Source of the DNA: Myxococcales bacterium
Lineage (GTDB): Bacteria > Myxococcota_A > Polyangia > Polyangiales > Houyiibacteriaceae
Direction of reading: 5' to 3'
DNA: 46,721 nt
NCBI GenBank assembly: GCA_019637115.1
Contig: JAHBWH010000054.1
Location: 1-46,721, forward strand
Part shown: positions 1-46,721 of the stretch, in pieces
How positions within the stretch are numbered: position 1 is the first letter of the stretch
Layout: every line of letters starts with the position of its first letter
Position numbers and translations under genes: made by a program
Notes under the pieces: generated by a model
The model's database searches: none
The model's input: the letters and a program-made list of their open reading frames with translations, nothing else
Told to the model about the DNA's origin: nothing

Positions 1-1377
1 GCCCGCGCCGCCTCGCGCCGTGTCCCCGTGACCGGCTGCGCCGCCCGCGCGGCCCGCCCCCGGCTGACCTCCCTGCGCGCCGTCGCCGCCGTCCGCGCCG
101 TCACCGCCGCGGCCGAGCTCGATGGAGACGTCGACGAGCTGCACGCTCGCGCCCGGCGCGACCAGCACGCCGAACGAGCCGCCACCCGCGCCACCGCCAC
201 CGCCACCGGTCGCACCGCAGCCACCGGCGCCGCCGCCACCGCCGCTACCCCCAGAGCGCGGGTTCGTTCCGTCGAGGGCGCCGCCGCCGCCGCCGCCACC
301 ACCGCCGCCGCCACCACCACCACCGGCGCCGCCGTCACTGCCGTGACCAGGGACGTAGCGTCCGTCGGCGGCAATGGTCCCGACCTCCGGCCCGGCGGCG
401 CCGGGTGCCCCCGGGGTCCCCGGTGCGCCTGGCGCCCCGTCGCCCCCCTCCTCGGACGGGCGGGCGATCCCGCGATTCCGTCCGCCGCTCCCTCCGGCCG
501 CGCCTCCTGCACCAGGCCCGCCGTCCTGGCCCGAGAAGGATGTGAAGGTCGGGCGGCCGCCGTTTCCTCCCGGGCCCCCGGCCCGCCCGCACGGGCTCGT
601 CCCGCCAGCGCCGCCCGGCGCCGCCGAGCCCCCACCGCCGTCGGCGCCATCCGTCGCGTCCGATCCGTCCGCGCCGTCCTCGCCGTCGACCCCATCGACG
701 CCGTCGGCGCCGTTGCCGGCCCGCAGGCGCACCATCGCGAGCGTCGCCCGGGCGCCCGCGACACGCACGACGACGCTGCTCTCGCTCGGCGCGCCGCCGT
801 CGGCCGCGCGGATCGTCATCCCCTCCAGGCGGATGTCGCTCGTGCGGATCGCGACCGCCTCCGGCGCGTCGCTCTCGATCGAGGTCACGCACGTGGCCGG
901 GTCCCAGACGCCGAAGCCGGCGCACCAGCCGCCGCGGATCGCGACGGGGCGGTTGAGGACGAGCGACTCGTCGTAGGTCCCCTCGGCGACGCAGATCTCG
1001 ACGCCGCTCGGCGCGCGCGTGACCGCCTCCGTGAGCGTCCGGAGGGGGCTCGATTCTCCGCCGGACGCGGCGTCGTCGCCCGTTGGCGCGACGTGGAGAC
1101 GACACGGTCCCCCGTCGACGCCGGCGTCGCCGCCCGCGTCGCCGCCGTCGAGCCCAGGCTCGGCGTCGGGGATCTCGGTGGCGTCGGGAGGGTCGGTCGC
1201 TCCGTCGGCGTCCCTCGCGTCGGCGTCGCCCGTCGCGTCCACGCGGGCATCGAACGCTGCGTCGACCCTGCCGTCGACCCCGCCGTCGCTCACGTCCCCG
1301 CCGAGCCCCGACGGATCGACGGCGCACCCCGAAGCGAGGAGACAAACGGACAGCCACCGAGCAAGACGTGAGGGCAT
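1..1377 (-). CDS. Gly-rich beta-helix-like lipoprotein (3' end beyond window)
   Basis: The minus-strand frame is open from an ATG at 1377 to the first base of the window (459 codons, no stop), so the C-terminus is missing. The product starts with a lipoprotein signal ending LLASGC (Cys18), then an Asp/Gly/Ala-rich linker to about residue 90. A segment at about 90-215 resembles a DUF1565/right-handed beta-helix unit: it reads HVAPTGDDAASG, then SPLRTLTEAV, then an ICVAEGTYDE step. Residues about 220-445 are Gly/Ala/Asp-rich, with collagen-like and poly-Gly stretches. Such proteins are common in myxobacteria as outer-membrane or surface lipoproteins; the exact role is unknown. It is divergent from the sseB-like gene. 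A TACGAT hexamer lies 11 bases upstream. The Gly-rich part makes poly-Pro and Arg-rich shadow ORFs in other frames, which are not genes. Confidence 0.8.
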   Translation of the reverse strand, partial: MPSRLARWLSVCLLASGCAVDPSGLGGDVSDGGVDGRVDAAFDARVDATGDADARDADGATDPPDATEIPDAEPGLDGGDAGGDAGVDGGPCRLHVAPTGDDAASGGESSPLRTLTEAVTRAPSGVEICVAEGTYDESLVLNRPVAIRGGWCAGFGVWDPATCVTSIESDAPEAVAIRTSDIRLEGMTIRAADGGAPSESSVVVRVAGARATLAMVRLRAGNGADGVDGVDGEDGADGSDATDGADGGGGSAAPGGAGGTSPCGRAGGPGGNGGRPTFTSFSGQDGGPGAGGAAGGSGGRNRGIARPSEEGGDGAPGAPGTPGAPGAAGPEVGTIAADGRYVPGHGSDGGAGGGGGGGGGGGGGGGALDGTNPRSGGSGGGGGAGGCGATGGGGGGAGGGSFGVLVAPGASVQLVDVSIELGRGGDGADGGDGAQGGQPGAGRAGGAAGHGDTARGGAG

Positions 1378-1456
1378 GGGCAAGGCGCATCGTAGTCTGC
1401 CCGGAGGCCGCTGCGTACCCCAGCGCGAACGACGCTCAGCGCTCGCCGCCCCGAAT

Positions 1457-1487
1457 TTGCGCCTTTCGCCCCGAGCCACGATATCCT
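1457..1487 (+). promoter_or_regulatory. Possible promoter of the sseB-like gene
   Basis: TTGCGC at 1457-1462 and TATCCT at 1482-1487 are separated by 19 bases, and TATCCT ends 9 bases before the ATG at 1497. The spacer is longer than ideal, so the -35 is doubtful. The -10-like hexamer recurs in the same place before other genes in this window. Confidence 0.3.
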
Positions 1488-1496
1488 TCGTGCACG

Positions 1497-2543
1497 ATGC
1501 CCCACGACCGCGCGCTCGAAGCGTTCCGCCGTTTGCTCGCCGACGCGGCCGTCGGTGGGCAGGCGAAGGTGGACGCGCTCGTCGCGTTGTCTCAGCGCAC
1601 GGTCTTCGTGCCGACCTGGAGCGTCGGCGGCGACGACTTCCGCACGCTCGTCAGCAGCGAGAAGCAGCACGCCCTCCCGGTCTTCACCGACCACGCTGCC
1701 CTCCGCGACGCGGCCGGGCGCTTCGGCTGGCTGACCGTCAGCGGCGACGTGCCTCACAAGGAGATCGGCGCGCGTCAGGCGTTCCGGCACCTCTTCGCGA
1801 ACGAGATCGGCTTCCTCATCGTCGACATCGGCTCCGAGCACGCGCTCGAGTGCGAGCGCCCCGAGATCGAGCCGCTGCTCGCCACACGCGCGCGCAGCGA
1901 CTCCTCGGGCGGGCCGTTCGCCGCGGTCGGGCGTGTCAGCGAGACGATGCTCCAGGCGGTCCGCCCCTCGAGCTCGAGCGTCCGCCGCCCCTCGAGCTCG
2001 GGCACGCCTCGACCGGACGCCACCCCCGTCGTGGCGCCGCCTCCCGTCCTCTCGCGCGAGACGATCGAGCCTCGGCCGCCCTCGGGCTCCGCCGGGCGCC
2101 CGAGCGCGCCCGCTCGCCCCCCGAGCGCGACGTTCTCGCGCCCGTCGGTCGAGCCCCCCGCGGGGCTCACGGTCTCGACCGGCCCCGACGCGAAGCCGGC
2201 GGCGACGTTCGGCTCGGGCGGGCCGACGACGATCTCGGCGCTGCCCACGGAGCCCTCCGACGAGGTCTACGACGCGATCTCGAACGTCCTGCGCGGCTTC
2301 CCCGAGGTCGAGTGGGCGTCGCTCTGTCACGCCGCGCGCGGCCCCGTCGCTCCCGTACCGACGGTGGGGCTCCGCGTCGACTCGAGCTACCGCGCGCGCG
2401 TCGGTGAGATCGTCCAGGCCGTCCGCGTCGCCGCCGACGCGGCGGGCGCGAGCGTCGACGTGCTGCTCCTCGACGACCCCGCGCTCGTGCGCGCGGCGCG
2501 CGGAGAAGGCGTGGTCTTCTTCCCGTGGCGTCGCCGCGGCTGA
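1497..2543 (+). CDS. SseB-like protein
   Basis: 348 residues. The N-terminal part (about 1-130) resembles the SseB N-terminal domain: a beta-strand reading RTVFVPTW, then LPVFTDHAALRDA, the family's 'pvFts' strand. The last 100 residues resemble the SseB C-terminal domain, ending LVRAARGEGVVFFPW. The two are joined by a Ser/Pro-rich linker at about 128-240. SseB-family proteins are known from enhanced serine sensitivity in E. coli and from type III secretion contexts, but their biochemical role is unclear; no secretion genes are nearby. I chose ATG 1497 because the homology starts just after it, although the frame stays open to 1083. It is convergent with the hydrolase gene, 8 bases apart. 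Confidence 0.75.
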   Translation: MPHDRALEAFRRLLADAAVGGQAKVDALVALSQRTVFVPTWSVGGDDFRTLVSSEKQHALPVFTDHAALRDAAGRFGWLTVSGDVPHKEIGARQAFRHLFANEIGFLIVDIGSEHALECERPEIEPLLATRARSDSSGGPFAAVGRVSETMLQAVRPSSSSVRRPSSSGTPRPDATPVVAPPPVLSRETIEPRPPSGSAGRPSAPARPPSATFSRPSVEPPAGLTVSTGPDAKPAATFGSGGPTTISALPTEPSDEVYDAISNVLRGFPEVEWASLCHAARGPVAPVPTVGLRVDSSYRARVGEIVQAVRVAADAAGASVDVLLLDDPALVRAARGEGVVFFPWRRRG

Positions 2544-2551
2544 CGCTCGCG

Positions 2552-3355
2552 TCAGCCGCTCATCGCGAGCAGGGCGGCGAGGCGATCGGGCTCTTCGACG
2601 TGCAGCCAGTGGCCGGCGTCCTCGAAGACCTCGAGCCGCACGGGCGCGTGCTCCTCGGCGAGCGCGGCGAGGCGCGCGCGGTCGCCGTCGTCGAGGACGC
2701 CGCTCCGGCCGCCCACGACGAGGCAGGTCCGCGAAGACGCGCGCGGCACCGCGTCCCAGAGATCGCGCGCGAAGTAGTCGTCGAGGAGCGCCTCGATCGC
2801 ATCGAGGTCGACCGGGTAGCGCCAGCCCTCGCCCGCGCGCTGGAGGCTCGTCGCGAGCCAGCGCGCCAACATCTCCGAGAACCCGCGCTCGCGGATCGCC
2901 TCGACGAAGCCCTCGCGATCCTCGTGCTCGCGCGGGACCTCGCGCAGCATGGCCAAGACCGCGAGCACGTCCTCGGAGCCCCGGCGGTCCGGCCGGGCCG
3001 AGGGCGTGCTGTCGATCACCCAGAGCTCGTCGAGCGGGTGCGCGTCCGCGTACGCGAGGGCGACCTTGCCACCGAAGCTATGCCCGACGATCCCCGCGAT
3101 CGGGACGTCGAGCGGGAGCGCCGCGAGATCGTCGACGCACGCCGGGAGATCGTGCGGAGGGCGCGCGTCCAGGGAGTCACCGTGAAGCCGGAGATCGACG
3201 AGCGCGGCTGCCCAATCGGGGCGCGCGGCCACGAAGCGCCGCGCGTGGCTGCGCCAGTTCGAGCCCCGTCCGAGGATCCCGTGCAGGAAGAGCATCGTGC
3301 GCTCGGGGCGCGCGTCGCGGGCCTTGAGGACTTCGTGGGCGAGCGTGGCGGGCAT
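2552..3355 (-). CDS. alpha/beta-fold hydrolase
   Basis: 267 residues from ATG 3355 (an in-frame start at 3379 would add 8). It has the classic alpha/beta hydrolase layout: LFLHGILGRGSNW for the oxyanion turn, the nucleophile elbow GHSFGG with Ser93, an acidic position in the VLDDGDRAR stretch, and catalytic His249 in DAGHWLHVEEPD. The overall pattern matches the YbfF/esterase-like branch of small soluble hydrolases; substrate unknown. No signal peptide is visible, so it is probably cytoplasmic. A TATGTG element lies 8 bases upstream of the start. Confidence 0.85.
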   Translation of the reverse strand: MPATLAHEVLKARDARPERTMLFLHGILGRGSNWRSHARRFVAARPDWAAALVDLRLHGDSLDARPPHDLPACVDDLAALPLDVPIAGIVGHSFGGKVALAYADAHPLDELWVIDSTPSARPDRRGSEDVLAVLAMLREVPREHEDREGFVEAIRERGFSEMLARWLATSLQRAGEGWRYPVDLDAIEALLDDYFARDLWDAVPRASSRTCLVVGGRSGVLDDGDRARLAALAEEHAPVRLEVFEDAGHWLHVEEPDRLAALLAMSG

Positions 3356-3370
3356 GCCCGCAGCACATAG

Positions 3371-5125
<1,755 letters not shown>

Positions 5126-5198
5126 CCCACCCGTTGCCCGTGCGGCACGACGGCGTCACACTCGCGACACGCATCTCTCCCACGATGCGGCACATCTC

Positions 5199-5894
5199 AT
5201 GGGCTCACGGATCCTCGTCGTCGAAGACGAAAGCGACCTCGCAGAGCTCGTCGCTTTCAACCTGAAGCAGGCCGGCCACGTCGTCACGACGGCGGGCACC
5301 GGCGCGACGGCCCTCGCCGAGATCCGGCGGCAGCGGCCGGACCTCATCGTGCTCGACGTGATGCTGCCGGACATCACGGGGCTCGAGGTCTGCCGGCGGC
5401 TGCGGCGCGACGAGGGCACGGCGCGCATCCCCGTCGTGATGCTGACGGCGAAGGGCGAAGAGGTCGACCGCGTCGTCGGCTTCGAGGTCGGCGCGGACGA
5501 CTACGTCACCAAGCCCTTCTCCCCGCGCGAGCTGCTCTTGCGCGTCGAGGCCATCCTCCGCCGGCTGGGCACCACGGAGGAGGAAGGCCCGCAGACCTTC
5601 ACCGTCGGCTCGCTCGTGCTCGACATCGCGGGGCACCGCGTGACGGTCGAGGGCGAAGAGATCGGGCTGACCGCGCTCGAGTTCCGCCTCTTGCTCGACC
5701 TCGCGAAGCGGCGCGGCCGCGTCCAATCCCGCAACGCGCTCCTCGAGCGCGTCTGGGGTTACGCGCCCGGCATCGAGACGCGGACGGTCGACACCCACGT
5801 CAAACGCCTCCGCGAGAAGCTCGGCGCCGCGTCGGACTACATCGAGACCGTCCGCGGCGTCGGCTACCGGATCCGCTCCGACGTCCCCTCCTGA
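5199..5894 (+). CDS. phoB: PhoB-family response regulator
   Basis: 231 residues. Receiver domain at 1-120: acidic pocket VVEDE, phospho-acceptor Asp53 in LIVLDVMLPD, the switch threonine in VVMLTAKGEE and the lysine in DDYVTKPFSP. An OmpR/PhoB winged-helix DNA-binding domain occupies about 132-228 and ends RTVDTHVKRLREKLG then YIETVRGVGYRI. I chose ATG 5199 because the receiver fold begins at once (GSRILVVEDE); the frame is open back to 5103 but that part is not family-like. It lies 73 bases after argG and 37 bases before its kinase. The phosphate assignment is by overall similarity only, as no pst or phoU genes are present. Confidence 0.88.
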   Translation: MGSRILVVEDESDLAELVAFNLKQAGHVVTTAGTGATALAEIRRQRPDLIVLDVMLPDITGLEVCRRLRRDEGTARIPVVMLTAKGEEVDRVVGFEVGADDYVTKPFSPRELLLRVEAILRRLGTTEEEGPQTFTVGSLVLDIAGHRVTVEGEEIGLTALEFRLLLDLAKRRGRVQSRNALLERVWGYAPGIETRTVDTHVKRLREKLGAASDYIETVRGVGYRIRSDVPS

Positions 5895-5931
5895 CGTCCC
5901 CGCCTGACGGCGCCTCGGCGCGACGGCGCTC

Positions 5932-7770
5932 ATGTCACCGGCTGGACGCTTGCTCCGCGCCCCCTCTGCGCCGCACGCTGAGCCCGTCGTGGCCGCCCCG
6001 ACCCCCAGCACGCCCGCTTCGCCGCCCGCCGACCGCCCGAGCCTGGTCCGTGGGCTCACCCGCACGCGGCCGCACGGGGGCCTGCGGCGCAACCTCGTCG
6101 GCACGGTCGTCACGGCGATCGGCACGCTGATCTTCGCCCTGCTCCTGCTCGAGGACCCCCTCGTGGAGCATCGCGTGGCCCAGCTCGCGCAAGAGACCAT
6201 CGGGGACGCGATGGGGGTCGCCCTCGAGCGCCTCGACCAAGGGCTCGCGCCGGACGTCGTCGCGGACCTCGTCGGCGCGGAGACCCACACGCGCATCACC
6301 ATCCTCGGCGCCGAGGGTGTCGTGGTCGGCGACAGCGGGCTCGACGGCGACGCGCTCGCGACGGCGACCGGCCTCGTGCACGAGGAGGCCTACGCGGCCT
6401 TCCTCGCGGGTCGCCGCCGCGCCTCGCGCAGCAACGGCGTGCACGTCGCCTTCGAGCGCCACGGCGACCTCGTCGTGCAGGTGGTCCGCTCGACCGCGCT
6501 CTCCGATCGGGTGCACGAGACGGTGCGCGAGCTGCTCGTCATCGGCGGTCTGATGGCGGCGCTCGTCGCGATCTTCCTCACGCTCGTGCTCGGGCGAACG
6601 CTCATCGAGCCGGCGAAAGAGCTGACCCAGGTCGCCGACGCCCTCGCCGCGGGCGACCTCAGCGCCCGCTCGCGCAGCGAGCGCGACGACGAGCTCGGCG
6701 CCATCGGGCGCGCGCTCGATCGCATGGCCGACCAGCTCGCCGATCGCATCGAGAACCTGCACGCCGAGCAAGACCGGCTCCGCACGGTGCTCAACTCGAT
6801 GGTCGAGGCCGTCTTCGTGACCGACAGCCTCGGCCGCATCATCGCGACCAACCAGGCGCTCGACAGGCTCCTCGGCGCCGACGTCCTCGGCCTGACGGCG
6901 ATGGAGGCGCTCAAGAGCCCCGAGCTGCACGACGCCGTGCGCACGGCGCGCAAGGGCGAGCCCTGCCACGTCGAGCTCGAGATCCGTCTCGGCGACCTCT
7001 ACTCCTTCAGCGCCCACGTAGCGCCGCTGCAAGCCGGCGCGGGCGTCGTCGCCGTACTCCACGACGTCAGCAAGCTCCGCGAGACGGATCGGCTGCGCCG
7101 CGACTTCGTCGCGAACGCGAGCCACGAGCTACGCACGCCGCTGACCGCGATCCGCGGCTTCGCGGAGACCCTGCGCGACGGCGCGCTCGAGGACCCGGAC
7201 GCGGCCCGCCGCTTCCTCGACGTGATCTTGCGGCACACGCTGCGCCTGCAGGCGCTGGTGGCCGACCTCACGGCGCTCTCGCGCGCCGAGTCGCCGGACC
7301 AGCACCTCGAGCTCGAGGACGTCGACGTCGGCCGGGCCGCGATGGAGGTCGTCCGCGGCCTCTCGTCCAAGGCCGAGCAGCGGCGCGTGCAGCTCGTCTT
7401 CGAGCCCCCACCCGCGACGCTCGTCGTCCACGCGAACGAGCGCGGCCTCGATCAGGTGCTCATCAACCTGGTCGACAACGCGATCAAGTACACGCCCGAG
7501 GGCACGAGCGTCCGCGTCCGCGTACGCGACGTCGACGACCACGTCCGGCTCGACATCAACAACCCCGGACCGCCCATCGCCCCGCAGCACCTCGAGCGCG
7601 TCTTCGAGCGCTTCTATCGCATCGACGAGGGCCGCTCTCGCGACGTCGGCGGCACGGGCCTCGGGCTGTCGATCGTCAAGCACCTCTGCGCGCAGATGGG
7701 CGCAGAGGTGAAGGTCCAGAGCAACGACGCCGACGGAACCACCTTCTCGGTCCTCTTCCCCACCCCGTAG
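5932..7770 (+). CDS. phoR: PhoR-type sensor histidine kinase
   Basis: 612 residues. Order of parts: a Pro/Ala-rich N-terminus, a membrane helix at about 54-72, an extracytoplasmic sensor segment of about 125 residues, a second helix at about 200-221, a HAMP linker (about 222-275), a PAS domain (about 285-385), HisKA with the phospho-accepting His398 in NASHELRTPLT, and a HATPase domain with N-box LVDNAIKYTPEG and G-boxes DVGGTGLGLSIVKH. This is the PhoR/WalK-like architecture with a long extracytoplasmic domain. It is the evident partner of the adjacent response regulator. The signal sensed cannot be told from sequence. ftsH follows after 34 bases, with its own -10-like element. Confidence 0.9.
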   Translation: MSPAGRLLRAPSAPHAEPVVAAPTPSTPASPPADRPSLVRGLTRTRPHGGLRRNLVGTVVTAIGTLIFALLLLEDPLVEHRVAQLAQETIGDAMGVALERLDQGLAPDVVADLVGAETHTRITILGAEGVVVGDSGLDGDALATATGLVHEEAYAAFLAGRRRASRSNGVHVAFERHGDLVVQVVRSTALSDRVHETVRELLVIGGLMAALVAIFLTLVLGRTLIEPAKELTQVADALAAGDLSARSRSERDDELGAIGRALDRMADQLADRIENLHAEQDRLRTVLNSMVEAVFVTDSLGRIIATNQALDRLLGADVLGLTAMEALKSPELHDAVRTARKGEPCHVELEIRLGDLYSFSAHVAPLQAGAGVVAVLHDVSKLRETDRLRRDFVANASHELRTPLTAIRGFAETLRDGALEDPDAARRFLDVILRHTLRLQALVADLTALSRAESPDQHLELEDVDVGRAAMEVVRGLSSKAEQRRVQLVFEPPPATLVVHANERGLDQVLINLVDNAIKYTPEGTSVRVRVRDVDDHVRLDINNPGPPIAPQHLERVFERFYRIDEGRSRDVGGTGLGLSIVKHLCAQMGAEVKVQSNDADGTTFSVLFPTP

Positions 7771-7804
7771 CGCGCGCGACGAGGGTACGTGCTACACCCG
7801 GAGC

Positions 7805-9634
7805 GTGCCCAAGATCCCCCGGTGGTGGTGGATTCTGCCGCTCGTCCTGATCGCGCTCTTCGCGTCCCTGCAGCTCCAAGGGACGGGCCGTGAGATGCGC
7901 TACGACGAGCTGCTCGCGAAGGTACGCGCGGGCGAGGTGCGCTCGGTCGTCCTCGACGGGCAGACCGTCCGGGGGGAGCTGCGGGTCGACGGCGAGAGCG
8001 ACGACGCCGCGCGCCCCGCGCGCCCTTCGGAGCGCCACCAGACCACGTTCACGACCGCGCGGCCCGTCGACGACGACCGCCTCGTGCCACTCCTCGAGGA
8101 GCACGGCGTGCGCATCCGCGTCATCCCCAAGAGCGACGGCTCGTGGATGACCTGGATCTGGCTGCTCCTGCCGCTCCTGCTCCTGCTCAGCCTCTTCGCG
8201 CGGATGCAGGCGGGCGCGGGGGGCGCGCCGGGCGCGATGGCCTTCGGCAAGTCGAAGGGGAAGATCTTCACGCAGCGCGACATCAGCGTGAACTTCGACG
8301 ACGTCGCGGGGGTCGACGAGGCGAAGGCCGAGCTACGCGAGGTCATCGACTTCTTGAAGAACCCCGACAAATACCGGGCGCTCGGCGCGCGCATCCCCAA
8401 GGGGATCTTGCTCGTCGGCCCGCCCGGCACGGGCAAGACCTTGCTCGCGCGCGCGGTCGCCGGCGAGGCGCGGGTGCCCTTCATCTCGATCAGCGGCTCG
8501 GAGTTCGTCGAGATGTTCGTGGGCGTGGGCGCCGCCCGCGTGCGCGACCTCTTCGAGCAGGCGACCCAGACCGCCCCCGCGATCGTCTTCATCGACGAGC
8601 TCGACGCGCTCGGCCGCGCGCGCGGCCCCGGCAACATGCCGGGCAGCAACGAGGAGCGCGAGCAGACGCTCAACCAGCTCCTCGTCGAGCTCGACGGCTT
8701 CGAGCCGCTCGGCGAGGGCCGCGGCGTCGTCGTCATCCTGGCCGCCACCAACCGCCCCGAGGTGCTCGACCCCGCGCTCCTGCGCGCGGGCCGCTTCGAC
8801 CGCCAGGTCGTGGTCGACCGGCCCGACCGCATCGGGCGGCGGATGATCCTCGGCGTGCACACCCGCAAGGTCCCGCTCGATCCGAGCGTCGACCTCGAGG
8901 TGGTCGCCCAGCGCACGCCCGGCTTCGCCGGCGCCGACCTCGCCAACCTCGTCAACGAGGCTGCGCTCCGGGCCGCGCGCGAGGGGCGCGACGTGGTGAT
9001 CATGGACGACTTCAGCCACGCGCAGGACCGCGTGCTCGCGGGGCTCGAGCAGCGCTCGAAGCTCATCGACGAGGAGGAGCGCAAGCGCGTCGCCTACCAC
9101 GAGTGCGGCCACGCGCTCGCCGCGCGCTTCGGGGGCAGCGGCACCAAGGTCCACAAGGTCAGCATCGTCCCGCGCTCGGTCGGCGCGCTCGGCTTCACGA
9201 TGCAGCTCCCCGAGCGCGAGCGGCGCCTGTTCACGCGCTCGCAGCTCGAGGCGCAGATGGTCGCGCTCGTCGGTGGCCGCGCGGCGGAAGAGCTCGTCTT
9301 CGGCGAGGCCTCGACGGGCGCCGCGGACGACCTCCGCAAGGTCACCGACCTCGCCCGCGCGATGGTCCTCGAGCACGGCCTCTCCGAGGCGGTCGGCCCC
9401 GTGTCCATCGAGCGCCGGACGACCTACCTCGGAGGGCTCGGCGGCGGCGTCGAGGTCGGCGGGAAGACGGCCGACCTCGCCGACGCCGAGGTGCGACGCC
9501 TCGTCGACGAGGCGCTGCGGCGGGCTCGGAACATCCTCGAGACGCACCGCGAGCGCCTCGAACGGATGGTCGAGGTGCTCCTCGAGACCGAGGTCCTCGA
9601 GGGCGACGCGCTCGACGAGTTCCTGCAGGCCTGA
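7805..9634 (+). CDS. ftsH: ATP-dependent zinc metalloprotease FtsH
   Basis: 609 residues from GTG 7805. It is an inner-membrane AAA+ protease that extracts and degrades membrane and short-lived cytosolic proteins. Two membrane helices (about 7-25 and 118-136) flank a periplasmic segment of roughly 90 residues. The AAA module has Walker A GPPGTGKT (about 205-212), Walker [12 protein letters not shown] and the arginine-finger region [15 protein letters not shown]. The peptidase domain has the zinc motif HECGH (about 432) and the downstream acidic ligand region STGAADDL (about 504). The C-terminal tail is shorter than in E. coli (644 residues). TACACC ends 6 bases before the GTG and there is no clear Shine-Dalgarno. 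Confidence 0.95.
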
Positions 9635-9637
9635 GGG

Positions 9638-9652
9638 CAGTACTCAGTACTG
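9638..9652. repeat. 15-bp near-perfect palindrome at a convergent junction
   Basis: CAGTACT and AGTACTG are inverted repeats around one central base. The element begins 3 bases after the ftsH stop and contains the stop codon of the lipoxygenase-like gene from the other strand. It could form a small bidirectional hairpin, but it has no T-tract and a 1-base loop, so it is not a typical terminator. Confidence 0.35.
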
Positions 9653-11467
9653 GATGCTCGACGCGAGCTCCGCCGAGCTCGGGAAGCCGGAGCCCTCCCA
9701 GATGCCGTCGAGGCCCTCCATCCGCTCGAACAAGCGCGCCTCGGCCGCCCGCGCGCGCGGCACGCGGAACCCGTAGCGGACGTCGCGCAGCGACCCGAGG
9801 ATGACGGGCGCGAAGAACATCGCGTGGCAGAGCCGATGGCGAAAGTGGTCCTCCGGGCTCACCAGCTGCGCGACGTCGAGGGACGCCGGCGTGACCTGAT
9901 CGGGCGCCGGCGCCCGCAGGCGCCAGGGCATCTCGGCGAGCGGGATGGCCGCGTAGCTGTGGTGATCGGCCGTGTGGTAGACGCTCTGGGCGCAGATCAC
10001 GCTCGCGAGCGTCCAACCGAGCGCGCCACCGCGCGTCAGCTCCTCGCCCGAGGGGAAGCCGGGCACCCACGTCCCGATGTGCTCGGCCCATTTGTGGACG
10101 GCGTGGACGCCGTCGTCTTCCGGCGGCAGGGCGTCGAGGACCTCGGCGACGAAGGCGCTCACGACGTCGTGCCACGCGCGGCGGTAGCGCCCGTAGATCA
10201 CGTGCTCGCCGAAGAGCCCGTCGCCGAAACGATAGGGCGCGTAGTCCGCGACGCCCTCCACGCCGTCGCGGCCGGCCTGGACGAGCGCGTGTATGCCCTC
10301 GGTCGTGTAGGGGAAGGGCGTGTAGATCTCGCGCTGCGAGTTGTGGAGCACCGAGCGGCGGTGGTGGATCACCGACTCGTTCAGGCCGGCGGTGTAGCGG
10401 GTGTGGGGCTCGAGCAGGCGCGAGATCACGTGGCCGCGCGGCAGCACCGCCCGCGTGACGGCGCGGATCGTGTCGAAGGGGAAGTGCAGCCGCGGGTGCT
10501 CGGTCCCGACGAGCCGCCCCTGCGCGCCCTGGAGGACGAAGTACTTCGCGAGCGACCACGACGCCCCCTCACCGGGGGTCACGACGCGCTCGCCGACGCG
10601 GATCGCCGCCGCGCGCCACGCCCCGCCCTCGCGGAGGAGCAAGGTCACGGTCGGCGCGACGTGGCAGCCCGGCAGCGCGTGCTCGCGCGGCGCGAAGGAG
10701 CAGTCGACCTTCGCGACGTCGCGCGCGTCGGCCAGCGCGCCGAACGCGCGGCGGTCCTGGGGCTCGAGCCGGAGCGAGACGAACTGGCCGAGGCTCGTCT
10801 CCGTCAGCAACGCCGCGAAGCGCGCGTCGTCCACCGGCACGAGCCGCGGCCCTCGCAGCGCGTGCTTCGCCGCGCTGGGCGTGAGGCGGATGATCTGGCC
10901 GAGGTAGCGCGTCACGTTCGCGCGCACGTGGTCGATGCGCTCCTCCTCGTCGAGGTGCAGCACGGGTGCGTAGAGGCCGGGGCTGACGACTGGCGGCTGC
11001 GGCCAGGGCGCGTCGACGCCGGGCGGTGTCGGCGCAGGCGGCGCGTCGATTTGCCCCGACTCCCAAGGCAGCGGCTCGACGATCGGCGAGTCGATCCAGC
11101 TCTCGGGCGAGCGCTGCAGCACGCCGAAGCCCTGGAGAAGCGCGTGGAGGCGCGGGGTGCGCGCGGCGGCGCCCACCTTGGCCGCCGCGGACAGCACGCC
11201 GACCCCGCGATGGAGCGGATCGTCGACCCGCTCGAGCGCCGCGCGGACGATCGAGCGACGTGCGCCCTTCCGATGAACGCCCGATGCAGGGGCGCGCGGC
11301 GCCGCAGCCTCGCCCTCCTCCGCCTCCCACGTGCGGGTCCCCGAAGGGCGCGGCACCACGTCGGAGTGCGATAGGGCGCGCCGCGAGGCGTCGGGCTCCG
11401 CGCCACTTTCAATCGCGGAGACACCGACGTGGGCTCTCCGCGAAGAGGACCGCTTGGAAGACGACAT
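9644..11467 (-). CDS. Lipoxygenase-family protein with altered metal-ligand positions
   Basis: 607 residues from ATG 11467, which has a good GGGAGG ribosome-binding site; the frame is open to 11530. The N-terminal 130 residues are basic, low in complexity and have no signal peptide. The rest reads as a lipoxygenase domain: WSLAKYFV, then EHPRLHFPFD, then HVISRLLEPHTRYTAGLN (family pattern HP-x2-x-LL-x-PH-x-RYT-x-IN), then HTADHHSY, which matches the second iron motif HxxxN/H. Lipoxygenases add O2 to polyunsaturated fatty acids using non-haem iron. Aligned by eye, the first ligand His of the usual HxxxxH pair falls on Leu, leaving an HxxxH instead, and the chain ends SSIQY rather than in the usual terminal Ile. 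Catalysis may therefore differ or be lost. It is transcribed alone and is convergent with ftsH. Confidence 0.7.
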   Translation of the reverse strand: MSSSKRSSSRRAHVGVSAIESGAEPDASRRALSHSDVVPRPSGTRTWEAEEGEAAAPRAPASGVHRKGARRSIVRAALERVDDPLHRGVGVLSAAAKVGAAARTPRLHALLQGFGVLQRSPESWIDSPIVEPLPWESGQIDAPPAPTPPGVDAPWPQPPVVSPGLYAPVLHLDEEERIDHVRANVTRYLGQIIRLTPSAAKHALRGPRLVPVDDARFAALLTETSLGQFVSLRLEPQDRRAFGALADARDVAKVDCSFAPREHALPGCHVAPTVTLLLREGGAWRAAAIRVGERVVTPGEGASWSLAKYFVLQGAQGRLVGTEHPRLHFPFDTIRAVTRAVLPRGHVISRLLEPHTRYTAGLNESVIHHRRSVLHNSQREIYTPFPYTTEGIHALVQAGRDGVEGVADYAPYRFGDGLFGEHVIYGRYRRAWHDVVSAFVAEVLDALPPEDDGVHAVHKWAEHIGTWVPGFPSGEELTRGGALGWTLASVICAQSVYHTADHHSYAAIPLAEMPWRLRAPAPDQVTPASLDVAQLVSPEDHFRHRLCHAMFFAPVILGSLRDVRYGFRVPRARAAEARLFERMEGLDGIWEGSGFPSSAELASSIQY

Positions 11468-11740
11468 GAACCTCAACCTCCCTCGGCGGTCGCGACGCGC
11501 GGACCCGAGCACCGACCACCAATAATCCACGCGATCGCCCCTGGCAATGGTGAGCAGACGTCCACGAGCGCGGATCGAGCCCGTTCGTCACAATTCCGCT
11601 CACAGCTCAAACGTGCACTGCTAGCCCCGTCGAAACCAGGACTCCTCGTGGCGATGGCGACCGAGGTTCACGGATAGAACGAGAGGCAGGACAGTGAACG
11701 CCGATCACCGCGCGAATCGCGAACGTCGACTACGCTCGGG
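11468..11740. promoter_or_regulatory. Upstream region of the lipoxygenase-like gene
   Basis: 273 non-coding bases, less GC-rich than the flanking genes. A GGGAGG ribosome-binding site for the minus-strand gene lies just before its ATG. TCACA occurs twice 12 bases apart (11588-11592 and 11600-11604), so it could be a binding site on one helix face. No convincing -35/-10 pair was found. Confidence 0.25.
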
Positions 11741-12625
11741 CTACCGCGCCTCGGCCCGGCGGAGTAGCTCTCGCGCGAGCAGCTCGAGGTCCAGGTTCAT
11801 CAAGTCGACTTCGGTCTCGAGCTCTTCGAGCATCGCCTCGCGAAGTCGCAGCTGCTCGACGTCGTAGTCACCTCCGTCGCCGAAGAGCAGCGCCTCGAGC
11901 GCCGCCCGCTCTCGCTCGGCCGGAGCCTGCGCCTCGATGAGCTCGCGCCAGCGCCCACGGATCTGCTCGCGCGCCGACCGCTCCGCGCCGACCCGAGGCG
12001 TGACGAGCAGCTGCCCGACCGACGTGGGGAGCGCGTGCTCCTCCTCGCGCCACAAGGCCCGCAGGAGGTTGCGCTGGTGCGTGATCGACACCCGCGGGGC
12101 TGGACGGACGGCGGCCACGACGCCGAGCACCGCCGACGCCACGCCCCCCACGATGGCGACCACCGGCGCCGCGCGGTGGTTGTCGTCCGCGAGCTCGATG
12201 ATCCCCGCCCCGAGCCCGGAGATCGCCCCGATCACGATGGAGGCGATCGTGAAGCGCCGCTCGCTCGTCCGGGCGCGCTCGACGAGCTCGTCCTGGAGAT
12301 CCTCGAGTTGGTCTCCGAGGCAGTCGACCTCGGCCATCGTCGCCGCGAGCTCGCTGCGAAGCAGCGAGAGACGCGCGAGCGCGGCGATCTCGCGCCCCTC
12401 CTCCGAGAGCACTCGCCCCATGCGGCCCGCCCGCGCCACGCGCGCGAGCTCCGGATCCATCGCCGCGTCCCCCTCGAACGACCCGTCGTCCAAGCGCTCC
12501 GCGGGCATCGGGACCGAGCGGGCACATCGCGCGTCGTTCCGCAGGTGCGTCCGCGTGCTCGCGCCGAGCGAGCCGGCGCACCCCATCAAGATCCCGAAGG
12601 ACGCGAGGATCGAGAGCTCACGCAT
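11741..12625 (-). CDS. Putative lipoprotein with coiled-coil and paired hydrophobic segments
   Basis: 294 residues from ATG 12625. The N-terminus is a lipoprotein signal (basic MRELS, hydrophobic core, GILMGC lipobox). A helical region rich in Leu/Glu/Arg follows at about 75-130 and probably forms a coiled coil (LRSELAATMAEVDCLGDQLE). Two hydrophobic segments come next (FTIASIVIGAISGLGAG and VVAIVGGVASAVLGVVAAV) separated by a short polar loop, then an acidic, Leu-rich C-terminal helical stretch. I do not recognise a family. The gene lies 43 bases downstream of the large haem-motif lipoprotein gene on the same strand and may be co-transcribed, but a TACGCC hexamer 7 bases before its ATG suggests its own promoter. 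Confidence 0.7.
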   Translation of the reverse strand: MRELSILASFGILMGCAGSLGASTRTHLRNDARCARSVPMPAERLDDGSFEGDAAMDPELARVARAGRMGRVLSEEGREIAALARLSLLRSELAATMAEVDCLGDQLEDLQDELVERARTSERRFTIASIVIGAISGLGAGIIELADDNHRAAPVVAIVGGVASAVLGVVAAVRPAPRVSITHQRNLLRALWREEEHALPTSVGQLLVTPRVGAERSAREQIRGRWRELIEAQAPAERERAALEALLFGDGGDYDVEQLRLREAMLEELETEVDLMNLDLELLARELLRRAEAR

Positions 12626-12668
12626 GCGCCTCGGCGTAGCACCAACCGGGCGCTCGGGCGCGGAGCGC

Positions 12669-14759
12669 TCAGCTCGGCGGGCGGAGGCAGACGCGGCCCA
12701 CGCACTCGAGCCCTTCACAGCAGTCCTCGGTGGTCGTGCACGTCTCGCCGTCGTTGCGGCAGCGATCCGGCGGTGGCGGCGAGCAGACGAGCGCGCCGCT
12801 CTCGTCGGGGCGGCAGTCCCCGCCGCAGCACTCGCTGCCGACGCTGCACGACTCGCCGTCCGGGCGACAAGGGCGCGGCGCCCAGAACGCGCTGATGTTG
12901 CGAGAGGTCGTCCGTTGGCCCGAGAGCCAGTACGGCGGGCTCGACGGATCGGTGCCGGGCGGAGCGTCCTTGCGGATCGCCGTGACCCAGATCTGCTGGA
13001 AGTCCGTGCCCGCCGTGCCGACCTGCGCGTTGCCGTAGTCGCGACGCGAGAGGAACGAGAGCCAGAAGTAGCCGCCCTGGTCGAAGGGCGAGAAGCGCGG
13101 CTGGAAGTTCGTGGTCGAGGGCCCGTTGGCGGCGTCGAGGCGCACCACTCCCGCGCCGTCGCGGCCCATCACATAGAGCGCCGACTGCTGATCCTCGCTG
13201 CGCGTGCCCGAGCCGTGCGCGAACGCGATGTGGCGCGAGTCGGGTGACCACGAGGGGTAGCTGTCGGCGTTTCCGGGAGGCGACGAGCCCGCGAGGCTGG
13301 CGCCCGCGTGGATGACGCGCGAGGCGCCGAAGGTGTCGGGGCCCGTGACGTCGAGCGTGCCGATGTCGCCCGTCGTGAAGGCGCCGCCCCAGGCGTTCGC
13401 GTTGGTCACGTAGGCGATGCGGGTGCCGTCCGGCGACCAATCGGGCTGCGTGACGTTCGTCGGCAGCGTGCCGGTCACGGGGACGAGCGCGCCCGTGAGC
13501 GGGTCCATGAAGCGCATGATCCCCGCGGGGCCGGTGCCCTCGAAGCTCGAGAGCACGAGGCGGGTGTCGTCGGGGCTCCAGGCCGAGAACCACCAGCGCG
13601 TGCTCGTCGGCTCGACCGTCTGCAGCGGGAAGATCGAGGGCGCGGGCGCGCCCGTGAGGTCGGTCGTGAGGTCGAAGACTGCGCCGATGTTCTCGCCGCC
13701 GCCGAGGCGCCCCGCCATGTAGCGCCCGCTGTTCGAGACCGAGTGGCAGCCCACGCAGCTAGCGCCGTCCATCGCGGCGGGCGGCGAGGGCATAAACTCG
13801 TCGGGGGTCGCCGTGCCGTCGTCGATGCGCACGATGCGGCCGCGCTGGATGTCCCAGTAGTAGACACTACCCGTGAGCGCTGCGCGGGCGAAGAGCACCT
13901 GCCGAGGGGTGCCCGCGATGGCCTCTCCGGTCGCGGCCTCCCAGCGGTCGACGGTGATGGAGGCGCGGGCGTCGGGCTCGGTCTGGGCGACCGCCCGCCA
14001 CGCCTCGGCGTTCACGAGCCAGTGCAGGCCGAAGCCCGCGCCGCCGTGCGCGAGGTAGGCGACGACACGCACGCTCGGCTTCGCGAGCGTGACGCGGAAG
14101 AGGTCGCCCTCGACGCCCCGGGTCCACTGGATGTCGGCGGGGTAGACGTTCTGCGGCATCACGGCGCCGTCGAGCGGGTAGACCAACCCCGCGCGGCGGG
14201 CGTCGTCGGCGACCGGCGCCGCGAAGCGGGCCTCGACGTCGGCCGGCACCCCGGGACCGACCAGCTCGCGCTCGAGCCGCACGGTGACGCTGGCGCTCGC
14301 CGTGAGCTCGCCCCCGCTCGAGCTCACCGTCGCCGTGATCGTGGCCGCGCCGCCGATGACGCCGTTCGCCGAGAAGGTGCCGCTGCCGAGGTCGAGGTCG
14401 CCGATGGAGCGCGCGTCGATGGCCCAGGAGATGCCCGCGCCGAGGCCGATCTCGCTGCCGTCCTCGCGCACGCCGACGACCTCGAAGTCCTGCGTCGGTC
14501 GCTCTCCGGCCCGCGCCACGAGGCTCACCATCGGGGGCTCGACGCGGATCGAGCTCACGGGCGAGACGACGACGTCCGGCCGCATCGGGTCGGCGTCCAT
14601 CGCGCCGCCATCGCCCGTGCCGCCTACGACGCAGCGTTCATCGACGCAGACGCGACCGCTCGGGCAGTCGGCGGTGGTGACGCAGCTCCCCGAGGGGGTG
14701 GGGCTGGAGGGTGAGCAAGCGAGAGCCGCCAGCGCGGCGAGCGAGAGGATCCGGCGCAT
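12669..14759 (-). CDS. Lipoprotein with CXXCH haem motif, WSPD propeller and Cys-rich tail
   Basis: 696 residues. The lipoprotein signal ends LAALACS (Cys15). A small Cys-rich unit follows (CVTTADCPSGRVCVDERC). Residues about 70-165 look like a bacterial Ig-like (BIG2) domain. At 335-339 is CVGCH, a c-type haem attachment motif, in the sequence DGASCVGCHSVSNSGRY. After it come TolB/PD40 propeller repeats: WSPDDTRL, WSPDGTRI, WSPDSRHI and a diverged QPRFSPFDQGG. The last 65 residues hold two Cys-rich repeats of the type CRPDGESCSVGSECCGG. Myxobacteria have many such surface lipoproteins, and the haem would be attached in the periplasm. Function unknown; an electron-transfer or binding role is inference. 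TATGCT ends 6 bases before the ATG. Confidence 0.82.
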   Translation of the reverse strand: MRRILSLAALAALACSPSSPTPSGSCVTTADCPSGRVCVDERCVVGGTGDGGAMDADPMRPDVVVSPVSSIRVEPPMVSLVARAGERPTQDFEVVGVREDGSEIGLGAGISWAIDARSIGDLDLGSGTFSANGVIGGAATITATVSSSGGELTASASVTVRLERELVGPGVPADVEARFAAPVADDARRAGLVYPLDGAVMPQNVYPADIQWTRGVEGDLFRVTLAKPSVRVVAYLAHGGAGFGLHWLVNAEAWRAVAQTEPDARASITVDRWEAATGEAIAGTPRQVLFARAALTGSVYYWDIQRGRIVRIDDGTATPDEFMPSPPAAMDGASCVGCHSVSNSGRYMAGRLGGGENIGAVFDLTTDLTGAPAPSIFPLQTVEPTSTRWWFSAWSPDDTRLVLSSFEGTGPAGIMRFMDPLTGALVPVTGTLPTNVTQPDWSPDGTRIAYVTNANAWGGAFTTGDIGTLDVTGPDTFGASRVIHAGASLAGSSPPGNADSYPSWSPDSRHIAFAHGSGTRSEDQQSALYVMGRDGAGVVRLDAANGPSTTNFQPRFSPFDQGGYFWLSFLSRRDYGNAQVGTAGTDFQQIWVTAIRKDAPPGTDPSSPPYWLSGQRTTSRNISAFWAPRPCRPDGESCSVGSECCGGDCRPDESGALVCSPPPPDRCRNDGETCTTTEDCCEGLECVGRVCLRPPS

Positions 14760-14815
14760 GCGTGAAGCATATTCCGTCCCCGCCCCTCCCGTCCTGACGC
14801 TTCACGCGCGCTTCC

Positions 14816-16033
14816 TTACAACAGGACGCGCAAGCCGCCCATCACGCTCGTGAGCGGGACGGCCTCGCCCGGCGCGTCGACGGGGATGAAATTCGCGTAG
14901 TCCACACCGATCGTCAGCTCGACCCCACGGAACAACAAGATCCCGAGGCTCGCCCGCGAGGTGACGAGGAACGCGCGACCGATCATGCCGAAGCCCACGT
15001 CCCCCATCACCGAGACGTGCCCATGCTCGAGCGTGGCGCCGAGCGAGAGCCACTCGGCGCCCGTGACGACGCCCGCCGCGTCGCGGAGCCGATGCACCTT
15101 CGCGCCGACGCGGATCTGGAGGTAGTCGAGGTCCAGCGCGCGGTACGCGAGGCCGAGCCGGCCGAGGCCGAGCGACTCGTCGTTCTCGAGGTCGAAGTAG
15201 CCCGCGTAGCCAAAGTCGACGTCCACCCCACGCGGGAACTGGAGCCGCGTGTCGACGCCGACGCGGAGCGCGCCCAGGGTCGCGGCCCCGAGCTCGAGGC
15301 CGACGTGGGCGCGCATCGGCGCGCGCGGCGCGCGCGCGTCGACGTATGGGTCCGAGTCCGCGCCGACCACGATCACGCCGTCGACGAGCACCTCGTCATG
15401 AACCAGCTCGCCATGGGCCCAGGCGTCATCCACCCAGACCTCCTCGTGGAGCGCCTCGCGTCGCGAAGAGGGGCCCCCGCGGCTCGCCCCGCGCACGGTC
15501 GCCCTCGCGTCGCTCACGCTCGCGTCGGACCCCACCCGACGCGACGCGCCCCGGACGGTGCCGCTCGCGCGCGACGTCGTGCTCTCCTCGTCGTCGGTGT
15601 CGATGCGGACCCGCACCGTCGTGCCGCGGAGGGTCGCCGCGCCGCCCGTGACGCCGACCGTCCCGGGCATGCGCGGGGGCGCGACGTGCGCGGCGCCCCC
15701 CGGCTGTGCCCGCGGACGATCGGCGAGGATTCGACGGGCCGTGGGGGTCCCGCTGGTCCGCAAGCCCGCCCGCGACGACGACACGCCGGACGACGACGAG
15801 CGACTCGAGGAGGAAGAGTCGGACGACGACGATGAGTCGGACGAGGACGACGAGGAGCGCCTCGAAGACGACGAGCTCGAGGACGACGAGCTCGAAGACG
15901 ACGAGTCACCCCGGACCGCGCCGCCGACCCGGCCGAGCTGCGCCTCTACTCCGCCGGACGCCGCCAGAGACCCCGCCAGCCCCAGGGCGACCAGGGCGAC
16001 GAGGTTGCCTGCTCCTCTCCCTCTCCGTGCCAT
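14816..16033 (-). CDS. Exported protein with poly-Ser tract and C-terminal beta-barrel-like domain
   Basis: 405 residues. It has a Sec signal peptide (basic MARRGRG, hydrophobic core, likely cleavage after GVEA at about residue 31). A Ser tract at 44-87 is broken only by Arg, Asp and a Gly-Val. A linker of about 120 residues is rich in Ser/Thr/Arg. From about 240 to the end, alternating beta-strands ending in aromatic or Leu residues (VGLELGAATLGALRVGVDTRL, the last strand ending GGLRVLL) look like an outer-membrane beta-barrel. I do not recognise a specific family. A TACTCT hexamer ends 5 bases before the ATG. It is divergent from the ion-transport operon. Confidence 0.72.
   Translation of the reverse strand: MARRGRGAGNLVALVALGLAGSLAASGGVEAQLGRVGGAVRGDSSSSSSSSSSSSSSRRSSSSSSDSSSSSDSSSSSRSSSSGVSSSRAGLRTSGTPTARRILADRPRAQPGGAAHVAPPRMPGTVGVTGGAATLRGTTVRVRIDTDDEESTTSRASGTVRGASRRVGSDASVSDARATVRGASRGGPSSRREALHEEVWVDDAWAHGELVHDEVLVDGVIVVGADSDPYVDARAPRAPMRAHVGLELGAATLGALRVGVDTRLQFPRGVDVDFGYAGYFDLENDESLGLGRLGLAYRALDLDYLQIRVGAKVHRLRDAAGVVTGAEWLSLGATLEHGHVSVMGDVGFGMIGRAFLVTSRASLGILLFRGVELTIGVDYANFIPVDAPGEAVPLTSVMGGLRVLL
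15773..15904 (-). repeat. Poly-Ser coding tract
   Basis: Codons 44-87 of the exported protein: runs of 14, 6, 5, 5, 4 and 3 Ser separated by RR, D, D, R and GV. TCG dominates, but TCC, TCT, AGC, AGT and TCA are interspersed, so the amino-acid tract is kept while the DNA repeat is imperfect. This points to selection on the protein rather than recent slippage. Confidence 0.85.
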
Positions 16034-16192
16034 GCCTCAGAGTACGCCCCAATCGCTCGGAAGTTCCGTCGACGACGGTAAAGATTCGTGAGTCCGTAGA
16101 ATCGCGAAATGTCCACGAATACGGACGTCGCGTTCGCCCGATTCTGTGCCCCCTCGGATGCTTCGTGCGAGACTCGGCCCCCTCGAGACCCC

Positions 16193-17554
16193 ATGCGCCT
16201 CGCGCCTCGAACACCCCCCTGGCTCCCGCTGACGCTCGCGCTCGCCGCCGCGTGGGCGCCGTCGCGCGCGCTCGCCGCAGGCGGCGGCGGCGACGACGGC
16301 ACCACGCTCACGGTCGTGCTCCTGCTCGCGGGCGTCGCCGGCGCGTACCTGCTGGCGCACTTCGTGGTCGACGAGCTGCAGACCCGCTTCCTCGTCCTGC
16401 CCGGCGTCGAGTACCTCCTGCTCGGCCTGCTGCTGACGCTGCTGATCCCCTCGAACGTCCTCGACGTCGGACAGCTCTTGCCGATGATCGCGCTCGCCGC
16501 CGGCTGGATCGGCCTCTTGCGCGGAATGGGCCTCGACCGCGCGACCCGGCGGGGCTGGGCGCCACACACGGTGCGCATCGCGCTCCTCCACCACGGCGTG
16601 CCCGGCGCGCTCGTCGGCGTCGGCTTCTACTTCTTCGTCGAGAGCGGCTGGGCCGACTACTTCTTCGGCCTCACCCTCGACGGACTCGGCCCCCGCGAGA
16701 CGGCGGCCGCCGCCTTCATGCTCGGCTGCTGCGCCGCCGCCGACAGCGTCGAGCCCTTCGACATCCTCGCGCGGCGCTACCGCATCGAGGGCCCGCTGAC
16801 GGAGCTCCTCCGGGGGGCGTCCCGCCTCGGCGACCTCTTCGTGCTGATCGTCTTCGGCCTGGTCTTTTGCATCTGGCACCCGTGGACCTCTGGCGCGCTG
16901 CAGCTCACGCCGACCGAGTGGGGCGCGCTCCAGTTTGGCCTCGGGGTGCTCCTCGGGCTGCTCTTCACGCCCTTCCTCGGCGGCAGCGAGTCGAGCAACA
17001 AGCGCTTCCTCGCGCTCGTCGGCATCATCACCTTCGCGAGCGGCGCCGCGTTCTTCCTCGAGCTCTCGTCGCTCTCGGTGAACGTGGTCCTCGGCATCGT
17101 GCTCGTGAACGTCGCCCGCACCGGCCGCGAGATCCGCGACACCGTCGCGAACACGGGCAAGCCGATGCACCTCTTGCTCTTGATGTTCGCGGGCGCGCTC
17201 TGGCAGCCGCCGCCGCTCGTGCCGACCGTCGCCGTGCTCGGCGGCTTCCTCGTGCTCCGCGTGCTGGGCAAGGCGCTCGCCAGCCGCATCGGGGCGTGGG
17301 GCATCCCCGAGCTGCGCAAGGACCTCTACCGCGCCTTCCTCGCGCACGGCGAGGTCTCGGTCGCGATGGCGGTCTCGTTCCAGGTCGTCTTCGACGGCCC
17401 CGTCGTCGACCTCGCCTACACGGTCGTGCTCGGCTCGATCGTGCTCCACGATCTGCTCGCGCCCCGCTTCTTGCGAGGGCTGCTCGTCGACGCGGGCGAC
17501 ATCCACCGCGAGCGAAACCCCGGACGCACGTCCATCATCCCGGAGGCGCCCTGA
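16193..17554 (+). CDS. Divergent CPA-type cation/proton antiporter-like membrane protein
   Basis: 453 residues from ATG 16193, chosen because a signal-like segment (MRLAPRTPPWLPLTLALAAAWA to SRALA) begins there; the frame also has an ATG at 16109. About 10-12 further membrane helices follow. The first (VVLLLAGVAGAYLLAHF) and the LPGVEYLLLGLLLTLL helix match the start of Kef/NhaP-like transporters. The segment AAADSVEPFDILARRYRIEG then RLGDLFVLIVFG corresponds in position to the CPA2 discontinuous helix and its ion-binding Asp. The last residues are hydrophilic. It is probably an inner-membrane Na+ or K+/H+ exchanger, but it is diverged. It is first in an operon with trkA (ATGA overlap) and trkH. 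Confidence 0.72.
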   Translation: MRLAPRTPPWLPLTLALAAAWAPSRALAAGGGGDDGTTLTVVLLLAGVAGAYLLAHFVVDELQTRFLVLPGVEYLLLGLLLTLLIPSNVLDVGQLLPMIALAAGWIGLLRGMGLDRATRRGWAPHTVRIALLHHGVPGALVGVGFYFFVESGWADYFFGLTLDGLGPRETAAAAFMLGCCAAADSVEPFDILARRYRIEGPLTELLRGASRLGDLFVLIVFGLVFCIWHPWTSGALQLTPTEWGALQFGLGVLLGLLFTPFLGGSESSNKRFLALVGIITFASGAAFFLELSSLSVNVVLGIVLVNVARTGREIRDTVANTGKPMHLLLLMFAGALWQPPPLVPTVAVLGGFLVLRVLGKALASRIGAWGIPELRKDLYRAFLAHGEVSVAMAVSFQVVFDGPVVDLAYTVVLGSIVLHDLLAPRFLRGLLVDAGDIHRERNPGRTSIIPEAP

Positions 17555-18891
17555 TGTACATCGTCGTCATCGGCCTCGGCGAAGTGGGTCGCTACCTGCT
17601 CAACGTGCTGCAGCACGAGGGCCACGACGTGATCGCGATCGATCGCGACCCCGCGGCCGTGACCTACGCGGAAGAGCACTACGACTGCGCCTCGCTCGTC
17701 GGCTACGGCGCGAGCCAAGAGATCCTCGACCGCGCGGGGGTCGCGAAGGCGGACCTCGTCGTCGCCTGCTCGGACCACGACGAGGTGAACCTCATCGCCG
17801 CGCTCGCCGCCAAGCAGCTCGGCGCCAAGCGCGTGATCGCGCGCGCGCAGGGCAACGAGTGGGCGCGCTGGACCGAGGGCATCCGCTACGGGCTGCTCGG
17901 CGTCGACGTCGTCATCAACCCACGGGTCCTGGTCGGCCAGGAGCTCGGCCGCGTCGCGCGCTCGCATGGCGCGGTCGACGTCATCGACCTCGCGCAGGAC
18001 CGCATCGAGCTCGTGCAGATGCACATGACCTCGCGGATGGCGAACAAGCCGCTCGCGAAGCTCCAGCTCCCCCCCGACACCCTCGTCGCGGCCTATGTGC
18101 GCGACGGTGAGCTCGTCGTGCCCGGCGGCGCGGACGTGCTCCTCCCCGGCGACACCGTCTATCTGATCGGTCGCCCGGAGGCGATCCTCGAGGCCGAGGA
18201 CCTCTTCTCGACCCGGCGCGAGGCCGACCGCCTCCTGATCATCGGCGGCGGCGTGGTGGGCCAGGCGCTCGCGCGTCAGGTGCTGCCGCAGGGCGGCAAG
18301 GTGACGATCATCGAGAAGGACGCGCGGATCGCGGAGGAGCTCGCGGCCGAGCACCCCGACATCACGATCGTGCGCGGCGACGGCACCGACGCCGACCTGC
18401 TCGACGAGATCGAGGTGAAGTCCTTCGACCTCTGCGCGAGCGTCACGCAGGCCGACGAGGTCAACCTCATGGCCGCGCTCATCGCGAAGCGCCACGGCGT
18501 CGCGCGCACCGCGGCGCTCGTCAACCGCGCCGATTATGCGCCGATCTACCGGCAGCTCGGCATCGACATCGTGCTCTCGCCGCGCACGGTCGCGTCGGAC
18601 CACATCCTGCGCTTCGCGCGGACGACCGCGATCCACAGCATGCACGTGCTCGAAGGCGGCGCGGAGGTCATCGAGATCGTCGCGTCCAGCACGGCGGCCA
18701 TCGTGGGCAAGCCGCTCCGGCGGCTCTCGCTGCCGAAGGGCGCGCTCCTCGCGGCCATCGTCCGGGGCGAGCACGTCGTCGTGCCACGCGGCGACGACGA
18801 GGTGAAGCCGGGCGACCGGGTCATCGTGATGACAACGGCGGAGGCGCGGCCGACCCTCGAGCGCCTCTTCCGCGGGAGGCGAGGGAGCTGA
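17554..18891 (+). CDS. trkA: Trk K+ uptake regulatory subunit TrkA
   Basis: 445 residues. TrkA is the cytosolic NAD(H)/nucleotide-binding ring that gates the TrkH potassium channel. There are two RCK halves. The first Rossmann motif is VIGLGEVGRY at the N-terminus with the acidic ribose ligand in IAIDRDP. The second is LIIGGGVVGQ (about 230) with TIIEKDA. Each half ends in a TrkA_C domain (MANKPLAKLQLPPDT and IVGKPLRRLSLPKGA). Full length for the family. The ATG overlaps the stop of the preceding antiporter-like gene (ATGA), and trkH starts 2 bases after its last base, so all three should be translated together. Confidence 0.93.
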   Translation: MYIVVIGLGEVGRYLLNVLQHEGHDVIAIDRDPAAVTYAEEHYDCASLVGYGASQEILDRAGVAKADLVVACSDHDEVNLIAALAAKQLGAKRVIARAQGNEWARWTEGIRYGLLGVDVVINPRVLVGQELGRVARSHGAVDVIDLAQDRIELVQMHMTSRMANKPLAKLQLPPDTLVAAYVRDGELVVPGGADVLLPGDTVYLIGRPEAILEAEDLFSTRREADRLLIIGGGVVGQALARQVLPQGGKVTIIEKDARIAEELAAEHPDITIVRGDGTDADLLDEIEVKSFDLCASVTQADEVNLMAALIAKRHGVARTAALVNRADYAPIYRQLGIDIVLSPRTVASDHILRFARTTAIHSMHVLEGGAEVIEIVASSTAAIVGKPLRRLSLPKGALLAAIVRGEHVVVPRGDDEVKPGDRVIVMTTAEARPTLERLFRGRRGS

Positions 18892-18892
18892 G

Positions 18893-20401
18893 ATGCCGGA
18901 CGGCCGGACCAAGCTGCGCGATCTGCGCGGCGTCGGCCGACCCGTCGGCGCCGTGATGATCGGCGTCGGCATCATCATGGCGCTCACGACCACCGTGGCC
19001 GCCACGTGGGATCTCGTCGCGCCCTCGGAGCGAATCCCCCAGGGCGGCGCGCTCGCGTGCTTCGCCTCGGCGGCGCTCGCCGCCGCCATCGGCGCCGCCG
19101 TGTTCGGCTGGAGCCGACGAAGCGCGCGGGGCACCACCCTGACGCGACGCGAGGCGCTCCTCTCGGTCACGCTGATCTGGTTCGGCGCCGGGGTCTGCGG
19201 CGCGCTTCCCTTCCTCTTCGGGGCCCGCATGGGGGCCGCGGACGCCTTCTTCGAGAGCGTCTCGGGGCTCACCACGACGGGCGCCACCGTCATCACCGAC
19301 ATCGAGGCCCGTCTCTCTCGACCGCTCCTGCTCTGGCGGTCGATGCTCCAATGGCTGGGCGGCATGGGGATCGTCGTGCTCTTCGTCGCCGTCTTCCCGA
19401 GCCTCGGCGCGGGCGGCAAACACCTCTACAAAGGAGAAGCGCCGGGCGCGCAGATCGAGGGGCTGCGCCCGCGCATCGCCGAGACCTCGATCACGCTCTG
19501 GAAGATCTACGTGACGTTCACCGTGATCCTCCTGGGCCTTCTCATCGCGCTCGGCATGGACCCCTTCGAGGCACTCTGCCACGCGCTGACCACCTTGGCG
19601 ACGGGGGGCTTTTCGACGCGCGATGGCTCGATCGGCGCGTTCGAGAGCCCCACGATCGAGTGGGTGATCTCGGTCTTCATGCTGTTGGCGGGGGTCAGCT
19701 ACGGCCTCTACTTCGCGCTCTTGCGAACCCGCCGACTCAAGCCGCTCCTTCGGAGCGTGGAGTTCAGGACCTACGTCTGGATCATCGCGGTCTCCACGGC
19801 CCTCCTGACGGTCCTCAACCTCCACCGCCACGCCCCGCTCGACGCGCTCCGGTACGCGCTCTTCATGGTGGGCACCAACATCAGCTCCACGGGCTACGGC
19901 GTCGACGACTACACCCAATACTCGCAGCCAGCGTTCGGCATCGTGCTGATGCTCATGTTCGTCGGAGGTTGCGCCGGCTCCACCGCGGGCGGCATCAAGG
20001 TCGAGCGGATCGTCATGATGGCCAAGCAGACGCTGGCGCAGGTTCAACGGAGCTACGAGCCGAGCGTGGTGCAGGTCGTGCGGATGGGACGTGCGGTGAT
20101 CGCGAAGCCCGTCGTGGCGGACGTGATGAGCTTCTTCGCGGTCTACATGGCGAGCATGGCGATCGGCATCTTCGTGGTGTCGGTCGTCGACGGGGTGCCG
20201 CTTCCCACGGCCTTCGGCGCGATGCTCACCAGCCTCTCGAACATGGGGCCCGCGCCCTTCCACGACACCGCGGGCTTCGCGGACAACTTCGCGGCCTACT
20301 CGCCGGTGTCGAAGGTCTTCTTCGCCTGCGCGATGGTGATCGGCCGCCTCGAATTCTTCACCTTCTTCGCCTTGTTGATCCCGGGGTTCTGGCGCCGATG
20401 A
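18893..20401 (+). CDS. trkH: Trk K+ transporter membrane subunit TrkH
   Basis: 502 residues, normal for TrkH. It forms the K+ pathway in the inner membrane. The four pore loops with their filter glycines are visible: [31 protein letters not shown] and [11 protein letters not shown]. The third loop is followed by [16 protein letters not shown], the intramembrane gating-loop region. The C-terminal [15 protein letters not shown] is typical. It sits between trkA (1-base gap) and the giant transporter fusion (ATGA overlap at 20398). This supports a single regulated K+ module. Confidence 0.93.
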
Positions 20402-23400
20402 GCGAACGCGACGACGACGAGCTGCTCGATCCGCGACGCGACGGCGCGACCTCCGCGTCCGAGGCGGGCGAGGGCGCGCCTCGGTCCGAGTCCGTGTCCG
20501 AGTCCGTGTCCGAGTCCGTGTCCGAGTCCGAGTCCGTGTCCGAGTCCGGGACCGAGACCGGGACCGAGTCCGAGTCCGAGTCCGTGTCCGAGTCCGAGTC
20601 CGAGTCCGAGTCCGAGTCCGAGACCGAGTCCGAGACCGAGTCCGAGTCCGAGTCCGAGACCGAGTCCGAGACCGAGTCCGAGTCCGAGACCGAGACCGAG
20701 ACCGAGACCTCGACCTCAAAGCAGCGCAGCGCGGCGGCGGACAACGTAGGGGCCCGTCCCTCGGCGGGAGGCGGCGGCGGCCGCGGGAGCCAACCTCCGG
20801 GTGGTCACGGCGGCCACGGCGGCCATGGCGAAGGGCACGGTGGGCACGACGACGACCACGGCGGAGGCGACACGCTGCGCCAGGCGACCATCGTCTCCGT
20901 GCTCGTGTTCGTCCTGACGCTGCTGCACCGCTACGGCGGCCCCTCGGCGGGCGTCGGCTACGACCCGACCGCCATGCTCGCGCTCGGCTTCGTCGTGCTC
21001 GCGAGCTACACGATCGGCCACCTCGTCGACGTCATCAAGCTCCCCCACCTCACGGGCTACATCCTCGCCGGCCTCGTCTTCGGACCGTCGATCGCGCACC
21101 TCCTGCACGGCTCGGACCTCTTCGGCCTGCTCGACACCCCGCTCCGCCTGCCTCCACCCTTCGATCACGGCGTGCTCCGGACCGAGGTGCTGGCGCAGCT
21201 CAAGCCCCTCGAGACACTCGCGGTCGCGCTCATCGCGCTCACGGCCGGTGGCGAGCTCAAGCTCGAGGGGCTCAAGCGCGGCGTGCGCACGCTCTTCTTC
21301 ATGCTCTTCACCCCGCTCACCATCGTGCTGCTGGCGGTGACGGGCTTCTTCTGGCTCGTCTCGGGGACCATCCCCGCGATCGCCCTCCCCGGCATCGAGA
21401 TCCCGAGCGAGGCCGTCATCCCCGTCGCGCTCACCTTCGCGACCGTCGCCTTCGCCACGTCCCCCGCCGTCACCATCGCGCTCGTCGTCCAGCTCCGCCC
21501 CAAGGGCCCGATGAGCCAGAACGTGCTGAGCGCCGTCGTGCTCACCGACGTCGTCGTCGTCGTGCTCTTCGGCATCGCGTCGAGCTGGGCCCTCACCTCG
21601 CTCGGCGTCGCCGGCGACGGCAACCTCGCCCAGAAGCTCGCCATCGAGATCGCCGGCTCGCTCGGCGTCGGCGCCGCCCTCGGCGCCGTCTCGGCGCTCT
21701 ACGTGCGCTACGTCGGGCGCGAGCTCCTGCTCTTCGTGCTCGGCGTCGTCTACGTGGGCAGCTTCGTCAGCGGCCAGCTCCACCTCGACTCCGTCCTCCT
21801 CTTCCTCGCGGCTGGCTTCGTCGTCTCGAACTTCTCGCCGGTCGGCCACCGGATGATCGAGGCGATCGAGCAGCTCTCGCTACCGACCTACGTCGTCTTC
21901 TTCACGCTCGCGGGCGCCAAGCTCCACCTCGACGAGGTCGTGACGCTCCTGCCCTTCGCGCTCGCGCTCGTCGGCCTCCGCGTCCTCTCGATGTTCCTCG
22001 GCGTCCGGCTCGGCGCCAAGCTCGGCGCAGCCGACCCGATGACGCAGCGCTACGGCTGGATGGGCTTCGTCTCTCAGGCGGGCGTCGCGATCGCGCTCGC
22101 CGCGCTCTTCCAAGAGCGCATGGGTCCGGAGTTCGAGACCCTCACCTCGCTGCTGATCGCGGGCGTCGCCATCAACGAGATGATGGGCCCGGTCCTCTTC
22201 AAGACGGGCCTGACGCTCGCAGGCGAGCTCGAGACGGAGGCGCCGAAGGTGACGGCCGCCGAGCCCGAGGCGCGCGTGCTGGCGGCCGAGAACGACGACG
22301 CGCGCGCCTTCCATCCGTGGCCTCAGCAGGACTCCAAGGTCGACTGGGGCGAGCGCAAGCGCACCGGGTCGTTGCCCCTCGACCGCGCGCTCCGCGAGCT
22401 CGAGCACGACCTGCGCGCGATCGTCCGCGAGGTCAGCGACGGACCGATGATCGCGTTCCGCGAGGACGCCGAGCGCTACCTGCGCGAGCTCCGCATCGAG
22501 TTCCTCCGCCACCACCGGCGCATCCTCGTGCGGGCGCGCAGCGTCGCGGAGGCCGCGCGTGAGGGGGCCGCCGACACCCACGCCGACGCCTGCAAGCAGC
22601 TCGCGCTCGCGCTCCGGACCGAGCAGTCCGAGCTGGCAGAGCGCTGGCGGAGCATCGTGCTCGCCCGCGCGGCGACGCTCACCAAGGAGGGGGGCTGGAC
22701 CCCGGCGGCCATCGTGCAGAGCCTCGACGACGCCGTCGCCGCGGTGCCCGAGCGCGTCGAGGTCCCCTGGGCGGCCACGCTCTTCGAGAGCAAGGACGAC
22801 GATCGCCCATGGACACGCGCGCGCCGCCAATCCCTGCGCGTCCGCCGCGGAGCCGCGCGCCTCTTCGGCAAGGGCCTCGGCGACCGCTCGCTCGAGATCC
22901 GCGAGCTCGCCCGCTACCACCTCGAGTACGTCACGCCGACGCGCCTCGAGGCCGTCGCCGCCGTGCTCGTCTCGGCGGAGCAGCACCTCGCGGGCCGCAC
23001 GCGACACCTCTTCGACGCGATGGTCGCCGCGAGCGACGCGATCGCCGACGAGATGACGCGGGGCGCCTTTGGCGATCCCGAGCAGGGCCTGGACGCCGTC
23101 ACGCGCATCGAGCGCGTCCGCGAAGAGCTCGAAGAAGATCTCCTGCTCGCCTTCGACGAGGTGACGCGCATCGCCCGCGACGGCACCGCGCGGACGGCGC
23201 GCGTGCTCGCGCACGCCCTGCGGGACGTCCGCGACGAGGCGCTCGTCTACGGCACGCTCGAGCTGCCCTCCCGCGAGCGCCGCGCGAGCCGGGCCTTCCA
23301 GACGCGCATGAAGGCCCTCGACCAGCTCGGAGAGACGCTGGCGAAGCTGCGCCGCTCGACCGCGGGCGAGTACTCGCTGCTCGCGATGGAGCTCGAGCTC

Positions 23401-25413
23401 CTCGGCCTCGAGAGCCGCGTGAAGGATCTGCTCGCGAGCCACGCGACCCGTCTCGAAGGCGAGATGCGCCGCCGAGCGCTGGCGCAGGCCGAGCGCGTCC
23501 GCGCGTCGCTCGAAGAGACCGCGGCGCGCGTCGAGGTCGCCGTCCAGACGCGCGCGCGCGCCGACGAGATGGCCGCGGCGATCCGCGAGGCTACGGCCGC
23601 CGCCGGCAAGGTCGCGAGCGAAGCCTCGCGCATCGTCCGCGAGCTCCGCGACGAGCTGCTCGACGAGCGAAAGGTCGCGCCGCTCCTCGACGCCCTCGGT
23701 GAGGCGACCGCGCAGCTCACGACCCGCTACGAGGTCGTGGCCGGACGGCTCCAGCGCGGAGAGTACAAGCTCCCCCCGCCGCTCGAGCGCGTCGACGTCC
23801 CCTTCCGCGAGGTCGTCGGCGAGCACGTCGAGGGGCAGGTCACGCCGCTCCTCTTCCGGGCGACCCGCGAGATGGCCGAGCGCCTCCAGCCCCTCGTCTC
23901 GGGACTGCGAGAGGTCGAGCGACTCGTCGCCTTCAACGTCGAGCTCGCGACCTCGGAGCTCGACGTGATCCCCGACGAGGCCGTCCCCGAGGACACGCGG
24001 CGCCTGCTCCGCGAGATCGTCGGCGGCCAGCTCGAGCGGAGCCTCGGGCAGCTCGAGGGCTTCCAGCTCGACGCGGCCCGCTGGCCGGAGCTGCTCGCGG
24101 ACTCGGTGCACGAGGCGGTGCTCGGCGCGCTCGACGAGCTCCGCGGGCAGCTCGTCGACGGCAAGATCACGCGCGCGAAGCTCGAGGAGCTCCGCCGCAT
24201 CGCCAACCGTCGCCGCCTCGCCCGCCGCGCGGGCCAGCTCCCGCGCCTGCTGCGCGAGGCGCGCACGCAGCTCGCTCGCGCCTTCGTGGCGTTGATGGGC
24301 GAGGCGCGCCTCGAACGTCTCCGTCGCCAGCTCGGCCTGCCGGTCGCGAAGTCGCGTCTCGAGGCAGAGGCCGCCAGCTTCGCAGCCCCCGCCATCGTCA
24401 CGGAGCTCCCGCTCGTCTACCGGCGCCTCTTCTCGGCCGATACGATGGAGGCCGGAGACGTGCTCACGGGACGGGAGGCCGCGATCGCCCGCGCGCGCGA
24501 GGCCCTCGAGGCCAAGCGCACGAAGGGGCGCCTGCGCAGCGTCGCGCTCGTGGGCCTCGACGGCGTCGGCAAGGCCTCCGTCTCGAACGCCGTCGTGCGA
24601 GGCGCGCGCTGGCGCACCATCAAGCGCATCAACCTCGAGGGCCCGGTCGACGTCGCGGGCGTCGACGCCCTGCTCCGCGAGTGCGTCGACGCGCAGCTGG
24701 TCGTGCTCGACGGGCTCTGCTGGCTCGCGTCGGCCGAGCCGGGCGGCTTCGCGCCGCTCCGCCGCTTCATCGACGGGGTCGTCGCCGACGCGGGCAAACG
24801 CGCCTGGCTCCTGCACGCCGAGGAGCTCTTCTGGCGCTGGGGCTCCGCCATCGCGCCGCTGCGGGAGGCCTTCCCCGAGGTGGTCGAGCTCGAGCCGCTC
24901 TCGCTCGAGGAGCTCACGACGGCGGTGATGGAGCGCCACCGGCTGAGCGGCTACGGCCACGCCTTCGATCGCATCGAGGGCTCGTCGATGCTCGAGGGCG
25001 TGCTGGCACGCAGCGCGAGCCGCATCCGGCGGCCCTTCGAGCACTACTTCGCTGAGCTCCACTCGGTGACCGGTGGCCTCGTGCGCGACGCGCTGCGCCT
25101 CTGGCTCGCCTCGATCCGCGGGATCGAGGGCACGGACGTCGTGCGCATCGGCCCCGTGCCGCCCGCGCCCTACACCGCGCTCTCGCGGCTCCCGGACACG
25201 GAGCTACTCTCGCTCTTCGTCATCGCCCGCCAGGGCTGGATGCGACCCGAGGCGTTCGCCTGGCTGCTCTGCGTGGAGCCGACCGCGGCGCGCGCGCGCC
25301 TCGCGCGCCTGACGCACCTCGGCCTACTCGAGCGTTCGGGCGACGCCTATCGCGTGTCGCTGCACCTCCGCGGCGCGCTCAGCCTCGTCGTGCGAGATCG
25401 GGGGTGGATGTGA
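20398..25413 (+). CDS. Giant fusion: Ser-Glu repeats, CPA2 antiporter, helical domain, NTPase-like module
   Basis: 1671 residues. Order: an acidic start; Ser-Glu/Thr-Glu repeats at 30-104; a Gly/His linker with six His at 137-154; a CPA2 (Kef/NhaP-like) transporter at about 160-610, with [14 protein letters not shown] followed by [11 protein letters not shown], the Asp-containing ion-site helix; a Leu/Arg/Glu-rich helical, probably coiled-coil region of about 700 residues (about 640-1340); then LTGREAAI and a P-loop-like GLDGVGKAS (1386-1394), with Walker B-like [10 protein letters not shown] (Asp1438); and a C-terminal helical region ending in a possible winged helix (about 1600-1671). The residue after the P-loop Lys is Ala, not Ser/Thr, so nucleotide hydrolysis is uncertain. 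Coupled to trkH (ATGA) and the MscS gene (GTGA). I know of no described protein with this layout. The transporter part is secure; the rest is inference. Confidence 0.8.
20485..20709 (+). repeat. In-frame hexanucleotide repeat encoding Ser-Glu/Thr-Glu
   Basis: About 37 hexamers, mostly TCCGAG with ACCGAG, TCCGTG and GGGACC variants, running through codons 30-104 of the giant fusion. Each unit is two codons, so gain or loss of units keeps the frame and changes only the length of the Ser-Glu tract. The antisense strand reads as Arg-Ser/Arg-Thr repeats, which are not a gene. Confidence 0.93.
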
Positions 25414-26780
25414 CGACGACCGCCGCCCACGTCTTCGCGACCCTCTTCGCGTCGCTCCTCCTCGTCGTCGGCGCGGCCGGCGCGCAGGAGCCGGGCGCCC
25501 CCGAGCTGCCCGCCGTCGAGGTCGACGCCGAGGACGCGCCCCGCCCGAGGCCGCGCCCGCGGCCACGCCGCCCGGAGCCCGAGCCCGCCGCCGAGCCGCC
25601 CGCCGAAGCGACGCAGCCCGTCGACGAGCACGCGGTCGAGGCGCACGAGCCCGTCGAGCCCGACGCAGTCGGCCCGACCGAAGACGTCGAGGACGAGCCC
25701 GCAGCCAACGCCACGCCCACGGAGCCGACGCCCACGGAGTCGCCGCCCACGGAGTCGCCGCCCACGGAGTCGCCGCCCACGGAGTCGACGCCCACGGCCG
25801 TGGAGCCCGCCAGGCCCGCGCCGCTCGAGGCCGTCACGGATCGCTCCAGCGAGCCTGACGCGCCTCCCGCAGAGCGCGCGCCCGCGCCCGCCGTGACCTC
25901 AGCGCCCTCGTTCCCGTCGGTGATCATCCAATCGCCCGGCGCCGAGAGCCCGCTCCTCGGCGAGGAGCTCCACGAGCTCATCGACGCGCTCGGCGGCGGG
26001 AGCAGCAGCCTCGGCATGCTCGGCCTGCTGCTGATCTTCGGCGTCGCGATCACGCTGGCGATCGGGCTCCGCCGCGTCCGGGACGGTTTCCCCGAGCACG
26101 GCGTGATCCCCGCGCTCCTGGCCTTCCTCCACCTGGCGCTCCGCCTGACGGTCGTCGCCCTCGCGGCGGCGTTCGTCCTGCGCCTCGTCCCCGCGCGCCT
26201 CGCGCTCGCGGCGTTGCTCGTGCTCGGCGCCTCCGCGGTCGCCATCGGCTGGTCCGCGCGCGACGTGCTGCCCGATCTGCTCGCCGGCTTCGTGCTCGTC
26301 TTCGAGCGGCGCGTCCGGCCAGGGACCTGGGTGACGGCCGCGAGCTTCGCCGGGCAGGTGCACCGCCTCGGCTTCCGCGTGACCCGGCTGCGCGACGCGC
26401 AAGGCCGCCAGGTCGACGTCCCCAACCGCCACCTCCTGACCGCGCCCGTCACGACGGGCGGCACGCACGAGCGAGAGCACGAGGTCGAGCTGCACCTCGA
26501 GACGAGCCTGTCGGCGTCGGCGGTGCGCGGCGCGCTCCGCGACGCCGTCCTCGCCTCCCCTTGGGTCTTCCCCGGCGCCGAGCCGATCGTCCTCCGCGAC
26601 CCCGACGTGCCCGAGCGCTGGCGGGTGCGTGGCCGCCTCCTCGAAGCGCGCTACGGTGCGCGCTTCGAGGGCGAGCTGCTCGAGCGGGCCGAGGCGCTCC
26701 TGGCGCACCCGGACGCCAGCGGCGAGCGCTCCCTCTTCGACGGCCTCCGCCCCTCTCAGCTCCCCCCACCCCCGGAATGA
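25410..26780 (+). CDS. MscS-family mechanosensitive channel with long Pro/Glu-rich periplasmic region
   Basis: 456 residues from GTG 25410, which overlaps the previous stop (GTGA); a GTG at 25404 in the same frame is the alternative. A signal peptide (to about GAAGAQE, residue 25) precedes an extracytoplasmic region of about 175 residues that is rich in Pro, Glu and Ala and holds PTESP repeats. About three membrane helices follow, then the MscS core: GWSARDVLPDLLAGFVLV (pore-lining helix), RPGTWVTAASFAGQVHRLGFRVTRLRD and VDVPNRHLL, matching the family's 'GdwV...G.V..i..R.T.l' and 'iPN' strands. It is probably a turgor-relief channel, consistent with its place beside Trk and CPA transporters. 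Confidence 0.85.
   Translation: MTTTAAHVFATLFASLLLVVGAAGAQEPGAPELPAVEVDAEDAPRPRPRPRPRRPEPEPAAEPPAEATQPVDEHAVEAHEPVEPDAVGPTEDVEDEPAANATPTEPTPTESPPTESPPTESPPTESTPTAVEPARPAPLEAVTDRSSEPDAPPAERAPAPAVTSAPSFPSVIIQSPGAESPLLGEELHELIDALGGGSSSLGMLGLLLIFGVAITLAIGLRRVRDGFPEHGVIPALLAFLHLALRLTVVALAAAFVLRLVPARLALAALLVLGASAVAIGWSARDVLPDLLAGFVLVFERRVRPGTWVTAASFAGQVHRLGFRVTRLRDAQGRQVDVPNRHLLTAPVTTGGTHEREHEVELHLETSLSASAVRGALRDAVLASPWVFPGAEPIVLRDPDVPERWRVRGRLLEARYGARFEGELLERAEALLAHPDASGERSLFDGLRPSQLPPPPE
25713..25796 (+). repeat. 15-bp tandem repeat encoding Pro-Thr-Glu-Ser
   Basis: Five 15-base units and a partial sixth, in frame, giving PTE(S/P)(P/T) repeated in the extracytoplasmic part of the MscS protein. 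The middle units are identical at the DNA level, which suggests recent expansion. Confidence 0.85.
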
Positions 26781-27835
26781 ACTTCCTCGCCCGACGTTTC
26801 CCCGCCCTCTCGATGGTGCCGCACGTCCCGCTCGCGAAGCCGACGCCGGTCCAGCGCCTCGACGCGCTCAGCGCGTCGCTCGGCGGCGAGCTCTGGGTCA
26901 AGCGCGACGACCTGACGGGCGCCGCCTACGGCGGCAACAAGGTCCGCAAGCTCGAGCTCATCCTCGGCGACGCGCGCCGCAAGGAGCGCGACGTGCTGAT
27001 CGCGGCGGGCGCCTTCGGCTCGCACCACGTGCTCGCGACGACGCTCTACGGCAAGGCGTGGGGCTTCGACGTGCACGCGGTGCTCGTGCCCCAGCCGTGG
27101 AACGAGCACGTGGAAGAGAACCTGCGCGTCGGCCTCGGCGCGGGGCTCGTGCCTCACCCCGTGCGCACGTGGGCCGCCGTCCCGCCGACGCAGGCAGCGC
27201 TCAAGGCCTCGCTCCGCCTCGAGGGGCGCCGCCCCTTCACGGTCGCCTACGGCGGGTCGAGCCCTCGGGGGGCGATCGGCTACGTCGACGCGGGGCTCGA
27301 GCTCGCCGCCCAGATCGAGGCGGGAGAGCTCCCCGAGCCCGAGGCGATCTACGTCGCGCTCGGCAGCGCGGGCACCGCCGTCGGGCTCGCCATCGGCCTC
27401 GCGGCGCTCGGGCTGACGACGCGCGTGATCGCCGTGCGGGTGACGCCGGCGCTGGTCTGCAACCGCGCGACCGTCACGTCGCTCGTCGCGTCGACGATGC
27501 ACGAGCTCCGCTCGGTCACGCGGGCCTTCCCCGCCGTCGGCCGCGCCGCGCTCGCGCAGCTCGAGCTCGACCCGAGCCTCTACGGCGCGGGCTACGGCAC
27601 CCGCGACGCCGCCGCCGAGGAGGCGAGCGCGCTGGCGGCCGAGGCGGGGCTCGCGCTCGATGGCACCTACACCGCCCGCGCCTTCGCCGCACTCGTCCGC
27701 GACGCCCGCAAGGATCGCGGCGGACGCCGGCTCTTCTGGCACACGCTGAGCAGCGTGGATCTGAGCGAGCGCGCCGCCGCGAGCCCCGAAGTGCCGTCGC
27801 ACATCCGCGAGATGGCCTTCGCGAGCACGCTCTGA
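26777..27835 (+). CDS. PLP enzyme of the ACC deaminase/D-cysteine desulfhydrase family
   Basis: 352 residues. A fold-type II PLP enzyme. The Schiff-base lysine is Lys55 in AAYGGNKVRKLE, with the preceding LWVKRDDLTG typical of the family. A phosphate-binding glycine loop candidate is ALGSAGTAVGLAIG in the C-terminal half. Relatives are 1-aminocyclopropane-1-carboxylate deaminase and D-cysteine desulfhydrase; the sequence alone does not separate them, and the latter (giving sulfide, pyruvate and ammonia) is at least as likely. The ATG overlaps the MscS stop (ATGA), so it belongs to the ion-transport operon. Why a soluble amino-acid enzyme sits there is unclear. Confidence 0.85.
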   Translation: MNFLARRFPALSMVPHVPLAKPTPVQRLDALSASLGGELWVKRDDLTGAAYGGNKVRKLELILGDARRKERDVLIAAGAFGSHHVLATTLYGKAWGFDVHAVLVPQPWNEHVEENLRVGLGAGLVPHPVRTWAAVPPTQAALKASLRLEGRRPFTVAYGGSSPRGAIGYVDAGLELAAQIEAGELPEPEAIYVALGSAGTAVGLAIGLAALGLTTRVIAVRVTPALVCNRATVTSLVASTMHELRSVTRAFPAVGRAALAQLELDPSLYGAGYGTRDAAAEEASALAAEAGLALDGTYTARAFAALVRDARKDRGGRRLFWHTLSSVDLSERAAASPEVPSHIREMAFASTL

Positions 27836-27890
27836 GCGATGAACGCGCATCGTCCCCACATCTCGTCCGAGTCTGGGTATCCTCCCCGCG

Positions 27891-29999
27891 ATGTTCGCTT
27901 CGTTCTTCCCCATCGCCGACCCGATCGTGATCTTCGCGATCGTCGCGTGCTTGCTCCTCGTGATCCCCTTCGCGATGGAGAAGGTGAAGATGCCGGGGCT
28001 CGTCGGGCTCTTGCTCGCCGGCGCCCTCCTCGGCCCGAACGCGTTTCACGTCCTCGAGCGTGACCAGTCGTTCATCCTGCTCGGGAACGTCGGCCTCATC
28101 TTCATCATGTTCACCGCCGCGCTCGAGGTGGACCTCGGCGTCTTCAAGAAGTACGGCGTCCACGCGATCGTCTTCGGCGCGCTCACCTTCGGCTTGCCGC
28201 AAGGTGCCGGCACCCCCGGCGCCCACTACCTGCTCGGGTACGGGTGGCCGGCCGCGGCCCTCATGGCCAGCATCTTCGCCTCCCACACCTTGCTCGCCTA
28301 CCCCGTCGCGAGCCGCCTCGGCATCACGAAGAACCGCGCCGTCACGACCGCGGTCGGCGGCACGATGGTCACGGACACCGCCGCCCTCCTCGTGCTGGCC
28401 GTCGTCGCGGGCATGGCCAAGGGCGAGGTCAACGAGGCCTTCTGGTGGCGCCTCGGGGTCTCGCTGCTCATCTACGTGAGCGTCATCTTCTTCGGGCTGC
28501 CGAAGCTCGGCCGGTGGCTCTTTCGTCGCGTCCCCGAGGACGGCGTCGCCCAGTTCGCCTTCGTGCTCGCGGCCGTCTTCGTCTGCGCTGCCCTCTCGCA
28601 CTCGGCCGGCGTCGAGCCGATCGTCGGCGCCTTCCTCGCCGGCCTCGCGCTCAACCGGCTCATCCCGCACAACGGCGCGCTGATGAGCCGCATCCTCTTC
28701 ACCGGGGACGCGATCTTCGTCCCGTTCTTCTTGCTCTCGGTCGGCATGCTCCTCGACGCGCGCGTGCTCTTCGGCGGCGCGCGGACGTGGATGATCATGG
28801 GCTTCATGATCGGGATGGTGACGGTCACGAAGTTCCTCGCGGCCGAGGCAACGCGCCTGCTCCTTCGCTTCGAGAAGGCGGAGGCCCGGGTCGTGTTCGG
28901 CCTGAGCGTGCCGCAGGCCGCCGCCACCCTCGCCGCCGTCATGGTCGGCTTCGACCTCGAGCTCTTCGACGAGTCTGTGGTCAACGGCTCGATCATGATG
29001 ATCCTCGTGACCTGCACGCTCGGCCCCTTCATCGTGCAGAAGTACGGCCCCGCGGTGTCCGCGCGCGAAGCGAAGGCTGCCGAGAGCGAGCAGGTCGGTC
29101 CGCGCCAGCGCATCCTGGTCGGGCTCCGTGACCTGGTCTCGGCGCAGCCGGTGGTCGAGATCGCGCTCTTGCTCCGCGACGCCGCGCAGCGTCAGCCGCT
29201 CTACCTCGTGCACGCTGCGCGCGACGACGAGAAGCTCACCGAGAACGTCGCCAAGGGCGAGAAGATGCTGCACGACGCGGTGGCGCTCTGCTCGGCGGCC
29301 GACGTCCCCGCCGAGACCTCGACGAGCGTCGACGACAGCATCGGCGCGGCGCTCGGTCGCTCGAACAAGGAGCTCCTCGGCTCGCACCTCGTCCTCGACT
29401 GGGACTGCACGCCCCCGAAGGGCAACGGCGCGATCCTCGGCTCGGCGATCGACGACCTCGTCCGGGTGAAGAACGTCACGCTCGTGCTCACTCGCAACCG
29501 TCACCCCGTGAGCACGACGCGGAAGGTCACGCTCGCGATCCCGCCCGAGGCGACGGCGGGGCCGTCGCTCGACGCGGCGGTGGGCACCGTCAAGCGCATC
29601 GCGCAGCAGCTCGGCGCGCCCGTCGAGGTGCTCTCGGACGAGGCGACGTGGCAGCGGCTCGAGCGCGGCGTCGAGGCCGCCAAGCCGTCCGCGAAGCTCT
29701 CTCACCATCCGCTCGAGGATTGGGCGAGCTTGGCGCAGGCGCTGCGCGACCGGACGACGACGAGCGACCTGCTCGCGATCGTCGGCGTCCGAGGCGCGGA
29801 CGCCGCGCTCGCGCGCACCCCGCTCGACATCGCCGCGCGCTTCCCCGACGCGAGCCTGACGGTGGTGTACGGCGACGAGACCGACCCCGAGGCCGAGAAG
29901 GCCAAGAAGGCCGCCGAGGCGGACCTCGACGCGGCGTCCGCGCCCGTCGTGAGCCCCCTCCAGCTCGTCCGCGAGAGCCAGCGCCCCCCGTCCACCTGA
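27891..29999 (+). CDS. CPA2 cation:proton antiporter with universal-stress-like C-terminal region
   Basis: 702 residues. The N-terminal about 390 residues are a Kef-type CPA2 transporter with about 12 helices. Seen: MPGLVGLLLAGALLGP (helix after the first loop), FASHTLLAYPVASRLG and GTMVTDTAALLVLAVV, containing the ion-site Asp, and VEPIVGAFLAGLALNRLIP. From about 405 to the end is soluble and holds two repeats resembling UspA-like nucleotide-binding domains (RQRILVGLRDLVSAQPVVEIALLL; STTRKVTLAIPPEA), expected to sense a nucleotide or stress signal. It starts 55 bases after the PLP gene and has its own TATCCT element 7 bases before the ATG. Confidence 0.88.
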   Translation: MFASFFPIADPIVIFAIVACLLLVIPFAMEKVKMPGLVGLLLAGALLGPNAFHVLERDQSFILLGNVGLIFIMFTAALEVDLGVFKKYGVHAIVFGALTFGLPQGAGTPGAHYLLGYGWPAAALMASIFASHTLLAYPVASRLGITKNRAVTTAVGGTMVTDTAALLVLAVVAGMAKGEVNEAFWWRLGVSLLIYVSVIFFGLPKLGRWLFRRVPEDGVAQFAFVLAAVFVCAALSHSAGVEPIVGAFLAGLALNRLIPHNGALMSRILFTGDAIFVPFFLLSVGMLLDARVLFGGARTWMIMGFMIGMVTVTKFLAAEATRLLLRFEKAEARVVFGLSVPQAAATLAAVMVGFDLELFDESVVNGSIMMILVTCTLGPFIVQKYGPAVSAREAKAAESEQVGPRQRILVGLRDLVSAQPVVEIALLLRDAAQRQPLYLVHAARDDEKLTENVAKGEKMLHDAVALCSAADVPAETSTSVDDSIGAALGRSNKELLGSHLVLDWDCTPPKGNGAILGSAIDDLVRVKNVTLVLTRNRHPVSTTRKVTLAIPPEATAGPSLDAAVGTVKRIAQQLGAPVEVLSDEATWQRLERGVEAAKPSAKLSHHPLEDWASLAQALRDRTTTSDLLAIVGVRGADAALARTPLDIAARFPDASLTVVYGDETDPEAEKAKKAAEADLDAASAPVVSPLQLVRESQRPPST

Positions 30000-30034
30000 G
30001 GTCCGTGGTGAAGCTCACGGTCTGCCGCGTCGCC

Positions 30035-30064
30035 TTGGCGATGCCCTCCCGATGGCCCTACACT
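30035..30064 (+). promoter_or_regulatory. Candidate promoter of the CFI-box gene
   Basis: TTGGCG at 30035-30040 and TACACT at 30059-30064 have an 18-base spacer, and TACACT ends 7 bases before the ATG. Transcription would start at or next to the ATG. No Shine-Dalgarno is visible. Confidence 0.45.
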
Positions 30065-30071
30065 CCGCGAC

Positions 30072-31928
30072 ATGCGGCCGTTCCGTCCCGGCGCGTGCGC
30101 TCTCGCGCTGCTCTCCGCCCTCGTCGCCCTCCCGACCCAAGCGCAGGAGCGCGTCGTCGAAGTGCGCTTCACGCCGAGCGCCCGCGCACAGATCGCGATC
30201 TGGATCGAGACCGCCGACGGCGAGTTCCTGCGGACCCTGCGCCTGACCGAGTCCACGGCGCTGCGCGGCATCGGCAACCGGCCGGGCGCGACCCAGATGA
30301 ACAGCGGCTTCCGCTGGCCCTACGGCCGCCGCGAGGGCGTGCTGCCCATCTGGGCGCACCGCCGCCTGCAGGCCCAGCCGCCCTTCCAGCGCGTCATCTT
30401 CCAGGACCGCATCTCCGAGGGGCACGCGAGCCGCTCGTCGAACGACGCCTCGCCCGACCATTACTTCTGCCTCTCCTTCAACCAGGCGACGACCTCACGC
30501 GAGGCGCTCGACGCGGTCACCTGCGCGAGCCAGTTCAACAGCGACAAGGGCCGCTACGCCGTCCCCGCGGACATGACGCGCGGCTACGCCGAGCCCTTCG
30601 AGATGCCGAGCGCCGCTGGCATGGAGATGCGGCTGCTCGACACCGAGTCGCTCTACCCGCCGCGCCGCGACGTGACGACCGTCGGCACCTACGACCACGC
30701 GAGCATCGCGACCTTCAACGCCGACGCGCGCGCGGCGATGCCGGAGATCGACGCCGTGACCATGGCGACGCTGCCAGGCGCGCAGCCCCGCAACCTCCAG
30801 CTCACGCTGCCCGCGGACTGGCTCGGTGAGTACGTCCTCTACGTCGAGGTGAACGTGGAGGGCGACTACAACGACACGTGGGGGCCGAGCCGTTATCCGA
30901 CGCCGACCCTGGGCGACGCCATCTGGGACTTCTGGGCGAAGACCTACGGCTACCCCTACCGCGGCCAACCGAGCGTCGTGTACGCCATCCCCATCCGGCT
31001 CGACGGCGTCGGCGGCCGCTTCACGGTCGGGAGCCCGCAGGGCTACGGCAGCCTGCACGGCGAGGACGGTGACGTCCGCCCGATGGACGCGACGCTGACC
31101 GACGACCCGACGAACGCGCCCGGCAGCGGCGCCGACCGCTTGCTCCGCCGGCCGGACGGCGTGCGCGTCGAGGTGAACGTCATCCCGACGGCGGTCTGCT
31201 CGAGCCCCGATCCGCCCCCGCAATGCTTCGCGGAGTGCGACTCGAGCAACCCGTGCGACGCGGGCTTCCTCTGCCGCTCGAACCAATGCGTCGGCCTCTG
31301 CGACGTCGAGATGGCGCCGGCTGCCGTGGGCGAGCTCGAGATCGAGCTCGACCACGAGCGCTCGTGGAACTGGGCGCACGCGACCTTCATCGCGCCCGCG
31401 ACCGAGCGGCCGATCCAGCGCTACGAGCTGCGCGTCTCCACCGAGCCCTTCGAGGACGGCATGTCGTTCTCGAGCTGGGGCACCGAGGCGAAGATCGCGT
31501 CGCTCGACGACGTCGCGCTCGTCATCCCGACGGACCCGCTCCCGGGCGACCGGATCGAGGTCTCCTTCGGCCACCTCAGCCCGCAGACCCATTACTTCAT
31601 CGGCCTGCGCGCCGTCGACGGCTGCGGCGGCGCAGGCCCGGTCGAGGTCCGCGAGCTCACCACGACCGAGATCATCTTCACGACCGTCTCCCCTTGCTTC
31701 GTCGCGACCGCGGCCTACGGCACCTCGATGGCCGAGGAGGTCGGCGCGCTGCGCCGCTTCCGCGACCGTCACCTGCGTGGCCACTACCTCGGCGAGGCGA
31801 TCATCGACGCCTACTACGAGGTCGGCCCCGTCGCGGCGGACCTCATCCGCGACAGCGAGGTGCTGCGCGCCATGGCCCGCGTCGCGCTCGACCCGCTCGT
31901 CACCTTCGCCCGCTGGATCACGGACTGA
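30072..31928 (+). CDS. Exported protein with C-terminal CFI-box domain
   Basis: 618 residues. A signal peptide (MRPFRPGACALALLSALVA, cleavage near TQAQ) leads into a long extracytoplasmic region. A Cys-rich EGF-like stretch lies at about 375-415 (CFAECDSSNPCDAGFLC). A fibronectin-like strand region follows. The last 77 residues are the CFI-box C-terminal domain: CFVATAAYGT (Cys542), then LRRFRDRHLRGHYLGEAIIDAYY, then ARVALDPLVTFARW. This domain is known from secreted or outer-membrane proteins of deltaproteobacteria; its exact function is not established. It ends in an ATGA overlap with the small lipoprotein gene. Confidence 0.85.
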   Translation: MRPFRPGACALALLSALVALPTQAQERVVEVRFTPSARAQIAIWIETADGEFLRTLRLTESTALRGIGNRPGATQMNSGFRWPYGRREGVLPIWAHRRLQAQPPFQRVIFQDRISEGHASRSSNDASPDHYFCLSFNQATTSREALDAVTCASQFNSDKGRYAVPADMTRGYAEPFEMPSAAGMEMRLLDTESLYPPRRDVTTVGTYDHASIATFNADARAAMPEIDAVTMATLPGAQPRNLQLTLPADWLGEYVLYVEVNVEGDYNDTWGPSRYPTPTLGDAIWDFWAKTYGYPYRGQPSVVYAIPIRLDGVGGRFTVGSPQGYGSLHGEDGDVRPMDATLTDDPTNAPGSGADRLLRRPDGVRVEVNVIPTAVCSSPDPPPQCFAECDSSNPCDAGFLCRSNQCVGLCDVEMAPAAVGELEIELDHERSWNWAHATFIAPATERPIQRYELRVSTEPFEDGMSFSSWGTEAKIASLDDVALVIPTDPLPGDRIEVSFGHLSPQTHYFIGLRAVDGCGGAGPVEVRELTTTEIIFTTVSPCFVATAAYGTSMAEEVGALRRFRDRHLRGHYLGEAIIDAYYEVGPVAADLIRDSEVLRAMARVALDPLVTFARWITD

Positions 31929-32128
31929 TGCGCGCCCTCCTCCTCCTGACGACCTTGGCCTTCGGCTGCGTCCACGTCGCGCCCTACCAGCGCGAAGAGA
32001 TGACCCGCCCCGGCATGGACACCGAGCGCGAGGCCGCCGAGATGGGCTTCCAGGCCCACGTGCACGACTCCCGCGAGGGCGCCACCGGCGGCCTCGGCAG
32101 CACCGGCGGCGGCTGCGGCTGCAACTGA
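31928..32128 (+). CDS. Small DUF4266-like lipoprotein
   Basis: 66 residues. A short signal ends LAFGC (Cys14). It is followed by VHVAPYQREEMTRPGM, a His-containing middle (FQAHVHDSREGA), and a Gly/Cys tail ending GGGCGCN. The pattern 'pyqRe.la.p.M', 'SREGa.GG' and terminal GGGCGCN is that of DUF4266, a small lipoprotein usually found beside a DUF3570 outer-membrane protein and related redox genes. Here it overlaps the CFI-box gene (ATGA) and has no such partner in the window. The two terminal Cys may bind a metal or take part in redox chemistry; that is inference. Confidence 0.78.
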   Translation: MRALLLLTTLAFGCVHVAPYQREEMTRPGMDTEREAAEMGFQAHVHDSREGATGGLGSTGGGCGCN

Positions 32129-32355
32129 CGAAGACCAACTGCCTAGAAACTCGACTCGCACGTCGGTCTCGTTCCCTCGACGCACGCGTTCAACCCCTGA
32201 CCCCTGCAGGTGACTGCTGAGGCAGCCGATCCAGACGGCGAGGCGCGAGGCGTCGGGGGAGAGCCCGGGCGATCGACACGATCCGCGAGATGCCTCGCAC
32301 GCATCTACACCGCCGCCGAGGCTCTCCGGGGTGAGAGCGTACCCCTCGACGCGCC
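32129..32355. terminator. Convergent intergenic region with weak hairpin
   Basis: 227 bases between convergent genes. At 32321-32338, GCTCTC and GAGAGC form a 6-bp stem with a CGGGGT loop. No T-tract follows on either strand, so an intrinsic terminator is not well supported. Nothing else recognisable was seen. Confidence 0.25.
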
Positions 32356-33399
32356 TCAGCAGATCCGCGGGAGCTGCTCGCCGCTCAGGAGGTCGAGGAC
32401 CCTCGTCGTGCCGAAGCTCGACGCCGCCATCACGAGGCCCGCGTGCTCGCGCGTGACCGCGCCGACGCGCGCGGCCCCCTCGGAGCCCGGCGTCGCTCGC
32501 AGCGCGGCGAGCGCCGCTGGGGCGTCCGGCTCGGGGACGAAGACCACGAGCCGCCCTTCGCAGGCGACGTAGAGCGGGTCGAGGCCGAGCAGCTCGCAGG
32601 CGTCGCGCACCTCCGCGCGCACGGGAACCGCCGCGTCGTCGAGATGGACGCCGACCTCCGCGGCGCGCGCGATCTCGTTCAGCACCGTCGCGAGCCCGCC
32701 GCGCGTCGGGTCGCGGAGGCAGCGGAGGTCGACCCCCGCGTCGAGCAGCGCACGCAGCTGCGGCAAGCAGCTCGCGGCGTCGCTCACGAAGTCGCCCACC
32801 GTGTCGACCGAGAGCCCCTCGCGCTCGAGCATCACGGCCACGCCGTGGTCGCCGACCGGGCCCGTGACCAGCACGGCGTCGCCGGGCCGAACGCGCGAGG
32901 GCGAGAGCGGCCCGGGCGTGATCACGCGCCCGAGCCCGGTCGCGGAGATGAACACCCCGTCGCCCTTGCCGCGCTCGACGACCTTCGTGTCCCCCGCGAC
33001 GATGGTGAGCCCCACCTCGCGCGCGGCGGCCGCCATCGACCCGACGATCGCGCGCAGGCGCTCGAGCGCGAGGCCCTCCTCGAGGATGAACGAGACCGTC
33101 ATCTGCGTCGGGGTCGCGCCGCAGCAGACCAGGTCGTTGACGGTCCCGTGGACCGCCAGCGATCCGATGTCACCGCCAGGGAAGACCAGCGGCCGAACCG
33201 TGAAGGCGTCGGTCGTCACGGCCAGCAGGCCGGAGACCTCGATCACGGCGCCGTCGTGCTGCGCGCGCAGCGGGTCGGCGCCGAAGGCCGCCAAGAAGAG
33301 CTCATCGATCAGCCGGTGCATCACGCGCCCGCCGCCGCCGTGGGCGAGGACCACGCGCTCGTACGTGCTGAAGGGCACCGGGCAGCTCGCGTCGGCCAT
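32356..33399 (-). CDS. hypE: Hydrogenase maturation protein HypE
   Basis: 347 residues. HypE dehydrates a carbamoyl group on its C-terminal Cys to thiocyanate and passes the cyanide to the iron of the [NiFe] centre via HypC/HypD. Seen: the AIR-synthase/PurM-like fold with LAHGGGGRVMHRL near the N-terminus, DAFTVRPLVFPGGDIG, DTKVVERGKGDGVFI, LRDPTRGGLATVLNEIA, and the diagnostic C-terminus PRIC with the modified Cys347. Full length. The hypD stop and hypE start overlap by one base (TGATG), so the two are translated together. It is the last gene of the hyp cluster. Confidence 0.96.
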   Translation of the reverse strand: MADASCPVPFSTYERVVLAHGGGGRVMHRLIDELFLAAFGADPLRAQHDGAVIEVSGLLAVTTDAFTVRPLVFPGGDIGSLAVHGTVNDLVCCGATPTQMTVSFILEEGLALERLRAIVGSMAAAAREVGLTIVAGDTKVVERGKGDGVFISATGLGRVITPGPLSPSRVRPGDAVLVTGPVGDHGVAVMLEREGLSVDTVGDFVSDAASCLPQLRALLDAGVDLRCLRDPTRGGLATVLNEIARAAEVGVHLDDAAVPVRAEVRDACELLGLDPLYVACEGRLVVFVPEPDAPAALAALRATPGSEGAARVGAVTREHAGLVMAASSFGTTRVLDLLSGEQLPRIC

Positions 33400-34502
33400 C
33401 AGGCGCGCTCCTCGATCGCGCTGCGGCGGAACTGGTAGTAGGCCGCGCACGCCCCTTCCGTCGAGACCATCGGCGCGCCGAGCGGGCGGTCGGGGTCGCA
33501 GCCGCGCCCGAACTCCGGGCATTGCGTCGGGAGCAGCCGCCCCGTGAGCACGAGCCCCGACCGACAGGTCGTCGGCTCGTCCGCAGGGGCCACCGTGAGA
33601 TCGAAGCGACGCCGCGCGTCGAAGCGCGCCCAGCTCGAGCGCATCGCCAGGCCGCCCTCCTTCACGACCCCGAGGCCCCGCCAGGGCGCGTCCACGACCT
33701 CGAAGACCGCGTCCACCGTCGCTCGCGCCGCGGGGTTGCCGTCGGCGCGCACGGCCCGCGCGTATTGGTTCTCGACCTCGTGCCGACCGGCCTCGAGCTG
33801 CAGGACGCAGCGCAGCAGGCCGTCGAGGATGTCGACGGGCTCGAACCCCGTGATGACGATCGGCGCGCCGAAGCGCGCGGCGATCGCGGGATAATCGGCG
33901 AGCCCCTCGACCGCACAGACGTGGCCGGCCGCGAGGAAGCCGTCGATGTGGCCCTCGGGATCCGAGAGGAGCTGGGCCATCGCCGGCGGCACGCGCACGT
34001 GGGACGTGAGGAGCGAGAAGTTGTCGAGGTCGAGCCGTCGCGCGAGCTCCGCCGCCATGGCGGTCGCCGGCGCGGTGGTCTCGAAGCCCACGCCGAAGAG
34101 CACGTAGTGCTGGCTCGGGTCGCGCGCGGCGAGCTGGACGGCGTCGAGGGGCGAGAGCACCACGCGGACGTCGCCGCCGCGCGAGCGCGCGTCGAGCAGA
34201 TCCCCCCGCGCGCCCGGCACCCGCAGCATGTCGCCGAACGAACAGACCACGACGCCCTTCCGGAGCGCGAGCGCGCGCGCGGCCTCGATGATCTCGAGCG
34301 GCGTGACGCAGACGGGGCAGCCGGGCCCGTGCAAGAGCGTGAGCCCTTCGGGGAGCAGATCCTCGATGCCGTAACGCGCGATCGTGTGGGTCTGGCCGCC
34401 GCAGATCTCCATCACCGTCCAGGGTCGCGTCATCGCGGTGGCGATCCCGTCCGCGAGCCGCCGCGCGGCGGCCGGATCCCGAAACTCGTCGACCCACCTC
34501 AC
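33399..34502 (-). CDS. hypD: Hydrogenase maturation protein HypD
   Basis: 367 residues from GTG 34502. HypD is the [4Fe-4S] scaffold on which, with HypC, the Fe(CN)2CO group is built. The conserved cysteine motifs are present: MEICGGQTHTIARYGI, LHGPGCPVCVTP, HVCAVEG, and the C-terminal block GCDPDRPLGAPMVSTEGACAAYY. FGVGFETTAP is also typical. The GTG overlaps the hypC stop (GTGA), and the gene's own stop overlaps hypE. This gives a tight hypC-hypD-hypE unit. Confidence 0.96.
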   Translation of the reverse strand: MRWVDEFRDPAAARRLADGIATAMTRPWTVMEICGGQTHTIARYGIEDLLPEGLTLLHGPGCPVCVTPLEIIEAARALALRKGVVVCSFGDMLRVPGARGDLLDARSRGGDVRVVLSPLDAVQLAARDPSQHYVLFGVGFETTAPATAMAAELARRLDLDNFSLLTSHVRVPPAMAQLLSDPEGHIDGFLAAGHVCAVEGLADYPAIAARFGAPIVITGFEPVDILDGLLRCVLQLEAGRHEVENQYARAVRADGNPAARATVDAVFEVVDAPWRGLGVVKEGGLAMRSSWARFDARRRFDLTVAPADEPTTCRSGLVLTGRLLPTQCPEFGRGCDPDRPLGAPMVSTEGACAAYYQFRRSAIEERA

Positions 34503-34723
34503 GCGCCTGCTCCGATGAGCCGCAGGGTCTCTCGAGCGGCGGCCTCGTCGAGGCGTTGGATCGCGAAGCCCACGTGCACGATCACGTAGTCACCCACGCC
34601 CGCCTCGGGCACGTACGCGAGGCAGACCTCCCGGCGCACCGCGCCGAAGCGGACGTTCCCGAAGGGGAGCCCGCCCGGTCCGTCGAACCGCTCGAGCACG
34701 AGACCAGGGATCGCGAGGCACAT
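34499..34723 (-). CDS. hypC: Hydrogenase maturation chaperone HypC
   Basis: 74 residues from ATG 34723. HypC starts MCLAIPG; the N-terminal Cys2 and the His in VGDYVIVHVGFAIQ are the conserved functional residues, used to carry the Fe(CN)2CO group and to bind the large-subunit precursor. The frame is open to 34744, but Cys2 fixes the true start. A GAGGAG ribosome-binding site lies just upstream, so this gene probably begins a new translation unit after the 152-base gap from hypF. Confidence 0.93.
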   Translation of the reverse strand: MCLAIPGLVLERFDGPGGLPFGNVRFGAVRREVCLAYVPEAGVGDYVIVHVGFAIQRLDEAAARETLRLIGAGA

Positions 34724-34875
34724 CGGAAGCTCCTCGGTGTTCAAGCGGCGAGCTTAGCGCTTTGGCGACCTCCGCGCGATCGACACTCACGCACTGACAC
34801 ACAGACACGCACGCGCAACAGTGAAGGAGGCTCACTCTGACACGCGAACACGCGCGTCTCGTCATCATCAGCCGA
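34724..34875. other. Gap between hypF and hypC
   Basis: 152 bases with a lower GC content and a CA/CACG-rich low-complexity stretch around 34785-34860. It contains the hypC ribosome-binding site (minus strand). A TAAGCT hexamer on the minus strand at 34757-34752 could be a -10, but no good -35 was found. Confidence 0.3.
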
Positions 34876-37152
34876 TCAGCGAGCGCGGCGCGCAGCAACC
34901 CACGCCTGACCCAGCGCGAGGCCGCCGTCATTCGGCGGCACGCGCGCCGGGAGGAGCACGTGGTGGCCTCGCTCGCGGAGCGCATCGAGCGCCGCCGCGG
35001 CGAGCGTCGCGTTCTGAAAGCACCCGCCCGTCAGCACGACCGCGCTGGGGCGCTCGCGCTCGGCCACCGCGACGATCATCGCGACGAGGGTGGCGTGGAA
35101 GCGGGCCGCGACGCGCAGCACGTCGTGGCGCTCGGCGACCATCGCGCGCAGCGCCGGCCGCCAGTCCATCACCGGCCCCTCGAGGCGAAACTCGTAGGGC
35201 GCGGCGCACGAGCCGAACCCGCCTGCGGCCGCCTCGAGCGCGATCGGCGCCTGCCCCTCGTGCGTCGCCGACCCACACACGCCCGCCAGCGCGGCGACCG
35301 CGTCGAAGAGCCGACCGGCGCTGGTCGTGGGCGGCGCGAGCCGCGGGACACGCGCGAGCCGGATCAGCGCGGGCGGCACGAGCTCGCTCTGCAGCTCGGC
35401 GGGTAGCCCCGCCGCGACGAGCGCCCCCGCCAGCGCGCGGCGCGGCTCGCGCGCGGCCGCGTCGCCACCCGGCAGCGGGAAGGGGTGCAGGTGCGCGACG
35501 CGCCTCGCGCCCTCCGGATCCACGTAGAGCGCCTCGCCTCCCCACGCCGCGCCGTCGTCGCCCATGCCCACGCCATCCCACGCGAAGCCGAGCGCCTCGT
35601 CCAGCCCGTGCTCGGCGAGGCAGGCGGCGACGTGCGCGTGGTGGTGCTGGACACGCGTGATCGGCAGCGCGCCCCCCTCGGCGAAGAGCGTGGAGGCGTA
35701 GTCCGGGTGCGCGTCGCAGACGTAGCCCGTCGGCTCGAGGCGGAGGAAGTCCCGCAGCTCTCCGAGCGCGCGCTCGAAGGCGTCGCGCGCCGCCAGCGTG
35801 TCCAGGTCGCCCACGTGCGGCCAGAGCACCGCCTCGCGGCCCACGAGCGCGGCCGGCGCGCTCTTCAGGTGGCCTCCCAGGCAGAGCAGCCGCGCCTCCG
35901 GATCGGCGCTCGGCAACCCGATCCCGAGCGGGGCGAGCCCGCGCCCGAGGCGCAGCGTCCGCGTCACGTGGTCGACCACGTGCACCAGGGCGTCATCGAC
36001 GCGGCGCGCGATCGCGCGGTCGTGCCCGAGGAAGACGTCCGCGATGGCGCCGAGCCGCGCGAGCGCCTCGGCGTCGCCCGTGGCGATCGGCTCGTCGTGG
36101 TGGTTGCCGCTCGTGCAGACCAGGGGGCCGCCGAAGCGCGCCGCGACGAGGTGGTGGAGCGGCGTGGTCGGCAGCATCACGCCGACCCGCGCGTTGTCGG
36201 GCGCGACGTTTGGGGCGAGCCGTGGGGCCGCATGCCGCGCGACGTGAGGGGCGCGGGCGCGGACGAGCACGATCGGCGCCGCCGGGCTCGCGAGCGCCGC
36301 CTCTTCGTCGGCGTCGAGCCGCGCGATCGCGCGCGCGCCGTCGAGGTGCGCGACGAGGACGGCGAAGGCCTGGTGCGGGCGGCGCTTGCGCGCGCGCAAG
36401 CGAGCGACGATCGCCTCGTCGCCCGCGTCGCAGAGGAGCTGCCAACCGCCGAGCCCCTTCAGCGCGACGATCGCGCCACGGCGCAGCGCCTCGACCGCCT
36501 GCCCGAGCGCGTCGTCGCGGGTCGCGAGCGCGGCGCCGCGCGCGTCGCAGAGGCGGAGCGCCGGCCCGCACGCGGGGCACGCGATCGGCTGCGCGTGGAA
36601 GCGGCGATCCGCCGGATCGTCGTGCTCGCGTCGGCACGCCTCGCAGCGCGGGAAGGCCGCCATCGTAGTCCGCGCGCGGTCGTAGGGCAGCGCCTCCACG
36701 ATCGTGAAGCGCGGCCCGCACGCCGTGCAGTTCGTGAAGGGGTAGGCGAAGCGGCGGGCCGACGGATCGTCGACCTCCGCGCGGCAAGCCGCGCAGGTCG
36801 CGAGGTCGGCGGGGATGGTCAGCGCCAGTCCCTCGCCCGTCACGCTCGGCGCGATGACGAAGCCTCCCGCCGCGCCGCCGAAGTCGGCAGCCACGTCCCT
36901 CTCCGCCGGCTGGGCGACCACGGACCATCGCACCCGCTCGATGCGCGCCGCGGGCGGCGCGCCCTCGACGAGTCGCCTCGCGAACGCGTCGAGCGCCGGT
37001 TCGGGCCCCTCGACCTCGATGGCGACCGCGCGCCCCTCGTTGCGCACCCACCCTCGCAAGCCGAGCTCCGTGGCCAGGCGCGCGACGAAGGGGCGGAAGC
37101 CGACGCCTTGGACGACGCCCTCGACCGAGGCAGCTCGGCGGCGCGCCCTCAC
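34876..37152 (-). CDS. hypF: Carbamoyltransferase HypF
   Basis: 758 residues, normal for HypF. HypF uses carbamoyl phosphate and ATP to carbamoylate the HypE C-terminal Cys. Order: acylphosphatase domain (GVVQGVGFRPF, about 10-22), two zinc fingers (Cys120/123/142/145 and Cys170/173/192/195), a YrdC-like domain (about 205-390) and a Kae1-like domain with the HHHAH metal motif near residue 502. The GTG at 37152 overlaps the stop of the HypA-like gene (GTGA); earlier in-frame codons extend the frame to 37434 but are not HypF-like. Confidence 0.95.
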   Translation of the reverse strand: MRARRRAASVEGVVQGVGFRPFVARLATELGLRGWVRNEGRAVAIEVEGPEPALDAFARRLVEGAPPAARIERVRWSVVAQPAERDVAADFGGAAGGFVIAPSVTGEGLALTIPADLATCAACRAEVDDPSARRFAYPFTNCTACGPRFTIVEALPYDRARTTMAAFPRCEACRREHDDPADRRFHAQPIACPACGPALRLCDARGAALATRDDALGQAVEALRRGAIVALKGLGGWQLLCDAGDEAIVARLRARKRRPHQAFAVLVAHLDGARAIARLDADEEAALASPAAPIVLVRARAPHVARHAAPRLAPNVAPDNARVGVMLPTTPLHHLVAARFGGPLVCTSGNHHDEPIATGDAEALARLGAIADVFLGHDRAIARRVDDALVHVVDHVTRTLRLGRGLAPLGIGLPSADPEARLLCLGGHLKSAPAALVGREAVLWPHVGDLDTLAARDAFERALGELRDFLRLEPTGYVCDAHPDYASTLFAEGGALPITRVQHHHAHVAACLAEHGLDEALGFAWDGVGMGDDGAAWGGEALYVDPEGARRVAHLHPFPLPGGDAAAREPRRALAGALVAAGLPAELQSELVPPALIRLARVPRLAPPTTSAGRLFDAVAALAGVCGSATHEGQAPIALEAAAGGFGSCAAPYEFRLEGPVMDWRPALRAMVAERHDVLRVAARFHATLVAMIVAVAERERPSAVVLTGGCFQNATLAAAALDALRERGHHVLLPARVPPNDGGLALGQAWVAARRAR

Positions 37153-37412
37153 CCTTCGGACGCCGCCGCCCGCACCTCGATGCCGATCAGCTCGACGCCG
37201 CTCGGCCGCTCGGGCGCGAGCTCGACCTCGAGCTCGACGTCGCCGAAGCCGAGCTCGCCCCGCGCGTGCACGAAGTCCTCGCGGAAGTGGTCGGCGTCGT
37301 GCGACGCGAGCGCGCCGAGGCGGACGCGCACCTTCTGGAGCGCGCCGCCGCGCTCGGTCGCCTCGCGACGCGCCTCGTGGAGCAGCTTCTCGATGATCCC
37401 GACGTGGTGCAC
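37149..37412 (-). CDS. HypA-like nickel metallochaperone lacking the zinc domain
   Basis: 87 residues. HypA delivers nickel to the hydrogenase large subunit. The N-terminus MHHVGIIEKLLHEA keeps the Ni-ligand His2, and the KVRVRLGALASHDADHFREDF stretch follows the HypA core pattern. A normal HypA is about 113 residues with a CxxC...CxxC zinc domain; this protein has no cysteine at all and the zinc insert is missing. It ends in a GTGA overlap with hypF and starts 18 bases after the protease gene. It is therefore a reduced HypA, or a related small protein with an altered role. Confidence 0.78.
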   Translation of the reverse strand: MHHVGIIEKLLHEARREATERGGALQKVRVRLGALASHDADHFREDFVHARGELGFGDVELEVELAPERPSGVELIGIEVRAAASEG

Positions 37413-37430
37413 GTTCTCTCTCCCTTCGGC

Positions 37431-37919
37431 TCACTCGGCGGCGCCGAGCTCGCGCGCGGTCGCCTCCGCGGCGTCCACGTAAGCGTCGAGCGCCGCCTCC
37501 ACCGCCGGCGAGAGCGCGTCCCCCGGCCCGAACGACGCGCCGCCGAGGCCGAGGAAGACGCCCCTCGGCAGGGCGCGGCCGAGCGCGCGCGCGAGGCGTA
37601 GCGCGTCGCCGAGGCCGACGCCGTGCGAGGAGACGCCGTCGCCCGGAAGGGCCGCCGACGCGAGCGCCTCGAGCGGCAGCGTGACGATCTCGCCGGGCGC
37701 CACGCCCCGACGCACGACGTCGAGCACGAGCACCGGCCGCGCGGGGTCGAGCAGATCGAGCAGCCCCGGCCCGGGCCTGCCCGCGTCGAAGACGTCGAGG
37801 CCGCGCGCGCGCAATCGCTCGGCCGCGAGGAGCGCCGCGGCGTCGTCGCTGCCCATCGGGCTGCCGAGCGCGATGACGCCGACGCGGGCCGCGCCGCCGT
37901 CGCCCCGCTCGCCCGTCAC
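37431..37919 (-). CDS. [NiFe] hydrogenase maturation protease
   Basis: 162 residues from GTG 37919, which overlaps the large-subunit stop (GTGA). Enzymes of the HyaD/HycI family clip the C-terminal extension off the nickel-loaded large subunit. Seen: the N-terminal VIALGSPMGSDDAA (the usual 'GNplrgDDg' acidic nickel site), VLVLDVVRRG (second acidic site) and SSHGVGLGDALRLA (the His site). The length is standard. Its place directly behind the large-subunit gene agrees with this job. Confidence 0.88.
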   Translation of the reverse strand: MTGERGDGGAARVGVIALGSPMGSDDAAALLAAERLRARGLDVFDAGRPGPGLLDLLDPARPVLVLDVVRRGVAPGEIVTLPLEALASAALPGDGVSSHGVGLGDALRLARALGRALPRGVFLGLGGASFGPGDALSPAVEAALDAYVDAAEATARELGAAE

Positions 37920-39238
37920 ACGCCCTCCCGCTCGATGCGCAGATCGAGGAAGTGCGTCGCGCACGAGATGCACGGGTCGTAGGCGCGGATCAGCTGCTCG
38001 CAGCGGTGGGTCGCCTCCTCGTGCGGCAGCGCGAGCAGCGTCGGCGCGAGCGCGACGAGGTCCTCCTCGATGCGCGCTTGGTTCTGCGAGGTCGGCGGCA
38101 CGATGCGCGCATCGCGCACGAGGCCCTCCGCGTCGAGCTCGTAGCGGTGCCAGAGCAGCCCGCGCGGTGCCTCCGTCGCGCCGCAGCCGACCGCGGCGCG
38201 CGGGGCGGCGTCGACGTAGGGCGCCTCGGGCTCCTCGTACGCCTCCACGAGGTCGAGCGCCTCGGCGAACGCATGCACGAGCTCGACGGCTCGCACGACG
38301 ATCGACCGGTAGGGGTTCGTCACGCTGCGCTCGAGGCCGACCTCCGCCATCACCTCGGCGGCCGCGGGGTGGAGGCGCTCGGCGTGGTGATGCAGGCGCG
38401 CCATCGGCCCGCAGAGGAACGCGGTGCCGTCCGCGAGCCGCGCGTGGAGCGCGGTGCTGTGCGGCACCTGCATCTCCGGGCTCGCGTCCCCCCAATCGTC
38501 GAGCGCGACCGGCGCTCGCCCCGAGACGAGGATCGTCTCGCCGGACTCGAGCGGGTAGCCGCGCTCGCCGGAGAGCGAGACGAAGGTGTAGTCGACGTCG
38601 AAGCTCGGCGCGTCGAGCGTCGCGGCCCAGCGGACCGTCTCCCGCGCCTCGTCGACGCTGCGCGCGAGATCGTCGCGCAGCTCGCGCAGCCGTCGTCGGC
38701 TGGGCGCCTTGGAGAAGCCGCCGATGCGCGGCGAGACCGGGTGGATCGCGCGACCGCCGAGCAGCTCGATGAGCGCGTTGCCCGTCTTCTTCATGCGGAG
38801 GCCGCGCTCGACGAGCGCGCGATGATCCGCCGCCATCTCGACCGCGCTCGGGTAGCCGAGGAAATCCGGCGCGTGGAGCATGAAGACGTGCAGCGCGTGG
38901 CTCTCGATCCACTCGCCGCAATAGATGAGGCGTCGCAGCGCGAGCAGCGGCGCGGTGGGCTCGACGCCGAGAGCGCGCTCGAGCGCCCGCGCGGCGCTCA
39001 TCTGGTACGCGATGGGGCAGATGCCGCAGATTCGCGCGACGACGTCGATGACCTCGTGCATCGAGCGCTCGCGGAGGAAGGCCTCGAAGAAGCGGGGCGC
39101 CTCGAAGATCTTCAGCCGCGCGTCGACGACTTCGCCGCCCGCGACCTTCAACGTGAAGGCGCCCTCCCCCTCGACGCGGGTCAAGAGGTCGACCGCGAAC
39201 GTCCGCTCCTCCACCTCGCCCGCGTCATCCCTCGTCAT
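37916..39238 (-). CDS. hyhL: [NiFe] hydrogenase large (alpha) subunit, group 3b-like
   Basis: 440 residues. It carries the Ni-Fe(CN)2CO active site that splits or makes H2. The L1 motif is RICGICP (Cys71, Cys74) and the L2 motif is DPCISCATH (Cys423, Cys426), followed by an 11-residue tail FLDLRIEREGV that the protease should remove after His429. The size and partner subunits fit group 3 soluble NAD(P)-linked enzymes, and gene order beta-gamma-delta-alpha matches group 3b (sulfhydrogenase-type); the group call is inference. It overlaps the small-subunit gene by 14 bases and the protease gene by 4. Confidence 0.93.
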   Translation of the reverse strand: MTRDDAGEVEERTFAVDLLTRVEGEGAFTLKVAGGEVVDARLKIFEAPRFFEAFLRERSMHEVIDVVARICGICPIAYQMSAARALERALGVEPTAPLLALRRLIYCGEWIESHALHVFMLHAPDFLGYPSAVEMAADHRALVERGLRMKKTGNALIELLGGRAIHPVSPRIGGFSKAPSRRRLRELRDDLARSVDEARETVRWAATLDAPSFDVDYTFVSLSGERGYPLESGETILVSGRAPVALDDWGDASPEMQVPHSTALHARLADGTAFLCGPMARLHHHAERLHPAAAEVMAEVGLERSVTNPYRSIVVRAVELVHAFAEALDLVEAYEEPEAPYVDAAPRAAVGCGATEAPRGLLWHRYELDAEGLVRDARIVPPTSQNQARIEEDLVALAPTLLALPHEEATHRCEQLIRAYDPCISCATHFLDLRIEREGV

Positions 39239-40031
39239 GGCGCTCGCTCTCCTCCCGGAAGGCGGGGCTCCAGCCCGTAAAGAGCCGCAGCCTCCGCTTC
39301 ACCTCGGCGGCGGGCGCCCCGGCCTCGCGCAGCCACGTCCCGAGCGCGCGCGCGTTCGCGGCCTCGTGTGGACCGAAGCAGCCGTAGCAGCCACGATCGT
39401 ACGAGGGGCAGAGCGCGCCGCAGCCGGCGTGCGTGATCGGGCCGAGGCAGGGCTCGTCGCGGGCGACCATCACGCAGACGTTTCCCGCCCGCTTGCACTC
39501 CATGCAGACGCTCTCGTCGCGGATCGCGGGCTTGCGCCCCGTCAGCAGCGCCGTCAGAAGCTCGAGGAGCTGGCGCTTGTCGATGGGACAACCGCGCAGC
39601 TCGAAGTCGACCTTCACGTGATCGCTGATCGGCGTCGAGGTCGCGAGCGCGTCGATGTACTCGGGCCGCGCGTAGACCACCCGCAGCATCTCGCTGGCGT
39701 CGCGCCAGTTCCGGAGCGCTTGCACGCCGCCCGCCGTCGCGCAGGCGCCGATCGTGACGAGGAGCTTCGTGCTCGCGCGGATGTGCCGCACGTGCTCGCG
39801 CTGCTCCGCGGTCGTGACCGATCCCTCCACGAGCGTGACATCGAAGGGCTCGCTCGTGTCGCTGAGCGAGGTCATCTCGGTGAAGTGCGCGACGTGCACC
39901 CGATCTGCGATGTGGAGGAGTTCGTCCTCGCAGTCGAGGAGCGTGAGCTGGCACCCGTCGCACGACGCGAGCTTGTAGACCGCGAGGCGGGGACGGCCGG
40001 TCGCGCCGGGAGCGGGAGCATCAGAAGCCAT
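39225..40031 (-). CDS. hyhS: [NiFe] hydrogenase small (delta) subunit
   Basis: 268 residues from ATG 40031, which overlaps the diaphorase stop by 11 bases; the frame is open to 40079. It holds the iron-sulfur clusters that pass electrons between the large subunit and the diaphorase. Seen: the proximal-cluster motif YKLASCDGCQLTLLD (Cys24, Cys27), VTIGACATAGG, ELRGCPIDK, and a second set of cysteines in SVCMECKRAGNVCVMV, CLGPITHAGCGALCPSYDRGCYGCFGP. No Tat signal is present, so the enzyme is cytoplasmic, as expected for group 3. Confidence 0.93.
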   Translation of the reverse strand: MASDAPAPGATGRPRLAVYKLASCDGCQLTLLDCEDELLHIADRVHVAHFTEMTSLSDTSEPFDVTLVEGSVTTAEQREHVRHIRASTKLLVTIGACATAGGVQALRNWRDASEMLRVVYARPEYIDALATSTPISDHVKVDFELRGCPIDKRQLLELLTALLTGRKPAIRDESVCMECKRAGNVCVMVARDEPCLGPITHAGCGALCPSYDRGCYGCFGPHEAANARALGTWLREAGAPAAEVKRRLRLFTGWSPAFREESERHDEG

Positions 40032-41991
40032 CGCGACCGAAGAGTAGCGCCACCTCGTCGAGGCGGAAGACGGGGCCATCCTTGCAGACGAAGTAGGGCC
40101 CGTATTGGCAGCGTCCGCAGAAGCCGGCCGCGCACTTCATGTGTCGCTCCATCGTGATCCAGATGCGCTCGTCGGGGATGCCCGCCGCGCGGAGGGCCTC
40201 GATGGAGAAGCGCATCATCACCTCGGGGCCGCACATCAGGCACGCCGCCCCCTCCGGGACGGCGTCGCCGCGGAGCAGACGCGTGACCACGCCGATCTCG
40301 CCGCGCCAGGTCGGCGGCGCGTGATCGACCGTCACGCGGAGCGTGAAGCCTGGTCGCGTCCCCGCGCGCAGCTCGTCGAGGTAGAGCGCGTCATCGGGGG
40401 TCCGCGCGCCGTAGAAGAGGCGCACGTCGGGGTAGTCCGCCGGGCTCGCGAGCAGCTCCCGCAGCGTTTCGCGGAGCGGCGCGAGGCCGATGCCACCCGC
40501 GATGACGACGACCGGGCGCCCACGCAAGGCGTCGAGCGGCCACGGGCGCCCGTAAGGTCCGCGGAGGCCGAGCTCGTCGCCTGGGGAGAGCGCGCAGAGC
40601 GCGCGGGTGACGCCCCCGACGGCGCGGATGGTGTGGTCGACGAAGTGGTGGTCGAGGTGGTCGTCGAGGTCGCGGCCGTCCGCGCGCCCCGAGACGCTGA
40701 TCGGCGCCTCGCCGATGGCCGGGAGCGCGAGCTGGTGGAACTGCCCCGGCCGGTGCGCGACCCGGCCGTCGAGACGCAGCCGCAGGGTGACGACGTCCGA
40801 GGTCTCGCGGACCACATCGACCACCCGGGCGACCCGCGGCGTCAGGTCGTCGGGCACGCCGGGCTGCCGCGACGCGGGCTCGGGGAGCGCGACCGGCGCC
40901 GCGGCGCCCTCGCGGATCGCCGCGACCTCTTCCGTCAGGTCGATGCCGACGGGACACCACGCGACGCAGCGCCCGCAACCCACGCAGCCCGAGACGCCGA
41001 ACTGCGGCACCCACGCGCCGAGCTTGTGCGTGAGCCACTGCCGGTAGCGGTCGCGCGTCGTCGGGCGCACCGAGGCCCCGTGCATCGCGCCGTGCTCCAC
41101 GGTGAAACAGGAGTCCCAGAGCCGGACCTGGGTCGCGTCCTGGCCGTCGAGATCCGAGGGCGTCTCGGTCGTGCTGCAGAAGCACGTCGGGCAGACGTTG
41201 GTGCAGTTGCCGCAAGCGAGGCAGCGCGCCGCGACCTCTGCCCAGCGCGGGTGGTCGAGGTTGCCGAAGAGCAGCCCCGGCAGCCCCTCGACGTCGAGCT
41301 GCCGACCCATCGCGGACGTCGCGGCCGCCATCGCCTCGTCCACCCACGTGACGTCCGCGTCGGACGCCGGCGCGGTGGGGAGCGCGTCGAGGATCGCCGC
41401 TCCCTCGTCGCTGCCGGCCTCGACGAGGAAGCCGTCGTCGCGCTCGGTGAGCACGAGGTCGGCGCCGGCGCCGACGCGCGGCCCCGTGCCCGTCGAGGCG
41501 CAGAAACAGAGCGCGCCCGGCTCGGTGCAGTTGACCGCCACGACGAGGGAGGCCGCGCGCCGCGCCGCGTAGCGCGGCTCGACGAACTCGGCGCTCTCGA
41601 AGGTGCGTCCTTGCACCTGCGTCGCGGCGAGGTCGCACGCGCGCACGCCGAGGAGCGCGCTCGGCGCGGGCTCGGGGATGATCGGCGAGAAGCCCACCTT
41701 CCCGTCGGGCCGCCTCGTCGCGTGGTAGAGCGGCTCGCGGGGCGGGAAGAGCTCGCGCTTCCACGAGTGCGGCCCGACCACGAAGCCGAAGGCGCGCTCG
41801 TCGTCGCGGCGCCTCAGGCGGTAGCGGCCCGGCGCCTGCTCGTCGGTCCAGCCGATGGGAAGGTCCTCCGCCGACTCGAGCTCGTCGTGCACGATCGCGT
41901 GATCGCGCCGCGTCGGGCCGACCACGCGCCGGCCGCTCGCGCGGAGGGCGTCGAAGAGAGAAGCGAGCGCGGCTCGCGGGAGGAAGCGCAC
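40021..41991 (-). CDS. Fused beta-gamma subunit of NAD(P)-linked [NiFe] hydrogenase
   Basis: 656 residues from GTG 41991, with GGGAGG upstream. In group 3b enzymes the beta (ferredoxin-like) and gamma (FAD/NAD(P)) proteins are usually separate; here one chain has both. Residues 1 to about 365 are beta: RCLACGNCTNVCPTCFCS (about 254-270) and GCVGCGRCVAWCP (about 332-344) bind [4Fe-4S] clusters. From about 375 comes gamma: a ferredoxin reductase-like FAD domain (VAHRPGQFHQLAL; LGLRGPYGRPW), an NAD(P) site VVVIAGGIGLAPLRE (about 490-505), and a C-terminal [2Fe-2S] motif MKCAAGFCGRCQYGPYFVC (about 620-637). The stop overlaps the small-subunit start. Confidence 0.9.
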   Translation of the reverse strand: MRFLPRAALASLFDALRASGRRVVGPTRRDHAIVHDELESAEDLPIGWTDEQAPGRYRLRRRDDERAFGFVVGPHSWKRELFPPREPLYHATRRPDGKVGFSPIIPEPAPSALLGVRACDLAATQVQGRTFESAEFVEPRYAARRAASLVVAVNCTEPGALCFCASTGTGPRVGAGADLVLTERDDGFLVEAGSDEGAAILDALPTAPASDADVTWVDEAMAAATSAMGRQLDVEGLPGLLFGNLDHPRWAEVAARCLACGNCTNVCPTCFCSTTETPSDLDGQDATQVRLWDSCFTVEHGAMHGASVRPTTRDRYRQWLTHKLGAWVPQFGVSGCVGCGRCVAWCPVGIDLTEEVAAIREGAAAPVALPEPASRQPGVPDDLTPRVARVVDVVRETSDVVTLRLRLDGRVAHRPGQFHQLALPAIGEAPISVSGRADGRDLDDHLDHHFVDHTIRAVGGVTRALCALSPGDELGLRGPYGRPWPLDALRGRPVVVIAGGIGLAPLRETLRELLASPADYPDVRLFYGARTPDDALYLDELRAGTRPGFTLRVTVDHAPPTWRGEIGVVTRLLRGDAVPEGAACLMCGPEVMMRFSIEALRAAGIPDERIWITMERHMKCAAGFCGRCQYGPYFVCKDGPVFRLDEVALLFGRDGF

Positions 41992-41992
41992 G

Positions 41993-42469
41993 TCACCCTC
42001 CCAGCCGGTCGGACGAGGGCTTGCCGAAGAGGTCGAGGAGCTGGAGCCGCGTCTGCTGGAGGCGATCGGCCATCTCCTCGAAGGCCTGGCTCATGATCAC
42101 GTAGCCGACGTGGTGCTGCTGCTCACAGAGCGAGAGCAGGTCCGAGGCGCGGAAGCGCAAGAGCGTCGTCGGCTCGACGGCCCGCGCCGTCGCGACCCAC
42201 CGCCGCCGGAGCAGCCCCGACCACCCCAGCATCTCCCCCGCACCGAGCGTGAGGAAGCAGCTCTCCGCCCCGGCGACGAGCTTCATGCAGAGCGACACGC
42301 GCCCCGCGACCACCACGTAGAGCTCGGAGGCGGGCTGCCCCTCCTCCAAGATCACGGCGCCCTCGGCGACGACCACCTCCTCGGCCAGCGCCGCGAGCGC
42401 CCGCTGCGCGTCCTCCGCGAGCGGGGCGAAGAGTCGACTGCCTGCGATCCGCTCCAGGTCGACACCCAT
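41993..42469 (-). CDS. Cyclic nucleotide-binding domain protein
   Basis: 158 residues. A Crp/Fnr-type cNMP-binding beta-roll at about 12-120 (EGAVILEEGQPASELYVVVAGRVSL, LGAGEMLGWSG, a phosphate-binding-like stretch) is followed by a C-terminal helix (GYVIMSQAFEEMADRLQQTRLQLLD). There is no helix-turn-helix, so it cannot bind DNA as Crp does. Its stop lies one base before the start of the diaphorase gene. From memory, single cNMP-binding proteins head other group 3b hydrogenase operons. It is probably a regulatory or assembly partner of the enzyme; that is inference. Confidence 0.82.
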   Translation of the reverse strand: MGVDLERIAGSRLFAPLAEDAQRALAALAEEVVVAEGAVILEEGQPASELYVVVAGRVSLCMKLVAGAESCFLTLGAGEMLGWSGLLRRRWVATARAVEPTTLLRFRASDLLSLCEQQHHVGYVIMSQAFEEMADRLQQTRLQLLDLFGKPSSDRLGG

Positions 42470-42475
42470 GGCGGA

Positions 42476-42501
42476 GGTATACTCCGAGCCGCGCGCGCCC
42501 G

Positions 42502-42505
<4 letters not shown>
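42476..42505 (-). promoter_or_regulatory. Candidate promoter of the hydrogenase operon
   Basis: On the minus strand, CTGACG (42505-42500) and TATACC (42481-42476) have an 18-base spacer; TATACC ends 6 bases before the ATG at 42469. The -35 overlaps the aguB stop codon. This would make the cNMP-binding and hydrogenase genes a separate transcription unit from aguB. Confidence 0.45.
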
Positions 42506-43374
<869 letters not shown>

Positions 43375-43419
43375 GCGGCGGATCTCGCACGAGGCCGCGA
43401 CGCGAACAAGCTCCGCGCC

Positions 43420-44334
43420 TCAGCGCAGCTCCTCACCCGTCATGAAGCGGTGGAGGGCCTCGCGGAGCGGCTGGTTCGAGAGGCTCTCGAGGTGGGTCAT
43501 GCCTTCGAGCGTCATCAGCTCGCAGCGGGCGCCGCACGCGGCCGCGAGGTCCCGCGCGTGCCCGTAGTCGACGACGTCGTCGTCGCGGCTGTGCACGAGC
43601 AGGAAGCGGGCCTCGGCGAGTCGGATCCGCGCGAGCGGCGAGGCCTCCGCGGGTCGAAAACCGCCCGCGGCGCCCGTCGCGAGGACCATGGGACGGATCC
43701 AATCGCTCGGCACCAGAACCTCGAATCGGTCGAGGCCCTCCGCGAAGCGGTGCGCGAGGATCCGCTCCGCCTCCGCGAAGCACGCGACGGTGACGACGCG
43801 CCGGATGCGCGGGTCCACGCTCGCAGCCTGGATGGCGATCGCGCCGCCGTAGCTGGGCCCGTAGACGCCGACCTCGCCGAGCTCGTAGCCGGCCGCCTCG
43901 ACCGCGTCGAGCACCGCGCGGAGATCGTGGCGCTCCTCGACGCCGTAGGTCAGCGTCACCGCGCTCGACGCGCCATGACCACGCAGGTCGGTCAGGATCG
44001 CGCCGGTGCCGCGCGTCGCGAAGCGCCGGCCGAGGCCGATCATCGTGGACTTCTGGTCGCTGATGCCGTGCAGAACGAGCACCCAGTCCACCGAGCCCGG
44101 CGGCCGCGGCACCTCGGGCTCGAGCACCCAGACGTCCAGCTCCACGTCGCCCCGGCGCGCACGCAGGACCCGGTCGACGTCGTCGGGCACCTCCCCCGGA
44201 TCGCGGTTCTTCGGCTGGACCAGCTCCTCCGCGAGCGGCGCGCTCAGCACGAAGAACGTCACCCCCGCGGCGAGGATCGCGACGCAGAGGAGCGCGCCGA
44301 GGAGCTGGACCGCGCGAAGCACCGGCCGGGGCAT
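43420..44334 (-). CDS. Membrane-anchored alpha/beta hydrolase
   Basis: 304 residues from ATG 44334 (the frame extends to a TTG at 44358). A single N-terminal hydrophobic helix (LLGALLCVAILAAGVTFFVL, about 11-30) without a clear cleavage site suggests an inner-membrane anchor with the enzyme outside. The hydrolase core shows VLVLHGISDQK, DLRGHGASS, the nucleophile elbow YGPSYGG (Ser161), an acid in VHSRDDDVVDYGHA and His in EGMTHLE. Substrate unknown; a serine esterase or lipase-like role is likely. It lies 28 bases downstream of the toxin gene on the same strand. Confidence 0.82.
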   Translation of the reverse strand: MPRPVLRAVQLLGALLCVAILAAGVTFFVLSAPLAEELVQPKNRDPGEVPDDVDRVLRARRGDVELDVWVLEPEVPRPPGSVDWVLVLHGISDQKSTMIGLGRRFATRGTGAILTDLRGHGASSAVTLTYGVEERHDLRAVLDAVEAAGYELGEVGVYGPSYGGAIAIQAASVDPRIRRVVTVACFAEAERILAHRFAEGLDRFEVLVPSDWIRPMVLATGAAGGFRPAEASPLARIRLAEARFLLVHSRDDDVVDYGHARDLAAACGARCELMTLEGMTHLESLSNQPLREALHRFMTGEELR

Positions 44335-44362
44335 GGCGGCTCGTGGCGCCCGAGGCAAGCCG

Positions 44363-44686
44363 TCACCGCTGGGTCAGACGCGCGAACAACGTCTCCTCGA
44401 GATCGCGACGGGCGTCGAGAACGGCGAGCACGAGCACGTCGTCGCCGCGCACGCGAAACGGGACGCGGTATGGCTTCACGATGAGCTCGCGGTAGGTCAC
44501 GACCCCGACGGCGCGCAGCTCGGGCACCACGCGGCACCTCTCCGGGTGCGTCGCGAGGCGCCCCACGGCCGGATGGAGCTTCCGGTGGAGGCGCTCCGCG
44601 TGCTCGATGCCATCGCGCTCGGTGACGAAGTCGAGGATCGCCTCGTAGTCTGCGAGCGCGCCGCTCGTCCAGACGACACGCTTCAT
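44363..44686 (-). CDS. ParE/RelE-family toxin
   Basis: 107 residues. The pattern fits the RelE/ParE toxin fold: RVVWTSGALADYEAILDFV at the start, then LATHPERCRVVPELR, then TYRELIVKPYRVPFRV and a C-terminal VLAVLDARRDLE. ParE toxins poison DNA gyrase, RelE toxins cleave ribosome-bound mRNA; the sequence alone does not settle which, although the REL..PYRV.. pattern is more ParE-like. The start overlaps the antitoxin stop (ATGA), as is usual for these pairs. Confidence 0.85.
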   Translation of the reverse strand: MKRVVWTSGALADYEAILDFVTERDGIEHAERLHRKLHPAVGRLATHPERCRVVPELRAVGVVTYRELIVKPYRVPFRVRGDDVLVLAVLDARRDLEETLFARLTQR

Positions 44687-44958
44687 GGCTGACGCAGACG
44701 GCGGCCGATCCTCGCGCCGACCTCGTCGTGGCTCACCGTGCGACCGGCCTCCGCCTCCGCCTCGCCCTGGGCCATGAGCTTGAGGAGCGCGAGCGCGCGG
44801 CGCTGCCGTTCGAAGGACTCGACGTCCTGGAGGACCGCCGTCGCCCGCCCATTCTGGGTAATGATGACCGGGCTCCCCCGCTCTCGAGCGCGCTCGATCA
44901 GCTCGGCCGCGCTGCGCTTGAGCACCGTCACCGGCTCGATGTCCTTCGACGAGTCCAT
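44683..44958 (-). CDS. Phd/YefM-family antitoxin
   Basis: 91 residues from ATG 44958; a longer in-frame start exists at 45018 but the family begins near DIEPVTVLKRSAAELIERARE. The middle has the typical PVIITQNGRATAVLQDVESFERQ, and the acidic C-terminal half would bind and neutralise the toxin. The N-terminal half should bind the operator and repress its own promoter. A TATCGT hexamer lies 6 bases upstream of the start and a perfect palindrome abuts it. Confidence 0.88.
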   Translation of the reverse strand: MDSSKDIEPVTVLKRSAAELIERARERGSPVIITQNGRATAVLQDVESFERQRRALALLKLMAQGEAEAEAGRTVSHDEVGARIGRRLRQP

Positions 44959-44970
44959 GGCCCCACGATA

Positions 44971-44986
44971 GCACCGAATTCGGTGC
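44971..44986. promoter_or_regulatory. Probable operator of the toxin-antitoxin operon
   Basis: GCACCGAATTCGGTGC is a perfect 16-bp palindrome. Its inner end touches the TATCGT -10-like hexamer (minus strand, 44970-44965) of the antitoxin gene. This is where an autorepressor would block the promoter. It also lies 43 bases before the divergent GNAT-nitrilase start and could affect that gene too. Confidence 0.7.
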
Positions 44987-45029
44987 GGGGGCTGGCGCAG
45001 ACGCGCCATCCGCTCCAAGGATGACCGAC

Positions 45030-46559
45030 ATGGACGACGCCTCCGATCCCGCCGAAGCCCGCCTCATCGTCCGCCCGCTGAGCGAGGACGACACGCCCGC
45101 GATCCGCGCGCTGCAGCAGCGCTGCTTCCCCTCGATCGCCCCGTGGACCGACGCACAGGTCCGCGACCACCTCGCGGCCTTCCCCGAGGGCCAGATCGGC
45201 ATCGAGCTCGACGGGGAGCTCGTCTGCTCGTCGAGCTCGCTGATGCTCTCGGCCAAGGAATACGAGGACGAGCACACCTTCCACGACATCGTGCCGGATG
45301 GCTTCCTCGAGAACCACGACCCGAGCGGCGACGTCCTCTACGGCATCGACATCTGCGTGAGCCCCGACACCCGCGGCATGCGCCTGTCGCGACGCATCTA
45401 CGAGGCGCGGATGGAGCTCTGTCAGCTCCTCGGGCTGCGCAAGATCGTCATCGCCGGCCGCATCCCCGGCTACGCCGCGCATGCCGAGACCATGACGGCG
45501 CGCGAGTACGTGGGCCGCGTCGTGCGCAAGGAGCTCACGGACAGCGTGCTCACCTCGCAGCTCGCGAACGGCTTCGTCATCCGGACGATCCTCGACGGAT
45601 ATTTGCCGAGCGACGAAGAGTCGCGTGGGCACGCGGTGCTCATGGAGTGGCTCAACCCGGACTACGTGCCCAAGAGCCGCCCGCGCGCGCGCTCGCGGGT
45701 CCGCGTCGCGAGCGTGCAATACCAGATGCGCACCATCGCGAGCTTCGAAGAGTTCGCGAAGCAGACCGAGTTCTTCGTCGACACCGCCAGCGAGTACCGC
45801 GTCGACTTCCTGCTCTTCCCCGAGCTGCTCACGAACCAGCTCCTCGGGCTCGTCGGCCCCGGACGGCCGGGCGAGGCGGTGAGGCGCATCGACCTCTTCA
45901 CCGAGCAATACGTCGCGCACTTCGCGCGCATGGCGATCCGCTACCACGTCAACGTCATCGCGGGCACGCACCTCACGGTCGAGGACGGCACGCTCTACAA
46001 CATCGCCTACCTCTTCCACCGCGACGGCCGCGTCGACAAGCAATACAAGCTGCACGTCACGCCGAGCGAGAAGAAGTGGTGGGGCGTCCAGGGCGGTGAC
46101 CGCATGGACGTCTTCGACACCGACCGGGGCCGCGTCGCGATCAACATCTGCTACGACGCCGAGTTCCCCGAGCTGGCCCGCTACGCGAAGGAGCACGGCG
46201 CGCGCATCCTCTTCGTGCCCTACAACACCGACATGCGCTCGGGGCACATGCGCGTGCGAACCTGCGCGCACGCGCGCGCGATCGAGAACCACCTCTACGT
46301 CGTGCTCAGCGGCGCCTGCGGGAACCTGCCGCAGGTCGAGGGCGCCGACATCCACTGGGCGCAGAGCAGCATCCTCACGCCGAGCGACATCCCCTTCGAG
46401 CGCGACGGCGTCGCGGTCGAGGCGACCCCGAACGTCGAGACGATGTTGGTCCACGAGCTCGACCTCGAGCTGCTGCGGCGGACGGAGCGCACCGGCACGG
46501 TGCGCACGTGGATCGACCGCCGCGCGGACCTCTACCGGGTCGAGTGGAAGGGGAAGTGA
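45030..46559 (+). CDS. Fusion of GNAT acetyltransferase and carbon-nitrogen hydrolase
   Basis: 509 residues from ATG 45030, chosen because AAGGA ends 8 bases upstream; ATG 45021 in the same frame adds three residues. Residues about 10-205 look like a GNAT N-acetyltransferase (LIVRPLSEDDTPAIRALQQ; the acetyl-CoA loop region DICVSPDTRGMRLSRRIYEA). From about 225 it is a nitrilase-superfamily amidase with the triad Glu265 in LLFPELLTN, Lys340 in KQYKLHVTPSEKKWW and Cys374 in AINICYDAEFPE. This two-domain family occurs in many bacteria; its substrate is not known to me. It is divergent from the toxin-antitoxin pair. Confidence 0.88.
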   Translation: MDDASDPAEARLIVRPLSEDDTPAIRALQQRCFPSIAPWTDAQVRDHLAAFPEGQIGIELDGELVCSSSSLMLSAKEYEDEHTFHDIVPDGFLENHDPSGDVLYGIDICVSPDTRGMRLSRRIYEARMELCQLLGLRKIVIAGRIPGYAAHAETMTAREYVGRVVRKELTDSVLTSQLANGFVIRTILDGYLPSDEESRGHAVLMEWLNPDYVPKSRPRARSRVRVASVQYQMRTIASFEEFAKQTEFFVDTASEYRVDFLLFPELLTNQLLGLVGPGRPGEAVRRIDLFTEQYVAHFARMAIRYHVNVIAGTHLTVEDGTLYNIAYLFHRDGRVDKQYKLHVTPSEKKWWGVQGGDRMDVFDTDRGRVAINICYDAEFPELARYAKEHGARILFVPYNTDMRSGHMRVRTCAHARAIENHLYVVLSGACGNLPQVEGADIHWAQSSILTPSDIPFERDGVAVEATPNVETMLVHELDLELLRRTERTGTVRTWIDRRADLYRVEWKGK

Positions 46560-46721
46560 CCGCCGCATCGAGCCCGGCAAGCCGTCCGTCGCACGTGGTG
46601 GGCTTCGCTGCGAGATCGTGAGCGCGGAGCCGTGCGCGTGCCATGCACCCGGCGTCCGTGCTGGTTCGAAGATTGATCACCTCTCCGCGCGGCGCACGGC
46701 GGGGGAGGACACGCCCCGCCA
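46560..46721. other. Right-hand end, no gene seen
   Basis: 162 bases with no supported gene. A minus-strand frame from a GTG at 46680 is short and overlaps the GNAT-nitrilase coding region, so it is treated as a shadow. Confidence 0.5.

Follow-up and report, generated by a model that had tools for sequence, protein, structure and literature searches.

A Myxococcota clade of lipoxygenase-like proteins with a shortened first putative metal-ligand motif, HxxxH

The locus and its lipoxygenase-like gene

The window, by which we mean the whole stretch of 46,721 nucleotides under analysis, carries on its minus strand a gene for a lipoxygenase (LOX)-like protein (Table 1), the open frame of which extends upstream past the ATG to a GTG. 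The gene converges with that of an FtsH-type protease, with a gap of 9 bases between the two, and the protease, a response regulator and a PAS/HAMP histidine kinase are encoded consecutively on the plus strand. Two open reading frames (ORFs) upstream of the LOX-like gene have no Pfam match at E ≤ 0.01. The LOX-fold domain is preceded by an N-terminal extension of low model confidence, about the second half of which aligns with the relatives L005 and L007. Residue numbers in Table 1 refer to the full-length protein; the numbering of the structural model and of the alignment of close relatives (alignment A1) is lower by 60.

Table 1. Coordinates of the features in the window and of related genes on other contigs
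Feature	Coordinates	Strand	Details	Basis
Response regulator, PAS/HAMP histidine kinase, FtsH-type protease	4911-9634	+	consecutive	
FtsH-type protease gene	7805-9634	+		
LOX-like protein gene	9644-11467	-	607 aa; ATG at 11467, stop TGA 9644-9646	homologues found
LOX-fold domain	9644-11032	-	residues 146-607 (model residues 86-547)	AlphaFold2, VIA-align
C-terminal SIQY	9647-9658	-	terminal Tyr (codon 9647-9649), where LOXs have their terminal carboxylate ligand	
HTADH	9962-9976	-	third His 498 (codon 9974-9976); Asp 501; His 502 at the fourth ligand position (codon 9962-9964)	His/His in 17/17; Asp/Glu at +3 in 17/17
Val 366	10370-10372	-	putative Coffa (Ala/Gly) position	residue counts across the clade
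HPRLH (HxxxH)	10484-10498	-	first His 324 (codon 10496-10498); second His 328 (codon 10484-10486)	HxxxH invariant in 15/15 family A; spacing counts
N-terminal extension	11033-11467	-	residues 1-145	alignment and model
Upstream ORF	11744-12718	-		
Upstream ORF	14819-16033	-		
Second HxxxH copy, own genome (L004)	G000:C161:7990-9441			
Family B gene and divergent LOX-like gene	L077:3127-5067; L077:8912-10492		genome G067	
Neighbour of about 200 aa	L062:7201-7893			
Neighbour of about 200 aa	L063:9854-10450			
Neighbour of about 200 aa	L064:7478-8068			
Neighbour of about 200 aa	L069:10012-10611			
Neighbour of about 200 aa	L070:10049-10675			
Neighbour of about 200 aa	L071:7858-8499			
Neighbour of about 200 aa	L072:9870-10469			
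Neighbour of about 200 aa	L074:7381-8145			

Searches of the own genome, an assembly of 434 contigs, gave no match to the Pfam Lipoxygenase family (PF00305), a negative that falls short of proof of absence; the same family search matches at least 59 of 377 genomes of the phylum, a lower bound because up to three candidates per genome were scored and part of the places was fetched.

Relatives and the spacing of the first ligand motif

Among 33 genomes of the same taxonomic family, the own genome included, three have a match, and the own genome carries two copies. The second HxxxH copy (L004) is 39% identical to the window copy and falls in the subgroup of genes that have a neighbour of about 200 residues, described below. 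Across the phylum sample, 17 of 377 genomes have a match: 14 hold the 15 close members that we call family A (L006, being the same contig stretch as L005, is counted once), two hold the distant members of family B (L017 and L018), and the remaining genome (G383) has only a canonical HxxxxH LOX (L019). Enhygromyxa salina SWB005 is a named member, with 52% identity in the best segment. A single pattern scan of genome contigs, which also reached outside Myxococcota, yielded 30 fitting stretches, one of them a relative (Enhygromyxa salina); 17 pattern matches on viral contigs include no relative, and plasmids gave no match. Genome G067 carries a family B gene and, at a distance of about 4 kb, a divergent LOX-like gene of another clade.

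The sequence HxxxxH is commonly used to recognise a LOX. On an alignment of 85 LOX-like proteins, we measured the distances from a conserved Trp to the first His, from the first to the second His, and from the second His to a downstream Pro-His (PH). They are 20, 4 and 27 residues in all 15 family A proteins, and 20, 4 and 28 in both family B proteins. Among the other LOX-like proteins, the two histidines are 5 residues apart in 68 of 68, the first lies 20 residues from the Trp in 67 (21 in one), and the second lies 27 residues from PH in 47, 28 in 18 and 26 in 3. Since the remaining distances agree, one residue fewer between the two histidines is the sole consistent difference. The preliminary description of this DNA, made by eye, had called the first-shell motif unusual, which the count of HxxxH in 17 of 17 against a spacing of 5 in 68 of 68 bears out. 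It had also described a Leu in place of the first His, with an HxxxH pair shifted downstream. The pair is real (HPRLH), but its first His occupies the normal LOX place (Trp+20 in 17 of 17 clade members), and the change is a residue missing between the two. The Leu precedes the first His of HPRLH by five residues, and it comes into view when that His is aligned with the second His of LOXs, a slip of register.

The motif H-P-x-x-H-F-P is invariant in the 15 aligned family A proteins, in which His 264, Pro 265, His 268, Phe 269, Pro 270, His 438, His 442 and Gln 546 (A1 numbering) do not vary and the last residue is Tyr or Phe. The Pro after the first His is absent in family B. Where LOXs have a third His and a fourth ligand that is either Asn or His (HxxxN/H), all 17 clade members have His and His, so that four histidines are retained in 17 of 17. 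One family A protein (L014) has a doubled first His (HHPLNH), in which an overlapping HxxxxH is also readable.

Ten of 95 hits had been dropped before the 85-row alignment, namely five fragments without a readable motif, one truncated duplicate (the second of L061) and four LOX ORFs (L115, L049, and the second of L060 and of L102), and all four of the latter have HxxxxH. A further set of 48 hits contained 42 new ORFs, of which 40 have HxxxxH with the Trp 20 residues before the first His and two are fragments without the region. The spacing is thus 5 in 44 of 44 further readable ORFs. A doubled His makes HxxxH readable as well in ten of the 40 later ORFs, as HHARTH (L125, L136 and L138) or H(L/I)YRHH (L146-L150, L152 and L154), and in these either spacing could supply the ligands.

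The 17 HxxxH proteins form one side of a branch with SH-aLRT support of 99 in a tree of all 85 rows, and the same branch has 100/100 ultrafast bootstrap/SH-aLRT support in a tree of 67 rows, from which 18 long-branched or near-duplicate rows were removed. The motif columns were excluded from both trees. On each of these unrooted trees the HxxxH/HxxxxH trait changes once, and HxxxH may be derived or ancestral. That a frameshift, a misassembly or the alignment by eye created the odd motif is highly improbable: the Leu of the preliminary description was indeed a product of such an alignment, but HxxxH itself occurs in 15 ORFs of 14 genomes and in the two family B proteins, always at Trp+20. A sequencing or assembly artefact was rejected because all 16 further members of the clade have the motif too, and neither the HxxxH nor the tail is due to chance or sequencing error, since both are common to the relatives.

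Predicted fold, sequence kinship and chain end

The window protein scores 10.9 bits (E = 0.15) against the Pfam Lipoxygenase family (PF00305), below the gathering cut-off of 23.6 bits; its best single-sequence match in the PDB has E = 0.057, and an NCBIfam search with it gave no match. A profile of the 15 family A proteins reaches solved LOX structures, with 3rde as the best (E = 5.6e-8), followed by 6ns2 (E = 1.3e-6) and others below 1e-4, and it also reaches HxxxxH-type LOX genes in other genomes of the phylum. The family pattern, which had been called clear from the single sequence, was therefore overstated on that sequence but is recovered by the 15-member profile. Because 14 of the 15 family A members have no Pfam LOX match at E ≤ 0.1 (the one match has E = 0.024), LOX-type proteins are being overlooked by annotation.

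An AlphaFold2 model computed on alignment A1 (mean pLDDT 82, pTM 0.84) has the fold of the LOX catalytic domain. VIA-align matches it to human 12-LOX (8ghc_A; Z 30.6 over 436 residues, 2.7 Å, 15% identity), and the best 50 of 178 Foldseek matches in the PDB are all lipoxygenases (best E = 1.8e-12). As a control, we modelled an HxxxxH protein of the same phylum (L055, alignment A3; pLDDT 83.7, pTM 0.87), which matches Pseudomonas aeruginosa PA-LOX with Z 43.5, against which the Z of 30.6 of the window model is lower. In both models, the helix that carries the histidine pair extends from two residues ahead of the Trp to 13 residues past the second His, and it comprises 41 residues in the control and 40 in the window protein. 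By DSSP, the control helix is continuous, whereas that of the window protein is broken for one residue at His 264, directly before Pro 265 (mean pLDDT 89 at the break against 96 in the preceding block), so that the turn shows a local distortion in the model and may be kinked instead of being a plain alpha turn.

The iron ligand at the end of a LOX chain is the main-chain carboxylate of the terminal residue, and a change from Ile to Tyr would therefore not by itself abolish the ligand. Residue 547, the last of the model, closes the VIA alignment in 49 of the 50 entries listed (3d3l closes at 546), and falls on residues 839 of soybean LOX, 650 of 8x8f and 569 of CspLOX2, which equal the lengths of those chains. 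The tail of the window protein is thus, in the model, neither truncated nor extended relative to LOX chains. It ends in IQY, as the preliminary description had read, and all 15 aligned family A proteins terminate in Gln followed by Tyr (11) or Phe (4). Both family B proteins end in Cys-Phe. A terminal Ile or Val served as a LOX criterion in a passage of PMC10653942. Only 50 of the 68 HxxxxH relatives end in one of these residues, a count in which some ORFs may be cut, and a terminal Phe or Tyr also occurs outside the clade, in the HxxxxH proteins L039 (Phe) and L086 (Tyr). The preliminary description had made its doubts depend on whether a structure prediction would place the histidines and the tail normally; the tail is so placed in the model, and the helix with the histidine pair agrees at the level of secondary structure, save for the one-residue break at the first His.

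A LOX-derived protein that is no enzyme, and only binds lipid or has a structural role, would account for the low sequence similarity to LOXs and for the changed motif and tail. In its favour, some other divergent LOX-like proteins of the phylum have neither Asn nor His at the fourth ligand position, where 14 of the 68 have Gly (38 have Asn and 10 His). We nevertheless regard a non-enzyme, one of the possibilities raised at the outset, as improbable, because the ligands look neither lost nor displaced: the four histidines are kept in 17 of 17 proteins across a deep divergence, the difference amounts to one residue between two of them, and the model places the chain end at the ligand position. 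Such retention would not be expected of a non-catalytic protein.

A possible metal site and its comparison with known lipoxygenases

The reading that we favour, as a probable one, is that the window protein is a mononuclear non-haem metal enzyme of LOX fold, most likely an iron enzyme, whose clade is the sister group of the sampled canonical LOXs, and that HxxxH, HxxDH and the terminal carboxylate supply its ligands. One helix would offer the metal the two histidines of HxxxH and another helix the two of HxxDH; the last ligand would be the carboxylate with which the main chain closes at the C-terminal Tyr or Phe. Along a regular alpha helix, residues four positions apart (i and i+4) point the same way, and for i and i+5 this holds in a widened pi-type turn; the HxxxxH of LOXs uses such a turn to bring both histidines to the metal, and our literature searches on that turn found no paper on the point. 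With the extra residue of HxxxxH absent, a helix that is ordinary or kinked could serve the same role with an i,i+4 pair, in that removal of one residue and relaxation of the turn would leave both histidines on the metal side.

The predicted reaction would remove a hydrogen from an unsaturated lipid and then insert O2. The own genome encodes seven fatty-acid desaturases scoring above the cut-off, and one contig ends in a PfaA-like frame that reaches 903 bits (curated cut-off 1010). At E ≤ 0.001 the PfaA search also finds a match in 11 of the 14 control genomes, none of them above the cut-off, and it is accordingly only the high score that is suggestive. On account of the desaturases and this frame, unsaturated lipid substrates are plausible for the predicted enzyme. 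Because the other expected metal-binding positions are kept, we take the protein to be probably a working, if predicted, metal enzyme and not a degenerate copy, and the clade, as judged from sequences and model, probably comprises functional, conserved LOX-fold metal enzymes with a shortened first ligand motif. Departing from canonical LOXs in the Pfam score, in HxxxxH and in the terminal Ile or Val, and agreeing with them in the fold, in the third and fourth ligands and in the position of the chain end, the protein is best filed outside the canonical members, as a sister variant that likely works in the manner of a LOX.

The second shell differs across the clade. Val 366 lies at what we take to be the Coffa position, which is Val in 15 of 15 family A and Gly in 2 of 2 family B proteins, and Ala in 55 of the 68 others. 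The position that presumably corresponds to Gln697 in soybean numbering is Tyr or Phe in 17 of 17, with Gln in 38 of 67 others. The residue before the fourth ligand (third His +3) is Asp or Glu in 17 of 17, and Val in 48 others. At the Leu-clamp position, counted without gaps and hence in an uncertain register, Leu occurs in 0 of 17 against 56 of 68. The penultimate residue is Gln throughout family A (15 of 15) and Cys in family B (2 of 2). Such differences speak for a change in specificity or in chemistry; altered specificity of the window enzyme would arise from the Coffa and second-shell positions, and catalysis by the clade could differ or be weak.

With the second shell rebuilt throughout the clade, another chemistry, likewise foreseen in the preliminary description, is a possible though unlikely alternative: the metal would be bound, and the reaction would be other than fatty-acid dioxygenation. 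The protein might, for example, isomerise hydroperoxides, oxygenate sterols, carotenoids or some other hydrophobic compound, or work with manganese. The Asp/Glu, the aromatic residue at the Gln697 position and the Val or Gly at the Coffa position are what such a change might look like, but nothing points specifically to another substrate. An unclassified protein of about 200 residues adjoins eight of the 15 family A genes, divergently in five and downstream in the same direction in three. It has no significant Pfam or NCBIfam match; its leads, to H-NOX (E = 0.02) and, in one of the eight members, to a V4R domain (E = 0.14), might hint at another chemistry, but they are not significant, and in the stretches fetched, some of which end at contig ends, neither the window nor the surroundings of the other seven family A genes show such a neighbour.

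Returning to the favoured reading of a LOX-like metal enzyme, we consider it doubtful, as a stronger form, that the clade is a separate enzyme family of the LOX superfamily in Myxococcota, one that forms the LOX metal site with one helix residue fewer. In that case the second shell (HxxDH, the aromatic residue for Gln697 and, in family A, the invariant Val at the Coffa position) would support an oxidation undescribed for the LOX fold; and if, in addition, the root lay between the two groups, the clade could represent the condition from which insertion of one residue led to the canonical HxxxxH turn. The clade keeps the ligands but lost, or never gained, one residue, which suggests that the HxxxxH spacing is not obligatory. 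It offers a natural system for the role of the widened LOX turn in metal affinity, redox potential, substrate positioning and control of O2.

Within the literature searched, which leaves most subscription journals outside its coverage, we found no paper on an HxxxH lipoxygenase. The ligands of Myxococcus fulvus MF-LOX1 (WP_046712474.1) are printed as His376 and His372, an i,i+4 pair, in a passage of PMC6612559. This may be a misprint, a case of the doubled-His type (HHARTH or H(L/I)YRHH), or another HxxxH LOX.

Bacterial LOXs of solved structure, from Pseudomonas aeruginosa (PA-LOX; 5ir4, 4g32), Cyanothece (CspLOX2; 5med) and Enhygromyxa salina (8x8f), are alike in fold to the window protein (Z 26.9-29.1). 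The phylum of the window genome has many LOX-like genes of the HxxxxH type, and those sampled are split from the window clade by the strongly supported branch and differ at the fourth ligand, which in them is Asn (38 of 68) more often than His (10). One divergent HxxxxH clade of Myxococcota (L078-L085, L087 and L088) shares with the window clade low Pfam scores together with a LOX-type order of motifs, but it keeps HxxxxH, has Gly at the fourth ligand position and mostly ends in ETGVSI/V, and is possibly another non-standard LOX group.

The manganese lipoxygenases (5fx8 from Gaeumannomyces, and 5fno) are also alike in fold, with Z of 28.0 and 27.4, respectively. They end in Val instead of Ile, so that the terminal residue is not Ile in either case, and they retain HxxxxH, in contrast to the HxxxH of the window protein. 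The animal 12/15-LOXs (human 12-LOX 8ghc, porcine 12-LOX 3rde and rabbit 15-LOX 2p0m) align over 436-442 residues at 2.7-3.0 Å, with Z of 29.8-30.6. From these the window protein differs by HxxxH for HxxxxH, by a terminal Tyr for Ile, by an identity of 15-16%, and by the absence of a PLAT domain in its Pfam scan. The chain ends in the same place in both, and mammalian 12/15-LOXs, like the window protein, have a His at the fourth ligand position.
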